64,000 nt of DNA, taken from NCBI GenBank assembly GCA_964036665.1, contig OZ038530.1, positions 14,541,001 through 14,605,000 on the forward strand, written 5' to 3'. Each line of letters begins with the position of its first letter. The stretch's first letter is position 1. The DNA is from Gordius sp. MW1. Lineage: Eukaryota; Nematomorpha; Gordioida; Gordea; Gordiidae. The notes beneath the pieces are model-generated. The model ran no database searches. It worked only from the letters and a program-made list of their open reading frames with translations, and was not told where the DNA came from. This document shows positions 1-64,000 of the stretch, piece by piece. The position numbers were made by a program, and so were the translations under genes.

Positions 1-141
1 ATTGGTTTCACGGATATTTTCCACCGGCCATCGTCCAACATTTACCTTATTCGATCGATTTTATATTGAATTATTTACTTCGCCAATTGTGCATAATTAA
101 TTTATTTGTTAAATAAAAAGGAGTGCGTACATATTACTGGT
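1..141 (+). repeat. 3' part of the 5' LTR of family A copy 1
   Basis: Matches 4194-4333 almost base for base, starting ATTGGTTTCACGG and ending at ACATATTACT. The upstream part of this LTR lies before the window. Confidence 0.85.
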
Positions 142-490
142 AGCAAGAGTTAAAATAAAGATCTCTAACGTCAATCCCGATCCACAGGCACTACACGTTT
201 GATTTTTGTCGTACAAAACAGAAGAAAAGGAACCACGTAAGTTTCTTAAATTTTTTTTTAATTTTAGTAGTAATGAAAATCGTTACTTGTGATGATTATT
301 TTAATTTTAATTTTATAATTAGTTTATATAGTACCATCTTTAGATGGACTTTAATTAAGATGTTGATGTCAACGTTATAAATATATTTTCTGTATTCTTG
401 GTCGATCACTTATCTTATTTTGATTATCATATATGGGCCAAAAGCTTCGTTTAATTTTATTAATTTTGTTATAAGTGAAAAGTGTTTTTT

Positions 491-736
491 ATGTTTTTAG
501 TCCTGATTATAATTGTGATATTGGTAATTAAAATGCAGCGCGTAGAACAGATTTACAGGGTTAGGACCTCGGTCCCGCGTTGCTTTTATTGCAATAAATT
601 GGGGCATTTCAGGCGCAATTGTAGATTGTTTAATAATTTTCAAAATAACACACCACATTATAGACAACGCTCGTGCGACCCATATAGGCGACGGGGTGGT
701 TATATTCATAGAGTAATAATAATAATTTTGGTGTAA
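491..736 (+). pseudogene. gag: Short Gag with zinc knuckle, family A copy 1 (truncated)
   Basis: Starts at the ATG at 491; an earlier GTG at 482 is in frame but unlikely to be used. A strongly hydrophobic N-terminus (FLVLIIIVILVI) is followed by a basic stretch and a retroviral-type CCHC zinc knuckle, CFYCNKLGHFRRNC (C-X2-C-X4-H-X4-C). The frame then ends early, whereas copy 2 at 11626-11955 runs on to 109 residues. Zinc knuckles of this type bind RNA in Gag. The frame is probably a decayed relative of the copy 2 Gag. Confidence 0.7.
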
Positions 737-776
737 GGGAATAGGGCAATGGACTCAGTTAAGGAGCCAACCTTCG

Positions 777-3383
777 GTGTTAGAGGCAAAAGTTTTCGAT
801 AATAAGCCTACGACCTCCGGTTGGGTTGATTGTGATGGTCAGTACGTCGGGAGACTGTGGCATTATAACATTGATGAGATTAAAGCGGAGTTTATGAAAA
901 ATTTTCGGGAAGTATTAGGTTGTTTGAATGATAACGTTTTTTCGATGAGGCTTCACTCAGATGCAGTTCCTCGTTTTTGTCCTGCCCGTCGAAAACCGTT
1001 TATGTGGATTGATAAGGTCAATACAGTTATAGATAGTTGGTTAAAGGATAATATTATTGAACCAATAGAGTATTCTGAGTGGACTACCCCGTTAGTTTCC
1101 GTTAAGAAAAATGATGGTAACATACGGGTGTGTGCCGACTACAGAATTACTATTAATAAACATGTGATAGAAATTAAATACCCCCTACCCAGAATAGAGA
1201 TGGTTTTAGCTAATTTAAAGAGTTCTAAATTCTTTTCAAGGATAAACCTTAGAAATGCATACCTTCAGTTATGTGTAGAAGATTGGACGTCTAAGATTTT
1301 AACAATAAACACCGATATAGGGTTGTTTGCTTTTAAACGATTACCTTTTTGTTTAAGTGTGTCTGCGCCAATTTTTCAACGAGCAATGGCTTCTATTTTT
1401 AATAATTTAGATGGCATATTTTTTTATTTAGATGACATTTTTGTAATGGGTTCAACGCAACCGAGCATCATTTACGACTAATAAATGTTTTAACTTTAAT
1501 TAAAAGTAAAGATTTACGTGTATCGGCGAATAAATGCATTCTTTGCGCAACTGAAATAACTTATTTGGGTCATATAATAGCCGATGGCTGGGTAAAACCT
1601 AATTTAATTAAAATTGAAGCTATCAAAAATATTAAGAGGCCTAATAATAAAAAGGAGTTATCATCGTTTTTAGGGCTGATGAATCATTATAGCAGATTTA
1701 TTGATAACTAGACGAAGTATTCGGGTCCACTATATGAATTAACTAAAGATAATGTTTTATTTAAATGGGAAGATAGGTAAGATCAGTGTTTTAATTATAA
1801 AAATATTTTGTTAAGAGACTCCATCTTGAAATGTTTTGATCCGGGTAAAGAGCGCATTTTAAATGTTGATGCATCCAACACGGGTATAGGAGGGGCTTTA
1901 TGTCAGGTCGAGGATGGAATTGAACATCCTGTAATTTATATTTCGCGTAAACTTAATAGGGCGGAACGCAATTACTCGGTGATTGAAAAAGAAGCGCTTG
2001 CTATAACATTTGGGTTAAAGCGATGTATAGAATATTTAATTAGCAAGACCTTTACCGTTTTTACCGATCACAAGCCTTTAATTAATTTATACCAAAAGAT
2101 TAATACTGAATATTTGATGTCCCCACGTTTGCAAAGGCGGTTGTTAATACTTAGTAATTTTCTTCAACATTAAAATATCGTTAAGGTAAAAATAAGTGGT
2201 GACGTTTTGTCACGTATGGGTATTAATTACAAGAAAGCTGAAAACGATATTGGAACCACGCAAATTAATGAGCATTACATTAATGTATTAAAAATTGTTG
2301 AGTGTAACACTATAGTTAAGATCTCAGAGACTGACCCGGATTTTATTAAAATAAAAGATATTTTATTGGGTAGGATAATCAGTCAGTACCCGGATTTTAT
2401 TAAAATAAAAGATATTTTATTGGGTAGAATAATCAGTCAGTACCTTTGGCTTTTAAACATGTGCTTAACGAGCTTTATTTGGAGGATAACGTAATTAAAC
2501 GAGACGAAAAGGTTATCATCATACCGAGCTACGTGAGGATTGTTTTAAAGGTAGTTCACGAAGGACATACAGGTATTACAAAGATGAACATTAGAAGGTA
2601 TGTCTGGTGGCCCAAAATGACGAAGAATATTGAAAGACAGGTTCGACAATGAGAATGGTGCAAGGCAAAGACGGCCATGCCTCGCAGAGACAAAGTGGCG
2701 AGATGGACACGCCCTAGTGAACCTTGGAATCGCATACACATTGATTTTTGAACTTGATAAAAACGCAATATTTTAACTGTAGATGCTTTTTTGGGGTAGA
2801 AAGGAATTTAGGAAGGTTTTTAATATGTCTACCCTGGTAACGATTAATTTTTTAAATGATTTAATTAGTTCGGATGGTTTTCCAAGGTGCGTAGTAACCG
2901 ATAATGGCAGAGCATTTAATAGCGCCGAGATTAAAAATTTTGTGAACAATGGAAAATAAGACATGTGTTAACACCACCATGTCATCCAAGTTCTAATGGA
3001 CAGGTTGAGAGACATGTAGGTATAGTTAAAAAATGGATTAGATTATCACAGTCTGGTAAAACGGTACCTGGCTCTATAGACTTTATCATAACATGTCTCC
3101 CAGGTATCCGGATCGTTTAACGGTAGGCGAAGAGTTTCTTAAACGTTAATTAAGATATCCGTATGATTTTTTATTGGAATTTGATAATAATAATACTGTA
3201 ACGACTACCCCTCGTTTTAAGATAGATCAACTAGTATGGTCACGTAATTATGCAGGTGAACCCATGTGGGTTTTGGCACGTATTATTGATCATATTGGTA
3301 ATAAGATTTATAAAGTAAGACTTTTAGAAAGTCAGAAAGAGGAAGTAAGACACTTGGAGCAATTACTAATGCACGATGTCTAA
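777..3383 (+). pseudogene. pol: Family A copy 1 pol (RT, RNase H, integrase), broken
   Basis: Pieces of one Ty3/gypsy pol in shifting frames. 777-1481 carries the reverse transcriptase fingers and palm, with the catalytic box FYLDDIF. 1808-2173 carries RNase H (NVDASNTGIGG, TDHKPLINL). 2446-3383 carries the integrase zinc-binding region and C-terminal tail, ending HLEQLLMHDV. Breaks include a frame change near 1470, stops near 1711 and 1777, a short tandem duplication at about 2330-2430 (PDFIKIKDILLGRIISQY twice), and several stops in the integrase. The order RT, RNase H, integrase is Ty3/gypsy type. No function is expected. Confidence 0.85.
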
Positions 3384-3396
3384 TTTTTATATTAAG

Positions 3397-3792
3397 ATGC
3401 GATTACAATTATCCTGGTGCTCAGTTGAGGTGGTGGTTAGGAGAATAACGGCCATTCGCCCTCCAGGACCTATACATTTGACAGTGATAATCGGGGGTGA
3501 TGGGCTACCTAGGGTAGTGGCGATGTTCGAGCCACCACCGTCGAGTATGCCGCGTGGACCAGGTCCGTATGGGGGTCCGCGACATGGGAGACCCGTGAGC
3601 AGACCTCAAAGGAGGTGCAATGGGTGCCGCCGTTGGCACCTTATGCCTATATGTGCAGGAAGGAGCACAGGCGTACCTCAGGCTACTCCTGAGGTAACGC
3701 CGAGGGCGAGTGAGGCAGTGCCAGCAGGTAGTGAAAGGTCGTCGCAGAGTGCGGCGGAGGCCCTACAGCAGCTTTCCCTGAGCCCTAAATAG
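3397..3792 (+). CDS. Third ORF between pol and the 3' LTR, family A copy 1
   Basis: An uninterrupted frame of about 131 codons from MRLQLS; an in-frame ATG at 3376 overlaps the pol stop, but the sister copy has a stop after that ATG, so I prefer 3397. It is far richer in G+C than its surroundings, and its product is rich in Pro, Arg and Gly. It contains CNGCRRWHLMPIC, a C-X2-C-X3-H-X4-C pattern close to a zinc knuckle. A related frame sits at 15575-16033 and a decayed one at about 4390-4830. I do not recognise the family. There is no signal peptide or membrane segment, so it does not look like an envelope protein. A nucleic-acid-binding accessory protein is a guess. Confidence 0.55.
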   Translation: MRLQLSWCSVEVVVRRITAIRPPGPIHLTVIIGGDGLPRVVAMFEPPPSSMPRGPGPYGGPRHGRPVSRPQRRCNGCRRWHLMPICAGRSTGVPQATPEVTPRASEAVPAGSERSSQSAAEALQQLSLSPK

Positions 3793-3821
3793 GAGGTGCC
3801 GGAAAAGGTAAAAAGGGAAGG

Positions 3822-4333
3822 TGTTGTAGTTGGTTAATTTGGTTAACGTTTACCTTAATGCGCTTATGCAAATGAGTGGGGGGAATAATGTTTAAAGTAA
3901 TGGGTGTGCGAATAAAATATTTAGTTATGTGAATAAATAGGCACTAATTAGAAGGAAACGAATATGTAAATGGCAGGCCTCAAGTTAGTGGAGACGTGCA
4001 GTATATCGACCTGTCGTAAGGCATCCCTCATGCAAATTGAGAAGCGCATCGACAGGGTTATAAGGCTGGATTGTACACTGCATTTTAATCTTATATTTTT
4101 CTCCTCTGTCTAGAACTGCGATTATCAACCAAGTGCCCAACGTCCCGTAATCCAATAACTTCATTTACTTTTAGACGTCAACCTTGCTAGCCGATTGGTT
4201 TCACGGATATTTTCCACCGGCCATCGTTTAACATTTACCTTAGTCGATCGATTTTATATTGATTTATTTACTTCGCCAATTGTGCATAATTAATTTATTT
4301 GTTAAATAAAAAGGAGTGCGGACATATTACTAA
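3822..4333 (+). repeat. 3' LTR of family A copy 1
   Basis: About 512 bp from TGTTGTAGTTGG to ACATATTACT. The last 140 bp equal the start of the window. The middle part, including AGTTAGTGGAGACGTGCA, is shared with the family B LTRs and appears inverted at 15060-15590. Confidence 0.8.
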
Positions 4334-4379
4334 CGAATTAAACAAATTAGGCGCCGTGGTTAGAAAATAATAATGAATG

Positions 4380-5062
4380 GTGCTGCAAATTTAATAAATA
4401 ACAACTACAACACCTTCTTCTTCAGTCTTCACCGGCACTATCCTAATTAGGTCTAAGGGAAAGTTTTTGTAGGCCTCTGCCGCACTCTGCAACGACTCTT
4501 TATTACTTGGTGCGACTGACTCATCAGCCCTTTGGGTCACCTGAGTAGTATGCTAAGTTGCAACACCTACCTGTTATACCGCTGTGCTACGTCCCGAACT
4601 CATAGGCACACGGTGACATCTACGACAAAATATCCTCCGAGGCCTACCGCGCTGGTATAGGTTGATCAAGTCTCCTAGGCATCAATGGTGGCGGTGACTC
4701 GAATATAGCAAAGATCCTCAGGACCCCATCCACACCGATTATGATAGTCAGATGTATGGGTCAGGGCGGCGTATGGCTATCGTTCTTCGCACCACAACTT
4801 CGATTACGCACCACGACATCTGTAGCTGCATCTAAATATAATTACTAATTAGACATCGTGCATCAGTTATTGCTTTAATACCTCCTCTTTTTGACTCTCT
4901 ACAAGTCTTACTTTATAAATCTTATTACCTAAATGATCAATTATACGTGTCAATACCCACATGGGTTCACCCGAATTAAGTGACCAAACTAGTTGATCTA
5001 TCTTGAATCAAGGGGTAGTTGTTAAAGTTTTATTATTGTATAATTTGAATAAAAAATCAGGT
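4380..5062 (-). mobile_element. Inverted fragment of family A (third ORF and pol end)
   Basis: Read on the minus strand this is the end of A pol (the segment around DNNNTVTTTPRFKIDQLVWS), then a decayed third ORF, then the purine tract before the 3' LTR (CAACACCTTCTTCTTC on plus). The third-ORF frame is broken. The fragment ends abruptly at about 5062, where family C sequence begins. Confidence 0.7.
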
Positions 5063-7626
5063 TTACGTTATTTGATTGATATGGGAGCCCAAATTTCACC
5101 AACAACAAAAACGAGGGTAACTTTAAATGAATTATGTTTAAAAGCAGCTAATTTGAGCAATATAAATACCTACGGGCAAATATCTTTAACATTGGATATA
5201 GGGTTAAAAAGAGAATTTAAATGGACTTTTTTGATAGCAGATGTTCATTCACCGATATTAAGTTCAGATTTTATATCACATTTTGGTTTAATAATTGATG
5301 TTAAAAATAAACGCATAATTAATCCACAAAATTATTCTCTAAATTTTCGAATATAACCAATTTCTCAATGCCATCTATAAACGGTCCAATTCCACATAAT
5401 AATAATATTTTTATACCATATTAAAACAATTTCCTGATATTACCAAGCCACCGAATTTTAATGACAAAGTGAAACATAATACCAAACAAAGGACCAGCGA
5501 TACATTGTTCTCCTCGACGAAATCCCGAAAAATTCCAAATAGCAAAAAAAGAATTTGAGGAGATGAGCAGATTATGCATAATACGACTACGACCCTCACA
5601 TAGTAAATGGTCATCCCCCTTACACATGGTCCCAAAAGATACCCCAGAGACATGTCGTCCATGTGGAGATTTTAGAATACTTAATTACGCAACAAAACCT
5701 GATAGATACCCAATCCCACATCTACATGATTTCGCTTTAAATCTAACAGGCAAACTCATTTTTTCAAAGTTGGATTTAGTAAAAACTTACCATCAAATTC
5801 CGATGACACCAGAGGACATCCCGAAGACCGCAAATACAACACCTTTTGGGCTTTTTGAATTTTTAAGAATGCCATTCGGAAAGCGGAAGGCAGAACAAAC
5901 ATTTTAGCGCCTCATAGATGATATTTTTAATGGTTTGGACTTTGTGTTTGCTTACATCGATGATATACCTATCGCCAGTTCCACAGAACATGAACACAAA
6001 TCTCTCAACAGTTTTTAAACGGTTACAAACATAAGGTATTCGTGTAAATCTATCAAAATGTTCTTTGGTAGTAAAATCATTAAACTTTCTCGGTCATCAT
6101 GTCGATCAAAGTGGCATACGCTCCTTGTCAAACAAAATTGATGCAATTAGGGATTTTCCGATTCCTCAAACGATGAAGAGTTCGAAGCGTTTTTTAGGTA
6201 TGGTAAATTTTAATAGACGTTTTATACCAAATTGTGCTTCATTTTCGAAACCACTTACCTACTTATTAAACAATGATGGGAAAGATATTAAATTAACGGA
6301 GGCAGAAATGAATTCATTTAATCTCTTAAAACAAAGTATAATTAAAGCAACTAATTTAGGATTTTTGAAACCAAACATTTGGTTAACATTAACCCATAGA
6401 CTAACATTAACCACAGATGCTTCGAACATAGCAGTTGGGGGAGTTTTGCATCAGGTAAGTGATAACAAACAAGAACCATTAGCCTTTTTTTCTCAAATTA
6501 TCAGCAGCTCAAACACGCTATAGTACATTTGGTCGAGAATTACTAGCTATTTTTCTGAGGATTAAACATCAAACACATACTAGAGGGACGCAATTTTACT
6601 ATATTTACGGATCATAAACCTTTAATTCATGCTTTCCAGGCAAAAATTGACTCACCCAAAGAAATCCGACATTTAGATTATGTCTCTCAATTCGGTACTT
6701 ACATTCGCTCTATAAAAGGTAATAGTAATATTACAGCGGACACATTATCTCGATCAGACATAACGTATTTAACTCTACCTATTTGTCCTAATGAGAGTCA
6801 AATAGTTTTGAACCAAAAGGATGATACTCAGTTATTGCTGAACACAAAATCTTTACGTCTTGTAAAATTAAAAAGCCCCGGTTGTCAAGAAGACATTCTT
6901 TGCGACATATCGACAGGTTCACCGCGACCACTTATACCAAAAGACCGAGAAAGTATTTCTTCGATCACTTTCACTCTCTTTTCATATCCCGGGATTCGGG
7001 CAACTCAAAGACTAATTACCCGCAATTTTGTGTGGCCATCGATGAACAAAGATATTCGGAATTGGACAAAAGAATGCATAAAATGTCAAAAGTCTAAGGT
7101 GAACAAACACACCATCACTTCACCTGGCATCTTTGACGACACCGACGAAAGGTTCAGTCACGTGCATTTGTATGTGGTAGGCCCTTTGCCACCTTCATCT
7201 CACTGCACCCATATTTTTCCAGCCATCGATCGCTTTAGGAGATGGTCAATTGCAATACCAATCAACGAGACATCAGCGGAAAATTTAGCAAGAATATTTA
7301 TTGAATACTGGATTGCCAACTTTGGTGTTCCAAAGGTAATAACTACTGATAGAGGTGCTCAGTTTACATCCAGTTTATTTCTAGAATTATCATCCACATT
7401 AGGATCTGACCATATCAAAACTACAGCCTACCACCCGTGTTCTAATGGTTTGGTTGAGCGGTTTCATAGGCAATTAAAAGCTTCAATCATGACACAAGAA
7501 GATGCGACAAAATGGAGTGGAACACTACCATTAATTCTTCTCAGCATTAGGTCGACAATCAAAGAAGATATCGGATACACTCCTTCGGAAATGGTTTATG
7601 GGAACGACGTTAAGGATACCAGGGGA
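5063..7626 (+). pseudogene. pol: Ty3/gypsy element C, 5' portion: protease, RT, RNase H, integrase
   Basis: A second gypsy lineage, different from A. In order: an aspartic protease with LIDMGAQIS near 5073 (the usual DTG/DSG is DMG here); RT fragments at 5563-5907 ([12 protein letters not shown]) and about 5940 with YIDD; a connection/RNase H region at 6065-6523 and on to about 6780 (TTDASNIAVGG, FTDHKPLIHAF); and integrase at 6808-7629 with the H/C zinc region (CIKCQKSK), TTDRGAQFTS and HPCSNGLVERFH. Frame changes occur near 5900, 6060 and 6520, and a base shift near 7600. At about 7626 it is cut by the inserted A/B cluster and resumes at about 23641. Confidence 0.85.
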
Positions 7627-8350
7627 TAATATGTCAAGCAACTCGTAATCTTTATTTCCAGCCAATCAATAAGTACAACAAGTGTAATAACGACAAATCA
7701 CGATCAATCAATTGAATAATGTTTTTTCAGTCAATCAATAATGTAAGTGAATATGTAAGTGTTAGGATGATGGCCTTGAGAGATCGTCGTGGAATCGGTC
7801 CGGTAGGATGAGTGTCAATATCGGAGGTATTTAATTGCGGGATGTTAAGCTTGTGGTTGATAATCGTAGTAAGGGAGAAGGGCAGGTATCTGGTCTGGCT
7901 CTTGATGGATTATTGCCGCTGGAACCACGTGTCTAAAATGAGGAATAAACATCTCCCACCCGCAGGACTAAACGTGTCCTGATTAAAAAACTAACAACCT
8001 CCTCCTGCAGGACTAAAAAATAACTAAACAAAATAACTAAATAAAATAACTAAATAAAATAACTGAATAAAATAACTAAATAAAATAATTGATCTTTCGT
8101 GGTCAACATCTCGCTATTTAAAACCCTGTCGAAGCGCCTCTCATTTGAATGGAGAATGCTTCTAGACAGTTGGATATATTGCACGTCTCCACTAACTTGA
8201 GACTGCCATTAGCATATTCGTTTACTTCTAATTTTAGTTAGCACGCTATCTCATTTGCGTAAGCGCCTTCATTAGTTTGTAAACATACTAAATCATACCT
8301 AACAGAACCATTGGTATATCTTTTATGCAAATAATTTCACACCTACAACA
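7627..8350 (-). repeat. Family B LTR, inverted (3' LTR of the copy at 8351-11150)
   Basis: About 724 bp. On the minus strand it starts TGTTGTAGG at 8350 and ends TTGACATATTA at 7627. It matches the LTRs at 18072-18771, 20753-21502 and 22568-23263. On its left it abuts family C integrase sequence directly. Confidence 0.8.
8020..8095 (+). repeat. 13-bp minisatellite inside a family B LTR
   Basis: About five imperfect copies of ATAACTAAATAAA. The corresponding place in other B LTRs (about 18320-18370, 21015-21075, 22975-23000) has fewer units, so the array length varies between LTR copies. Confidence 0.75.
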
Positions 8351-11156
8351 CCTTCCCCTTTTACCTTTTCCTGCACCTCCCATTTAGGGCCAAGGTAAAG
8401 CTGCTGCAGGAACTCCGTAGGTCAGATTTGTTAGGAATTTTCTGCCCGAACCCGGCCCGGTTCAATTCTCTAACCTCATTGAACGCCCGAGCCCGCCCAA
8501 ACCCTTCTGGTGTCCGCCCGAGCCCGCCCGAAACATTAATGCTGCCCGAAATGCCCGGCCCGAAATATTAAATTTACTTGTTAGGCCCGAAATTTTGCGA
8601 CCTAAAATTCTTTCAATATTTAAAAGTCGAATGATTTTTGCAAATGAAACATTTGTACTTTAATTTTAATCCTAATTGGTCAAAAAATGTAGTATTTGTT
8701 TTATCTAAAATATTTGAGCTTAGCGATAGCGATGAGTGATAAGGGAATAATAAAGGCGAATTGGAGAAGCCTTGTTAAATCATCTGTTAAAAAATTAAAT
8801 GATATTAGAATGAAATTTAACACTTTCAGGCGTTGTATCAATTTGGGCGTGACGATTTTGTACTATGTATAGACGGCACATGCGAATTACGAACAATGAA
8901 AGGGCTGCATAAATATAAATATTTTAATCCTTTCCATAACCTAACTAGGGACTTGATGGAAATAAAGGGGTTCTGGCAAAAATTGTAAAAATAACTAGGG
9001 GACGGATGGCGATTTTGTAGCATTTTCATATGCAATTTAATGAAAAGTAACAAAAAAATACACTATCTAAAAAATCTCATTAAGCCCGAATTGCCCGAAT
9101 CCTATCTTCTTCTTGCCCGCCCGAGCCCGCCCGAAAATAAAAATTTAGGACAGTTGCCCGGCCCGACCCGGCCCACGGGCCGGGCCGGGCCTGTTCGGGC
9201 AGCGGGCCGGGCAACTGATCTCTGCTCCGTACCACACCTCTATCGGTGTCTATTGTTAAAATACTAGATGTCTTATCGTCTACACGTAACTGAAAAGTAA
9301 GCCTTCCTAAGATCTATCTTTGAAAAGATTTTAGAACTTTTTAAATTAGCTAACATTATTTCGATTCTAATTAGGGGTTATTATAAATTTATCAAACATT
9401 TATAATGTCATTGACCTTATCAACCCAAATAAAAGGTATTAGACGGGTGGGCAAAAACGAGGAATTGCATCTGAGTGAACCCTTATCGAAAAAACGTTAT
9501 CATTCAAACAACCTAATCTCTCACGAAAAATATTTAACTATATTCCACTTTAATTCTATCAATGTTCTAATGCCACAGTCTCCCGACGTACTGACCATCA
9601 CAATCAACCCAACAGGGGTCGTAGGCTTATTATCGAAAACCCTTGCCCCTGAAACCGAGGTTGGATCATCCATTGCCTCATTAATAACAACCAAGGATTT
9701 ATGCATAGATGCTACCTTGAAACCGGGTGTTGCATGGCCATCAGCATTATTAATTAAACAATTGATTTTCATATTTCTATCACTATAGTTTTTACCAATG
9801 TCCCGCCAATTAACCATAGGACCCGTAATATTATCTAATTTCTCATCGATAACGAATTACTTTAATTCTAAAACTTCCTCGTTTGCACACTCGAACTTTA
9901 GTATTCCCGACAAGTTTAATCTTCGAACCGTCTAATTGTTCTACTAAAACATGCCTTTTATTTATTTATGCTTTTAAAAGGCCATAATTTTAACAAAATT
10001 ACATTTACTTATAACATAAATTGAGACCCCAGAATCTACCAAAGCATTTATTGTTTACCTTCAATATTTAAATAAACCACCGGAGTTTGTGAAAAAAAAA
10101 CAGATTAATACAAACCATAATTAAGCGTTAATTAAAGTTACGGAGGCCAGGATCTAGAGAATTTTCCTGCGTGCCCCTGACAACAAAATTATCATTATTA
10201 TCTTGCATACCGTTAGAACGTTGCTACTCTGTCGCCTATATATTGTCTATAATGAGCTGTGTTACTTTAAAAATTATTCACCCTACTCATTTGCATAAGC
10301 GATTTTAGTTACCAAAAATATACAATTATTATCTGTGCTAAAACCATGAGAAAACATCTTTTCACTTATGGCCAAAATTAATAAAATTACATGAAGCCAA
10401 ACATGATAATAAAAATTCGATAAGTGATCGAACAAAAATGAAGAAAATAAATTTATAGCGTTGACACCCACAATTTAATTAAAGTCCCTCTACAGGAGGT
10501 AATCTATACTCTAAAGACCAAGATCATTAATGATAAGACAAACGACTTGTCGATAAAAATTACATTAAAAAAAAATGAAAACGCCTCTTTTGGCAAAAAT
10601 ATAACCCACAATCAAATGAGTTAAATTATCGCTTCCATTTTTTATTTAAAATGAAAAATCAATAAAGCAAAATATTACGTAAGAATATATTAATAATATG
10701 TACAATAAAGGAGGAGAATATATCAATAATATGTAAAATATAGCAGACTAATTGAAAATACAACGTAAGAATCAATAATTTAACCTCAAAAATATTCTAA
10801 TTATCAAGTGACACTACAAAAATTAAAATTAAAATAATTAAGATTAACGGAGATTTTTCCATCAAAAACAAATTATACCTCTGACGGTTCTTCGGATTAC
10901 TTTTGCTCGTCCTACCAAATTCGTTTGTCCTTCGGGGGTTCTCCTCGTCGTGCTACAATTGTACTAACCCAGTTGAGACAAAGTGGTCCTTCTTTCCTTT
11001 TCTTTTGTATACACTTCGAACGTCTAACGTCACGAATCTCGTGCTATGACGGTTCTTCGGCTTGTTGCTGGCGTCCGCTCATGCGTTTCTTTCTCCTCGT
11101 GCTACCAATTAATATGTCAATCAATGTGCTACCAATTAATATGTCAAGCAACTCGT
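8351..11156 (-). mobile_element. Internal region of an inverted family B element
   Basis: Reading on the minus strand from 11156: a leader beginning at the primer-binding-like TTGGTAGCAC, then Gag relics, a fragment between protease and RT (9521-9817, residues MVNWRDIGKNYSDRN), RT scraps, and the purine tract next to the LTR. The same order is found on the plus strand at 18772-20752. RNase H and integrase are absent, so the element is a deletion derivative that would depend on proteins from elsewhere, probably family A. It is interrupted by a GC-rich MITE at 8420-9224. At 11156 it meets the leader of family A copy 2 head to head, without an intervening LTR. Confidence 0.75.
8420..9224. mobile_element. 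GCCCG-rich hAT-like MITE with target-site duplication
   Basis: About 805 bp whose ends are packed with GCCCG/CGGGC words and whose middle is AT-rich. It is flanked by CTCCGTA at 8413-8419 and 9225-9231 (8 bp if one mismatch is allowed). The sister copy at about 23320 has the uninterrupted site (GAACTCCGTACCACGCC), which proves an insertion. The terminal inverted repeats are weak (CAGATTTGTTAGG against CAGAGATCAGTTGCCC). Duplication size and ends suggest the hAT superfamily. No transposase frame is visible. Confidence 0.75.
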
Positions 11157-11625
11157 AACTGGTAGCACGAGGCTGAGAAGATATACCCACGCATAGAGGC
11201 GGATAACGGAATTTGTTTTAAAGATCTCAACCTTCAATCCCGATACACAGGACTCAAGGCACTAGACCTTGGATGGTTCGTACAAAACAAAAGAAAAAGG
11301 ACAACGTAAGTTTTTAATTTTTATTTTTAATAATGGAAAAATCTTTATTATTTATTATAATATTAATATTAATTTTCATTACGAGTCTGTATAGTCCTGC
11401 ATTTAAGTGGACATTAATTAAATTATAGATGTCTACGCTGTATATTTTTCGATCACGTATCTTATTTTTATAATCGTGTTGGATATAGTCCTTCATTTGG
11501 TTAAACATTAATTAAATTGTTCAGATCACGCTAAAAATTTGATTTCTTTCACTGATCTTAGTTTTATTATCATGTTTGGGCCGAAAGCTTGATTTAATTT
11601 TATTAATTTTGTCGTAAGTGAAAAA

Positions 11626-11955
11626 ATGTTTTGGATAGTTTTAGTGCTGATTATAATTGTAATATTTTTGATAATTAAATTGCAGCGCGTAGAACAGGTT
11701 TACAGAGTTAAGTCCTCGGTCCCACGTTGCTTCAATTGCGATAGATTAGGGCACATCAGGCGCAACTGTAATGTAGGCCGTAACTTTGAAAATAATAGAG
11801 CGCATTTTAGATATAGATCTCAGTCGCGTGAACCTTATAATAGATTTTATGGGAATAGACAGTTTTATAATGATAACCAGGTTATTCCGGGTAATTTTGA
11901 GAATAGGGCCACGCAGGAAAATTCTGTTAATCCTGGGCCGCGTAACTTTAATTGA
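11626..11955 (+). CDS. gag: Short Gag-like protein with N-terminal membrane segment and CCHC knuckle
   Basis: A frame of 109 residues starting at ATG 11626. Residues 1-18 are almost purely hydrophobic (MFWIVLVLIIIVIFLII), a candidate membrane anchor. A basic linker follows, then CFNCDRLGHIRRNC at about residues 35-48, a canonical retroviral zinc knuckle, then an Arg/Asn-rich tail. A normal gypsy Gag is several hundred residues with capsid domains before the knuckle; those are absent. The stop is TGA, and the same frame stays open afterwards through the protease (to about 12099), so readthrough could make a Gag-protease fusion. Whether it is expressed is unknown. Confidence 0.65.
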   Translation: MFWIVLVLIIIVIFLIIKLQRVEQVYRVKSSVPRCFNCDRLGHIRRNCNVGRNFENNRAHFRYRSQSREPYNRFYGNRQFYNDNQVIPGNFENRATQENSVNPGPRNFN

Positions 11956-11958
11956 TGC

Positions 11959-12099
11959 TCGATTGGCGCGGACTACACTAATATTGTTTATATTAATTTT
12001 TTTAATTCTTCACAAACTCCGGTGGTTAATTTAAATAATGAAGGTATGCAAATAAATTTTTTAGTAGATTCTGGGGCTTCTATTTCTATGATAAGATAA
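11959..12099 (+). pseudogene. Aspartic protease segment in frame after the Gag TGA
   Basis: The Gag frame continues after TGA without a stop for about 46 codons and contains NFLVDSGASISMI, the retropepsin active-site motif (DSG). It ends at TAA (12097-12099) soon after the active site; the rest of the protease lies in another frame near 12200-12300 (ELFVIDEK). The frame is therefore broken. Confidence 0.65.
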
Positions 12100-12235
12100 G
12101 TCAATGTAATTTTTTAAAATTTATACCTTTTAAAACTATCAATAAAAGTCATGTTTTAGTAAAACAGTTAGACGGGTCGAATCTCAAAATTTTGGGGGGA
12201 GTACGAAAGTTCGAGTATGTGCAGGCGAGGAAGTT

Positions 12236-15049
12236 TTGAAATTAGAGTTATTCGTTATCGATGAGAAGATAGATAATATTATGGGGTGGAATTGGATTAA
12301 ATTGATTGGGCCTCTAGTTAATTGGTGGGGCATTTGTAAAGATTCCACGTATAATAGAAAGATCTATTGTTTAATCAATAATGCTGATGACCATGCAACA
12401 CCCGGTTTCAAGGTAGCATCTATGCATAAATCCTTGGTTGTTATTAATGAGGCAATGGATGATCCAACCTCGGTTTCAGGGGCAAGGGTTTTTGTTGATA
12501 AGCCTCCGACCTCTGGTTGGGTTGATTGTGATGGTCAGTACGTCGGGAGACTGTGGCATTTTAACCTTGATAAGATTAAAGCTGAATTTTTGGAGATTTT
12601 TCGAGATGAATTAGGATGTTTATGCGATAACGTGTTTTCAATTAAGGTTCACTCAGATGCAATTCCTCGTTTTTGTCCTGCCCGTCGAATCCCGTTCATG
12701 TGGATTGAGAAGGTCAATAAAGTTATAGATAGTTGGTTAAAGGATAATGTGATTGAACCAATAGAGTATTCGGAGTGGGCTACCCCTTTAGTACCCGTTA
12801 AGAAAAATGACGGTAACATAAGGGTTTGTGCCGACTACAGAATAACTATTAATAAACATGTAATAGAGGTTAAATACCCCTTACCCAGAATAGAGATGGT
12901 CTTGGCTAATTTGAAAGGTTCTAGATTCTTTTTAAAGATTGACCTTAGGAATGCATACCTTCAGTTACGTGTAGATGATAAGACGTCTAAAATTTTAACA
13001 ATAAACACCGATAGAGGTTTGTTTGCTTTTAAACGATTACTTTTTGGTTTAAGTGTGTCAGCGCCAATTTTTCAACGAGCAATGTCTTCTATTTTTAATA
13101 ATTTAGATGGCATATTTTTCTATTTAGATGACATTTTGGTTACGGGTTCAACGCAAGCCGAGCATGACTCACGACTAGTTAATGTTTTATCTTTAATCAA
13201 GAGTAAAAATACGTGTTTCAGCGGATAAATGCATTTTTTGCGCAACTGAAATAACTTATTTGGGTCATATATTAGCCGATGGCGGGGTAAGGCCTACTTT
13301 AATTAAGATTGAAGCTATAAAAAATATGCAGAAGCCTAATAATAAAAAGGAGTTGTTTTCATTTTTAGGGCTTATGAATTATTATAGCAGATTTATTGAT
13401 AATTACACGAAGTTTTCGGGTCCCCTATACGAATTAACAAAAGATAATGTTTTGTTTAAATGGGAAGATAAAGAAGATCAATGTTTTAATTATTTAAAAG
13501 ATATTTTGTTAAAAGATTCCATCTTAAAATGTTTTGATCCGGTTAAATAGCACATCTTAAATGTTGATGCATCCAACACGGGTATAGGAGGAGCTTTATG
13601 TCAGGTCGAGGATGGAGTAGAACATCCTGTAATTTACTTTTCGCGTAAACTTAATGGGGCAGAACGCAATTACTCGGTGATTGAAAAAGAAGCGCTTGCT
13701 ATAACTTTTGGGTTAAAACGATGTAGGGAATATTTAATTGGCAAAACCTTTACAGTTTTTACCGATCACAAGCCTTTAATCAATTTGTTTCAAAAATTAA
13801 TACTGAATACTTGATGTCCCCACGTTTGCAAAGGTGGTTAATAATACTGGGTAATTTTTCATTAACATTAAAATATCGTAAAGGTAAGAATAATTGTTTA
13901 GCAGACGTTTTATCGCGTATGAGTGGTAATAACGAGAAGGCTGACAACGATATTGGGACCACGCAGACTAGTGACCATTACATTAAGGTATTAAAAATTG
14001 TTGAATTTAACGCCATAGTTAAGAGCTCAGAGACTGACCCCGATTTTATTAAAATAAAAGATGTTTTATTGGGTAATGAGGATAGTCAGTCGGTACCTTT
14101 CGCTTTTAAGCATGTGCTTAACGAGCTTTATTTGGAGGATAACGTAATTAAACGTAGCGAAAGAGTTGTCATACCTGCCGAGCTACGTGAGGATGTTTTA
14201 AAGGTACTTCACGAAGGGCATACAGGTATTACAAAGATGAAAGACATAGCTAGAAGGTATGTCTGGTGGCCTAAAATGACGAAAGGTATTGAAAGACAGG
14301 TTCGACAATGTGAATGGTGCAAGGCAAAGACGGCCATGCCTCGCAGAGACAAAGCGGCGAGATGGACACGTCCTAGTGGACCTTGGGATCGCATACACAT
14401 TGATTTTTTCGAACTTGAGAAAAAACGCTATATTTTAATTGTAGATGCTTTTTCGGGTTGGACTGAATTTAGAAAGGTTTTTAATATATCCACCCTGGTA
14501 ACAATTAATTTTTTAAAGGATTTAATTAGTTCGTATGGTTTTCCAAGGTGCGTAGTAACCGATAATGGCAGAGCATTTACTAGCGCCGATTTTAATAAAT
14601 TTTGTGAACAGTGGAAAATAAGACATGTATTTACACCACCATATCATCCAAGTTCTAATGGAGAGGTTGAGAGATATGTAGGTATAGTTAAAAAATGGAT
14701 TAGGTTATCTCAGTCTGGTAAGGACGGTACCTGGCTATATAGATTATATCATAACATGTCGCCCAGGTATCCAGATCGATTACCAGTAGGCGAGGAGTTT
14801 CTTAATCGTAAATTAAGATATCCGCCTGATTTTTTATTAGAATTAGATAATGATAATAATACTTTAACGACTATCCCTCGTTTTAAATTAAATCAGCTAG
14901 TATGGTCACGTAACTATGCAGGTGAACCCATGTGGGTTTTGGCACATATTATTGATCATATTGGTAATAAGATTTATAAAGTAAGACTTTTAGAAAGTCA
15001 GAAAGAGGAAGTAAGACATTTGGAGCAATTATTGATGCACGATGTCTGA
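12236..15049 (+). pseudogene. pol: Family A copy 2 pol, three inactivating changes
   Basis: 12236-13228 holds the protease tail, a conserved spacer (LINNADDHATPGF), and reverse transcriptase with FFYLDDILVTGS. 13260-13550 continues the RT connection. From 13811 RNase H ends and integrase follows, with the HHCC region (HEGHTG, CEWCK), the DDE residues (IHIDFF, VVTDNGRAFTS, then Glu in HPSSNGEVER) and a C-terminal tail to HLEQLLMHDV. Compared with the inverted sister copy it has a frameshift just before 13228, a TAG at 13548 and a small deletion near 13797. Without these it would be a normal-length gypsy pol; as it stands it is inactive. Confidence 0.85.
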
Positions 15050-15056
15050 TTAATGT

Positions 15057-15084
15057 CGGGATACATTATTAATAATGTATCCCG
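15057..15084. repeat. Perfect 28-bp palindrome at the junction of the inverted A copies
   Basis: CGGGATACATTATT followed directly by its reverse complement. It lies 8 bp after the stop of forward pol and just before the inverted LTR; ATTGGTAGCAC (minus strand) follows it. Confidence 0.9.
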
Positions 15085-15590
15085 AGTGCTACCAATAACG
15101 TATCCCGACTGATTTGTAATATCCCAAAATACTGCTCTTTATTCAGTCTCAATAACTCGTACAAATAATATCGGTAAAATGTTCGTTATAATTGCGATAA
15201 ACCAATAATTAACAGGTAATAACAATAAAATATAAACGGGGGAATGGACGTAAGTAATTTCGTGAGTTTTAATCGTCTACGAGTCGGTAACAGTATGGAG
15301 TCGTATGACTTTTGGAGTTTGATCGCTTTACTGCACAGAGGGAAGAAAAATATACATGATTAAAATGCAGCGTAAAATCCAGCCTTATAACATAGTCGAT
15401 GCGCCTCTTAATTTGAATGAGGGATGCCGACCGTTCGACGCCTGCCTCTAATTGGTGCACGTCTATTCACATAACAAAATACATTTCTTTCCCGACGCTA
15501 TCTCATTAGCATAGGCTAGCCCAAAGAATTAACAACCTAACTACGACTGCCGCAGTAACCAAATGAAGTAAAAACTACCTAACTACCACA
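15085..15590 (-). repeat. Family A LTR, inverted
   Basis: Minus-strand LTR starting TGTGGTAGTTAGG at 15590. The middle part (for example 15360-15460, ATCCAGCCTTATAACATAG) is the reverse complement of the A LTR at 3822-4333. The portion nearest 15085 differs from copy 1, so the 3' boundary is uncertain. Confidence 0.65.
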
Positions 15591-16033
15591 CCTTCCCTTT
15601 TTACCTTCCCTGGCACCTCCTTAATAGTGCCCAGGGAAAGTTGTTGTAGTGCCTCCGCCGCACTCAGCGACGATCGCTCACTACCAGCTGGCACCGCCTC
15701 ACTTGCCCTTGGGATTACCTCAGGAGTAGCCAGAGGCACGTCAACTACCTGTGCCGTGCCTGTGCTCCTTCCTGCGCACATGGGCATCACGTGCCAACGA
15801 CGGCACTCATTGCACCTCCTCCGAGGCCTGCTCACGGGTCTCACATGTCGCGGACCTCCATACGGAACTGGTCCCCCCGGCACCCTCGATGGTGGTGGCT
15901 CGATCATCGCTACTACCCTAGGTAGTCCGTCTACCCCGATTATCATTGTTAAATGAATGGGTCCCGGCGGATGAATAGCCACTGTTCTCCTCACCACCAC
16001 CTCTATCGAGCACAAGGAAAGTTGTAAACGCAT
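15575..16033 (-). CDS. Third ORF of the inverted family A copy
   Basis: 152 codons from MRLQLSLCS, colinear with the 131-codon frame at 3397-3792. Both share MRLQLS near the start, PPGPIHLT, GLPRVVAM, a CNECRRWHVMPMC-type C-X2-C-X3-H-X4-C motif and a SSLSAAEALQQLSLG-like C-terminal region. The two products differ at many single residues but keep frame, length and cysteines, which suggests past selection. It starts about 20 bases after the pol stop on the minus strand and runs into the LTR start. Family unknown; it could be an accessory nucleic-acid-binding protein. Confidence 0.55.
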   Translation of the reverse strand: MRLQLSLCSIEVVVRRTVAIHPPGPIHLTMIIGVDGLPRVVAMIEPPPSRVPGGPVPYGGPRHVRPVSRPRRRCNECRRWHVMPMCAGRSTGTAQVVDVPLATPEVIPRASEAVPAGSERSSLSAAEALQQLSLGTIKEVPGKVKREGVVVR

Positions 16034-16053
16034 CTAGATATAAAAAACATTAA

Positions 16054-18070
16054 TTAGACATCGTGCATCAATAATTGCTCCAAATGTCTTACTTCCTCTT
16101 TCTGACTTTCTAAAAGTCTTACTTTATAAATCTTATTACCAATATGATCAACAATATGTGCCAAAACCCACATGGGTTCACCTGCATAGTTACGTGACCA
16201 TACTAGCTGATTTAATTTAAAACGAGGGATAGTCGTTAAAGTATTACTATCATTATCTAATTCTAATAAAAAATCAGGCGGATATCTTAATTTACGATTA
16301 AGAAACTCCTCGCCTACTGGTAAACGATTTGGATACCTGGGAGACATGTTATGATATAATCTATATAGCCAGGTACCGTCCTTACCAGACTGAGATAACC
16401 TAATCCATTTTTTAACTATACCTACATATCTCTCAACCTGTCCATTAGAACTTGGATGATATGGTGGTGTAAATACATGTCTTATTTTCCACTGTTCACA
16501 AAATTTATTAAAATCGGCGCTAGTAATGCTCTGCCATTATCGGTTACTACGCACCTTGGAAAACCATACGAATTAATTAAATCCTTTAAAAAATTAATTG
16601 TTACCAGGTTGGATATATTAAAAACCTTTCTAAATTCAGTCCAACCCGAAAAAGCATCTACAATTAAAATATAGCGTTGTTTCTCAAGTTCGAAAAAATC
16701 AATGTGTATGCGATCCCAAGGTCCACTAGGACGTGTCCATCTCGCCGCTTTGTCTCTGCGAGGCATGGCCGTCTTTGCCTTGCACCATTCACATTGTCCA
16801 ACCTGTCTTTCAATACCTTTCGTCATTTTAGGCCATACCTTCTAGCTATGTCTTTCATCTTTGTAATACCTGTATGCCCTTCGTGAAGTACCTTTAAAAC
16901 ATCCTCACGTAGCTCGGCAGGTATGACAACTCTTTCGCTACGTTTAATTACGTTATCCTATAAATAAAGCTCGTTAAGCACATGCTTAAAAGCTAAAGGT
17001 ACCGACTGACTATCCTCATTACCCAATAAAACATCTTTTATTTTAATAAAATCGGGGTCAGTCTCTGAGCTCTTAACTATGGCGTTAAATTCAACAATTT
17101 TTAATACCTTAATGTAATGGTCACTAGTCTGCGTGGTCCCAATATCGTTGTCAGCCTTCTCGTTATTACCACTCATACGCGATAAAACGTCTGCTAAACA
17201 ATTATTCTTACCTTTACGATATTTTAATGTTAATGAAAAATTACCCAGTATTATTAACCACCTTTGCAAACGTGGGGACATCAAGTATTCAGTATTAATT
17301 TTTTGAAACAAATTGATTAAAGGCTTGTGATCGGTAAAAACTGTAAAGGTTTTGCCAATTAAATATTCCCTACATCGTTTTAACCCAAAAGTTATAGCAA
17401 GCGCTTCTTTTTCAATCACCGAGTAATTGCGTTCTGCCCCATTAAGTTTACGCGAAAAGTAAATTACAGGATGTTCTACTCCATCCTCGACCTGACATAA
17501 AGCTCCTCCTATACCCGTGTTGGATGCATCAACATTTAAGATGTGCTCTTTAACCGGATCAAAACATTTTAAGATGGAATCTTTTAACAAAATATCTTTT
17601 AAATAATTAAAACATTGATCTTCTTTATCTTCCCATTTAAGCAAAACATTATCGTTTGTTAATTCGTATAGGGGACCCGAAAACTTCGTGTAATTATCAA
17701 TAAATCTGCTATAATAATTCATAAGCCCTAAAAATGAAAACAACTCCTTTTTATTATTAGGCTTCTGCATATTTTTTATAGCTTCAATCTTAATTAAAGT
17801 AGGCCTTACCCCGCCATCGGCTAATATATGACCCAAATAAGTTATTTCAGTTGCGCAAAAAATGCATTTATCCGCTGAAACACGTATTTTTACTCTTGAT
17901 TAAAGATAAAACATTAACTAGTCGTGAGTCATGCTCGGCTTGCGTTGAACCCGTAACCAAAATGTCATCTAAATAGAAAAATATGCCATCTAAATTATTA
18001 AAAATAGAAGACATTGCTCGTTTAAAAATTGGCGCTGACACACTTAAACCAAAAGGTAATCGTTTAAAAG
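16054..18070 (-). pseudogene. pol: Family A pol, inverted copy (RT palm to integrase)
   Basis: Minus-strand counterpart of 13020-15049, very similar in translation: 17836-16958 is RT connection and RNase H, 16826-16482 is integrase core, and 16347-16054 is the C-terminal tail ending HLEQLLMHDV. It has its own breaks, different from the forward copy: a stop near 16960, a deletion of about 7 bases near 16838 and a frame change near 16490. It begins abruptly at about 18070 within RT, where a family B LTR starts on the opposite strand. Confidence 0.85.
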
Positions 18071-18071
18071 C

Positions 18072-18771
18072 TGTTGTATTTGCATAAAAGATATACCAAT
18101 GGTTCTGTTGTAGGTATGATTTAGTTAATGTTTACAAACTAATGAAGGCGCTTACGCAAATGAGATAGCGTGCTAACTAAAATTAGAAGTAAACGAATAT
18201 TCTAATGGCAGTCTCAAGTTAGTGGAGACGTGCAATATATCCAACAGGCTGGAAGCATTCTCCATTCAAATGAGAGGCGCATCGACAGGGTTTTAAATAG
18301 CGAGATGTTGACCACGAGAGATCAGTTATTTTATTTAGTTATTTTATTTAGTTATTTTGTTTAGTTATTTTTTAGTCCTGCAGAGGAGGTTGTTAGTTTT
18401 TTAATCAGGACACGTTTAGTCCTGCGGGTAGGGAGATGTTTATTTCTCATTGTAGACACGTGGTTCCAGCGGCAATAATCCATCAAGAGCCAGACCAGAT
18501 ACCTGCCCTTCTCCCTTACTACGATTATCAACCACACGCTTAACATCCCGTAATTAAATACCTCCGATTACACTTAGTTGACACTCATCCTACCGGACCG
18601 ATTCCACGACGATCTCTCAAGGCCATCATCCTAACACTTACATATTCACTTACATTTATTGATTAATTGGAAAAAACATTATTCAATCGATTGATCGTGA
18701 TTTGTCGTTATTACACTTGTTGTACTTATTGATTGGCGGGAAATAAAGATTACGAGTTGCTTGACATATTA
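18072..18771 (+). repeat. 5' LTR of the complete family B element
   Basis: Runs from TGTTGTATTTGCATAAAAG to TTGACATATTA. TTGGTAGCACG, the primer-binding-like site, follows at 18773 and again 27 bp later. Confidence 0.75.
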
Positions 18772-20094
18772 ATTGGTAGCACGTTGATTGACATATTAAT
18801 TGGTAGCACGAGGAGAAAGAAACCCACGAGCGGACGCCAGCAACAAGCCGAAGAACCGTCATAGCACGAGATTCGTGACGTTAGACGTTCGAAGTGTATA
18901 CAAAAGAAAAGGAAAGAAGGACCACTTTGTCTTAACTGGGTTAGTACAATTGTAGCACGACGAGGAGAACCCCCGAAGGACAAACGAATTTGGTAGGACG
19001 AGCAAAAGTAATCCGAAGAACCGTCAGAGGTATAATTTGTTTTTGATGGAAAAATCTCCGTTAATCTTAATTATTTTAATTTTAATTTTTGTAGTGTCAC
19101 TTGATAATTAGAATATTTTTGAGGTTAAATTATTGATTCTTACGTTGTATTTTCAATTAGTCTGCTATATTTTACATATTATTGATATATTCTCCTCCTT
19201 TATTGTACATATTATTAATATATTCTTACGTAATATTTTGCTTTATTGATTTTTCATTTTAAATAAAAAATGGACGCGATAATTTAACTCATTTGATTGT
19301 GGGTTATATTTTTGCCAAAAGAGGCGTTTTCATTTTTTTTAATGTAATTTTTATCGACTAGTCGTTTGTCTTATCATTAATGATCTTGGTCTTTTGAGTA
19401 TAGATTACCTCCTGTAGAGGGACTTTAATTAAATTGTGGGTGTCAACGCTATAAATTTATTTTCTTCATTTTTGTTCGATCACTTATCGAATTTTTATTA
19501 TCATGTTTGGGCCGAAGGCTTCATGTAATTTTATTAATTTTGGCCATAAGTGAAAAGATGTCTTCTCATGGTTTTAGCACAGATAATAATAGTATATTTT
19601 TGGTAACTAAAATCGCTTATGCAAATGAGTAGGGTGAATAATTTTTAAAGTAACACAGCTCATTATAGACAATATATAGGCGACAGGGTAGCAACGTTCT
19701 AACGGTATGCAAGATAATAATGATAATTTTGTTGTCATGGGCACGCAGGAACTAGATCCTGGCCCCCGTAACTTTAATTAACGCTCATTTATGGTTTATA
19801 TTAATCTGTTTTTTTTTCACAAACTCCGGTGGTTTATTTAAATATTGAAGGTAAGCAAATAAATTTTTTGGTAAATTCTGGGGTCTCAATTTATGTTATA
19901 AGTAAATGTAATTTTGTTAAAATTATGGCCTTTTAAAAGCATAAATAAATAAAAGGCATGTTTTAGTAGAACAATTAGACGGTTCGAAGATTAAACTTGT
20001 CGGGAATACTAAAGTTCGAGTATGTGCAAACGAGGAAGTTTTAGAATTAAAGTAATTCGTTATCGATGAGAAATTAGATAATATTACGGGTCCT

Positions 20095-20346
20095 ATGGTT
20101 AATTGGCGGGACATTGGTAAAAACTATAGTGATAGAAATATGAAAATCAGTTGTTTAATTAATAATGCTGATGACCATGCAACACCCGGTTTCAAGGTAG
20201 CATCTATGCATAAATCCTTGGTTGTTATTAATGAGGCAATGGATGATCCAACCTCGGTTTCAGGGGCAAGGGTTTTCGATAATAAGCCTACGACCCCTGG
20301 TTGGGTTGATTGTGATGGTCAGTACGTCGGGAGACTGTGGCATTAG
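20095..20346 (+). pseudogene. Residual pol spacer in family B
   Basis: An open stretch of 83 codons equal to the protease-RT spacer of family A copy 2 (both contain INNADDHATPGFKVASMH). It stops where RT should begin; later RT sequence is shredded. It marks B as a derivative of A rather than an independent element. Confidence 0.6.
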
Positions 20347-20752
20347 AACATTGATAGAATTAAAGTGGAATATAGTTAAATATTTTTCGTGAGAGATTAG
20401 GTTGTTTGAATGATAACGTTTTTTCGATAAGGGTTCACTTAGATGCAAGTCCTCATTTTTTGCCCTACCCGTCTAATACCTTTTATTTGGGTTGATAAGG
20501 TCAATAACATTATAAATGTTTGATGGATTTTTAATAACCCCTAATTAGAATCGAAATAATGTTAGCTATATTAAAAAGTTCTAAAATCTTTTCAAAGATA
20601 GATCTTAGGAAGGCTTACTTTTTAGTTACGTGTAGACGATAAGACATCTAGTATTTTAACAATAGACACCGATAGAGGTGTGGTACGGAGTTCCTGCAGC
20701 AGCTTTACCTTGGCCCTAAATGGGAGGTGCAGGAAAAGGTAAAAGGGGAAGG

Positions 20753-21502
20753 TGTTGTAGGTGTGAAATTATTTGCATAAAAGATATACCAATGGTTCTG
20801 TTGTAGGTATGATTTAGTTAATGTTTACAAACTAATGAAGGCGCTTACGCAAATGAGATAGCGTGCTAACTAAAATTAGAAGTAAACGAATATGCTAATG
20901 GCAGTCTCAAGTTAGTGGAGACGTGCAATATATCCAACTGTCTGGAAGCATTCTCCATTCAAATGAGAGGCGCTTCGACAGGGTTTTAAATAGCGAGATG
21001 TTGACCACGAAAGATCAGTTATTTTATTTAGTTATTTTATTTAGTTATTTTATTTAGTTATTTTGTTTAGTTATTTTTTAGTCCTGCAGGAGGAGGTTGT
21101 TAGTTTTTTAATCAGGACACGTTTAGTCCTGCGGGTGGGGGATGTTTATTTCTCATTGTAGACACGTGGTTCCAGTGGCAATAATCCATCAAGAGCCAGA
21201 CCAGATACCTGCCCTTCTCCCTTACTACGATTATCAACCACAAGCTTAACATCCCGTAATTAAATACCTCCGATTACACTTAATTGACACTCATCCTACC
21301 GGACCGATCCCACGACGATCTCTCAAGGCCATCATCCTAACACTTACATGTTCACTTACATTTGTTGATTGACTGGAAAAACATTATTCAATTGATTGAT
21401 GTGATTTGTCGTTATTACACTTGTTGTACTTATTGATTGGCGGGAAATAAAGATTACGAGTTGCTTGACATATTAATTGGTAGCACGTTGATTGACATAT
21501 TA
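20753..21502 (+). repeat. 3' LTR of the complete family B element
   Basis: Begins TGTTGTAGGTGTG right after the purine run AAAAGGGGAAGG. Ends at GACATATTA; beyond it lies B internal sequence in the opposite direction. Confidence 0.75.
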
Positions 21503-22567
21503 CTACCAAAAAATTTATTTGCTTACCTTCAATATTTAAATAAACCACCGGAGTTTGTGGAAAAAAAACAGATTAATATAAACCATAAATGAGCGTTAAT
21601 TAAAGTTACGGGGGCCCGGTTCTAGAGAATTTTCCTGCGTGCCCCTGACAACAAAATTATCATTATTATCTTGCATATTAGAACGTTGCTACCCTGTCGC
21701 CTATATATTGTCTATAATGAGCTGTGTTACTTTAAAAATTATTCACCCTACTCATTTGCATAAGCGATTTTAGTTACCAAAAATATACAATTATTATCTG
21801 TGCTAAAACCATGAGAAGACATCTTTTCACTTATGGCCAAAATTAATAAAATTACATGAAGCCTTCGGCCCAAATATGATAATAAAAATTCGATAAGTGA
21901 TCGAACAAAAATGAAGAAAATAAATTTATAGCGCTGACACCCACAATTTAATTAAAGTCCCTCTACAGGAGGTAATCTATACTCAAAAGACCAAGATCAT
22001 TAATGATAAGACAAACGACTTGTCGATAAAAATTACATTAAAAAAAATGAAAACGCCTCTTTTGGCAAAAATATAACCCACAATCAAATGAGTTAAATTA
22101 ACGCGTCCATTTTTTATTTAAAATGAAAAAGCAAAATATTACGTAAGAATATATTAATAATATGTACAATATAGCAGACTAATTGAAAATACAACGTAAG
22201 AATCAATAATTTAAAATCAAAAATATTCTAATTATCAAGTGACACTACAAAAATTAAAATTAAAATAATTAAGATTAACGAAGATTTTTCCATCAAAAAC
22301 AAATTATACCTCTGACGGTTCTTCGGATTACTTTTGCTCGTCCTACCAAATTCGTTTGTCCTTCGGGGGTTCTCCTCGTCGTGCTACAATTGTACTAACC
22401 CAGTTGAGACAACGTGGTCCTTCTTTCCTTTTCTTTTGTATGCACTTCGAACGTCTAACGTCACGAATCTCGTGCTATGACGGTTCTTCGGCTTGTTGCT
22501 GGCGTCCGCTCGTGGGTTTCTTTCTCCTCGTGCTACCAATTAATATGTCAATCAACGTGCTACCAAT
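21503..22567 (-). mobile_element. Family B leader and Gag relics, inverted
   Basis: The reverse complement of about 18772-19870. It begins at 21503 inside the Gag/protease relic (GGTAAGCAAATAAATTTTT on minus) and runs to the primer-binding-like sites next to the LTR at 22568. Confidence 0.75.
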
Positions 22568-23263
22568 TAATATGTCAAGCAACTCGTAATCTTTATTTTC
22601 AGCCAATTAATAAGTACAACAAGTGTCATAACGACAAATCACGATCAATCGATTGAATAATGTTTTTCCAGTCAATCAATAAATGTAAGTGAATATGTAA
22701 GTGTTAGGATGATGGCCTTGAGAGATCGTCGTGGAATCGGTCCGGTAGGATGAGTGTCAACTAAGTGTAATCGGAGGTATTTAATTGCGGGATTTTAAGC
22801 TTGTGGTTGATAATCGTAGTAAGGGAGAAGGGCAGGTATCTGGTCTGGCTCTTGATGGATTATTGCCGCTGGAACCACGTGTCTAAAATGAGGAATAAAC
22901 ATCTCCCCACCCGCAGAACTAAATGTGTCCTGATTAAAAAACTAACAACCTCCTCTGCAGGACTAAAAAAATTAAACAAAATAACTAAATAAAATAACTG
23001 ATCTTTCGTGGTCAACATCTCGCTATTTAAAACCCTGTCGAAGCGCATCTTATTTGAATGGAGAATGCTTCCAGACAGTTGGATATATTGCACGTCTCCA
23101 CTAACTTGAGACTGCCATTAGCATATTCGTTTACTTCTAATTTTAGTTAGCACGCTATCTCATTTGCGTAAGCGCCTTCACTAGTTTTTAAACATTAACT
23201 AAATCATACCTACAACAGAACCATTGGTATATCTTTTATGCAAATAATGTCACACCTACAACA
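22568..23263 (-). repeat. Family B LTR, inverted
   Basis: About 696 bp, minus strand from TGTTGTAGG at 23263 to TTGACATATTA at 22568. B internal sequence is on both sides: leader at lower coordinates, 3' internal end at higher coordinates, as if one LTR is shared by two tandem inverted elements. Confidence 0.75.
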
Positions 23264-23640
23264 CCTTCCCCTTTTACCTTTTCCGGCACCTCCTATTTAA
23301 GGCCAAGGTAAAGCTGCTGCAGGAACTCCGTACCACGCCTCTATCGGTGTTTTTTGTTAAAATATTACATGTCTTATCGTCTACACGTAACTGAAAAGTA
23401 AGCCTTCCTAAGATCTATCTCTGAAAAGATTTTAGAACTTTTTAAATTAGCTAACATTATTTCGATTCTAATTAGGGGTTATTAAAAATCTAACATTTAT
23501 AATGTCATTGACCTTATCAACCCAAATAAAAGGTATTAGACGGGTGGGCAAAAACGAGGACTTGCATCTGAGTGAACCCTTATCGACAAAACGTTATCGT
23601 TCAAACAACCTAGTTTCTCACGAAAAAATCAACTATATTC
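23264..23640 (-). mobile_element. 3' internal end of an inverted family B element
   Basis: Starts with the purine tract complement CTTCCCCTTTTACC and continues through the empty target site of the GCCCG MITE (about 23320). It stops at about 23640 at family C sequence. Confidence 0.7.
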
Positions 23641-24040
23641 CACCTATGTAAATTAGACTTAAAGAAATAATGCAAAATTTAAATTTTGCCCTACCAGAAG
23701 ACATGATAAGAAAGAATATATCCCTAATGATCTAAAAACAACGGAGTATGTTTTTGTATGCAATAACACGGTCAGAAAATCTTAAAAACCCCATATGATG
23801 GACCTTTTAAAGTACTAAAAAGGAGAAAGAAATTTTTCAAAGTGACATAAGTTAATAAAGAGCAAACATATCAATTGACAGACTCAAACCAGCATGGATC
23901 AAAACAAAAGAAGATGATAGTAACATTTTACCTGTCCAACAACGGATTTTTAGACATGGAAGAACCATAACTACTCCACAAAAATTTTTTTCTTATAAAT
24001 TATAATATATATTTTTTTTTCTTTTTTTTTAGAGGGGGAG
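23641..24040 (+). pseudogene. pol: 3' end of element C pol, downstream of the inserted cluster
   Basis: In mixed frames the translation gives the typical integrase tail of this gypsy lineage (a KTPYDGPFKVLK-like segment, then SIDRLKPAWIKTKEDD). A T-rich run and the polypurine tract AGAGGGGGAG precede the LTR. It appears to continue the frame cut at 7626 after a loss of only some tens of bases. Confidence 0.75.
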
Positions 24041-24580
24041 TATCTGTGGGGAAACAAATTACAGTTACCTTAGAAGAGATTTGGTTGTAACGCACAAGGT
24101 GAAAATAGAAAGAATACACACACAGAATTAACTTTCATTTGAATGTTATCGTTAATGAATGTATTAAGTAACGATAAACATTCAATTAATTCTCCTCGCG
24201 TATTCTTTCTCTTTTAACCTTGTGCGTATCCCTAACAAATCTCTTTCGAGGCAAATGAAGTCGTTTCACTACAGATGTGTAGTAATCACTACTGCTTAGC
24301 CTCGCGGCATATTACATTAACTACACTTCGAAACTTTAATTGACTCATTTGTATTATCTTATATAACTCGCGGCATACTACTTCGCGGCGTTAATTGACT
24401 TAATTGTATTATCACATATAGCTCGCGGATTCACCTTTAAATGTTAATTGACTTAATGTATTATTTCGATTAGCTCGCTATTATATAAGGAAGTGTTTTA
24501 CATTTCTTATCGCTTACTTACTTACTTTCTCGCAAACGTTTCCCTTTTGATTTATATTAAATAAAGTTAATATTTAATAA
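24041..24580 (+). repeat. LTR of element C
   Basis: About 540 bp, from TATCTGTGGGG after the polypurine tract to TATTTAATAA just before the primer-binding site. It contains a long inverted repeat (24075-24246), three imperfect repeats of about 65 bp with CTCGCGG and TTAATTGACT (24292-24480), and AATAAA at about 24560. Confidence 0.75.
24075..24246. repeat. Long inverted repeat in the C LTR
   Basis: Arms of about 80 bases: AGAGATTTG, CGCACAAGGT, AGAAAGAATAC and GAATGTTATCGTTA recur as reverse complements in opposite order (24169-24246). The RNA could form a long imperfect hairpin. It may also be a MITE caught in the LTR. Confidence 0.75.
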
Positions 24581-24581
24581 A

Positions 24582-24591
24582 TGGTGACCCC
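24582..24591 (+). promoter_or_regulatory. Primer-binding site of element C
   Basis: TGGTGACCCC directly after the LTR, the position and form expected for a tRNA primer site in gypsy elements. Confidence 0.6.
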
Positions 24592-25250
24592 GCCTTTCGG
24601 GGCATCTGTTTTATACCTCCCTCAGAACACTTCCTTATGTAACGGCGTCTTGGTATTCTTCGTTAAAATAATGTAACTTAGATATTGGGCACTACTTTTG
24701 TCAATCCGGCATCCAATACAAATATTGTAAAGACACGATCGAGCTGCAACAACCAACTTCAACCTCCCAACTAACCTCGTGTAATACGTGTCCGACTGCT
24801 GTGGGGGAAACAAGCTGCCTACCTACCTGATTGTTCTACTACGAAAACCATGATGCCCTACTACACCACTACATAATCAACTACAGCGTCTGCCAAACGC
24901 CCTATTTGTTTACTTCTCTACGATGGCCCTAGTCACAAAACACATCTCAACATAACCAACACCACATGGCCTCTTACAACGAGCAAAGGCTGCGTTTAGC
25001 AAAACAATAACACCTACTACCAGCGTTCTCACCACCGCTGACCGGTTTAGTTGATGACCGATTGCGATTCCAATATAGATGCGTCTGCCCGCGGCATGTC
25101 TCTTATTAATATATTGGATAGCACAACAACATCACACATACACAACCATCACTCCTACCTCACTAACCACCACCGTAGGCGGAAAAAAACTGGCTATTAG
25201 TACGAACATCACTTACACCTCCCTTACAGCAAATTTAATTTTTGTATAAA
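24592..25250. other. Internal sequence after the C LTR, no intact gene
   Basis: Follows the primer-binding site and ends where a second C LTR-like stretch begins. No recognisable Gag domain and no long frame. Probably the leader and remains of Gag. Confidence 0.5.
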
Positions 25251-26262
25251 CTCCGTTTTTACCGAGAGGAGTATTCGTAGTAACCACTACTGTTTAATTG
25301 ATTGCTCACGGCATATTACATTAAGTTCACTTCGAAACTTTAATTGACTCATTTGTATTATCTTATATAACTCGCGGCATACTACTTCGCGACGTTAATT
25401 GTATTATCACATAGGATTCACCACTAAATGTTAATTGATTTAATGTATTATTTCGATTAGCTCGCGATTATATAACAGTTAATTACTTACTTTCTCGCAA
25501 ACGTTTCCCTTTTAATTAATATTAAATAAAGTATTTTTTATTTAATAGATACTCCCCCTCTAAAAAAGAAAAAGAGATTATAATTTGTAGGATGAAAATT
25601 TTTGTTTAGTCGTGATAGTTCTGTAGGTGATGGTGTAGAGGTCAGCTTTTTAGCAACAGTCCAATAAAATGTTGTTATTCGTGTCGTCTTGCCGAAATTG
25701 CCTAAGTCTATGCTTATAACAAAAAGGCCGTATAGGTGTTGTGTTGAATTGTTTGTGAATATAGCCGTGAGGAGTAGTGGACAATTTTAGTTTCGGGCAA
25801 ACGTTGCAAAAGTTGATGGAAGGAGTGTAGGAAATGCGTCTAGATTTTTATCGTTTTAACAATAAGGCAGCTTTGTTCCCTCACAGCAGTGGATGTGTAG
25901 ATCGAGATTTTTGAGAGGTTGCCAGTGTCATTTGGTGATGTGAGAAGTGTGCCCAATCTATCCGAGTTGCATTATTATAAGTAAGTAAACTTTTATTCCG
26001 ATACTACAGGAGTGTTGGGGGAATTAATAAAAAAGGAGGCTCCCCAAAATTTTGGGGTCACCCATTTATAGGAAAAGGGGTTGATAGCGTATTTCATAAC
26101 TATAGTAAGAAATATATAAATCGCGCATTTATATATCAAAAAGTGTTGTAAGTAACGATAAACATTCAAATTCATTAAATCTCCTCGCGTATTCTTTCTT
26201 TAACCATGTGCGTATATCCACCAAATTTCTTTCGAGGTAAATGAAGTCGTTTCACTACAGGT
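25251..26262. mobile_element. Rearranged second C LTR with an inverted insert
   Basis: 25260-25550 matches the 3' half of the C LTR on plus. 26145-26262 matches its 5' half, including AACGATAAACATTC and TCGTTTCACTACAG. Between them, 25551 to about 25610 is the complement of the C polypurine tract (ATACTCCCCCTCT) and the sequence before it. The remainder to 26144 is unrecognised. Confidence 0.6.
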
Positions 26263-28050
26263 CTGTAAAAAAGTTATTCTTTGTCTATTTAATATTTCAT
26301 ACATCGTTTTACACCAAATGTTATAGCAAGCGCTTCTCTTTCTATTATAGAGCATACGTTCTGTTTTATTAAGTTTACGTGAAAGTTAAATTAAGGAGGT
26401 TCGACTCGACTTGACATATAGCTCCTCCTAATCCCGTGTTAGATGCATCCACATTCAAGACGTGTTCTTTATTTGGGTCAAACAATATAATTTTTTATCA
26501 ATAAATCCGCTATAATAAGCCCAAGAAATGAGGATAAGTCCTTTTTATTAAAACGTCTTTGAACATTTTTAATAGCTTTAACTTAAATTATATTTACCAG
26601 CCATGGTTATTATAAGTCCTAAATATGTCATTTGAATTTCATCGCTAACACACATAAGTTTTTACTTACACTAATATTAATAAATTTTTAATCATAAATT
26701 GGGCTCTGTTTGTGTAGAGTTCGTAACTAAAAATGTCATCTAAATATAAAAATATACCATTTAAATTGTTAAATATAGAAGCCATCCGCTCGTTGAAAAA
26801 GTGGAGCAGACACACTTAAACCAAAAGGTAAACGATTAGAAGCAATCATCTAACTTAATTATTAAAATTATAGAAATCATTTTAGATTGTGAAAATTATT
26901 TAGAACCTTTTAAATCAGCTTGAACCATCCTATTCTGGGCAAGGGATATTTAACATCACAAGCTTATTAATATTAATTCTACTATCGGTATACACTCGTA
27001 TACTACCATCACTTTCCTTAACGGAAACCTACGAAGTAGCCCATTCAGAATACTTTCTATAGGCTAGATGGTTTTATTTAACCCATTATCTATAACATTA
27101 TTAACCTTTTAAATCCAAACAAATGGTATTCGATGGGCGGGATAAATTCGAGAAATTGCATCAGAGTTAAGTTTTATCAAAAAATGTAATCATCTAAACC
27201 TAGTTTTTCACGAAAGATTTCCCTAAATTCGATAACGGTTTTATCACTGTTTTAATGCCTCAGTTTACTTACATCCTGACCATCACAATTAACCCGAACA
27301 AAGGTCGTAGGCTTATTAACAAAAATCATTGCCCCTGAAACCGAGGCTGGCATTTACTGAGTCCATTGCCTTTATATTAACCAAGGATTTAGGCTCATTT
27401 ATAGATGGTACTTTGAAATCGGGTGTTGCATGGCCATCAACACTAATTAAACAAATGATCTTTACATTTATCTCGACCAATACTCCAGTAAATTTTACAA
27501 ATATCCCGCCAATTAACCAGAGGACCTATTAATTTAATCTAATTCTAGCCCATATTGATATCAACCTTGTCATTAATAATTAAAAACTTTAATTTCAAAA
27601 TATCCTCGCACTTTAGTACTCCCTAAAATTATTATACAAACACCTTAATCAAAATTACCTATAATTATCAGTATAATAATAAAAAAATAATTTTCGGTTG
27701 TGACAAAATTATTCAAATGACGTATTGGGTAAAAACCGGATGTTAGTAATAACAAAAGTAGCCGAAAAATAAATAATTAATGCAAATAGCAACTGAATTA
27801 TAACGTAGATATTAATTATTTAACTAGGCATCTAAAATTTTATTCCAAAGACTAATTTTAAATTATTGTTAGTAATAATCTTATTAAACACAAAAAAATA
27901 AATAAAAGTAATTAACCTGCACTAACGAGCACTGTCGGTTTTCGATTTGATTGTTGTTGTTCCCGCTACGCTTTATTCGAGAACGTTACGTTTTGTTCAG
28001 CTTTTCACAGGGTTTTCTTCCCGAATTTTATGTTTTTACTACAACATGAT
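26263..28050 (-). pseudogene. Old inverted relic of a family A-like element
   Basis: On the minus strand, degraded RNase H (near 26320, from the same coding stretch as EKEALAITFG), RT (YLDD region near 26740), the protease-RT spacer (27330-27450) and Gag/leader-like AT-rich sequence follow in reverse element order. No frame is open for more than about 70 codons. It is more diverged from A copies 1 and 2 than they are from each other. Confidence 0.65.
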
Positions 28051-28798
28051 TGAGGAACGTTTTAATATAAAGGTATAACGATATAATGATTGGATATGGT
28101 AGTATATAAACACGACTTGAATATAGGTACCGATTCAAAATAGCGATATAATGTCCGCAATACACGTTTTTTGTGGGTTAAATAACTCATAGTTTTTAAC
28201 GTGCTGCATTCTTGATAATACCCAAAAAAACTTCATTTGAATTTTAGTACATATCTGCCTTTACTGCACGTTCGTCCCGTCCTATTTGCATGCCCGCGAA
28301 TTAGACTAACTTTAAATAACTTAAATAAAAACATATGTATAGTATGCAAATAATAAATATGTACCACAATATTATCATAGTTTACAAAAATTAAGTAACA
28401 AACATGTAAATATCTTCCATTCCTTAATACTTAATTTCAAAAAAACTTTTAATGGGAATTTTTTAGCAATTACTATTTAATAGCCATACTCTATAATCGT
28501 TATAAAATTTTTAGATGGAATAATTAGCATTTAATTATAATTTACAATAAAGTATTTGTGTGTTTTACTCGGGTACAAGTATATAAATAATCGTTGTATC
28601 AACTCGCCGGGTTAAATGATAGATTAATGACTTTACAAATTAACGAGTTCTTTTAAAAAAAAATTTATTTTCTTAATATATATATTTTTTGATTGCAATT
28701 AAATACATTACTTTATTCAAATTCCAACAATACGTTAAGTCCTTGATAAGCTAATTGATAAACCTTTATTATTTAATGATTTCGTAAAACTCTATGTT
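28051..28798. other. AT-rich sequence upstream of the XRN-like gene
   Basis: No gene seen. TATATAAAT at 28580-28588 lies about 215 bp before the ATG and could be a TATA box; this is not tested. Confidence 0.4.
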
Positions 28799-30742
28799 AT
28801 GGGAATTAAGGGTTTTTACAGCTATCTTAATAGAATATATGGATCCTCCTCGATTTCAATAAATAATGAGGGAGATTATAGGAACAAGCTGGAGGTGCAC
28901 CATTTATATCTCGATGCAAATTTTTTCATCCACAATTGTAAGTCTATGAATTATGGCCGCCTCGATAGGGTTACGTGGTTTACGAAACTATTTTATGAAA
29001 TAGATAGACTGATATTAGCCATCCAACCAATCAAATCGGTGTACATTTCATTAGATGGGGTACCACCAGATTCCAAAATAAATTTTCAAAGGCAAAATAG
29101 GTTTAGAACGATGCATAATCTCTGGAAGAAACAAAAGATTAGGTTGGGAGAAGTTAAAGATAAAGAAACATCATCAGTTATATCACCAGGATCCGAACTT
29201 ATGCAAGAAATTGCTGCCGAGCTCAAAAATTACATTTACCTTAAGCTTAATTTAGATCCAACATGGAAAAATATAGTTGTCATTTTATCTGATAGCAGCG
29301 TACCCGGTGAAGGAGAAGCAAAAATTATGAACTTTTTGTCGACGGAAACCTCTTCAAGGGCTTTAAATTGCAATTGTATAATAGGTGGGGATGCAGACTT
29401 GATAGTTTTAAGCTTGATCAAGAGATATTATCAAAACGTTTTAGTTCTAAATGCAAACGAAGCTGGCATTGGTAGATCGGGTTATCCTAGAATTCAAAAG
29501 GGATCTTATGACATGAATTATTACACGACAGACCGGTCTAGAGGTTACAGTAGTGATTGTGAAAGTAACAATGATTATGGGAAAAGTTATAATCAAAATT
29601 ATTTCCCAAATTCTTCGAGAAATCAGGCTTATTCGGGTTTTAATATTTCAACTTTGCGTTCAAAATTAACACAAAGTTTATATGACAAATACAATATATC
29701 ATTGTCTAATATGAATCAAAATGATCTAATGAACGATCTAGTAGTCTTAAGTTTTCTGCTTGGAAATGATTTTATTCCTGGCATGTTTTTTATTAACTCC
29801 AAAAATGGGATATGTGATATTGTTAAAATATATGCCAAAGTTTTGGACAATATAAGAAAAAGAAAACCACAGGATAATTTAGTAAACAACGGGGTGATAA
29901 ATCTTTGTTTCTTGAGCGAAATTTTTAGGGAAATAGCGGATAGTGAGATAAATTTTTTGAGTTCGTGTAGAAATAAAGAATCCATTTACGCTAATTCTTC
30001 AGATTCTGAAGATGATGAGCCCTTTGACATAACAAAGGTTAATGACGCTAATTGGTATTATTGTAACTACTTTGGGGAAAAGAAAAATATTGACGAAATT
30101 AGGAGCAAAGCCGCCTCAGAATATATTCAAGGTATCCATTGGAATTGGCAATACTATGTTGAAAAATGCACAGCCTGGTCTTGGTACTATCCTTTCCGTT
30201 ACCCTCCATTAGCCACAGATTGTGCCTCAATTATTGATATTACCTCTTACAATCGTTGGGTTGAATCCGCACCACCTCTTAAACCGCTCTCACACTTGAC
30301 TGCGATCTTAAATCCTAGCATGGAAGTGTATTTACCCAAATGCTTGGGAGATCTTATTAGGAGAAATGATTCGCTTATCATAGATATGTACCCAATCAAC
30401 TTCGAAATGTATTATGCACGAAAACAAGAACCAGATCAAGGCGTAGCCATGATACCATTCATGGAAAGAGATCGCATAACGCGCGTTATAGATCCATATT
30501 TACCCCTATTAAGTGTCGAAGAAAAGGTGAGGAACGAAGAAAATTTACCTGACCTCTATATTAGATCAGATCACGAATGTGTAAAAAACAACCTTTTCAA
30601 TCAGTCTTCTACTTTTTTACAGGGGCATGTTGTAAAGGTTTCAAATGCACCAAACAGCCAAGCAAAGATAATTTATCAAAGTAATTATTTTCCATCGTTG
30701 TCAATCAATAATAGTGTACTTGCTTACAAGTTATATACCTGA
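28799..30742 (+). CDS. XRN-family 5'-3' exoribonuclease, short and intronless
   Basis: 647 residues in one exon, ATG at 28799. XRN enzymes degrade 5'-monophosphate RNA. Visible motifs: MGIKGFYSYL at the N-terminus; DANFFIH (39-45); LDGVPPDSK with K93, Q97 and R101 of the 5'-phosphate pocket kept but N at 100, where yeast Xrn1 has Arg; SVPGEGEAKIM (167-177); GGDADLI (196-202); LLGNDFIPG (320-328); and the second conserved block near 455-480 (SWYYPFRYPPLATD). All acidic metal-binding positions I can place are present. The usual VPGEGEHK has Ala for His. Xrn1 exceeds 1,300 residues and Xrn2/Rat1 is about 900, so this is a compact form ending shortly after the second block. The residue 225-290 insert is Ser/Asn/Tyr-rich. 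No introns, unlike both neighbours, so it may be a retrocopy; a full-length frame argues it is functional. Confidence 0.85.
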   Translation: MGIKGFYSYLNRIYGSSSISINNEGDYRNKLEVHHLYLDANFFIHNCKSMNYGRLDRVTWFTKLFYEIDRLILAIQPIKSVYISLDGVPPDSKINFQRQNRFRTMHNLWKKQKIRLGEVKDKETSSVISPGSELMQEIAAELKNYIYLKLNLDPTWKNIVVILSDSSVPGEGEAKIMNFLSTETSSRALNCNCIIGGDADLIVLSLIKRYYQNVLVLNANEAGIGRSGYPRIQKGSYDMNYYTTDRSRGYSSDCESNNDYGKSYNQNYFPNSSRNQAYSGFNISTLRSKLTQSLYDKYNISLSNMNQNDLMNDLVVLSFLLGNDFIPGMFFINSKNGICDIVKIYAKVLDNIRKRKPQDNLVNNGVINLCFLSEIFREIADSEINFLSSCRNKESIYANSSDSEDDEPFDITKVNDANWYYCNYFGEKKNIDEIRSKAASEYIQGIHWNWQYYVEKCTAWSWYYPFRYPPLATDCASIIDITSYNRWVESAPPLKPLSHLTAILNPSMEVYLPKCLGDLIRRNDSLIIDMYPINFEMYYARKQEPDQGVAMIPFMERDRITRVIDPYLPLLSVEEKVRNEENLPDLYIRSDHECVKNNLFNQSSTFLQGHVVKVSNAPNSQAKIIYQSNYFPSLSINNSVLAYKLYT

Positions 30743-30766
30743 CTGCACAGTTAGTCTTAAAGTTAT

Positions 30767-30772
30767 AATAAA
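30767..30772 (+). terminator. Polyadenylation signal AATAAA
   Basis: Canonical hexamer 25 bp after the stop of the XRN-like gene. Confidence 0.6.
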
Positions 30773-32212
30773 GTTTATCAGGGCCAAATCATTGTGTCAA
30801 TGGGAAAAATAAAGATGCCTAAATGTTAAGACATAGGTATAGACAAAGTCTTTAAATTTTAGCATATTGAGAATGGCCTGGGTTTTATGAACTTATTATT
30901 CATACATTAAAGAAAATATTAAATATAAGAACACTTAGTTACGTCTGTTACTTCTAATATAATTAAGGCCGAATCAATTTCTAGCGAGTATGCCGCTTAT
31001 TAACCGTTCCAATCTGTTTTATAAATGTCAATGAATAAATTACTATATCCTTAAAAATAAAGCTTACATCTAATATGTATGTTACAATCAATCTCAATAA
31101 CGTGTTAAATTCTATTAAACGCCATTAATTTATATATATATATATATATTGAACATTGAAATTTGTTTTAATAAAGCTGTAAGTGTCTCAGCTGAGATTG
31201 CGATACGACTATTACGCAAATTAGATAGAGTTTAGCCACTGATAAGGAAGTGACAAAACGGACAAAAATTTTATGAAAATTAGTTTGTTAAAACCAAAAA
31301 CTTATATGGCAAGTAGTATTTTAGCCAACAGGTCTCTTTAGCTCTCTATCGCCCCTCCCACCTAACATGGAATTGTAACACATGCTCAAGTCTTTCCTCC
31401 CTCTATCAGAGAGAGTCTATATAATTCATATTGTTTTAAAAAAACCAAAGATCCATGCATGGTTTGTAAAATTTAAAGGCTGCCCAAAGTGCGCCCAACA
31501 TATATTTTTTAGAAGCATACTAATATCGAAGCAAGTGACATTTTTTATTAATAAGTTAAATTTATTTTACCATGATTGAAGAAATTTGCAATAAGTATAT
31601 GATAGTGTCGAGGTAGTGAAGCACACACGTAGATTGAATAAAAAAGCTTTAGATATAGCGAAGCAAAAAGGGTCTTTTATAATTTTCTCACAATTAATAA
31701 CAAATTATAAACGCAACGAGAGTGGTATTAAAACATTAGTGGTGTTAAAAGTTAACGATAAAAAGTGATTCGCTGGAAGGCTGTGGGTAGGAAGCATTGT
31801 AAATGTGCATTGAATCGAAGTCAAGACATGATTGAACCGCGCGATACACCAGTAAAAAACGTTATACGAGTGCATGAACAAGTTGTCGAAAGCCTGGGTA
31901 CAAATAAATCTTTCTAGTTAATAGTTGTTGAGCAGTGCGAGATTCTGTACCAGTATACTTTGAAGACTACTGTGAACAAGGAGCGTGAGCGACGGTTAGA
32001 AAGGGGAAGAGACAAGTATTTGAGCATTGGATCTCAAGACTTTACGGAAAAACGTCAATAATTTCTTTTTTATAAAAATAAAACTGGATTCGCCGACGTT
32101 ATGTAGACAATATCATATACACCTTTTTAAAAATAAATTTTTCATCTATCCCAAATAAAATCTCGTATAAATTAGGGAGAGAACACACATATCGTTTGCA
32201 AAATTCGCATTT
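30773..32212. other. Intergenic, no gene recognised
   Basis: AT-rich with a (TA)n tract at about 31130-31150. Short frames at 31382-31579 and near 31828-31917 have no recognisable content. Confidence 0.5.
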
Positions 32213-35200
32213 TTAAATTGTACACATATTTCGAACGTTCCACCAAGCTTTAAGATCGCCGACCCGACCCTTAGCCGTAGCATTTAAGGGTTGGTGCAAT
32301 CGAGTGCAAAGATTGCACCACATCCGACTCTGGGCTGGTTTGACTAAAATTTCAGTGTGTACACGGCCCAGCCCCTTCCAACCAAAATATTCGTTGTAAG
32401 CGGAGTCGTTGTGGTGCAAGTAAAGCAAGTAATTTGCCAAAGTTTTGACGTTTGGGTAGCTGTCGAGGTGGATGAAGGATTTGGGAGGAGCCAAGGCTAG
32501 GTAGTCCGATAAGGGGGCTCCCATAACTATTGGGACCATGTTAAAAGCTAAGGCGTTGTACCAAAATTTTTCCGTTATGTACTCCTTGCACAAACTAAAA
32601 CTCCCGAGCGTGCATATAAAATTGTAATTAAAACTCTAAGTTAGGCTCGGGTAACATTTATGAAAACAACGTTATTATGGTGCTCAATACCCCATTATGT
32701 TCGGTGCGAATCTTATCGTTATTAAAAACCAGATAAATCGGTTAGACCAATTGTGGAGTTAAAATATTCCACCAGCTTTTTACAGACTCCCATAGATATA
32801 ACTTTAAAGCTAGATAATTCTAGGTCAATACCACTAAGTTTTTTCTTTAGCCACTTATGTTTATATTAGTCATCCTTCTCATTCGTACAAATAAAGTAAT
32901 ATTTCAAAAAAAAAGTTTTGAATTAATTGCATTTTTGAAGTTATAACAAAAACCCGGACTCTCAAAACTCAAACATTTTCGATACATTTAAAATGTTAAT
33001 AATAATGTCCCAAAATTAATCGATGATCCCTCACATTCAAACAAATGCAATTAATCATATTAAAACAAATAAAGCTTACCGCTTAAGTCCATTTACATAA
33101 ACACACCTAAACTTATGCAAAAACCCCTTTTCTCACTTTAATTCATTTTTTTCGCAATTTCAACCCCGCTCTTTATTTTTTTCCTTAAGATGGGTTTATG
33201 TAACCCGAAATATCGCATACCATTTCCCAAATTATCATTTTATAAATTCAACCTTCTTGTTAACAACAAATATAATCACAAAGGATTGTCAGTAACTATT
33301 TTCATTAACTCATTACCTATTCTCTAACGCCAAGTAAAACTTGAAGTGCGGTCCAAGTGTGGCGAGGCAAGTTGGATGGGCAGAAAAGGGGCAAGCTTCA
33401 ACTCCTGAATGTTGTATTATACCCCGCCGACCCTTAGTTTTAGTCAAATTAGTCGTTTTTCCATGCTTTTTAAAATATTCATCGCAACCGTAAACGTCTA
33501 TCGGAAGATATTTCGATAATTCCAATACTATACTTTCCCTTTGGCTCGGCGTTTCACAGTGGCTCACCATCCACAGGGCTAAGCGCGTTTTGTTGGCCGC
33601 GTAATTTATTACCCCATTATTTGTGAGCCGCCTCGACGTTGAGTCTCTGTCAATAAGGTATAAAATCTGTCATATTAATCGCCAAAAAAAATTGCTGGTT
33701 TTATCCACACCGATGCTAGCATACGAGGAAATCGCTTTTTAAACATTTTCAATTGCCTTTATAATCAATATTACAAAACAACAACAACAAAAATAACGGG
33801 GTCTAGGCCTAATAAATTCTGTACTTTAATGGTAAAATCTGGTCACAGTGACACCATAGAAGGTGATAACAATTGATGTCGGGTTACGGTATAATCCTAG
33901 ACTGCTCATTCCCTTTTAAAAAGTGTTCCCCATTTTGGCAGCCATTTTAATAAGTGAAACATGAATTTTGGCCAATTCATGTTTCACTTATTAAAATCGC
34001 TATAATCATTAAAATGGGTTGTTTCATGTTATAAGATCAATGATTATTGTCCAATGCGATCCATCGCTATACAAACTCTTCTTCACTTATCAAAATGGCT
34101 GTCGTTTTCGGCAACACTTTTGATGCGTGAATATATAAGAGATGAGCAGTCTATTAGTCTATGGGTATAATAGATTAAAAAATTATAAATTAATAAAGTT
34201 TTTAATTTTTTTGAAAAAAAGTAGTTATATAATACAGAGCAATTGTGGTAAAACATGGGTTAAGCTAACTTAGCCTAAGGTCTAAATATTATCTCAACAA
34301 TACACAACCAAATCAGGCATCAAATGTCACCTTGGCAATCTTAATCCACTAAGTTTTCCCTTACTAGTTAATTAATCAACTTAAAATGAGTTTAATAATG
34401 TGAGTCACACGTCTTTATAACATAAAATCAATGCTAACTCCCTAATCAAACGTTATAATTTTGGCCTGTTATTTTGGCAAACAAGAGCAGGTTGTAGGAA
34501 AAAAGAAAAATATATTGTAAATAATGGGTTATCTATCACTTTGTTTCATTGATTTCTTTGTTAAAAGGTTCGAAACATCCGTACGGGGCTGGAATATCTG
34601 AATCAGAGGTGTAAGTGCTGGTCCAATCGAATAACCCATTGAATTTGCTGATACGCAAAAAAAATTAGCGAAAACACATTAAAACATAAACCTAATATAA
34701 AAAGTGCGAGTAGCAATTTATTATAATAATAAAATATTTCCCAAATTGTATTTTTATTAAATTAATCAATATTAAGTGTTAAGCAACAAGCAAAGTATTC
34801 AGCGAAATTTTCAATCACATCAATTTACATCGTTGACCATATTTAATCCCCTTAATAATAAATCTCATTTTTAAATTTCATAATTGATTTTGCTATATTT
34901 AAAAGAAATCCCAAATTACTATGGTAAAAAATGAGATTATAAAATTATAAATAACCTACCACGAAGTTATAAGTGCGATGGTGCAAACAAAACTGTTTAA
35001 ACTAAATGCTCGGGGAAAAATAAACCTAAGCAGCTCATACCAATCCCGACCGCTATATCGCTCCATGACATGCAGCAAATTATTCTTAACACACATCACT
35101 AAACCACCTACTACTACTACTGTTGTTGATAAAGCTAATACCTGCCAACTAGGTTGTTAAACTTATCTACCTTTAATTCCCTTCCGCGCTCGGCTAAACA

Positions 35201-36127
35201 AATATTACTATGAGGTCGCTACAGGTCGAAATAAGTAGGCAAAGATTATTCAATATAAGCGAGTCAATGCTAGTTTAAATAATCGCCTGATTACAAAAAT
35301 TGCAGTAATCTAACGGCGAAATATGAGTTTTTAGAAGAAAAATGCATTAAAAACTTTATAAAAGTTCCCCTCAATATTGTGGTATAAATAATTAGTAACT
35401 TTAACACAACTAAGATCTTTGAAAAAATTTTATAGTTAAAGTTATGTTACCTTTAAGAAGCTACAAAAACAGTGAATATCTTTTTGGTCAAGAATTAATC
35501 TAACTAAGGGTCAAAGGAAGTGAAATTATAATATACCCAATTGCTGTATCATTTAATAAACTACGACATTTGAGTCATTTTACCCATCTGTTAGTTAAGG
35601 ATATGTTATTGGCTCTTTAGCCACAAGCAACTTTTTTTATCAATAACTTAATCATGTCCGCCCAATCAAATGCCATATTATCTAAGCTACGATCAGAATT
35701 TATACTATATTCATTTTAAAATTCATACCAATAACTGTTACAAAAATTACCTATAGGTAAATCAATTGATTTAAAATAATCAACATAATCGAACAGCACA
35801 TTCCTATCTTATGTTGCCCACCCCACCCAAAGCCCTTCAAAAATGCTTAGCCAAAACAATTTTAAAAAATATAAAAATAAACATATAAACATCAAGCAAG
35901 AGGCTTATTATAATTATAAAACCTGTAGTCATCCCAGATGTGGTAGGGTGTTTCCACGAGGAAAAAGATCCACCGTTGATTAGAGGGTTTATACCGAGGG
36001 TACCGTTCTAGGGGTAGGTTGTCTCGCATGTGAAATATAACGGCATCAGCCAAAGGCTGCAGGTCTGGCATGTTAGTGACGTAGCAATCGGTGACGGGAC
36101 ACTTGAGACGCTTAAAAATTTGGTTAC
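32213..36127 (-). CDS. Alpha-1,3/1,4-fucosyltransferase (GT10), C-terminal four exons
   Basis: Exons 35923-36127, 34540-34647, 33317-33646 and 32213-32594 (stop at 32213). All three internal junctions agree in phase. GT10 enzymes transfer fucose from GDP-fucose to GlcNAc-containing glycans in the Golgi lumen. Seen in order: KCPVTDC and ADAVIFHMRD with QRWIFFLVETP (exon 1); NGLFDWTSTYTSDSDIPAPY, the family's acceptor/donor signature (exon 2); WMVSHCETPSQRE, VDVYG-like IDVYGCDEYF and FKFYLALEN (exon 3); KEYITEKFWYNAL, then PKSFIHLDSYP and YNEYFGWK (exon 4), the GDP-fucose binding region. It totals about 341 residues, essentially the whole catalytic domain. The start of exon 1 is set at TTAG/GTAACC (36127) but could be elsewhere. 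The N-terminal cytoplasmic, transmembrane and stem exons were not found. The paralogue within GT10 cannot be named. Confidence 0.85.
33898..34153. mobile_element. Short MITE inside a fucosyltransferase intron
   Basis: Begins TAGACTGCTCAT and ends with the reverse complement ATGAGCAGTCTA. About 256 bp, no coding capacity, containing the palindrome at 33945-33996. It lies wholly in the intron between exons 34540-34647 and 33317-33646. Confidence 0.6.
33945..33996. repeat. Perfect inverted repeat, 23-bp arms and 6-bp loop
   Basis: The left arm TTTTAATAAGTGAAACATGA plus ATT is repeated exactly as the reverse complement, with TTGGCC between. Part of the MITE at 33898-34153. Confidence 0.9.
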
Positions 36128-39100
36128 CTAACGACAAATTAGGTAACATCAAATTAAGATGTATTAAAGGAAAAAACAATATCATATTAAATTTTTTAAT
36201 AAATTTTTAAGCTTAAGATTAAATTGGTTGAATTTTAGGCTTGGCTCCGGATTTTGAATTTTTTAAACCATTTCATTGGGCATTCCTAATTACACAGCTT
36301 TACAAATATTGACTTTGTGATTACTTAATTCTGATAGAGAATTTTACGATGAAAAATAATCTGTTTTTTGTTTTTTTCCCCACAATTATCAGTTTTTAGA
36401 TAAACGAGATTGAAGGTGTCAAAAATGCCCGTTAATTATTATGGCATTAAAAAGATATAAAACGATTAATACCAAGGGCGTAGCCAAGCGGGGGGGGGGA
36501 AGCACGGAAGGGCGGTTGCCCCCTTTCTAAATCTAAAAATTTGTCGAAATTTATTAAAATCATGGCCAAAACTCCAAAAAATGTTCATTTTGCCCCTGTG
36601 TAAATCATAAATGCCCACCTCTAATTCTAATGATACGCCCCTGGAAATATATATTTATAAAAAATCTATTAAAGAAAGGAGGCATCATAGTAAATTTTTC
36701 ATAGTTTTGGGCTTAAAATTAAATTGGGTTGATATTTAAGTTTGGTTGGGAATTTTAATTCTGTTCTTAATAGATGCCTAATTATTATGGCATTAAAAAG
36801 TCATAAAATACAAATAAAACAAGGTTATAAAAAAATGTTTACTGACAATACTAATTTTTTAAGTTCGATATGTAGATTTATTAGACTAAATCGCGTTATA
36901 TTTTTATAAGGGATTACTTATCAGAATAAACAGGACTCATCTGGGGGTGCTATGGTATTACTTTCATATTTAAAAACTGGTCTCTTTTGGATAGCATTTT
37001 ATATGCTAAAACAAGTCTTTCTATACTTATATATAATTAATAAAATGTGAACATAGACCTATTTCAGACATTAGATGCCACAGAAAAAGCATTTCATGTG
37101 CTAAAACTTTGAGTCATAATTCTACAAAAGAGTTTCATGCAAATTTAACTTTTTCTAATTTTGCACACAAATATCATAAATTTAATGTTCAAGGTTAAAT
37201 GTGTATGATTTGCTGAAGATTAAAATTTAAAAAAATTTAAATCCGCTTTTATGGTTTAAGTACACGGATGAAAAAGCAGGAAGTGATATATTACATTAAA
37301 ATGATATAACATTAGCATTGACATTAACTTTATTTATTTAACGGGAATTTTTAGTGAAATCCAAGGTCAAATTAATGTGCCTTTAATTATTTTTTCGATA
37401 TTAAAGATATTAATTTTTACAATTTACTTTTTTATTTAAAGAGCTTAATTAGCAAATATTTATTTAATTGGAAAAAAATTTGTATAATTGAAAAAGAGTA
37501 TACATAAAAATTCTATATTTGTTAACTTTAATAGAGATTAACATGAAGAATTATGTAATTTTATAATTGATTTTAACATTTAAAATAATTAAATGTGACT
37601 AATTTTTGACATGATTAAAAAGGTTCAAAAAACATTTAAAAAATTATATAGTTACAACTCAGTAATAACATCTAGAAGATTTTTCTTTAATTTATATCGA
37701 ATTGATTCATGTTTAAACATATACCTGACAGCATTCCCCAGTTATCATTGTACAATTTTGTGTAAAGTACTATGATTTTAGTTTGAGTATACGATTTTGA
37801 CTTCAATGTAGACAAATATCTAAATTCGAATTCTTCGGGTAGAGATGCAAATTTTCTAAATAAAATTAATACAACATCCCAATCATATACTTCCGTTGAT
37901 TATATTTAGAGTTGTATATGAGTAGAAGTAGTGCTATAAATGATATAAAAATTCCTGAACGCGTCCTATTCCACAGCTCCATATAAACCACTTTCTAAAA
38001 ATAGATAATTATTAAAAAACAGTTACCTCTTGCCTCTAATCACTTCTGCCCAACCCATTTGATCATATGGCCACAATTTATTGCACTTGGCTACCAACGG
38101 GATATTATGTCAACGTTAACTTAATTCGTGACTGTTCTTTTTTTGTTTCAAGGATAATGCTTAAAGAGTATTTTAGATTTAAGATTAAAAAGATAGATAG
38201 GATAGAGATAAAGTTTATTTAAGAGGAAGCAGTTTTTTACTTATACAAGTAATGTCCCACTCCCAATCGCAAATAACAAATGTTCCCGACATGTGAAAGT
38301 CGCATAATACTTTACATATATAATCATACTTAATATTAAGTATAATTAAAACTTTCAAAATTTTAACTTTTTAGGGAAGGAAAACGTGAATATTAAAAGA
38401 ATGTTTTTAATATTCAAAGAACTTGTGGTGTTATCTTAAAATTCTGCCAAACATATGTATACTTTATTAGAGGGTTAAATTGTACCATAATGAGCAAGTT
38501 CAAAACTTTGCTGATCAAATAATACAGTCGAAATCGTATAAGTTATGATTGGAGAAATGGCAATGTTTGTAAGTGATAAGTAACCGTGAAGTTTTTGGCT
38601 CATATACTATTTTTAGGCTTAATTTTCTTATAAATAGTAATTGCATAAATGTAAATTATATACCTTCCTATGCATATTTTGGTTCGGAAGTGATAATTTA
38701 TTATTGTGGATAAGATTTATTGGTTTAATAGCATTTTAAAATGAATATGAGAAACTTGGCAGAAAAATTAAGTTCGCTATAGTGCAGCCTACTAACAAAC
38801 CAGTGTCTCCAATTGTTGCATCCATGTTGTATCCTGAGACTATGTCTAATTTTATCCTGATAATTTAAGGTTGTTTATTTTATAGCTAAGTAATTCTAAA
38901 TCGCATTGAAGAAGGGCTAAAAAATATATTACACTCCGCACTTTTCGTTTGATATGCATCCCCTTCTCTCCACATCATTATGTTTATTCTTTTGCCGAAT
39001 GATCAATTGCTTTTATACTTATCGTATATCATTCGGTATAAAAATTTTAACGTTTATATTATACCTTATAATTTATTAATAAATCCGCTTGTATTCTACT

Positions 39101-39300
39101 GAATTCGTTGTCGGTAACACAAATAAACACACAAATCATTACCCCTCCATACACCCTTCGGACTCAATACCAATTTTTTTGGTTTATACTTTATTTATTA
39201 AAAATTCGTTGGTGGTAATATAATATAAATGCATGATATATAAAAATACTAAATGCATCAAATAAAATAATAAAAATTAAGTCTGATAAAGCATCATAGA
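36128..39300. other. Non-coding stretch
   Basis: No gene or exon recognised, though the missing 5' exons of the fucosyltransferase should lie here or beyond. It contains one degenerate G-tract MITE (about 36473-36642). Confidence 0.4.
36473..36642. mobile_element. G-tract MITE, degenerate copy
   Basis: AAGGGCGTAGCCAAGC followed by a G run at the left, and GATACGCCCCTG at the right. Same family as 40932-41418 and 48512-48665, but ends and flanks have decayed. Confidence 0.5.
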
Positions 39301-39870
39301 GAGTATCTTCCAAAATTGGCCAATAATCCGCGAACGATTTAAAATTGTATTTGGCTATATGAATACCAAGTGTTTGTTCCAGTAAAGGATATCGAATGTT
39401 TAGATTGGGGAGAACGGCTTCCTAAAGATCTTAGGCCTGTTTGCCAAAGATGTCTAAACATTAAGCGACCAATGGAATAAAAATGTTTGAGGATGATAGG
39501 GCTTTATATTTTTGAGGTTTTCGCCCCTAGGCAACAACTAAAGAATCGTTGTTATTGTTAGAGGGGGCAAATAGGTCAATACAAGTGAAGTCCCATTTAA
39601 GGTGAAGGCCATTCCATGGGACTAAAGAAGACCCATCAGGGCGGAGTCCCTCCAAGGAGGGGTTTGATGGCTATAAGATGGATGGGATCTTTTTTGCCCT
39701 CTTGAGCACTTTTTGAATTAAGGTTGGCCTTATTGTGTCGAACATATTTAAATTTGTTTGCCAAGCAGTGTAAGGGATGCCTGGCTTGTTCGTCTACGAG
39801 TGTATAGCAATTTCGCCAAATAAATGGCTTCAAAAATTTTACCCATGATCTGAGAGGCAATAGCTGAATT
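39300..39870 (-). pseudogene. Decayed retroelement polyprotein fragment
   Basis: On the minus strand 39636-39860 encodes RHPLHCLANKFKYVRHNKAN and KKDPIHLIAI. Further on, in another frame, GLHLKWDFTCIDLFAPSN is followed by a region resembling a KYKALSSSNIFIPL block. The order matches the C-terminal part of polyproteins seen in many invertebrate retroelement copies (a histidine before an RHN motif, a GKRPDG-like stretch, then a WDVTCVDT-like stretch). Several stops. The exact class cannot be given. Confidence 0.4.
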
Positions 39871-40066
39871 CGAGCTGTGAAATTATTTTATATGTGAAAA
39901 GTGACATGGTAAAAGTTGAATAAATTCGATGTGAAGGCTGTACTGATTACATCACAAGGGTGCATATACGGCCATTGTCACATAATTATTTAAACCGATT
40001 TGTATTTAACCAATATGTCTTTATTTTTGTATTTCGCTTATCTATGTAACTTTGTTTCGTGGAAAT

Positions 40067-40325
40067 CAGGCGCGTAGCCAGGATTTTCTCAGGGGGGGGG
40101 GGGGGGGAATTTTCAAAAATTTTAAGAACTTCATCGGGAGTAGGAGCTAATTACCGATGAATTGTCAATAAAGCCAATCCATTTAATCTATTCTTGGACA
40201 TGGCATTTCTAATGTAAGTTTTTAGCCTCCTCAGCGTTGAGAAACTATAAATAAAATTTTAAATTTTTGCCAAGGGGGGGGGGGGGGGAATTTCCCGTTC
40301 CCCCCCCCCCTTATTTACGCCACTG
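40067..40325. mobile_element. CAGTGGCGTA-ended hAT-like MITE
   Basis: Left end CAGGCGCGTAGCC, right end TTACGCCACTG. Flanks GTGGAAAT (40059-40066) and GTGAAAAT (40326-40333) form an 8-bp target duplication with one mismatch. G and C homopolymers lie just inside each end. Confidence 0.65.
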
Positions 40326-40931
40326 GTGAAAATAAACCTTTTAACCAAAAAAAAATTTAAGGCTCAATATTTCTAACTTAAGCGATTTTGATTGTTTAAA
40401 AAATCCTCATAATTATTAATTATGTAAGGCCCATATTTTACATAGATATTTAAATTGTATTTGTTATAATTGGTTATTTCTGATGATCCCTATTTTAAAA
40501 ACAGATATTAAGTCCCAAAATATCCTAACTTTTAAAACGTACATTATCATAAAATATGATATGCCTATATTTAGATTTGTAAAAAATTATAATTAGAATT
40601 TGAATAAATCTTTAGTAATTCAGATAATTACCACTGACGAGTCATTTGATAGCTTAATGCTCTTCCATACCACGAGTTAAATTCTTTACAGTTTCTACTA
40701 ATTTCATACCTTTTGTGGTACAGCATTATAATATTATTATAATAATACAGGTGACAATTATCGAGTAAGAGGATAGGTATAGTCTAATAGCCTGTTCATT
40801 GAGCATACATACCTATCAAAAAGCTGATCCATCATTTTTATTAACTTTTATAATTTGACCTTAAAAATGTTAATAATAATAATTTACTCACGATTTTATA
40901 AGACGTGTTAAGATCATTTAAATAATAAAGA

Positions 40932-40943
40932 CATGGGCGTACG

Positions 40944-40985
<42 letters not shown>

Positions 40986-41418
40986 AGGGGCGGCTGCCCC
41001 CCCCCTTAAATTTGAAAAAAAAAATTCATTACAAAAACCCTTAAAAATAAAATAAAAAAATGATTTGCTCCCCCCCCCCCTAATTAGCCAGAGGTGGGCA
41101 GTCGGACCCCCTGTCCCCCCCCCCCTAATTTGCCAGGGGGGCAGGGGGTCTGGCTGCCCCCACTGCCTAATTAGAGGGGGGGTCTGGCTGCCCCCACTGC
41201 CTAATTAGGGGAGTTGGGTTTGCTCTCAGGAAAATTTGAGAGGAAAATTTTTGGATTTGGATAGTCGAGACCTTTTTTTTTTTGCTCTCAGGAAAATTTG
41301 AGAGGAAAATTTTTTTTTTGGATTTGGAGAGAGTCGAGACCTTTTTTTTTTGCTCTCAGGGAAAATTTTTTTTTAAATCTGCCCCCCCCCCCTAATTCAA
41401 AACCTGCGTACGCCCATG
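40932..41418. mobile_element. G-tract MITE, long copy with 40-base G run
   Basis: CATGGGCGTACGC at the left and GCGTACGCCCATG at the right, flanked by a perfect 8-bp duplication AATAAAGA (40924-40931, 41419-41426). The interior has a G run at 40945-40984, several C runs, and repeated TTTGCTCTCAGGAAAATTTG units (41219-41370). Perfect duplication and long homopolymers suggest a recent insertion. Confidence 0.85.
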
Positions 41419-41578
41419 AATAAAGAACTAAGTAAAAAGTTTTAACAGTAGCATTGTTTTATTAATGTACACAAAACGTAAAATACGAACGAAAATTAAA
41501 ACTAAACTGATGCCATTAATCCATATGTAGAAACCTTTATTTGAACGTGACCTTATGGTCTCAGAAGCCTATCATTTA

Positions 41579-41720
41579 CAGTGGCGTAGCTAGCCTTTTT
41601 GCCTTGGGGGGGCTGAGCTGGTCAAATAGGGGGGGGGGACAGAAAAATTTTCCTACCCACACCTTTAAGAATAAAAAATATGTTTGCCCCCCCCCCAATC
41701 CAAAACCTAAAAACGACCAT
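41579..41720. mobile_element. CAGTGGCGTAGCTAG MITE end (partial)
   Basis: A clear left terminus CAGTGGCGTAGCTAGC followed by G and C runs. No matching right end found; about 41700 is the last family-like sequence. Confidence 0.45.
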
Positions 41721-41839
41721 GGGTCAAATGCAATTAAAAAAATTTTCTTTCATAAACGTTGGACAAACTTAAAATTCCGCCACTACTTTGTGTATTTTTT
41801 CTATTTATATCACACTAATATGTCCCCTCATGTTTATAG

Positions 41840-42789
41840 GGCATAAAATTAATAAAATTTATTCATAAATAAAACAAAGTGATGTAGTTAAAACAATGTA
41901 GAAAATTTCACATGGTATAATAAGTTTGTAAGGGTAAAAGTGGAACGGGGATATTGCCAAGAAATCGTTGACATTTTAAAAAATAATGCAAATAGCTAAA
42001 AAACTATGTAACAAAGTTCTTATAAAAATTATTGCCACAACCCAAAGAATCTTGGTCATATATATAACAAATTTTAATTTTACATATGCAATATTGGCAG
42101 CATTTTCAGGCAGCATTTATATCAGGAAAACAATGAGAACATTTCAAAGCCTTTTTTAAATTAGATCCTCAAAAGGCGCAATTATAACATAAGATATAAA
42201 AAATTAATTATGAAATTAAGATTAGTATTTAGAAGTTATTGCCCCTTGATATTATAGATATATTTGCACAACCCTTCCCCCTACACCACCTAAAAATTAA
42301 AAAGAACTAATAAATTTAACGGCTAAAGGAACCTTAAAAATATTCTGTCAAAATTAAATGAATCAAAATTTTATTTGACAATTTTAGATGAGATTAGAGA
42401 TGTGAGATGCACAGAACAATTTAGCGTCCAAAGACAAACATAATGAATTCTTTTAGGATTTTTATCCCTTGAAAGTTTTGATGCGTTAACAATTGTCTAT
42501 AAAATTCAGGAATTGGTTATTAATATTAATTTATCAAACTTATGATGGGATATCACTAAAAAAGGGGAAAAAATGGTGTACAAACAATTTTTTGGAAAAC
42601 TATTGGCTTTATATGTGCATGTGGTACATAAAAATATGCAAGATATGCTAAACAATAAGCATGTGAGATAAACAATTAAATTGAAACTAGGATGGAATTT
42701 TCGTAAATTAAATAATATTTTAATATATTTTGAAAGTGTTAAAAAGCTTAAAACAAGTTTAAAAGCCCAGATAATTTTAAATATTAAAA
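41840..42789. other. AT-rich sequence, no gene seen
   Basis: No motif recognised. Some of it may be the 3' part of the transposase relic that begins at 42790. Confidence 0.4.
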
Positions 42790-43170
42790 TTAGTCTTTTA
42801 ATAGAAGTTCATTACGCCTATTACTCGATGTTGCAAACGAATTTATAATATCATCCGGGGGAATAACATTTATAAAGTCATGTTCTAAGCTCAATAAAGC
42901 TAAGGAAGATAACCTATCTTGTCCAATTGTGGAACGAAGATAAATTTTAATCCGTTTTAGCAGTGAGAACGATCTTTCGCATGAACCTGAAGTTATTGGG
43001 ATAGTTAAAATTATTTTAAGCAAAATAATACAATTTGGAAACACTACTGAGGGCAAAATTTTAATAAGTGAAAAAATATCATTGCATTTTATTTTATTTG
43101 AAGATAAAGAGTTATAATGTTTTACAAAAAATAATGCCATATTGATTTTGCCGTCTTCCAGTTTTAATTC

Positions 43171-43756
43171 TAGAGATGCACCGATACCAAGTATCGGCAT
43201 GGTATCGGCGCCGATACCTTGCCAAAAGAATCGGCCCGATACTTTGCTAGTATCGGCAATTACCAAGCCGATACCTTTTTTAATATGAAACTCAAAAAAT
43301 AATACTTATAGTATCTCCTACGATTAAAAAATAGAGGACTTTTCAAATTTTTTGAAAATTGTTTCATTTGATTGGCTATAAATATTTCTATGTGGAGTAT
43401 AATAAACTCATTGACCATCTGTTCCGACTGCGCTTTTAAGTAAATATTATTTTATTTTAAAAATTATTATATATTAAGCCTTAGATGGATTCTTTAGATA
43501 CACTATGGAGTTATTTTGTTGTGTCAGCAGATGAAAAAATTGTAATCTGTGAATTATGCAAAGCTAAAATAAGTCGTGGGGGCAAAGACAAACATTCCTT
43601 TAACACTTCAAATTTAAGGAAACATTTAAAAACTAGACATTTAGTATAAAATTTATTTTATTATAAGTATCGGCATGGTATCGGTATCGGCAAAAAAATC
43701 TTAAGTATCGGCTGATATCGGTATCGGCACAAAATAGTGGTATCGGTGCATCTCTA
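43171..43756 (+). mobile_element. hAT element with BED exon, inserted in the transposase pseudogene
   Basis: Terminal inverted repeats TAGAGATGCACCGATACC and GGTATCGGTGCATCTCTA, flanked by a perfect 8-bp duplication TTTAATTC (43163-43170, 43757-43764), the hAT signature. Subterminal regions carry many copies of TATCGG words. It is 586 bp and encodes only a BED finger, so it is non-autonomous. Confidence 0.9.
43485..43649 (+). CDS. BED-type zinc finger ORF inside a hAT element
   Basis: 54 residues from ATG 43485 to TAA 43649. The core is WSYFVVSADEKIVICELCKA, then HSFNTSNLRKHLKTRHLV: an aromatic residue, C-X2-C (ICELC), then H-X4-H (RKHLKTRH), the BED finger pattern that opens many hAT transposases and binds the element ends. 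The catalytic RNase H-like domain is absent, so the element keeps only the DNA-binding exon. It could act as a competitor for element ends or be a passive remnant. Confidence 0.75.
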   Translation: MDSLDTLWSYFVVSADEKIVICELCKAKISRGGKDKHSFNTSNLRKHLKTRHLV

Positions 43757-44210
43757 TTTAATTCATAATGGTTAATTAATTCTAATAAAAGAGATTTATC
43801 GCAAAAGGATGAACGGTTTAAACCTTCTAAGGACTTAAATAAATTACAATTAATTTCCGAAAATCTTATGTTTAATTCTGCTATTATTCTATCAATGATA
43901 GGATAATATAAATCAATTTTGAAATCAATTTATGAATTAGTAGATTCAAAAGAGTAAAATGTGTCATATTTTTTGGTTTTTTAATACGTTTAGAAGGTAA
44001 TAAATCAAAAATTGCAGCTAAATCTTTTGCCTTATTATAAAGAATTTGATAGTGGTCCTCATTTCCAATATTATTTAAAGTTAATATTAGGCTATTAACC
44101 GTTGTAATTGCATTTATTAAACAAATATTTGGGCTTTGAAACTCGTTAATTAAAACTTTTATTCAGAAACAATAATAATAATCTTTTTATTGTTTCTTAA
44201 TTAAGATAAA

Positions 44211-46106
44211 CTCGGGCCTTCGGCCCTCGTGGGAAGGGGGAGAAGGGAAGAGGGGAAGGGAAGGGGGGACGACTCATCTGTACTTCGTATAAATGTATCA
44301 TATTTGCTATGCAATTTATGGGCGAGAAAGGTGGGAAGGGGCGAGAATGCCTTTAGGGGGCTATTAAATGCCTAATGATTAATTAATTATTTATACAAAT
44401 TTTCCATTATAGGCAAAATGTAATAAAGGCAAAATGTAATATAGGCAAGGGTAAGGGTTAGATTTAGTGTTTGCATCTAGTTGCGTATTACATTAGTTTT
44501 TATGGCCTTTAGTGATTATGGGTCTACAAACATTATCTTATAAAACAACACAATGTTAAGAATTTGCAGAATTGTTGGGAGAAATTTTTTGTTGAATTTG
44601 AACAATTTTTAATTAAAAAAAATCAAAAATTTAGCCAATGGTCACTTTTTCTCTATTGGTCAGTACCAACAGATACTCTATAAGTCAATGATAGCCAAAA
44701 AACGGAAAAAAAATTTTGATGCTCACTTTGGCCAATGGTCATTTTTTCCATTGGTCAGCAGCCAGCACACGGTAAAAGTGGATATAAATTCATAAAAGTA
44801 AAAAAAACGAAAAAAAAATTTTCGAATCACATTTTGGCCAATGGTCTTTTTTTCCATTGGTCAGCAGCCAGGACACGGTAAAAGTGGATATAAATTCATA
44901 ATAGTCAAAAAAAACGAAAAAAAAGTTTTCGAATCACATTTTGGCCAATGGTCATTTTATTCCATTGGTCAGCAGCCGACGGCCAAAAAGTCATAATAGC
45001 AATGGTAGGAACAGGAACAATCATAATAGTCAAAAAAAACGAAAAAAATAATTTCGATTCACATTTTGGCCAATGGTCATTTTTTCCATCGGTCAGGAGC
45101 CAGCGGACGGCCAAAAAGTTATAATAGCAATGGTAGTAACAGGAACAATCATAATAGTCAAAAAAAACGAAAATAAACTCGGGTTCACATTTTGGCCAAT
45201 GGTCATTTTTTTCATTGGTCAGCAGCCAACGGACGGTTAAAAAGTCTTATTATCAATGATAGTAACAAGAACAATCATAAGAGTCAAAAAAAACTCCAGG
45301 ATTCTAACCCAAAAACTAGTTAAATTGCATAGCAATTAAAAGTAAACAACTTTTATTTATGTTTTATTATATAACATTGGTCAGCAGCCAGCGGACGGCC
45401 AAAAAGTCATAATAGCAATGGTAGAAACAGGAACAATCATAATAGTCAAAAAAACGAAAAAAATAATTTCGATTCACATTTTATGGTCATTGTTTTCATT
45501 GGTCAGCAGCCAGCGGACGGCCAAAAATTCTTATTATCAATGATAGTAACAAGAACAATCATAAGAGTCAAAAAAACTCCGGGATTCTAACCCCAAAACT
45601 AGTTAAATTGCATAGCAATTAAAAAGTAAACAACTTTTATTTATGTTTATTATATAACTAGTTAAATTGCATAGCAATTAAAAAGTAAACAACTTTTATC
45701 TATGTTTATTATATAACAAAAACTACTTAAATTGCATAGCAATTAAAAGTAAACAACTTTTATTTATGTTTATTATATAACTAGTTAAATTGCATAGCAA
45801 TTAAAAGTAAACAACTTTTATTTATGTTTATTATATAATAGATAATTTAACAAATCTTATATATACACACCGAGGGAGATAGAGATGAGGGGTGGGGCAC
45901 CTCTTATGCATTAATTTAAAAAATAACACAGCGAGGGAGATAGAGATGAGGGGTGGGGCACCTCTATCTCATGCATTAATTTAAAAAAGCGATAACCTAA
46001 TATACCCAATGCAAATAGATAGGGAGGGTAACGGACGGACGGACGGACAGACGGACGGACGGACAACAAAAAACGAGCCCATAAATTGCATAGCAATTAA
46101 TAAAAA
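44211..46106. repeat. Macro-repeat copy 1 (1.9 kb) built of minisatellites
   Basis: Starts CTCGGGCCTTCGGCCCTCG and ends ...GCCCATAAATTGCATAGCAA. Inside: a G/A-rich segment, TTGCTATGCAATTTATGGGC at about 44307 (the reverse complement of the right end), units of about 115-130 bp with CCAATGGTCA and CCATTGGTCAGCAGCC, units of about 60 bp with AATTGCATAGCAATT, and a GGAC microsatellite at 46031-46063. Open frames across it are by-products of the repeats. Confidence 0.85.
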
Positions 46107-48004
46107 CTCGGGCCTTCGGCCCTCGTGGGAAGGGGGAGAAGGGAAGGGAAGAGGGGAAGGGAAGGGGGGACGACTCATCTGTACTTCGTATAAATGTATC
46201 ATATTTGCTATGCAATTTATGGGCGAGAAAGGTGGGAAGGGGCGAGAATGCCTACAGGGGGGTATTAAATGCCTAATGATTAATTAATTATATACACAAA
46301 TTTTCCATTATAGGCAAAATGTAAGGCAAGGGTTGGGGTTAGATTTAGTGTTTGCATCTAGTTGCGTATTACATTAGTTTTTATGGCCTTTAGTGATTAT
46401 GGGTCTAACAAACATTATATTATAAAACAACACAATGTTAAGAATTTGCAGAATTGTTGGGAGAAATTTTTTGTTACATTTGAACAATTTTTAATTAAAA
46501 AAATCAAAAATTTGGCCAATGGTCACTTTTTCTCTATTGGTCAGTACCAACAGATACTCTATAAGTCAATGATAGCCAAAAAAAACGGAAAAAAAAATTT
46601 TGATACTCACTTTGGCCAATGGTCATTTTTTTCCATTGGTCAGCAGCCAGCACACGGTAAAAGTGGATATACATTCATAAGAGTAAAAAAAACGAAAAAA
46701 AAATTTTCAAATCACATTTTGGCCAATGGTCATTTTTTTCCATTGGTCAGCAGCCAGGACACGGTAAAAGCGGATATAAATTCATAATAGTCAAAAAAAA
46801 AACGAAAAAAAAAGTTTTCGAATCACATTTTGGCCAATGGTCATTTTATTCCATTGGTCAGCAGCCAGCGGACGGCCAAAAAGTCATAATAGCAATGGTA
46901 GGAACAGGAACAATCATAATAGTCAAAAAAAACGAAAAAAATAATTGCGATTCACATTTTGGCCAATGGTCATTTTTTCCATCGGTCAGGAGCCAGCGGA
47001 CGGCCAAAAAGTCATAATAGCAATGGTAGTAACAGGAACAATCATAATAGTCAAAAAAAAACGAAAAAATAAACTCGGATTCACATTTTGGCCAATGGTC
47101 ATTTTTTTCATTGGTCAGCAGCCAACGGACGGCCAAAAAGTCTTATTATCAATGATAGTAACAAGAACAATCATAAGAGTCAAAAAAACTCCGGGATTCT
47201 AACCCAAAAACTAGTTAAATTGCATAGCAATTAGAAGTTAACAACTTTTATTTATGTTTATTATATAACATTGGTCAGCAGCCAGCGGACGGCCAAAAAG
47301 TCATAATAGCAATGTTAGAAACAGGAACAATCCTAATAGTCAAAAAAAACGAAAAAAACAATTTCGATTCACATTTTGGCCAATGGTCATTTTTTTCATT
47401 GGTCAGCAGCCAGCGGACGGCCAAAAATTCTTATTATCAATGATAGTAACAAGAACAATCATAAGAGTCAAAAAAACTCCGGGATTCTAACCCCAAAACT
47501 AGTTAAATTGCATAGCAATTAAAAGTAAACAACTTTTATTTAAGTTTATTATATAACTAGTTAAATTGCATAGCATTAAAAGTAAACAACTTTTATCTAT
47601 GTTTATTATATAACAAAAACTAGTTAAATTGCATAGCAAATAAAAGTAAACAACTTTTATTTATGTTTATTATATAACTAGTTAAATTGCATAGCAATTA
47701 AAAGTAACCAACTTTTATTTATGTTTATATAATAGATAATTTAACAAATCTTATATATAACACACCGAGGGAGATAGAGATGAGGGGTGGGGCACCTCTT
47801 ATGCATAGCAATTAAAAATAACACAGCGAGGGAGATAGAGATGAGGGGTGGGGCACCTCTTTCTCATGCATTAATTTAAAAAAGCGATAACCTAATATAC
47901 CCAATGCAAATAGATAGGGAGGGTAACGGACGGACGTACGGACGGACAACGGACGGACAACGGACGGACGGACAACAAAAAACGAGCCCATAAATTGCAT
48001 AGCA
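46107..48004. repeat. Macro-repeat copy 2
   Basis: Same order and nearly the same sequence as 44211-46106, offset 1,896 bp at the left end and about 1,909 bp at the right. The GGAC microsatellite at about 47928-47973 differs in detail. A direct tandem duplication. Confidence 0.85.
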
Positions 48005-48009
48005 ATTAA

Positions 48010-48134
48010 AAAAAATAATGGTGGAAGGGGCCCGGGGGCCCACGATTTTTCCCTTGGGGGGGCCCATGGGGCCCGGTTTTTGCTCTTGGGGGGGGGCCCG
48101 GGCCCCCTGGGCCCCCCCCCTAGCTACGCCACTG
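48010..48134. mobile_element. CAGTGGCGTAGCTAG MITE end (partial)
   Basis: Right end TAGCTACGCCACTG at 48134 preceded by GGGGCCCGGG and CCCCCCC tracts. The left terminus is not clear; the element abuts the end of macro-repeat copy 2. Confidence 0.5.
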
Positions 48135-48511
48135 ATCATTTACTCCATTACCTTACGTGAGTGGCAGGTGGAAATTATGTTTACCATTAGAATGTTACGT
48201 ATAATTCTATCAAGTTGTTAGAAACCTCAAATTTAAACCATAACTTAGAAACATTTATTTTGGTTTGTTTTTAAGGTAACAAATTAATTAAAACTCTCCA
48301 CTTTTTAATTTATTATTTTGTCGATACATTGAATAACAAATTAGTCAAAAATTCATACATCATTACTATTTAAATTTTATGCGTTAAATCTTTTAGCGTT
48401 TTCCATAAGTGACTCGATCCCCAGGAATGGGTAGGAGCATGCTCTTCTCTAACAGCCACCTTTTTGATTATATGAAAAACTGTGATTATTACGTATTTAA
48501 CAGTATACAAC

Positions 48512-48665
48512 CATGGGCGTACGCAGGGGGGGGGGGGGCACGATAAAAAATTTTTTCAATACAAAAACATTGAAAAATTAAAAACTTTTATGTTTTGCCC
48601 CCCTCTAAATGAACTTTTAAACGTTTTGCCCCCCCCCCCTAATTCAAAACCTGGGTACGCCCATG
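48512..48665. mobile_element. G-tract MITE with perfect 8-bp duplication
   Basis: CATGGGCGTACGCAGG at the left and GGTACGCCCATG at the right, flanked by TATACAAC at 48504-48511 and 48666-48673. 154 bp. It lies between macro-repeat copy 2 and the 3' end of the BTB-Kelch-kinase gene. Confidence 0.85.
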
Positions 48666-48773
48666 TATACAACACTATTAAATAGGGAAAGTTGATACGT
48701 TACAAATGCGAAAAAATTAGGTTTGCGATCAAATTTAATTACCTACAACCTGGTAAATATAATACAAAATAAT

Positions 48774-51700
48774 TTAATCTATATGTTGTGTTACCGTTCC
48801 AGCAGTCTTAGCGATGTATTGTTGCTCAAGTGTTGAAGCTAATTCTGCAAAGGTAGGGCGCTCACTAGGGTCGGCATTCCAACAAGATTTCATCACCTCA
48901 AACCTGAAAAAAAAATTAACAAAGTTTAATATACATACTTTTAAATTAGCAACAATGTATTTAGTTTTGCATAAAAACACTAGTTGAATGCTATATAAAT
49001 TACGATTAACAAAACCATGAGCGTAGCCAGCATTGGGATTAGAGGGGGGGGGCATTTATGATTTAGGGAAGGGCAATATGATCATTTTTAAATATTTAGC
49101 CATGATTTTAATAAATTTTAACAAATTTTAGGATTTAGAAGGGGCAGTCGCCCCTCCCTGCCGCTCCTTGGCTACGCCTATGAACAAAACTTTTAAATTA
49201 TATTATTATAAAAAGCTTAAATTCATCCTTTTCAAACGTCAATTATTTACATCTCGTCCGAGCAATTTAAAGGTTTGGCCATGCGATATCCACCTATCAC
49301 TTTCTCTTTAACATCCATATTAGTCATGTTAGGGTATGGTGGTTCGCCATAGGTAACCAATTCATATAAAAGCACCCCGTACGCCCAAACATCTGATTTC
49401 TCGGTGTACCGATTTAGAGTCATACATTCTGGTGCCAGCCATTTTATAGGCAAATTTTTCGTTCCCTTAACAATTAAAGAATTAAATACTTGGTTTTAGG
49501 GTTTTTGTGCATCAGCCTAAAATTTCTTTTATTTATGAATTAAATGCATTTTTAAGCTTTGCACTATTTAATATGTGTACAAACGTTAGACACTATTCAG
49601 GCAATTGTATACGAAATGTTAAGCAATATACTCAATTTTTTACAATAATATCGAGGATAGCATAATAAGAATCGATATTTGACGAGCATTGGACTCGGTT
49701 TAAAAATTAGCCTCTAAATAAAACTAAATCTTGACCCATTGCATATGATCGCTTGTCATTGCTATGGTTGAATTCCGAACAAAAATGATAATAGCAAGCT
49801 AGGTTTTAAAGTTGGTTTTAAAAACTAGGTAGTAATAGGTTTTTACCTATTGATATAGTTTTTATACCTCTTTAATGGCAATATTTTTAATAGGGCTGAT
49901 AACAGCATTTAAATTAATAAAACTTTTTTTTTCTTTAACAAATACATAGATGTTTACATCTTATTTGCAATATTGGCTATTTGAACTAAAAAAGTTGCAT
50001 TTTAGTTTATTGCAAAAATTATAAGGCGATTACTAATAATAAAGTAAAAGCATAAAGATCGAATGAGTAGTCATTACATATTTCAATCTAACGTATAACC
50101 CGTGATCGCGAGCTAAACCGAAATCGCACACCTTCGGTATATTTTCATCGCCAAGCAGAACATTTCTAGCAGCCAGGTCCCTGTGAATTATCTGCTCGTA
50201 ATAAGTTATTAATTTATATATATATATATGTGATAAATAAATATTATTAAGATATTTAAATATAAATTATAAATATCTCGAGTATTCTTAATGACTCCGT
50301 TCTCGGCTAAATGGGACATTCCTTTGGCTATGCCCATTGCGAGTTTGAGGAGATCATTGCTCGAACATTGAACCTGGTATTGTTTGACTTTCCCCAGAAA
50401 TGATTTAAGATCGCCGTTGTTGCAAAATTCAGTGCATATGTACAGCATACCTGTAAAAGGATTTCATATGTAAAAATAACAATTTTTAATATTTAAGGTT
50501 CTTTTTCACCCTTTGTTGAACCTTATATTGATACCTAAAAGATTTTTTGTTGTAACCGGGTATTCCTATACTTACCTTCAGACTTTTAATTATTACAGAC
50601 TATAAATTTTTCAATGGAATTGTAAGAGTAGAGATTGCGGAAGGTCTCAATACCTTTTCTGCCCATTATCTTAAATTTACGAAAAAACATCCTCCAAACC
50701 TCTTGAAATTGTGGCCTCAAACTTTCTATTAAGCCCTAAGTAAACAATTGTGCTGAATTTTTAATTAAATCGTAAAAATCTTAAATAATAAGGATTTGAT
50801 AGAAAAGATTGAGATCCTCATATAGATTTGTTAACATCAATCCAAACATGAAGTGGGTACACCAACATAAGCGTTAAAATATAATTATAGTATAACATAT
50901 GATTTAAAGAGCTTTAAATATATTCAAAAGATATTCAATTAATAAGCAAAAAAAATTGCTAGTATTTTCTGAAGATGAGCTTTATCTGCTCAAAATATCC
51001 AGTGCCATTTCCTTCTACTCAGTTTATAAATTCAGCCTTACCTCAATATTATAACAAAGGATTGTCTTTCATAAAGACCCACTCATTTACAAAGTATTTT
51101 AATAAGTATTTTTTGCAAAACAGTCAAACCCGTTTAATTGCAAAGCCTTGGGCCTGAAAAGGAATACGCGATTAACCGATATTTCGCGATTAAACGATGG
51201 AAATAAAAGTATATGTACATTATATTAAATATTCATTTCTTACGCTTCACAATAAAACGATATTTTATATAATTATCTGGTTGAATTAAGGACTCGAAAA
51301 TGTTTGTGTATATCCGATATTGTACTATTAAGCGATTTGTCAATAAACGATGTTTTTGTTAATATTATCGTTTAAAAAAACAAAATGGCGGTTAACTTCG
51401 CGATAATTCGATTTGCGATTAAGAAGTTTCGACTGTTTACTGTAGAATATATTAAAAAGATTTTACCCTGATTTACTATTGCGCCGATCGTATTTACAAT
51501 GTGGGGGTTGATTGGTAACTGTGCCATTATGGTCAATTCCCTTACCGTTTCAATGAACGCACCTTGTTCCGCTAATGCATCGTTACCAGCTAAAGTTGCA
51601 TTAAAACAAGATAGTTTATAAATTTTAGCGTGAGATTTTATAGCATAAAAAAGGTGTATAATTTTCGCCATAAAAATTGGACTTTTTAAAGAGTGCCATT

Positions 51701-52153
51701 AAAATTACGAATTACAAACTTGACCACTATATTTTACAGCTGTACCCAGTCTCTCAGATGTGTATTGCATAAATTGAATAACTATTTAACATAAAAATTA
51801 TTTGTTCACTAAGATAATAAATTAATTAGCATTTTTGTCATGTCCAAAAACAGTGGTTATAAATCTTGTATACTTTATTCGGTCAAATTAATTATAACGA
51901 GTTATGTTTTTCTTGCCAAAAATGTTTTCAGCTCTCAAGCTTATTAATGATTTTTAAAACTTTATTCATACCTCCAGCTGCTTTTAACATTTTTACAGCA
52001 GTTGGGATTTCGGCATCTCCAAGTCGATAAATTCCTTTCTTTACAAGTCCAAAATGGCCCTGTCCCAATACTTTTTCTTCTAAGTTAAGTTTGTCCCATT
52101 CCAATCGCAAATGATCCCAAGGTATATCCCAGATCTCGGCTTTAATTTGACCC
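48774..52153 (-). CDS. Tyrosine kinase exons of the fusion gene
   Basis: All catalytic elements present: LGQGHFG glycine loop (758-764), Lys in PTAVKML (783), helix-C Glu in VRELTIM (807), [10 protein letters not shown] (Asp 887), CDFGLAR (905-910), LPIKWLAPE (925-933), [20 protein letters not shown], and the final [15 protein letters not shown]. The HRDLAARN and PIKWLAPE motifs are tyrosine-kinase specific. Activation-loop tyrosines are Y915 and Y920. The entry [15 protein letters not shown] resembles the segment just before RTK and Src-type kinase domains, but no membrane helix precedes it. After the kinase only about 15 residues remain, with no SH2 or tail domain. It is predicted active; its subfamily cannot be assigned. 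Confidence 0.85.
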
Positions 52154-55100
52154 CTTGATAATAAGTTATCTTCTGATCAATAAACTCAATATAATTGTAC
52201 AAAGAGAATATCTTACTAATATTGCACATTTGATGCAATTATTAACTTTAATCAATCACGTAAAATTTTAGTTATGGTTTAGATAAATAAATATTACATG
52301 TTTATAAAATTACTAATAAAATAAATATTTGTGAACCTTATAGAGGCACATATTGGGTCTACAGCGGTAGCACGTTTACTAAAACTTTGTGATTCCCATT
52401 GTTCTGTTTCGGTGTTAAATTTTTCGATGGAATTTGTAAGTTTACCCCCTTGGCAAATCCCGTTGATAACGTAAAAATACTTGCCTAAAATCGTAGAGAT
52501 TACCATTTACACTTTGGACTTAAACTTAGAAATTTATAAATTTTAAAACAAATAATCTTTACCCACTGTCATTATGGCGAATTTATAACGGGGCACTTTA
52601 AGCGTTTGATACGGTATCCAATTATCATATTCGATGTCATACTTGTAAACTTCGTTGCAAGGCACAAGATCTCCCAATGATTTTCCAGTGGCACCACCAA
52701 CGTGATAAAGGTTACCAGCGGATTCGATGAGTCCCTGATGACACATAGGTTTGGGTAATGGCTTTGCTTGTATCCATCTACATTAAGAAATGTCAAACAT
52801 TAATTCAACTTTAAGCTAAGTTTTGTCAGACGTGTAAAGGTAAAAAACGGTGTCATAGTCAGACGTAAGATTTACTGGTAGATTTTACAAGGTAATACAA
52901 AATTAATAAATTATATAGTTCTGCTCATTATAGCAATTTATACAAAATGAATCTAGAGTGCGCCATATAAATGAAAGTTGAGAATTTCAAATTGACGAAG
53001 TAAGCATATCATCTGGGTGTTGAGTGAAGCAGGTGAGGTTAAGGAGAGCCAAGTGCTTGCGCGTTTTTGGTGTTACAATAACATTTTTAAACTCGGCCCA
53101 ATATTCGTATTAGAGTTGGAATTTAAAGATGATGTGTAAGAATTGTAATATAAGAGATTTATTAACTTAATATATAAGGGTCAAATTAAATGTTTGTATG
53201 GAACTGAGATGTGTAAATAGGTCGATCACAATATTTGTAACTTTGCTACCGTAAAATGTGTACGGTTTAATATGTTTTGCCAGGCTAGAGAATGAGCTAA
53301 ATCCATTTATTTGAATTGTAACGTAGAAAATACAACCAAACATGGGCGTAACCAGGTTTTGGATTAGGGAGGGGGGGAGCAAAACGTTCAAAAGTTCAAT
53401 TAGGGAGGGGCAAAACATAAATTTTTTAAATTTTCAAGGGTTTTTGCATTAAATTTTTCGTGATTTAGCCCCCCCCCACTGGCTACGCTCATGCAATCAA
53501 ATAAGGCTTGTATCGCAATATTCTTAGAATTTAAAATGGGGACCATAAAAGAGAATAGTAAAGAGCCGTAGGCTACATGTAGCCTAGATGCTTGGGTAAG
53601 CTGTTATAATATAAATGCCGCAATGATTTTTATGCAGTCAAATATAATTAATTAGCAAGCACTATATTTTGAAAGATTTAACATGCTTTACACTTTATCA
53701 AATGGGTTGTAAACTTCAACAGTATCCAATATAGTTTGCTGGCCATTAGAGTCGTAACCAATTCCGCCTACAACAAATATTTGCCTTTGGAATTCACCTG
53801 CCCCGCAGCCGTATTTTGGTTCTGCAAGCTTTGGCATAGAACGCCAAGCATCACACACCTCAGTATAGGCAAAGACTTCGTCAGAAATCCTAAAAAATGA
53901 AATTTTCTTTTAGGAGAATGAGCTAATTTTATTATTTAAGTTTAGACAAAATTCAAAAATTCTAGACCCCTTCTTATCTGAATTGCAGACGAGTGTGGAC
54001 GTGTGGTGGTTATTTTGTAAAAGTCTATAAAATGTATACATTGAAATATTTGCCTACATTACAATGACTGTTTTTAATTTAAAGATTAGATTACTTCTTT
54101 TATTTCGACACTTAGATTTCCAAAAATACGTTTTTGGCAATAATTATTAAAATACATTTGAAATACACATATCACGGTGATGGATGCTTGGATATAAATG
54201 TGTTATAATAAAACAATTGTATAATAGGTTTAATGATGTCTCATTAATCTTTCGGTTATATATTAAGTTTATAAATTGTAACTAGGTATTTCACCTCTAA
54301 AACTCATATATTTTTCGTATTTTCTTCACACAAACATGGGCGTAGCCAGGTTTGAAATTAAAAGGGGGCAATAATGATTTAGAGAGGGGCAAAATGATAA
54401 TTTTTTGAATTTTTATCCATAATTTTATAAAATTTTAAAAAATTTCTGGATTTAAAGGGGGGCATCCGCCTCTCATTGCCACCCTCTGGCAGCCCACGCA
54501 CTTAAATCATGGTAATATACTAACCCATTGTCCAAATTGATGCCACCTACGATATAAACTTCACCGTACATTGCGCAAACAGTGTGAGAGATTTTAGATT
54601 CTGGCATAGGCTGAATTGGTGTCCAGCCTTTTGAATAAAACATTTTCCAGCACGTCGAACAGGCTCCTGTTTGGCGGTCTTCTTCGCTACTTATTTGGTA
54701 AGAAGCTTATTCAATATGAAAAACAAACAGAATTCACTTATAATAATCAATGTATCATATAAAGTTTTTTTGTTTCATAAACCCATTTTGAAACGGGGAT
54801 AAATAAAACATATTCCATTAGACATAATGTTAAATAATTGCTTTGATACATTTTTAATTTTATAATGCACATTAAATCAGGATAATAAATATTTTAAAAC
54901 ATTGATAAATTAGACATAACTTTTTCAAATTTAAATAAAAATTTAACATTAAAATCCAATATCGACTTTAAAGCTTAATAAGTGAAATCCGTGTGGTTAC
55001 CCATCAAATAAATTGTATTAAGTTTAATATCGTTAGCTATTGGTATGGGCAAAAAGTCCATGAGCGGTGCGTCAAAATGAATTTCGGCCCTTGGTGGGGC

Positions 55101-58100
55101 ATCAGCCAACGTTTTATCTGGTTCAAATGGTTCTACTGGCCTAAATATTAATCAATCAAATTATTTAATATTGATCAGGAACACATTTGTTTATTATCAA
55201 ATTAGAAACAATAAAATAAATTAGTTGTGAAAATTTACGAAATTAATTTAACTTAACGGTTTGCTAAACACCCTTAAGGGAGGACGTTATAGTCTTAAAT
55301 ATAATTTTTTGTGAAATAATACTTAACCTGAAGGAGGATTTTCTTCTGGACTTAGGTATAGAGATTCGACTTTCTTTTAGCGAGGAATCGATGGCTTAAG
55401 ATTTGTAAGCATTAAAATAATATACCAAATCAGTCAATATTACATTGCATATAATACCAAAATATTCTCTTAATATATATATAATGTTACATGTTTTTGA
55501 TTTTCTTGATTTTCTAGTTTTTTTAGTTGATTTGTCATCGGCCCTATAAACACATTATTGCGCAAATTATATGTATTACCTTCAAAAAGTTCTAAAATGC
55601 TGACAAATATTTTGAATAGGTATGATGTAAGATGTTGATTATGATTAAGGATTTAATATTCAAAAATAGAATCAAGGCTGCAGGTTGTTTAATAATAATT
55701 ACATTAATACCTAATTATGAGTTAATAATTATCCAAGGAGGAGTTAAATTTTAACATTTATTGATGTTAAAAGGAGCCTAGCAATTCAAAATTTTTTTAT
55801 TTATAAAAGGCAATTCATACTTGTTAGGGGTTATAATTAAGTTTTCTTTTGTGGGCACATCCTCGTGCTCCCTTTAAATAAATAAAGTAGCCTTTTCGAC
55901 ACATTAAATAAATACCTGATAGGAGAAATTTTCTTTTGATATATCGCTGGCACGGGTGGCGTTATGTTCTTTATCTATTTGTGCAAAAATAGTCATATAA
56001 AAGTACAGCTTTATCTGAATAAAATTTATATTTCTTAATGGCTCAAGGCTCAATATGTCAGCAACGTTGGTTTTTTTAAATTTATGCTTAAAAATAAAGT
56101 AGCATGTCAGCTAACATAAATCCTTGGTTTTTAATGATAGTCTAAATGTTTTCCAACTTTGCCTTTTTTTTAAAGCCTTACAAATCTCCATAAAGAAAAC
56201 AATTGCACGTGCCAAAAAAGCTTTAGTTATTTTTGAAAATGTTCAAAAAATTACGAACATTAAAAGAATGAATCGTCCAAACAAAATTAGACTTCCCTCT
56301 ACATTCGTTTATGGACGGGTTTAATTATAAATGCCATCAAATTATTAAAAATGGATAGATTTTTCCAGGAAAATTAGAATTGTTAAATTATCAAGATCTT
56401 TTCGAATGATGCTTCTTCCCATATTAGTTTTTTAGATGATAGATGATTACCTTAAGTTTTGACAATCGTTTTAAAAGACTGAATGATTTTTTAGTGGTTT
56501 TTAATGGTGATTTATGTGATGATCCGATATCGGCTATCATCTTGTGAATTTCTTTGTGTGCACTCGATTCCGCTTTATGTGTTTTTTTAATTGAACAAAC
56601 ACAGCTTATTTCGCCACATCTTTCGCAAGATTTTAATTGGAGCTTTGGCGTTGATCTAAACTTCTCAAACAACGACAATATGGACCCACGAACTATTAAT
56701 AATAGCAAATAAAAGTGGAAAAACATTAATGCAATATTGACGAAAGCAAAGCAATATATTGGCCTAAATTTGAAAAGCCTAATTTTTTTATAATAGTTAG
56801 GTGTGTGTACAATAATATTTCTTTATACGATTTTATAACAAAACAATGTTATAAATAAAACAATGTTATAAATACAATAAACATTGGCATCTCATATATA
56901 TAGTGTACACGTGACCAATTTTTATTTCCCATTGATCGAATAATTAAAGCAACAATAACAAGTTGTTAAACTTTAAAAATGAAAATTTAATTTCCTATGA
57001 GTAATGATATAAATAATTAAATCTGAAACTTACCATTATTAGAATTAAGGCTGCTAACGCTCTCCCCTGACAGGCTTGATTTTATGCTGCCTTTTTTAGA
57101 AAAAAGTGATCTCCATATTGATGTCCTATAAATTATATAAACCCGTTGTCTCAACAATATTGAATACATCATATATTAAAACATTTAATTTCGTATTAAT
57201 TTAAATTGCCTATAGATGGCGCTAATTAGAGGAAACTTTTAATTTAATTGCGGCATCCCTCAAAGGGGTTATTATTATCTTCTGATTATTATTAAAAACC
57301 CGAAATTAATTTTCTAATATCTAATATGAAAAAAATTAATAAGTTGCTGTTTTAAAATTAAGTCCAACCTGAGTTTAATAGCAAATGTAAAATATAGCCT
57401 TTGATTTAAAATACATTTTAATTACCCTCTAACCACGATAGGTTTGTCATACGTTTCTATGAAAGGCTCCTCCAGGTCAACCATTTCGAATTTTTTGGCT
57501 ATGACCTCGAAAATCTTTTAATAAAATTTATTTGTAATAAACGTCAGATGTATATTTCAAAGGATTCTATAATTAGTTTGTAATAACCTTAAATTATCAA
57601 TAATCTACAAAATTCGAAACGGATATTATACCTCTTTAATATGAGAGGAAAATTTGTTAATACTGTTATTCTTTTTATATTGCCATAATTTCAAATGAGA
57701 ATATTGATAATCAATAATATATTAAAATTAAATAAAGTTGAAATAATGTGTAATATATTTCATACCTTTGATAATATTTAAGATAAAATTTTAAATGTTT
57801 GTAAATTTTTTTTTAGGCATTTTATGAAACTATAAAAAACTATAAAAATTTAGTAACTTAAAAATTACCGTATTATCAGGGACGTAAAAAGGGTCGTAGC
57901 ACCATCGCGGATTAGGATATGGGTATGCCATTATTTCTGGGTAACCACTTTCATACATTTCCCTCCACCTTTTATAAACAGATTCATTGGAAAAAGTAAA
58001 GATTTTATTTAAATTTTTTCGGTTTTTGTTTTTATGAAAGATTATAAGAGTACGGAAATTACCACTGGTAATAAGTTATAGAGTTTTTGGGAGCTGGTCT

Positions 58101-59811
58101 TGCGAAAATATCCATTTCTCCCATCGCGTAGCACATTTGAATCGTTCGCAATGGCAGATAGGGCCAACGCACTTTATATCATATAAAAATTAAAATAACA
58201 TCATATTCTTCTTATAGACTTTTATGACTCGAAGTATCACAACTGATTCACATCTCGACGTAAAAAATGGTTTATTATTGTACAAGTCTTAATACAGTCA
58301 AAACCGTTTAATTGCAAAGCCTTGGGCCTGAAAAAAATCGCGATTAGCCGATATTTCGCGATTAAACGATGGAAATAAAAGTATATGTACATTATATTAA
58401 CCATTCATTTCTTACGCTTCGCAATAAAACGATATTTTATATAATTATCTGGTTGATTTAAGGACTCGAAAATGTTTGTGAATATCCGATATTGTACTAT
58501 TAAGCGATTTGTCAATAAACGGTTTTTGTTAATATTATTGTTTAAAAAAAACAAAATAGCGGTTAACTTCGCGATAATCCGATTCGCGATTAAGAAGTTT
58601 CGACTGTATATTTTTTCTATTGATTAAATTAAAAAATATATATGAGATTTTAAAAATTGGACCTGTGTTTATGACTTCGTCCCCTAAGGGGGTACATGCT
58701 GACATCTTATTCCCTATGATCCATCGACCCGCGGCCGCGAAAATATCCATTTCCGAAGATATCTTTAATCCATCGTATTGCAATAGTTGAGTAACAAGTT
58801 GTGGACTCAAGGAAAGGAAAGTCGACATATTCGCGACTTCCAAAAAATCTAAACAAAATTTGAAAGTTAATTTTTGACTAATAAATAACACGTAGACTTA
58901 TTGACCGCTCAACCCCTACATAATCGCGCATGAAAGGTGATTCTAAAAACGACCGCCATTTTAATCATCTGTGTTGTTTTTCTATTGGGACGAATTGTAT
59001 TTGTCATCATTAGTCTTACAATATGTTGTATATCAAATCATTTTAGTAGTGATTTTATGAAGTCTTTAAACCTCATTGATTAAGCAGAATATAATTAGAA
59101 AAATAAGTTGCATTGTATAGATGATGCTATAATAATTAATTTTGTTTAGGAGTTTTCTATTTTTTTAAATGTATATTTTAATCTTAACAGGATTTAGCTG
59201 ATGATATCCTAAATGTATTATTATATTAAAATAGATATATAAGGAGTAGCTAATATAAACGTTTTCCTAACCATCGAGTTTACATGATCAATATGGATGA
59301 CAAAATTTGGAACAATTTTTAAAAGGGGTGAGCTATCTATATGTCTTAATAAATCTCAATATCTTGTGTGACAAAGTACAGTAGGAATTACCAGGCCCGA
59401 CGTATTCGATAACTCTCTTGATTAAATCGGAATTTTCAAAGAGTTCCGCCAACTTTAAATATTCGCACCACAGTTCCTTATTATAGGGGAGCATCCCTAG
59501 AATTTTCAGTAAAATCCTTTTTTTAAACAATATTCATAACATTCATATGAATTAGTTGACAATAGTTTTATTGGAGGACCTGTATCGAAATAAGTCAAGA
59601 CGTGAGCCACTGCCTCGGGCCTTGAACACACGTTTTTGGGTAAAATCACCCCGTTATCAGGTTTATAGGTCGCAATGGCTTGAGAAAAAAATGATCCAAA
59701 ATTTTTCAACGAACTATAGCGAACATGAAATCTCTCCTGTCCAACCACAATAGGTATCGTACTATCGTATGACCGCGAGGGATAGTAGTTATTATACATC
59801 TGATAAAACAT
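48774..59811 (-). CDS. BTB-BACK-Kelch-tyrosine kinase fusion protein, 23 exons
   Basis: My model, minus strand: 59811-59580, 59496-59392, 58848-58663, 58171-58063, 57968-57869, 57505-57426, 57125-57034, 56692-56451, 55974-55916, 55871-55821, 55599-55580, 55394-55328, 55140-55001, 54666-54525, 53889-53692, 52777-52563, 52484-52337, 52153-51972, 51589-51467, 50450-50296, 50191-50078, 49465-49251, 48903-48774. Total 3,105 bases, 1,034 residues; every intron is GT...AG and every phase matches. Domains: BTB about 15-115, BACK about 116-245, Ser/Lys-rich linker 246-447 with a [11 protein letters not shown] cluster, Kelch about 480-728, tyrosine kinase about 740-1020. BTB-BACK-Kelch proteins are usually CUL3 substrate adaptors; here a kinase replaces the C-terminus. 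No signal peptide or membrane segment is seen, so a cytosolic protein is inferred. Least certain are the 20-base exon, the GTCATT donor at 50295 and the junction 52337/52153 that makes the fusion. Confidence 0.75.
49016..49182. mobile_element. G-tract MITE in the last intron of the fusion gene
   Basis: CATGAGCGTAGCCAGC at the left, GGCTACGCCTATG at the right, and a perfect 8-bp duplication AACAAAAC (49008-49015, 49183-49190). 167 bp, wholly within the intron 49250-48904. Confidence 0.85.
51121..51435 (+). mobile_element. Tc1/pogo-like MITE copy 1
   Basis: Starts CAGTCAAACCCGTTTAATTG and ends GAAGTTTCGACTG; about 315 bp. It lies in the intron between kinase exons 51589-51467 and 50450-50296 and is highly similar to 58295-58606, same orientation. 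Confidence 0.7.
52337..55140 (-). CDS. Kelch propeller exons of the fusion gene
   Basis: Five exons with Kelch blades: VYIVGGIN (exon 54666-54525), IFVVGGIG (53889-53692), LYHVGGAT (52777-52563) and the degenerate FYVINGIC (52484-52337), each followed at the usual distance by a Trp ([31 protein letters not shown]). IYLMGA near residue 491 may open a further blade. Kelch propellers bind protein substrates. The last exon ends CASI plus AG and joins the kinase exon in phase. Confidence 0.8.
53341..53493. mobile_element. G-tract MITE in a Kelch intron
   Basis: CATGGGCGTAACCAGG at the left, TGGCTACGCTCATG at the right; flanks CAACCAAA and CAATCAAA (one mismatch). In the intron 53691-52778. Confidence 0.75.
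54335..54500. mobile_element. G-tract MITE, decayed right end, in a Kelch intron
   Basis: Left end CATGGGCGTAGCCAGG clear, right end eroded (about GCAGCCCACGCA). Target duplication not visible. Confidence 0.55.
55328..57968 (-). CDS. Linker exons of the fusion gene
   Basis: Eight exons (57968-57869, 57505-57426, 57125-57034, 56692-56451, 55974-55916, 55871-55821, 55599-55580, 55394-55328), all phase-consistent. The product is charged and Ser/Lys-rich. It has a Cys cluster ([11 protein letters not shown], residues 324-334), AIYQKK after a PPVP stretch, and [14 protein letters not shown], a basic-Ser site that other kinases could modify. No domain recognised. The 20-base exon ILELFE is inferred only because its phases (2 in, 1 out) and splice sites fit. 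Confidence 0.6.
58063..59811 (-). CDS. BTB and BACK exons of the fusion gene
   Basis: ATG at 59811. Exon 1 has [20 protein letters not shown] and [20 protein letters not shown], the BTB core in which a ligand-like strand is followed by the conserved helix. The intron starts inside GATACAG/GTCCTC, and exon 2 (59496) restores [20 protein letters not shown], a typical BTB end. Exon 3 (58848) opens the BACK region: [20 protein letters not shown] and [14 protein letters not shown]. Exon 4 has [20 protein letters not shown], the late BACK helix. BTB domains mediate dimerisation and, in Kelch proteins, CUL3 binding; whether this one does either is not known. Confidence 0.8.
58295..58606 (+). mobile_element. 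Tc1/pogo-like MITE copy 2
   Basis: CAGTCAAAACCGTTTAATTG to AGAAGTTTCGACTG, flanked on both sides by TA (58293-58294, 58607-58608). The TA duplication and CAGT termini fit the Tc1/mariner-pogo group. It sits in the intron after the first BACK exon. Confidence 0.75.
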
Positions 59812-61060
59812 TTGAAATCAAATAATAGTATAAAACGCCCCCATCACTACTCTTTGCAAGAAAACATTAATTTACTAAACGATAAGCAACAATCAAAATG
59901 TTCAACACAAATGTAAGTTTGAATAATGCTGTTGCATTATTCCATTTTTTTATCAAGCTTGTTTGAAAAGTGTCAATACGTGGGAATTTAAATTAGTTAA
60001 GCTAATTTGAACATATGTTTAATTTAAATACAAATATCGCTCTATTACCTAAACAAATTACGTTATAACTATTAATATCTTATTCATTGGACCATACATA
60101 ATGTATATTTATTTTTAAAGGGAGTATGCTACTTATGCTTAATTTGTGTTTGTAGCGTAAGCCTGTTGAATATTTCAATAAGTAAATTTGTAAACTCTAC
60201 TCAATACTTGTCTGTTGAGATGGGGGTGGAATAGAGTAAAAAAGGGACTGGGAATGTGAGGTTTGTTTTTAATTTTAGGCAAAATTTACCTAAAATTGAA
60301 AAAAAATATTTAGACTGTGAAAGGGGAGTGCAGCGGTAATCCCTCCCTGCCCTCGCCCACTTGCTGCATCTATGTTTCCAGAGCTTTCTGGGTTAATAAA
60401 GATAACAAACAAGAAAAAAGATTCTATGGTTAAAGAGTGACAAGCCCAATTGGGGATTTATTAAATTTCTTCATTGTTAATATGCTAATCAATGATTTAA
60501 GATGAATAGATGGACCTACATCATTTTTGTTTGGAGGTGGTTGCCATAGTGTCACATTGTATATAGCATATGGGCCGCTTAGAGCATTATTTTTTTCGGG
60601 AGTCATTGAGTTTTGCAAATATCATGGAGGCCATTGGTGATTTATATTTTTGGTAAATGAAAATTTTTATTTAAATTTAGATAATGCTATTATATGTTCT
60701 AATGTGTACACGCGCGCTTCCCTTAAATCTTACAATAAAATGGACATGTCACCATTTTAATTTCAAAAGGCTGTACCAAGCTGTGGGATATAAACTGTTA
60801 ACGGAACTAAAATATAATTAAAATCTTACGATTTCTTTAAATTCCTGCGTACCGTCAAATTTTCTCTACAGGGCATTTAAAGGTTTAATAAACTATATTG
60901 AGGATACTTCGCCTTTCGATCAGCTGCAAATAATGTTTACATTAATACAATTTGAGCTAATAACTAGTTTTAAAATGTTAGACTTATGATAATTGTGGTA
61001 TCCCTCCCCCCCCCACGCGCTTTGTTGTTTGTTATATTCTTTCCCAACTCTTGTGTGTTA
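59812..61060. other. Upstream region of the fusion gene, no gene seen
   Basis: The first 100-200 bp should hold the promoter of the BTB-Kelch-kinase gene; no clear TATA box. The minus-strand frame at 60430-60618 has a weak resemblance to an acyltransferase segment but no supporting exons. Confidence 0.35.
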
Positions 61061-61840
61061 CAGGGGTTTGAACCCGCCCAAAATAAAATCGGGTTCGTGT
61101 TCGGGTTTGGCATAAATTTTGAAATCGGGTTCGTGTTCGGGTTTGCATAAATTTGAAACCCGGTTCGGGTACAAGAAATTTTATTATACTAATAATACAT
61201 TTTTACCTTCAAAAAATTATTGAATAGTTAACTTAATTTTTCAATAGCCCCTAATTAAATTCACATGCCAATTGTTTAATGGAGTTATTTTCCTTCACCA
61301 TTTTTAGACTCTAAAAAAGAATAATAAAATATATGACCTATTCTTATTTAAACATTGTATAATAATTAGACCTCAGTAAATTTTACAAACAAGTGAGAAA
61401 CAAATTTAAAATTATAATAAAACATCTGATATTTCTTTATATTAAATGTTAAAGTACATATATTTAAAGTATTTTACAGTTATTATATAAATTATAGTCT
61501 AATATATATCAATTATATATAATATTAACAAATAATTCTTGAGATTTGTATTGATTAATGAATGAAAAATACCGAAAACATAAAAATATTGAAATTAAAA
61601 TCATATGGTTTTCTTCGTTTCGTTACATTCTCATGATAGAGAAAACTGAGATATTCAATTCCATTCACAATATATTTTTGAATTAAAAATCCGAACCCGA
61701 CCCCTTTTTGTATTTATCGGGTTCGGGTTCGGGTTTTAAGGGTATTTTTGAAAATGGGTTCGGGTTTGGGTTCGGGTTCTGTAAAACATCGGGTTTTACC
61801 CGGTTCGGGTTCAGGGGTTCGGGTTCGGGACAAACCCCTG
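61061..61840. mobile_element. hAT-like MITE rich in CGGGTTCGGG
   Basis: Ends CAGGGGTTTGAACCCG and CGGGACAAACCCCTG form an inverted repeat. GTGTTA occurs on both sides (61055-61060, 61841-61846). Repeated GGGTTCGGGTT words lie inside both ends and an AT-rich core of about 500 bp is non-coding. Similar in design to the GCCCG element at 8420-9224, but not the same family. Confidence 0.75.
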
Positions 61841-61919
61841 GTGTTATTCCTTCCCCCGTTTAATATTATTTATCCATCACGCTTCAATGATTTTTGTATG
61901 ATACACAAAAAAATTAATA

Positions 61920-62600
61920 ATATATATAGCAAAGGCTTTGCCCCTGGTGGGGGGGGGAGGGGGCGGGGTGCCGAAGATCTTACTTAGAGTTTGTTTTTTT
62001 GTTTTGGTACATTTGCCTAGTTTTAGGGTATTGTTTTAGCATATTCATCTTACTTACACATTTGATATGCATTTTATGCGTGAGATAGGGGGAGAGTGTC
62101 GAGAATGCCTATGGGGAGGAGGCAATAGTCAAGCAGGGAGTCATAGAAATATATGCATTGTTGGCCTAAATGTCAGCCGCCCAAACCAACAAAAACTCAC
62201 ACAAAAAAGCGACCGAAAAACAATTACAAATGAAAAATTGTTGCAAAAGTGAATCCAGTTTTGCAATTATCCGATATATAGTAACAACTTTAACAAGTTG
62301 ACAAAAGAAATTTATGTATATAGGTAATCATTCGAGCACAATAATAATAATGAATATTGGGCTCGGGCGATGGCAAAATTAAAGCCAACCAGCGGTCATT
62401 AGCTAATCTATTTGCGAAGGCAAAATATAAGTCTTTTACAGAAGCATAGGTCCACAGCTATTAAAAACTATAATTTTCCATGGCAATTATTGAAAAATTA
62501 CAAGTTGGACAGGAAGGAGGGACAACCAAAAGCGAGCCCATAAATCATCGAATTATGATTATGCAGATTATAGATGAAAAAGGAATACGCGGAACCTTGT
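61920..62600. repeat. Diverged relic of the 1.9-kb macro-repeat
   Basis: 62060-62115 (ATATGCATTTTATGCGTGAG, then GAGTGTCGAGAATGCCTATG) resembles 46203-46262, and 62520-62565 (GACAACCAAAAGCGAGCCCA) resembles the right end at 46063-46095. The middle shares little. It shows the macro-repeat is a dispersed element, not only a local tandem. Confidence 0.5.
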
Positions 62601-63551
62601 GGCGTTCGCGAATTTCATTATCAGTATAAATAAAGTTATTATTATAGCAGAAGGACATTTTATTAAGTTTCGCCCATAATATAATCCGCTTGGTATAAAA
62701 CCTGTTCGCAGTTCATATTTTTTGGACTAATAATATGAAACGCCACATCCATCCTGACCGGACTATTACCCCTTCTCATAAATCGTATCCCCCGATTTAT
62801 TATTCCCGAGGATATAACAATAATACTTGTGTTAGGAAGGCTTTTTTAATATTTACAGCTTGGAGGTATAATAAGAAACAACAAGGAATATATGGGCGTC
62901 GCCAGGGGCGCGGCTACTCTCTCTAAATCCATAGTTTTTTAATTTATTTATGGCTGAAATTGCCATTATATTGTCCCTAAATCATCTGTGTCTATTTATG
63001 ATTCCAATCCTGGCTACGCCCATGAGGGACCAATATATAAATTTTGCCAATTTATAATAATTATCTGGGCACAACAAACTTAAAATTGTTTAAAGGTGCC
63101 TTTTAAAATTTAAAATAACCTACACTACATAACATGTATACTGACCTTTAGATTTAATTGCATAACTAAAATTTTTACTATTTTTTAAAGTATTAAAAAA
63201 TGTTAAATGTCCTTATTTTTAATAAACAGACTGATAATAATGGGTATTGAGCGTAAATGTGTTCATAATAAATTTTGAATGAGTTTTTAGGTTGGATATA
63301 GACAGTTATTTTATTAAGAGATAAAATAATCCTTTGTTAAACTGACACAAATTGTGATATCTTTCCATTCCGCTATTATTTGAAAGTTATTTAACAACAT
63401 TTGAACAGTTTTTATTTTAACATTTTATTTTCTACGAAGGTAAATTTCAATCAATGTTAAAATTAATGGATTAAATTTTATGATTCTACCTATATATATA
63501 TATCTATATTAGTTTTTCATATGTTAAAATACATTTGTATTATCAATTAGA
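62601..63551. other. Non-coding stretch with one G-tract MITE
   Basis: Contains a MITE at 62892-63024 and a (TA)n tract near 63490-63505. No other feature recognised; the 3' part should be the promoter/5' UTR of the gene starting at 63552. Confidence 0.4.
62892..63024. mobile_element. Short MITE of the G-tract family, without the G run
   Basis: ATGGGCGTCGCCAGGGGCG at the left and CTGGCTACGCCCATG at the right, 133 bp. The target duplication is unclear. Confidence 0.6.
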
Positions 63552-63795
63552 ATGAGTGAAAAATTATCATGGGCAGATTTAGCTGAGCAGCAGGAGTCTG
63601 AAAGTCTTGCTGCTCTTACGGCTTTAGAAATTTCTAAATCAACGTCTCAACCATCTCCATCTCTGAATAATAATTATGTATCCTTCAATCCTAGGACATC
63701 TGAAAATGCTTCTAGGCTAAATAATGGTTTGTTTCAAAATTTTAATTATGCCCCCTCTAACTCTCAGGAATCATTCCATAATTCTTACCAAACGA
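63552..63795 (+). CDS. First coding exon of an unidentified gene leaving the window
   Basis: ATG at 63552 in AATTAGAATGAG. It encodes about 81 residues, MSEKLSWADLAEQQESESLA at the start, then a Ser/Asn-rich low-complexity part. A plausible donor is ACGA/GTAAAG at 63795-63796; after it the frame quickly turns to AT-rich, intron-like sequence that ends in a G-tract MITE (about 63859). The N-terminal acidic/Ala helix and Asn/Ser tail suggest a disordered protein such as an RNA-binding or translation factor, but I do not recognise the family. Confidence 0.5.
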
Positions 63796-64000
63796 GTAAA
63801 GCAATAAATTTTTTACAAATTTATATGAAAGTGTATATATTACCTTTTATAATTTTAACAGCGTGTAGCCAGGATTTTTACGAGGGGGGGGGGAATCGGG
63901 CAAAATAATTTTAGCACGCATTTTGTCAAAAATTAATCAAAAAAATTAGATGTATATATAATATTTCTAGGTTTTTGAAAGTGTCTTAAAGTCTTTGATG

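Follow-up and report, generated by a model that had tools for sequence, protein, structure and literature searches.

What kind of protein is encoded when Kelch-propeller exons are followed, on the same strand and in phase, by those of a tyrosine kinase? BTB-BACK-Kelch proteins of the KLHL family normally end at the propeller, and animal tyrosine kinases follow few regulatory plans, in which recruitment is usually via phosphotyrosine (SH2), proline motifs (SH3) or a ligand. In the window, the 64,000-nucleotide stretch of Gordius sp. MW1 DNA analyzed here, an earlier reading of the sequence alone had placed BTB, BACK, Kelch and kinase parts in one minus-strand gene. The order BACK-Kelch-kinase withstood reanalysis, being colinear with a protein predicted in Gordionus, a second horsehair worm, but the BTB part scores below the Pfam cut-off. 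The fusion of BACK, Kelch and kinase within one predicted gene is real, as confirmed from the DNA and from the Gordionus predicted protein.

The gene model and its Gordionus counterpart

Rebuilt from the DNA, the gene extends from 59811 to 48774 as 22 exons (Table 1) with GT/AG borders throughout, phases that agree and a single stop at the end (48774). With the Kelch-kinase junction at 52337/52153 the corrected model comprises 3,126 nt and 1,041 amino acids, encoding first a BTB-like stretch, which is weak, then BACK and a linker rich in Ser and Lys, followed by about five Kelch repeats and, last, the tyrosine kinase. The sequence-only reading had counted 23 exons, 3,105 nt and 1,034 residues; its GT/AG borders and phase agreement were borne out, but its exact exon list could not be reproduced, and the differences in exon count and length imply that some linker or BTB borders are not identical. 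The query for the Pfam scan and the homologue search was the first version of the model, of 1,055 residues (junction 52314/52172), or its kinase part, while the exon-wise alignment, the search with residues 1-250 and the motif inspection used the corrected version of 1,041 residues. In the 1,055-residue version, Pfam reports PK_Tyr (E 1.1e-79), Kelch_1 in three stretches (E 7.1e-21) and BACK (E 4.7e-13).

Table 1. Exons of the rebuilt gene and the Kelch-kinase intron, with identical residues among those aligned to the Gordionus protein P0001.
Feature	Position	Strand	Content	Identical to P0001
Exon 1	59580..59811	-	start codon and BTB-like N-terminus; BTB 12.9 bits, E 0.13	
Exon 2	59392..59496	-	BTB-like stretch ends, BACK begins	
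Exon 3	58663..58848	-	BACK; BACK residues 88-187, E 5.5e-14	
Exon 4	58063..58171	-	BACK end; first exon matching P0001	14/36
Exon 5	57869..57968	-	BACK-to-linker	11/28
Exon 6	57426..57505	-	linker	7/27
Exon 7	57034..57125	-	Ser-rich linker	9/28
Exon 8	56451..56692	-	Lys/Ser linker, contains CxxC	21/64
Exon 9	55916..55974	-	linker; phase fit; 90% alike in C8 partial copy	4/20
Exon 10	55491..55543	-	basic linker; phase fit	4/17
Exon 11	55328..55394	-	linker; phase fit	9/19
Exon 12	55001..55140	-	conserved 12-residue stretch and first Kelch strands	25/44
Exon 13	54525..54705	-	Kelch	33/61
Exon 14	53692..53889	-	Kelch	37/65
Exon 15	52563..52777	-	Kelch	34/71
Exon 16	52337..52484	-	final Kelch repeat and closing strand; P0001 model matches Keap1	22/50
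Kelch-to-kinase intron, 183 nt, in phase	52154..52336	-	junction peptide kept in P0001; donor weak, acceptor ordinary	
Exon 17	51972..52153	-	juxtamembrane-like W-D-I-P-W, G-loop, catalytic Lys at model residue 790	41/60
Exon 18	51467..51589	-	kinase N-lobe	21/41
Exon 19	50296..50450	-	kinase	29/52
Exon 20	50078..50191	-	11-residue stretch and activation-loop tyrosines	32/38
Exon 21	49251..49465	-	APE and C-lobe	47/72
Exon 22	48774..48903	-	kinase end and stop codon	17/42

A search for full-length homologues in related genomes, which had been proposed as a check, yielded a long colinear match to isoform X2 of LOC135929892 from Gordionus sp. m RMFG-2023 (P0001), a gene prediction of 910 residues listed as uncharacterized. 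The match to the 1,055-residue version (E 6.8e-242, 46% identity, 83% of the query covered) is strong enough to indicate resemblance beyond chance. It is colinear with exons 4-22, through linker, Kelch, junction and kinase; the BACK end, linker, Kelch and kinase stand in identical order in the two worms, and the kinase domains are 62% identical. P0001 differs in that its record has no BTB, beginning inside BACK with only the BACK end, and in about 29 extra C-terminal residues in the alignment; tblastn found no such extension in the window (best E 0.19 for the tail). Judged from the two predicted proteins, P0001 is in all likelihood the orthologue of the window gene. Among the best 120 of 527 matches it alone combines Kelch with a kinase, and when the Kelch part of P0001 served as query, 11 of 1,013 candidates passed, none of which, except P0001 itself, has a kinase domain in Pfam.

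The kinase domain

The kinase domain is of the receptor type, and its other top matches are mostly receptor kinases. Inspection of the window sequence found the catalytic motifs in place, in agreement with the complete set reported earlier. Two activation-loop tyrosines are common to both worms, and a juxtamembrane-like W-[DE]-I-P-W segment precedes the kinase. The model contains no transmembrane-like stretch (the highest 19-residue Kyte-Doolittle mean is 1.17) and no ectodomain, Kelch and BACK standing in place of one. A tree of 55 rows was built from 47 of the 120 listed kinase matches, hand-picked for variety, together with the window kinase and seven kinase domains from its own genome, leaving out the Ser/Thr-like kinase L007. 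The window and P0001 kinases form a clade (100/100), whose sister branch, octocoral Tie-like and FGFR-like kinases, reaches only 80/81 and points to no firm receptor class; three of the five-kinase domains lie on very long branches. The predicted structure is poor outside the Kelch region (mean pLDDT 46.0), and the Kelch part of the P0001 predicted model matches Keap1.

Other Kelch-kinase or BACK-kinase neighbours in the genome were sought by eye among the listed rows of three scans, with 57, 80 and 155 matches, the last of which listed only some of its rows. The nearest other pairs seen there are a kinase at C6:2,549-2,553 kb with BACK 34 kb downstream and, at C3:11,147 kb, a BACK whose kinase-like neighbour lies 46 kb downstream. 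Because one listing omits the window's own Kelch exons, a similar gene would escape this survey; a further scan, among those behind the C8 copy described below, is better suited. As a separate observation, the mitochondrial cox1 is adjoined by perfect inverted repeats with arms of 95 and 108 nt, a trait published for Nematomorpha and one that assigns the genome to that phylum.

Alternative readings of the locus

Might two adjacent genes, a KLHL and a tyrosine kinase, have been wrongly merged by the sequence-only reading, by our reanalysis and by the NCBI prediction? The models rest on DNA and gene prediction, and the junction donor at 52337 is weak, scoring 3.4 bits against 5.1-10.0 for the 20 donor sites of the training set, whose small size makes the measure crude; the acceptor at 52153 is ordinary (7.2). 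However, in the window, kinase exon 17 has no start codon ahead of the G-loop and there is a stop codon just upstream. Further, the P0001 alignment runs straight through the Kelch-kinase border, where Gordionus has QRGQLKAETWEIPW and the window, spliced at 52337/52153, gives the corresponding 14-residue peptide. A false merger is accordingly very improbable. The same alignment upholds the junction originally chosen, and because of it the alternative 52314/52172 was dropped. It might also be asked whether the gene is decaying or encodes an inactive pseudokinase, as a partial copy at C8:2,651.5-2,656.1 kb, spanning exons 7 to part of 15, is itself decayed. That copy contains a single stop, and its exons show five gaps, none with a length divisible by three, in an automatic alignment that may have misplaced some of them; with a stop and gaps of frameshifting length it is a decayed partial duplicate, and was rejected as the unfused parent. 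The copy in the window reads through without interruption, keeps its catalytic motifs and has the kinase identity to Gordionus given above, so that decay or loss of activity is scarcely credible.

The remaining alternatives concern the N-terminus. BACK is clear there (52.5 bits, E 5.5e-14, residues 88-187). BTB emerges only from a scan confined to the N-terminus, at 12.9 bits against a cut-off of 20.5 and with E 0.13 over 24,736 models; the match covers profile positions 12-105 of 110, and no family other than BTB is listed within the first 126 residues. According to the sequence-only reading, the protein would serve CUL3 as a substrate adaptor and in addition phosphorylate its bound partner, coupling phosphorylation to ubiquitylation, and the presence of BACK and of a Kelch propeller, a KLHL feature, would suit such a role. 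The phi-x-E motif and the 3-box, which we take to be the CUL3-binding features, were not visible on inspection of one automatic alignment with P0121: the window has I-A-T where P0121 has F-I-E, with no Glu in the loop, and a 32-residue gap at the BTB-BACK stretch of P0121. Visual inspection of the reading frames between exons 2 and 3 revealed no likely missing exon, though one might remain there. With a BTB this weak, and none in the Gordionus record, CUL3 recruitment is not supported and the adaptor reading is improbable. The working protein might instead dispense with BTB, if transcripts begin in or after BACK and yield a linker-Kelch-kinase chain that is monomeric or clustered by a Kelch partner. 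The low BTB score and the start of P0001 at the window's exon 4 are in keeping with this, as is the search with residues 1-250, in which none of 507 candidates reached E up to 10, a null that says little because only relatives sharing exact words are detectable. Against it, the clear BACK continues from exon 3 into exon 4, where the match to Gordionus begins, and P0001, as isoform X2, may be 5'-short. We regard a BTB-less protein as unlikely, though a serious contender.

A probable Kelch-aimed kinase and its relation to known systems

The reading that we prefer, and hold to be rather probable, is that this nematomorph gene encodes a soluble, receptor-derived tyrosine kinase, aimed by Kelch, paired via BTB/BACK and born of a fusion between a KLHL and a receptor kinase. 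Kelch would hold a partner or scaffold and so place the kinase beside its substrates, a role that elsewhere belongs to SH2/SH3 modules or to ectodomains that bind ligand. The BTB/BACK end would pair two copies for mutual phosphorylation of their activation loops, dimerization being unsure because BTB lies below the cut-off. Such a gene would have arisen by capture: a KLHL-type gene took up kinase exons from a receptor kinase, and did so before the lineages of the two sampled worms split. Only tentatively do we suggest that a class of non-receptor tyrosine kinase new to animals has become fixed in horsehair worms. In it Kelch would replace SH2/SH3 or the ectodomain as reader of substrate and location, BTB/BACK would replace the ligand as dimerizer, and the fusion would have made a receptor kinase cytosolic and ligand-free. 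If true, a Kelch-aimed kinase would be a different regulatory plan, kept while the two worms diverged; the surprise is limited because Kelch and kinase are both well-known folds.

To our knowledge the architecture lies outside the known animal kinase families, and the earlier statement that no standard metazoan family has this order holds against the families known to us. KLHL proteins such as Keap1 and KLHL3 share BACK and a Keap1-like propeller with the window protein, which differs in its kinase after the propeller and in that CUL3-binding features were not seen there. Tie, FGFR, RET and torso share the kinase (about 33-43% identical among the matches listed) and its juxtamembrane-like start, whereas the window model has neither ectodomain nor transmembrane-like stretch. 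KLHL7 has a BTB-family domain make-up.

The earlier claim of a new architecture is correct insofar as no usual animal family fits, but a Gordionus relative was already in NCBI, and Kelch motifs with a Src-like kinase, without SH2/SH3, have been published for Entamoeba histolytica EhSrc and E. invadens EiSrc (PMC5648430). Within the open-access literature, titles and abstract openings revealed no study of a Kelch kinase from a nematomorph. In the amoebal proteins, as in the window protein, Kelch and kinase share a single chain; the accessible text describes no BTB or BACK in them, and it reports an interaction with actin, gives 13.87% as the homology of EiSrc to human Src, and presents a model that showed no propeller (PMC5648430). 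Another near parallel is offered by the tumour fusions BTBD1-NTRK3 (PMC7016819) and KLHL7-BRAF (PMC6769482), which join a BTB-family protein to a kinase as the window gene may do, and in which BTB may drive dimerization. They are somatic, not genes of an animal lineage. If our reading is true, the window gene would be their germline counterpart and hence a test case, supplied by nature, for the ways in which fusions of this kind are restrained.

Gene model and the Kelch-kinase junction

Translation in all frames, together with a list of splice sites, yielded a gene model on the minus strand. Its 22 exons are all bounded by GT/AG and join in phase, and a single reading frame, starting with the ATG at 59811, stays open until the stop codon at 48774. 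The sequence-only reading had placed a BTB-BACK-Kelch protein followed by a tyrosine kinase here. The fusion in one open frame stands, with 22 exons rather than 23, and the proposed size of 3,105 nt and 1,034 aa becomes 3,126 nt and 1,041 aa when the model is rebuilt with that reading's own junction. Two in-phase junctions can connect the last Kelch exon to the first kinase exon, 52314/52172 and 52337/52153. A small position-weight score from 20 sites (for the former a donor of 2.9 and an acceptor of 1.4 bits, for the latter 3.4 and 7.2 bits) left the choice between them undecided. P0001, a predicted protein of Gordionus, reads QRGQLKAETWEIPWPSLKLDW opposite the 21-residue junction peptide of the window, and the sole nearby alignment gap, of 1 residue, lies about 4 residues before the junction. 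The originally proposed 52337/52153 is therefore correct, and 52314/52172 is ruled out despite being in phase.

No ATG was found in the first kinase exon from the upstream in-frame stop to the G-loop, and this exon must therefore be spliced to upstream sequence. The 7.5 kb upstream of it contain only exons of the Kelch gene, and the junction peptide is kept in P0001. We infer from the genomic sequence that these exons are one gene, not two, and that the fusion is real. At the 3′ end (48774-48795), P0001 is longer by about 29 residues and a possible donor, ACG/GTAACA, precedes the stop, so that a further 3′ exon may exist.

A Gordionus homologue and the kin of the kinase

A protein search (about 5.8 billion proteins; 7,988 scored, 527 passed) was made with an earlier, 1,055-aa version of the model. 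Among the best 120 matches, the sole relative beyond the kinase was P0001, "uncharacterized protein LOC135929892 isoform X2 [Gordionus sp. m RMFG-2023]" (E 6.8e-242; 46% of residues identical, over 83% of the query), the kind of homologue in a related genome that had been proposed as a check. The other 119 match the kinase only, as judged by coverage (14-36%) and Pfam columns. P0001 begins inside window exon 4 and is colinear onward via linker, Kelch, junction and kinase; identity per exon ranges from 4/20 (linker exon 9) to 32/38 (exon 20), and the kinase parts are 62% identical. Gordionus is a nematomorph, and the predicted fusion is conserved in a second horsehair worm.

The window kinase has an SDVW motif and shares two tyrosines of the activation loop, GLYVR-KYG, with P0001. 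In a 55-row tree the two are sisters (100/100), and their neighbours are three kinases from octocorals, annotated as Tie-like or FGFR-like. Because this latter grouping has a support of only 80/81, we assign no firm receptor class. The best 60 of 2,670 matches to solved structures include EGFR, Tie2, FGFR, PDGFR, Kit and a designed Src-Abl ancestor. Another kinase of the same genome, L003, has a CDIPW segment and, by eye, FN3-like and transmembrane-like stretches.

An intronless open frame of 1,838 codons at C1:22409013-22414526 (L001, L002) encodes five tandem tyrosine kinase domains, with no ectodomain evident. By eye, domains 2-4 seem degraded; the segments YWDIPYDKL and YWVIPWDDI resemble W-D-I-P-W of the Kelch kinase. 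The other closest pairs of BACK and kinase matches among those listed, at C3:11147-11195 kb (46 kb apart) and C6:2549-2587 kb (34 kb apart), are probably separate genes.

A decayed copy and the genomic surroundings

The genome comprises 12 contigs (211.8 Mb). At C8:2651.5-2656.1 kb (L021, L022) lies a decayed partial duplicate of the window gene, from exon 7 to part of exon 15. It contains one stop, and none of its five exonic gaps has a length divisible by three. Aligned DNA pieces are 81-91% identical to the window (one 47-nt piece, 98%). Codon positions 1, 2 and 3 differ at 18/373, 27/373 and 39/374, with 44 amino-acid-changing and 29 silent codon differences; introns, whose alignment is less sure than that of exons, differ at 663/3,026 positions. 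Exons diverge less than introns, as constrained coding sequence would.

Two introns of the window gene contain copies of a repeat (51167-51439 and 58339-58610; 93-96% alike, 7.2 kb apart). Other open frames of the window are tabulated.

Open frames elsewhere in the window
Feature	Position	Strand	Basis
Ty3/gypsy-type pol-like open frame	726-1481		by eye from translation
Ty3/gypsy-type pol-like open frame	6035-7629		by eye from translation
Ty3/gypsy-type pol-like open frame	12146-15049		by eye from translation
Ty3/gypsy-type pol-like open frame	16054-17899		by eye from translation
XRN-type 5′-3′ exoribonuclease-like open frame, 667 codons	28739-30742	+	by eye

On contig C12, mitochondrial DNA, there is a match to cox1 that contains TGA codons; cox1-like copies also occur on C1, C3, C4, C5 and C8. 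In the 4.3 kb around the C12 match, perfect inverted repeats whose arms measure 108 and 95 nt lie on either side of cox1, and among the listed pairs up to 400 nt apart none has arms inside the match (L024 1501-2838). This matches a published account of an exceptional scale of long perfect inverted repeats in nematomorph mitochondrial genes, with cox1 always spared (PMC6649704). Another paper names four nematomorph genomes and gives gene counts, between 8,717 and 11,114, for three of them (PMC11603191).

N-terminal domains, possible function and parallels

In the 1,055-aa version Pfam reports the tyrosine kinase (E 1.1e-79), Kelch_1 in three stretches (E 7.1e-21) and BACK (E 4.7e-13); BTB is not among the families reported. 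When the first 126 residues are scanned alone, BTB is the sole family (E 0.13; 12.9 bits, cut-off 20.5). Since BTB had been proposed beforehand, the chance for a single model applies, by our arithmetic about 0.13/24,736 and far below 0.13, and we regard the N-terminus as BTB-like but divergent. Of eight solved structures matched by residues 1-244, KLHL3 (E 0.00045) and gigaxonin (E 0.002) rank first, both aligning within the BACK part. In an automatic alignment to P0121, a BTB-BACK-Kelch protein, F-I-E of the latter faces I-A-T, and its segment between BTB and BACK faces a 32-residue gap. With the BTB score below cut-off, these features make the suggested joining to CUL3 unlikely.

The predicted protein places Kelch ahead of a kinase with catalytic motifs, and a search of the 1,041-aa model for a hydrophobic stretch of the transmembrane kind found none. 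Kelch probably recruits a substrate or scaffold to the kinase, and BTB/BACK, if still pairing, would assemble kinases.

No description of a horsehair worm Kelch kinase was found in the open literature searched. The fusion is assembled from parts already known. Entamoeba has Kelch-kinase proteins; its EhSrc, reported to interact with actin, resembles the worm protein in having Kelch and kinase in one protein (PMC5648430). Tumours carry BTBD1-NTRK3 and other kinase fusions (PMC7016819).
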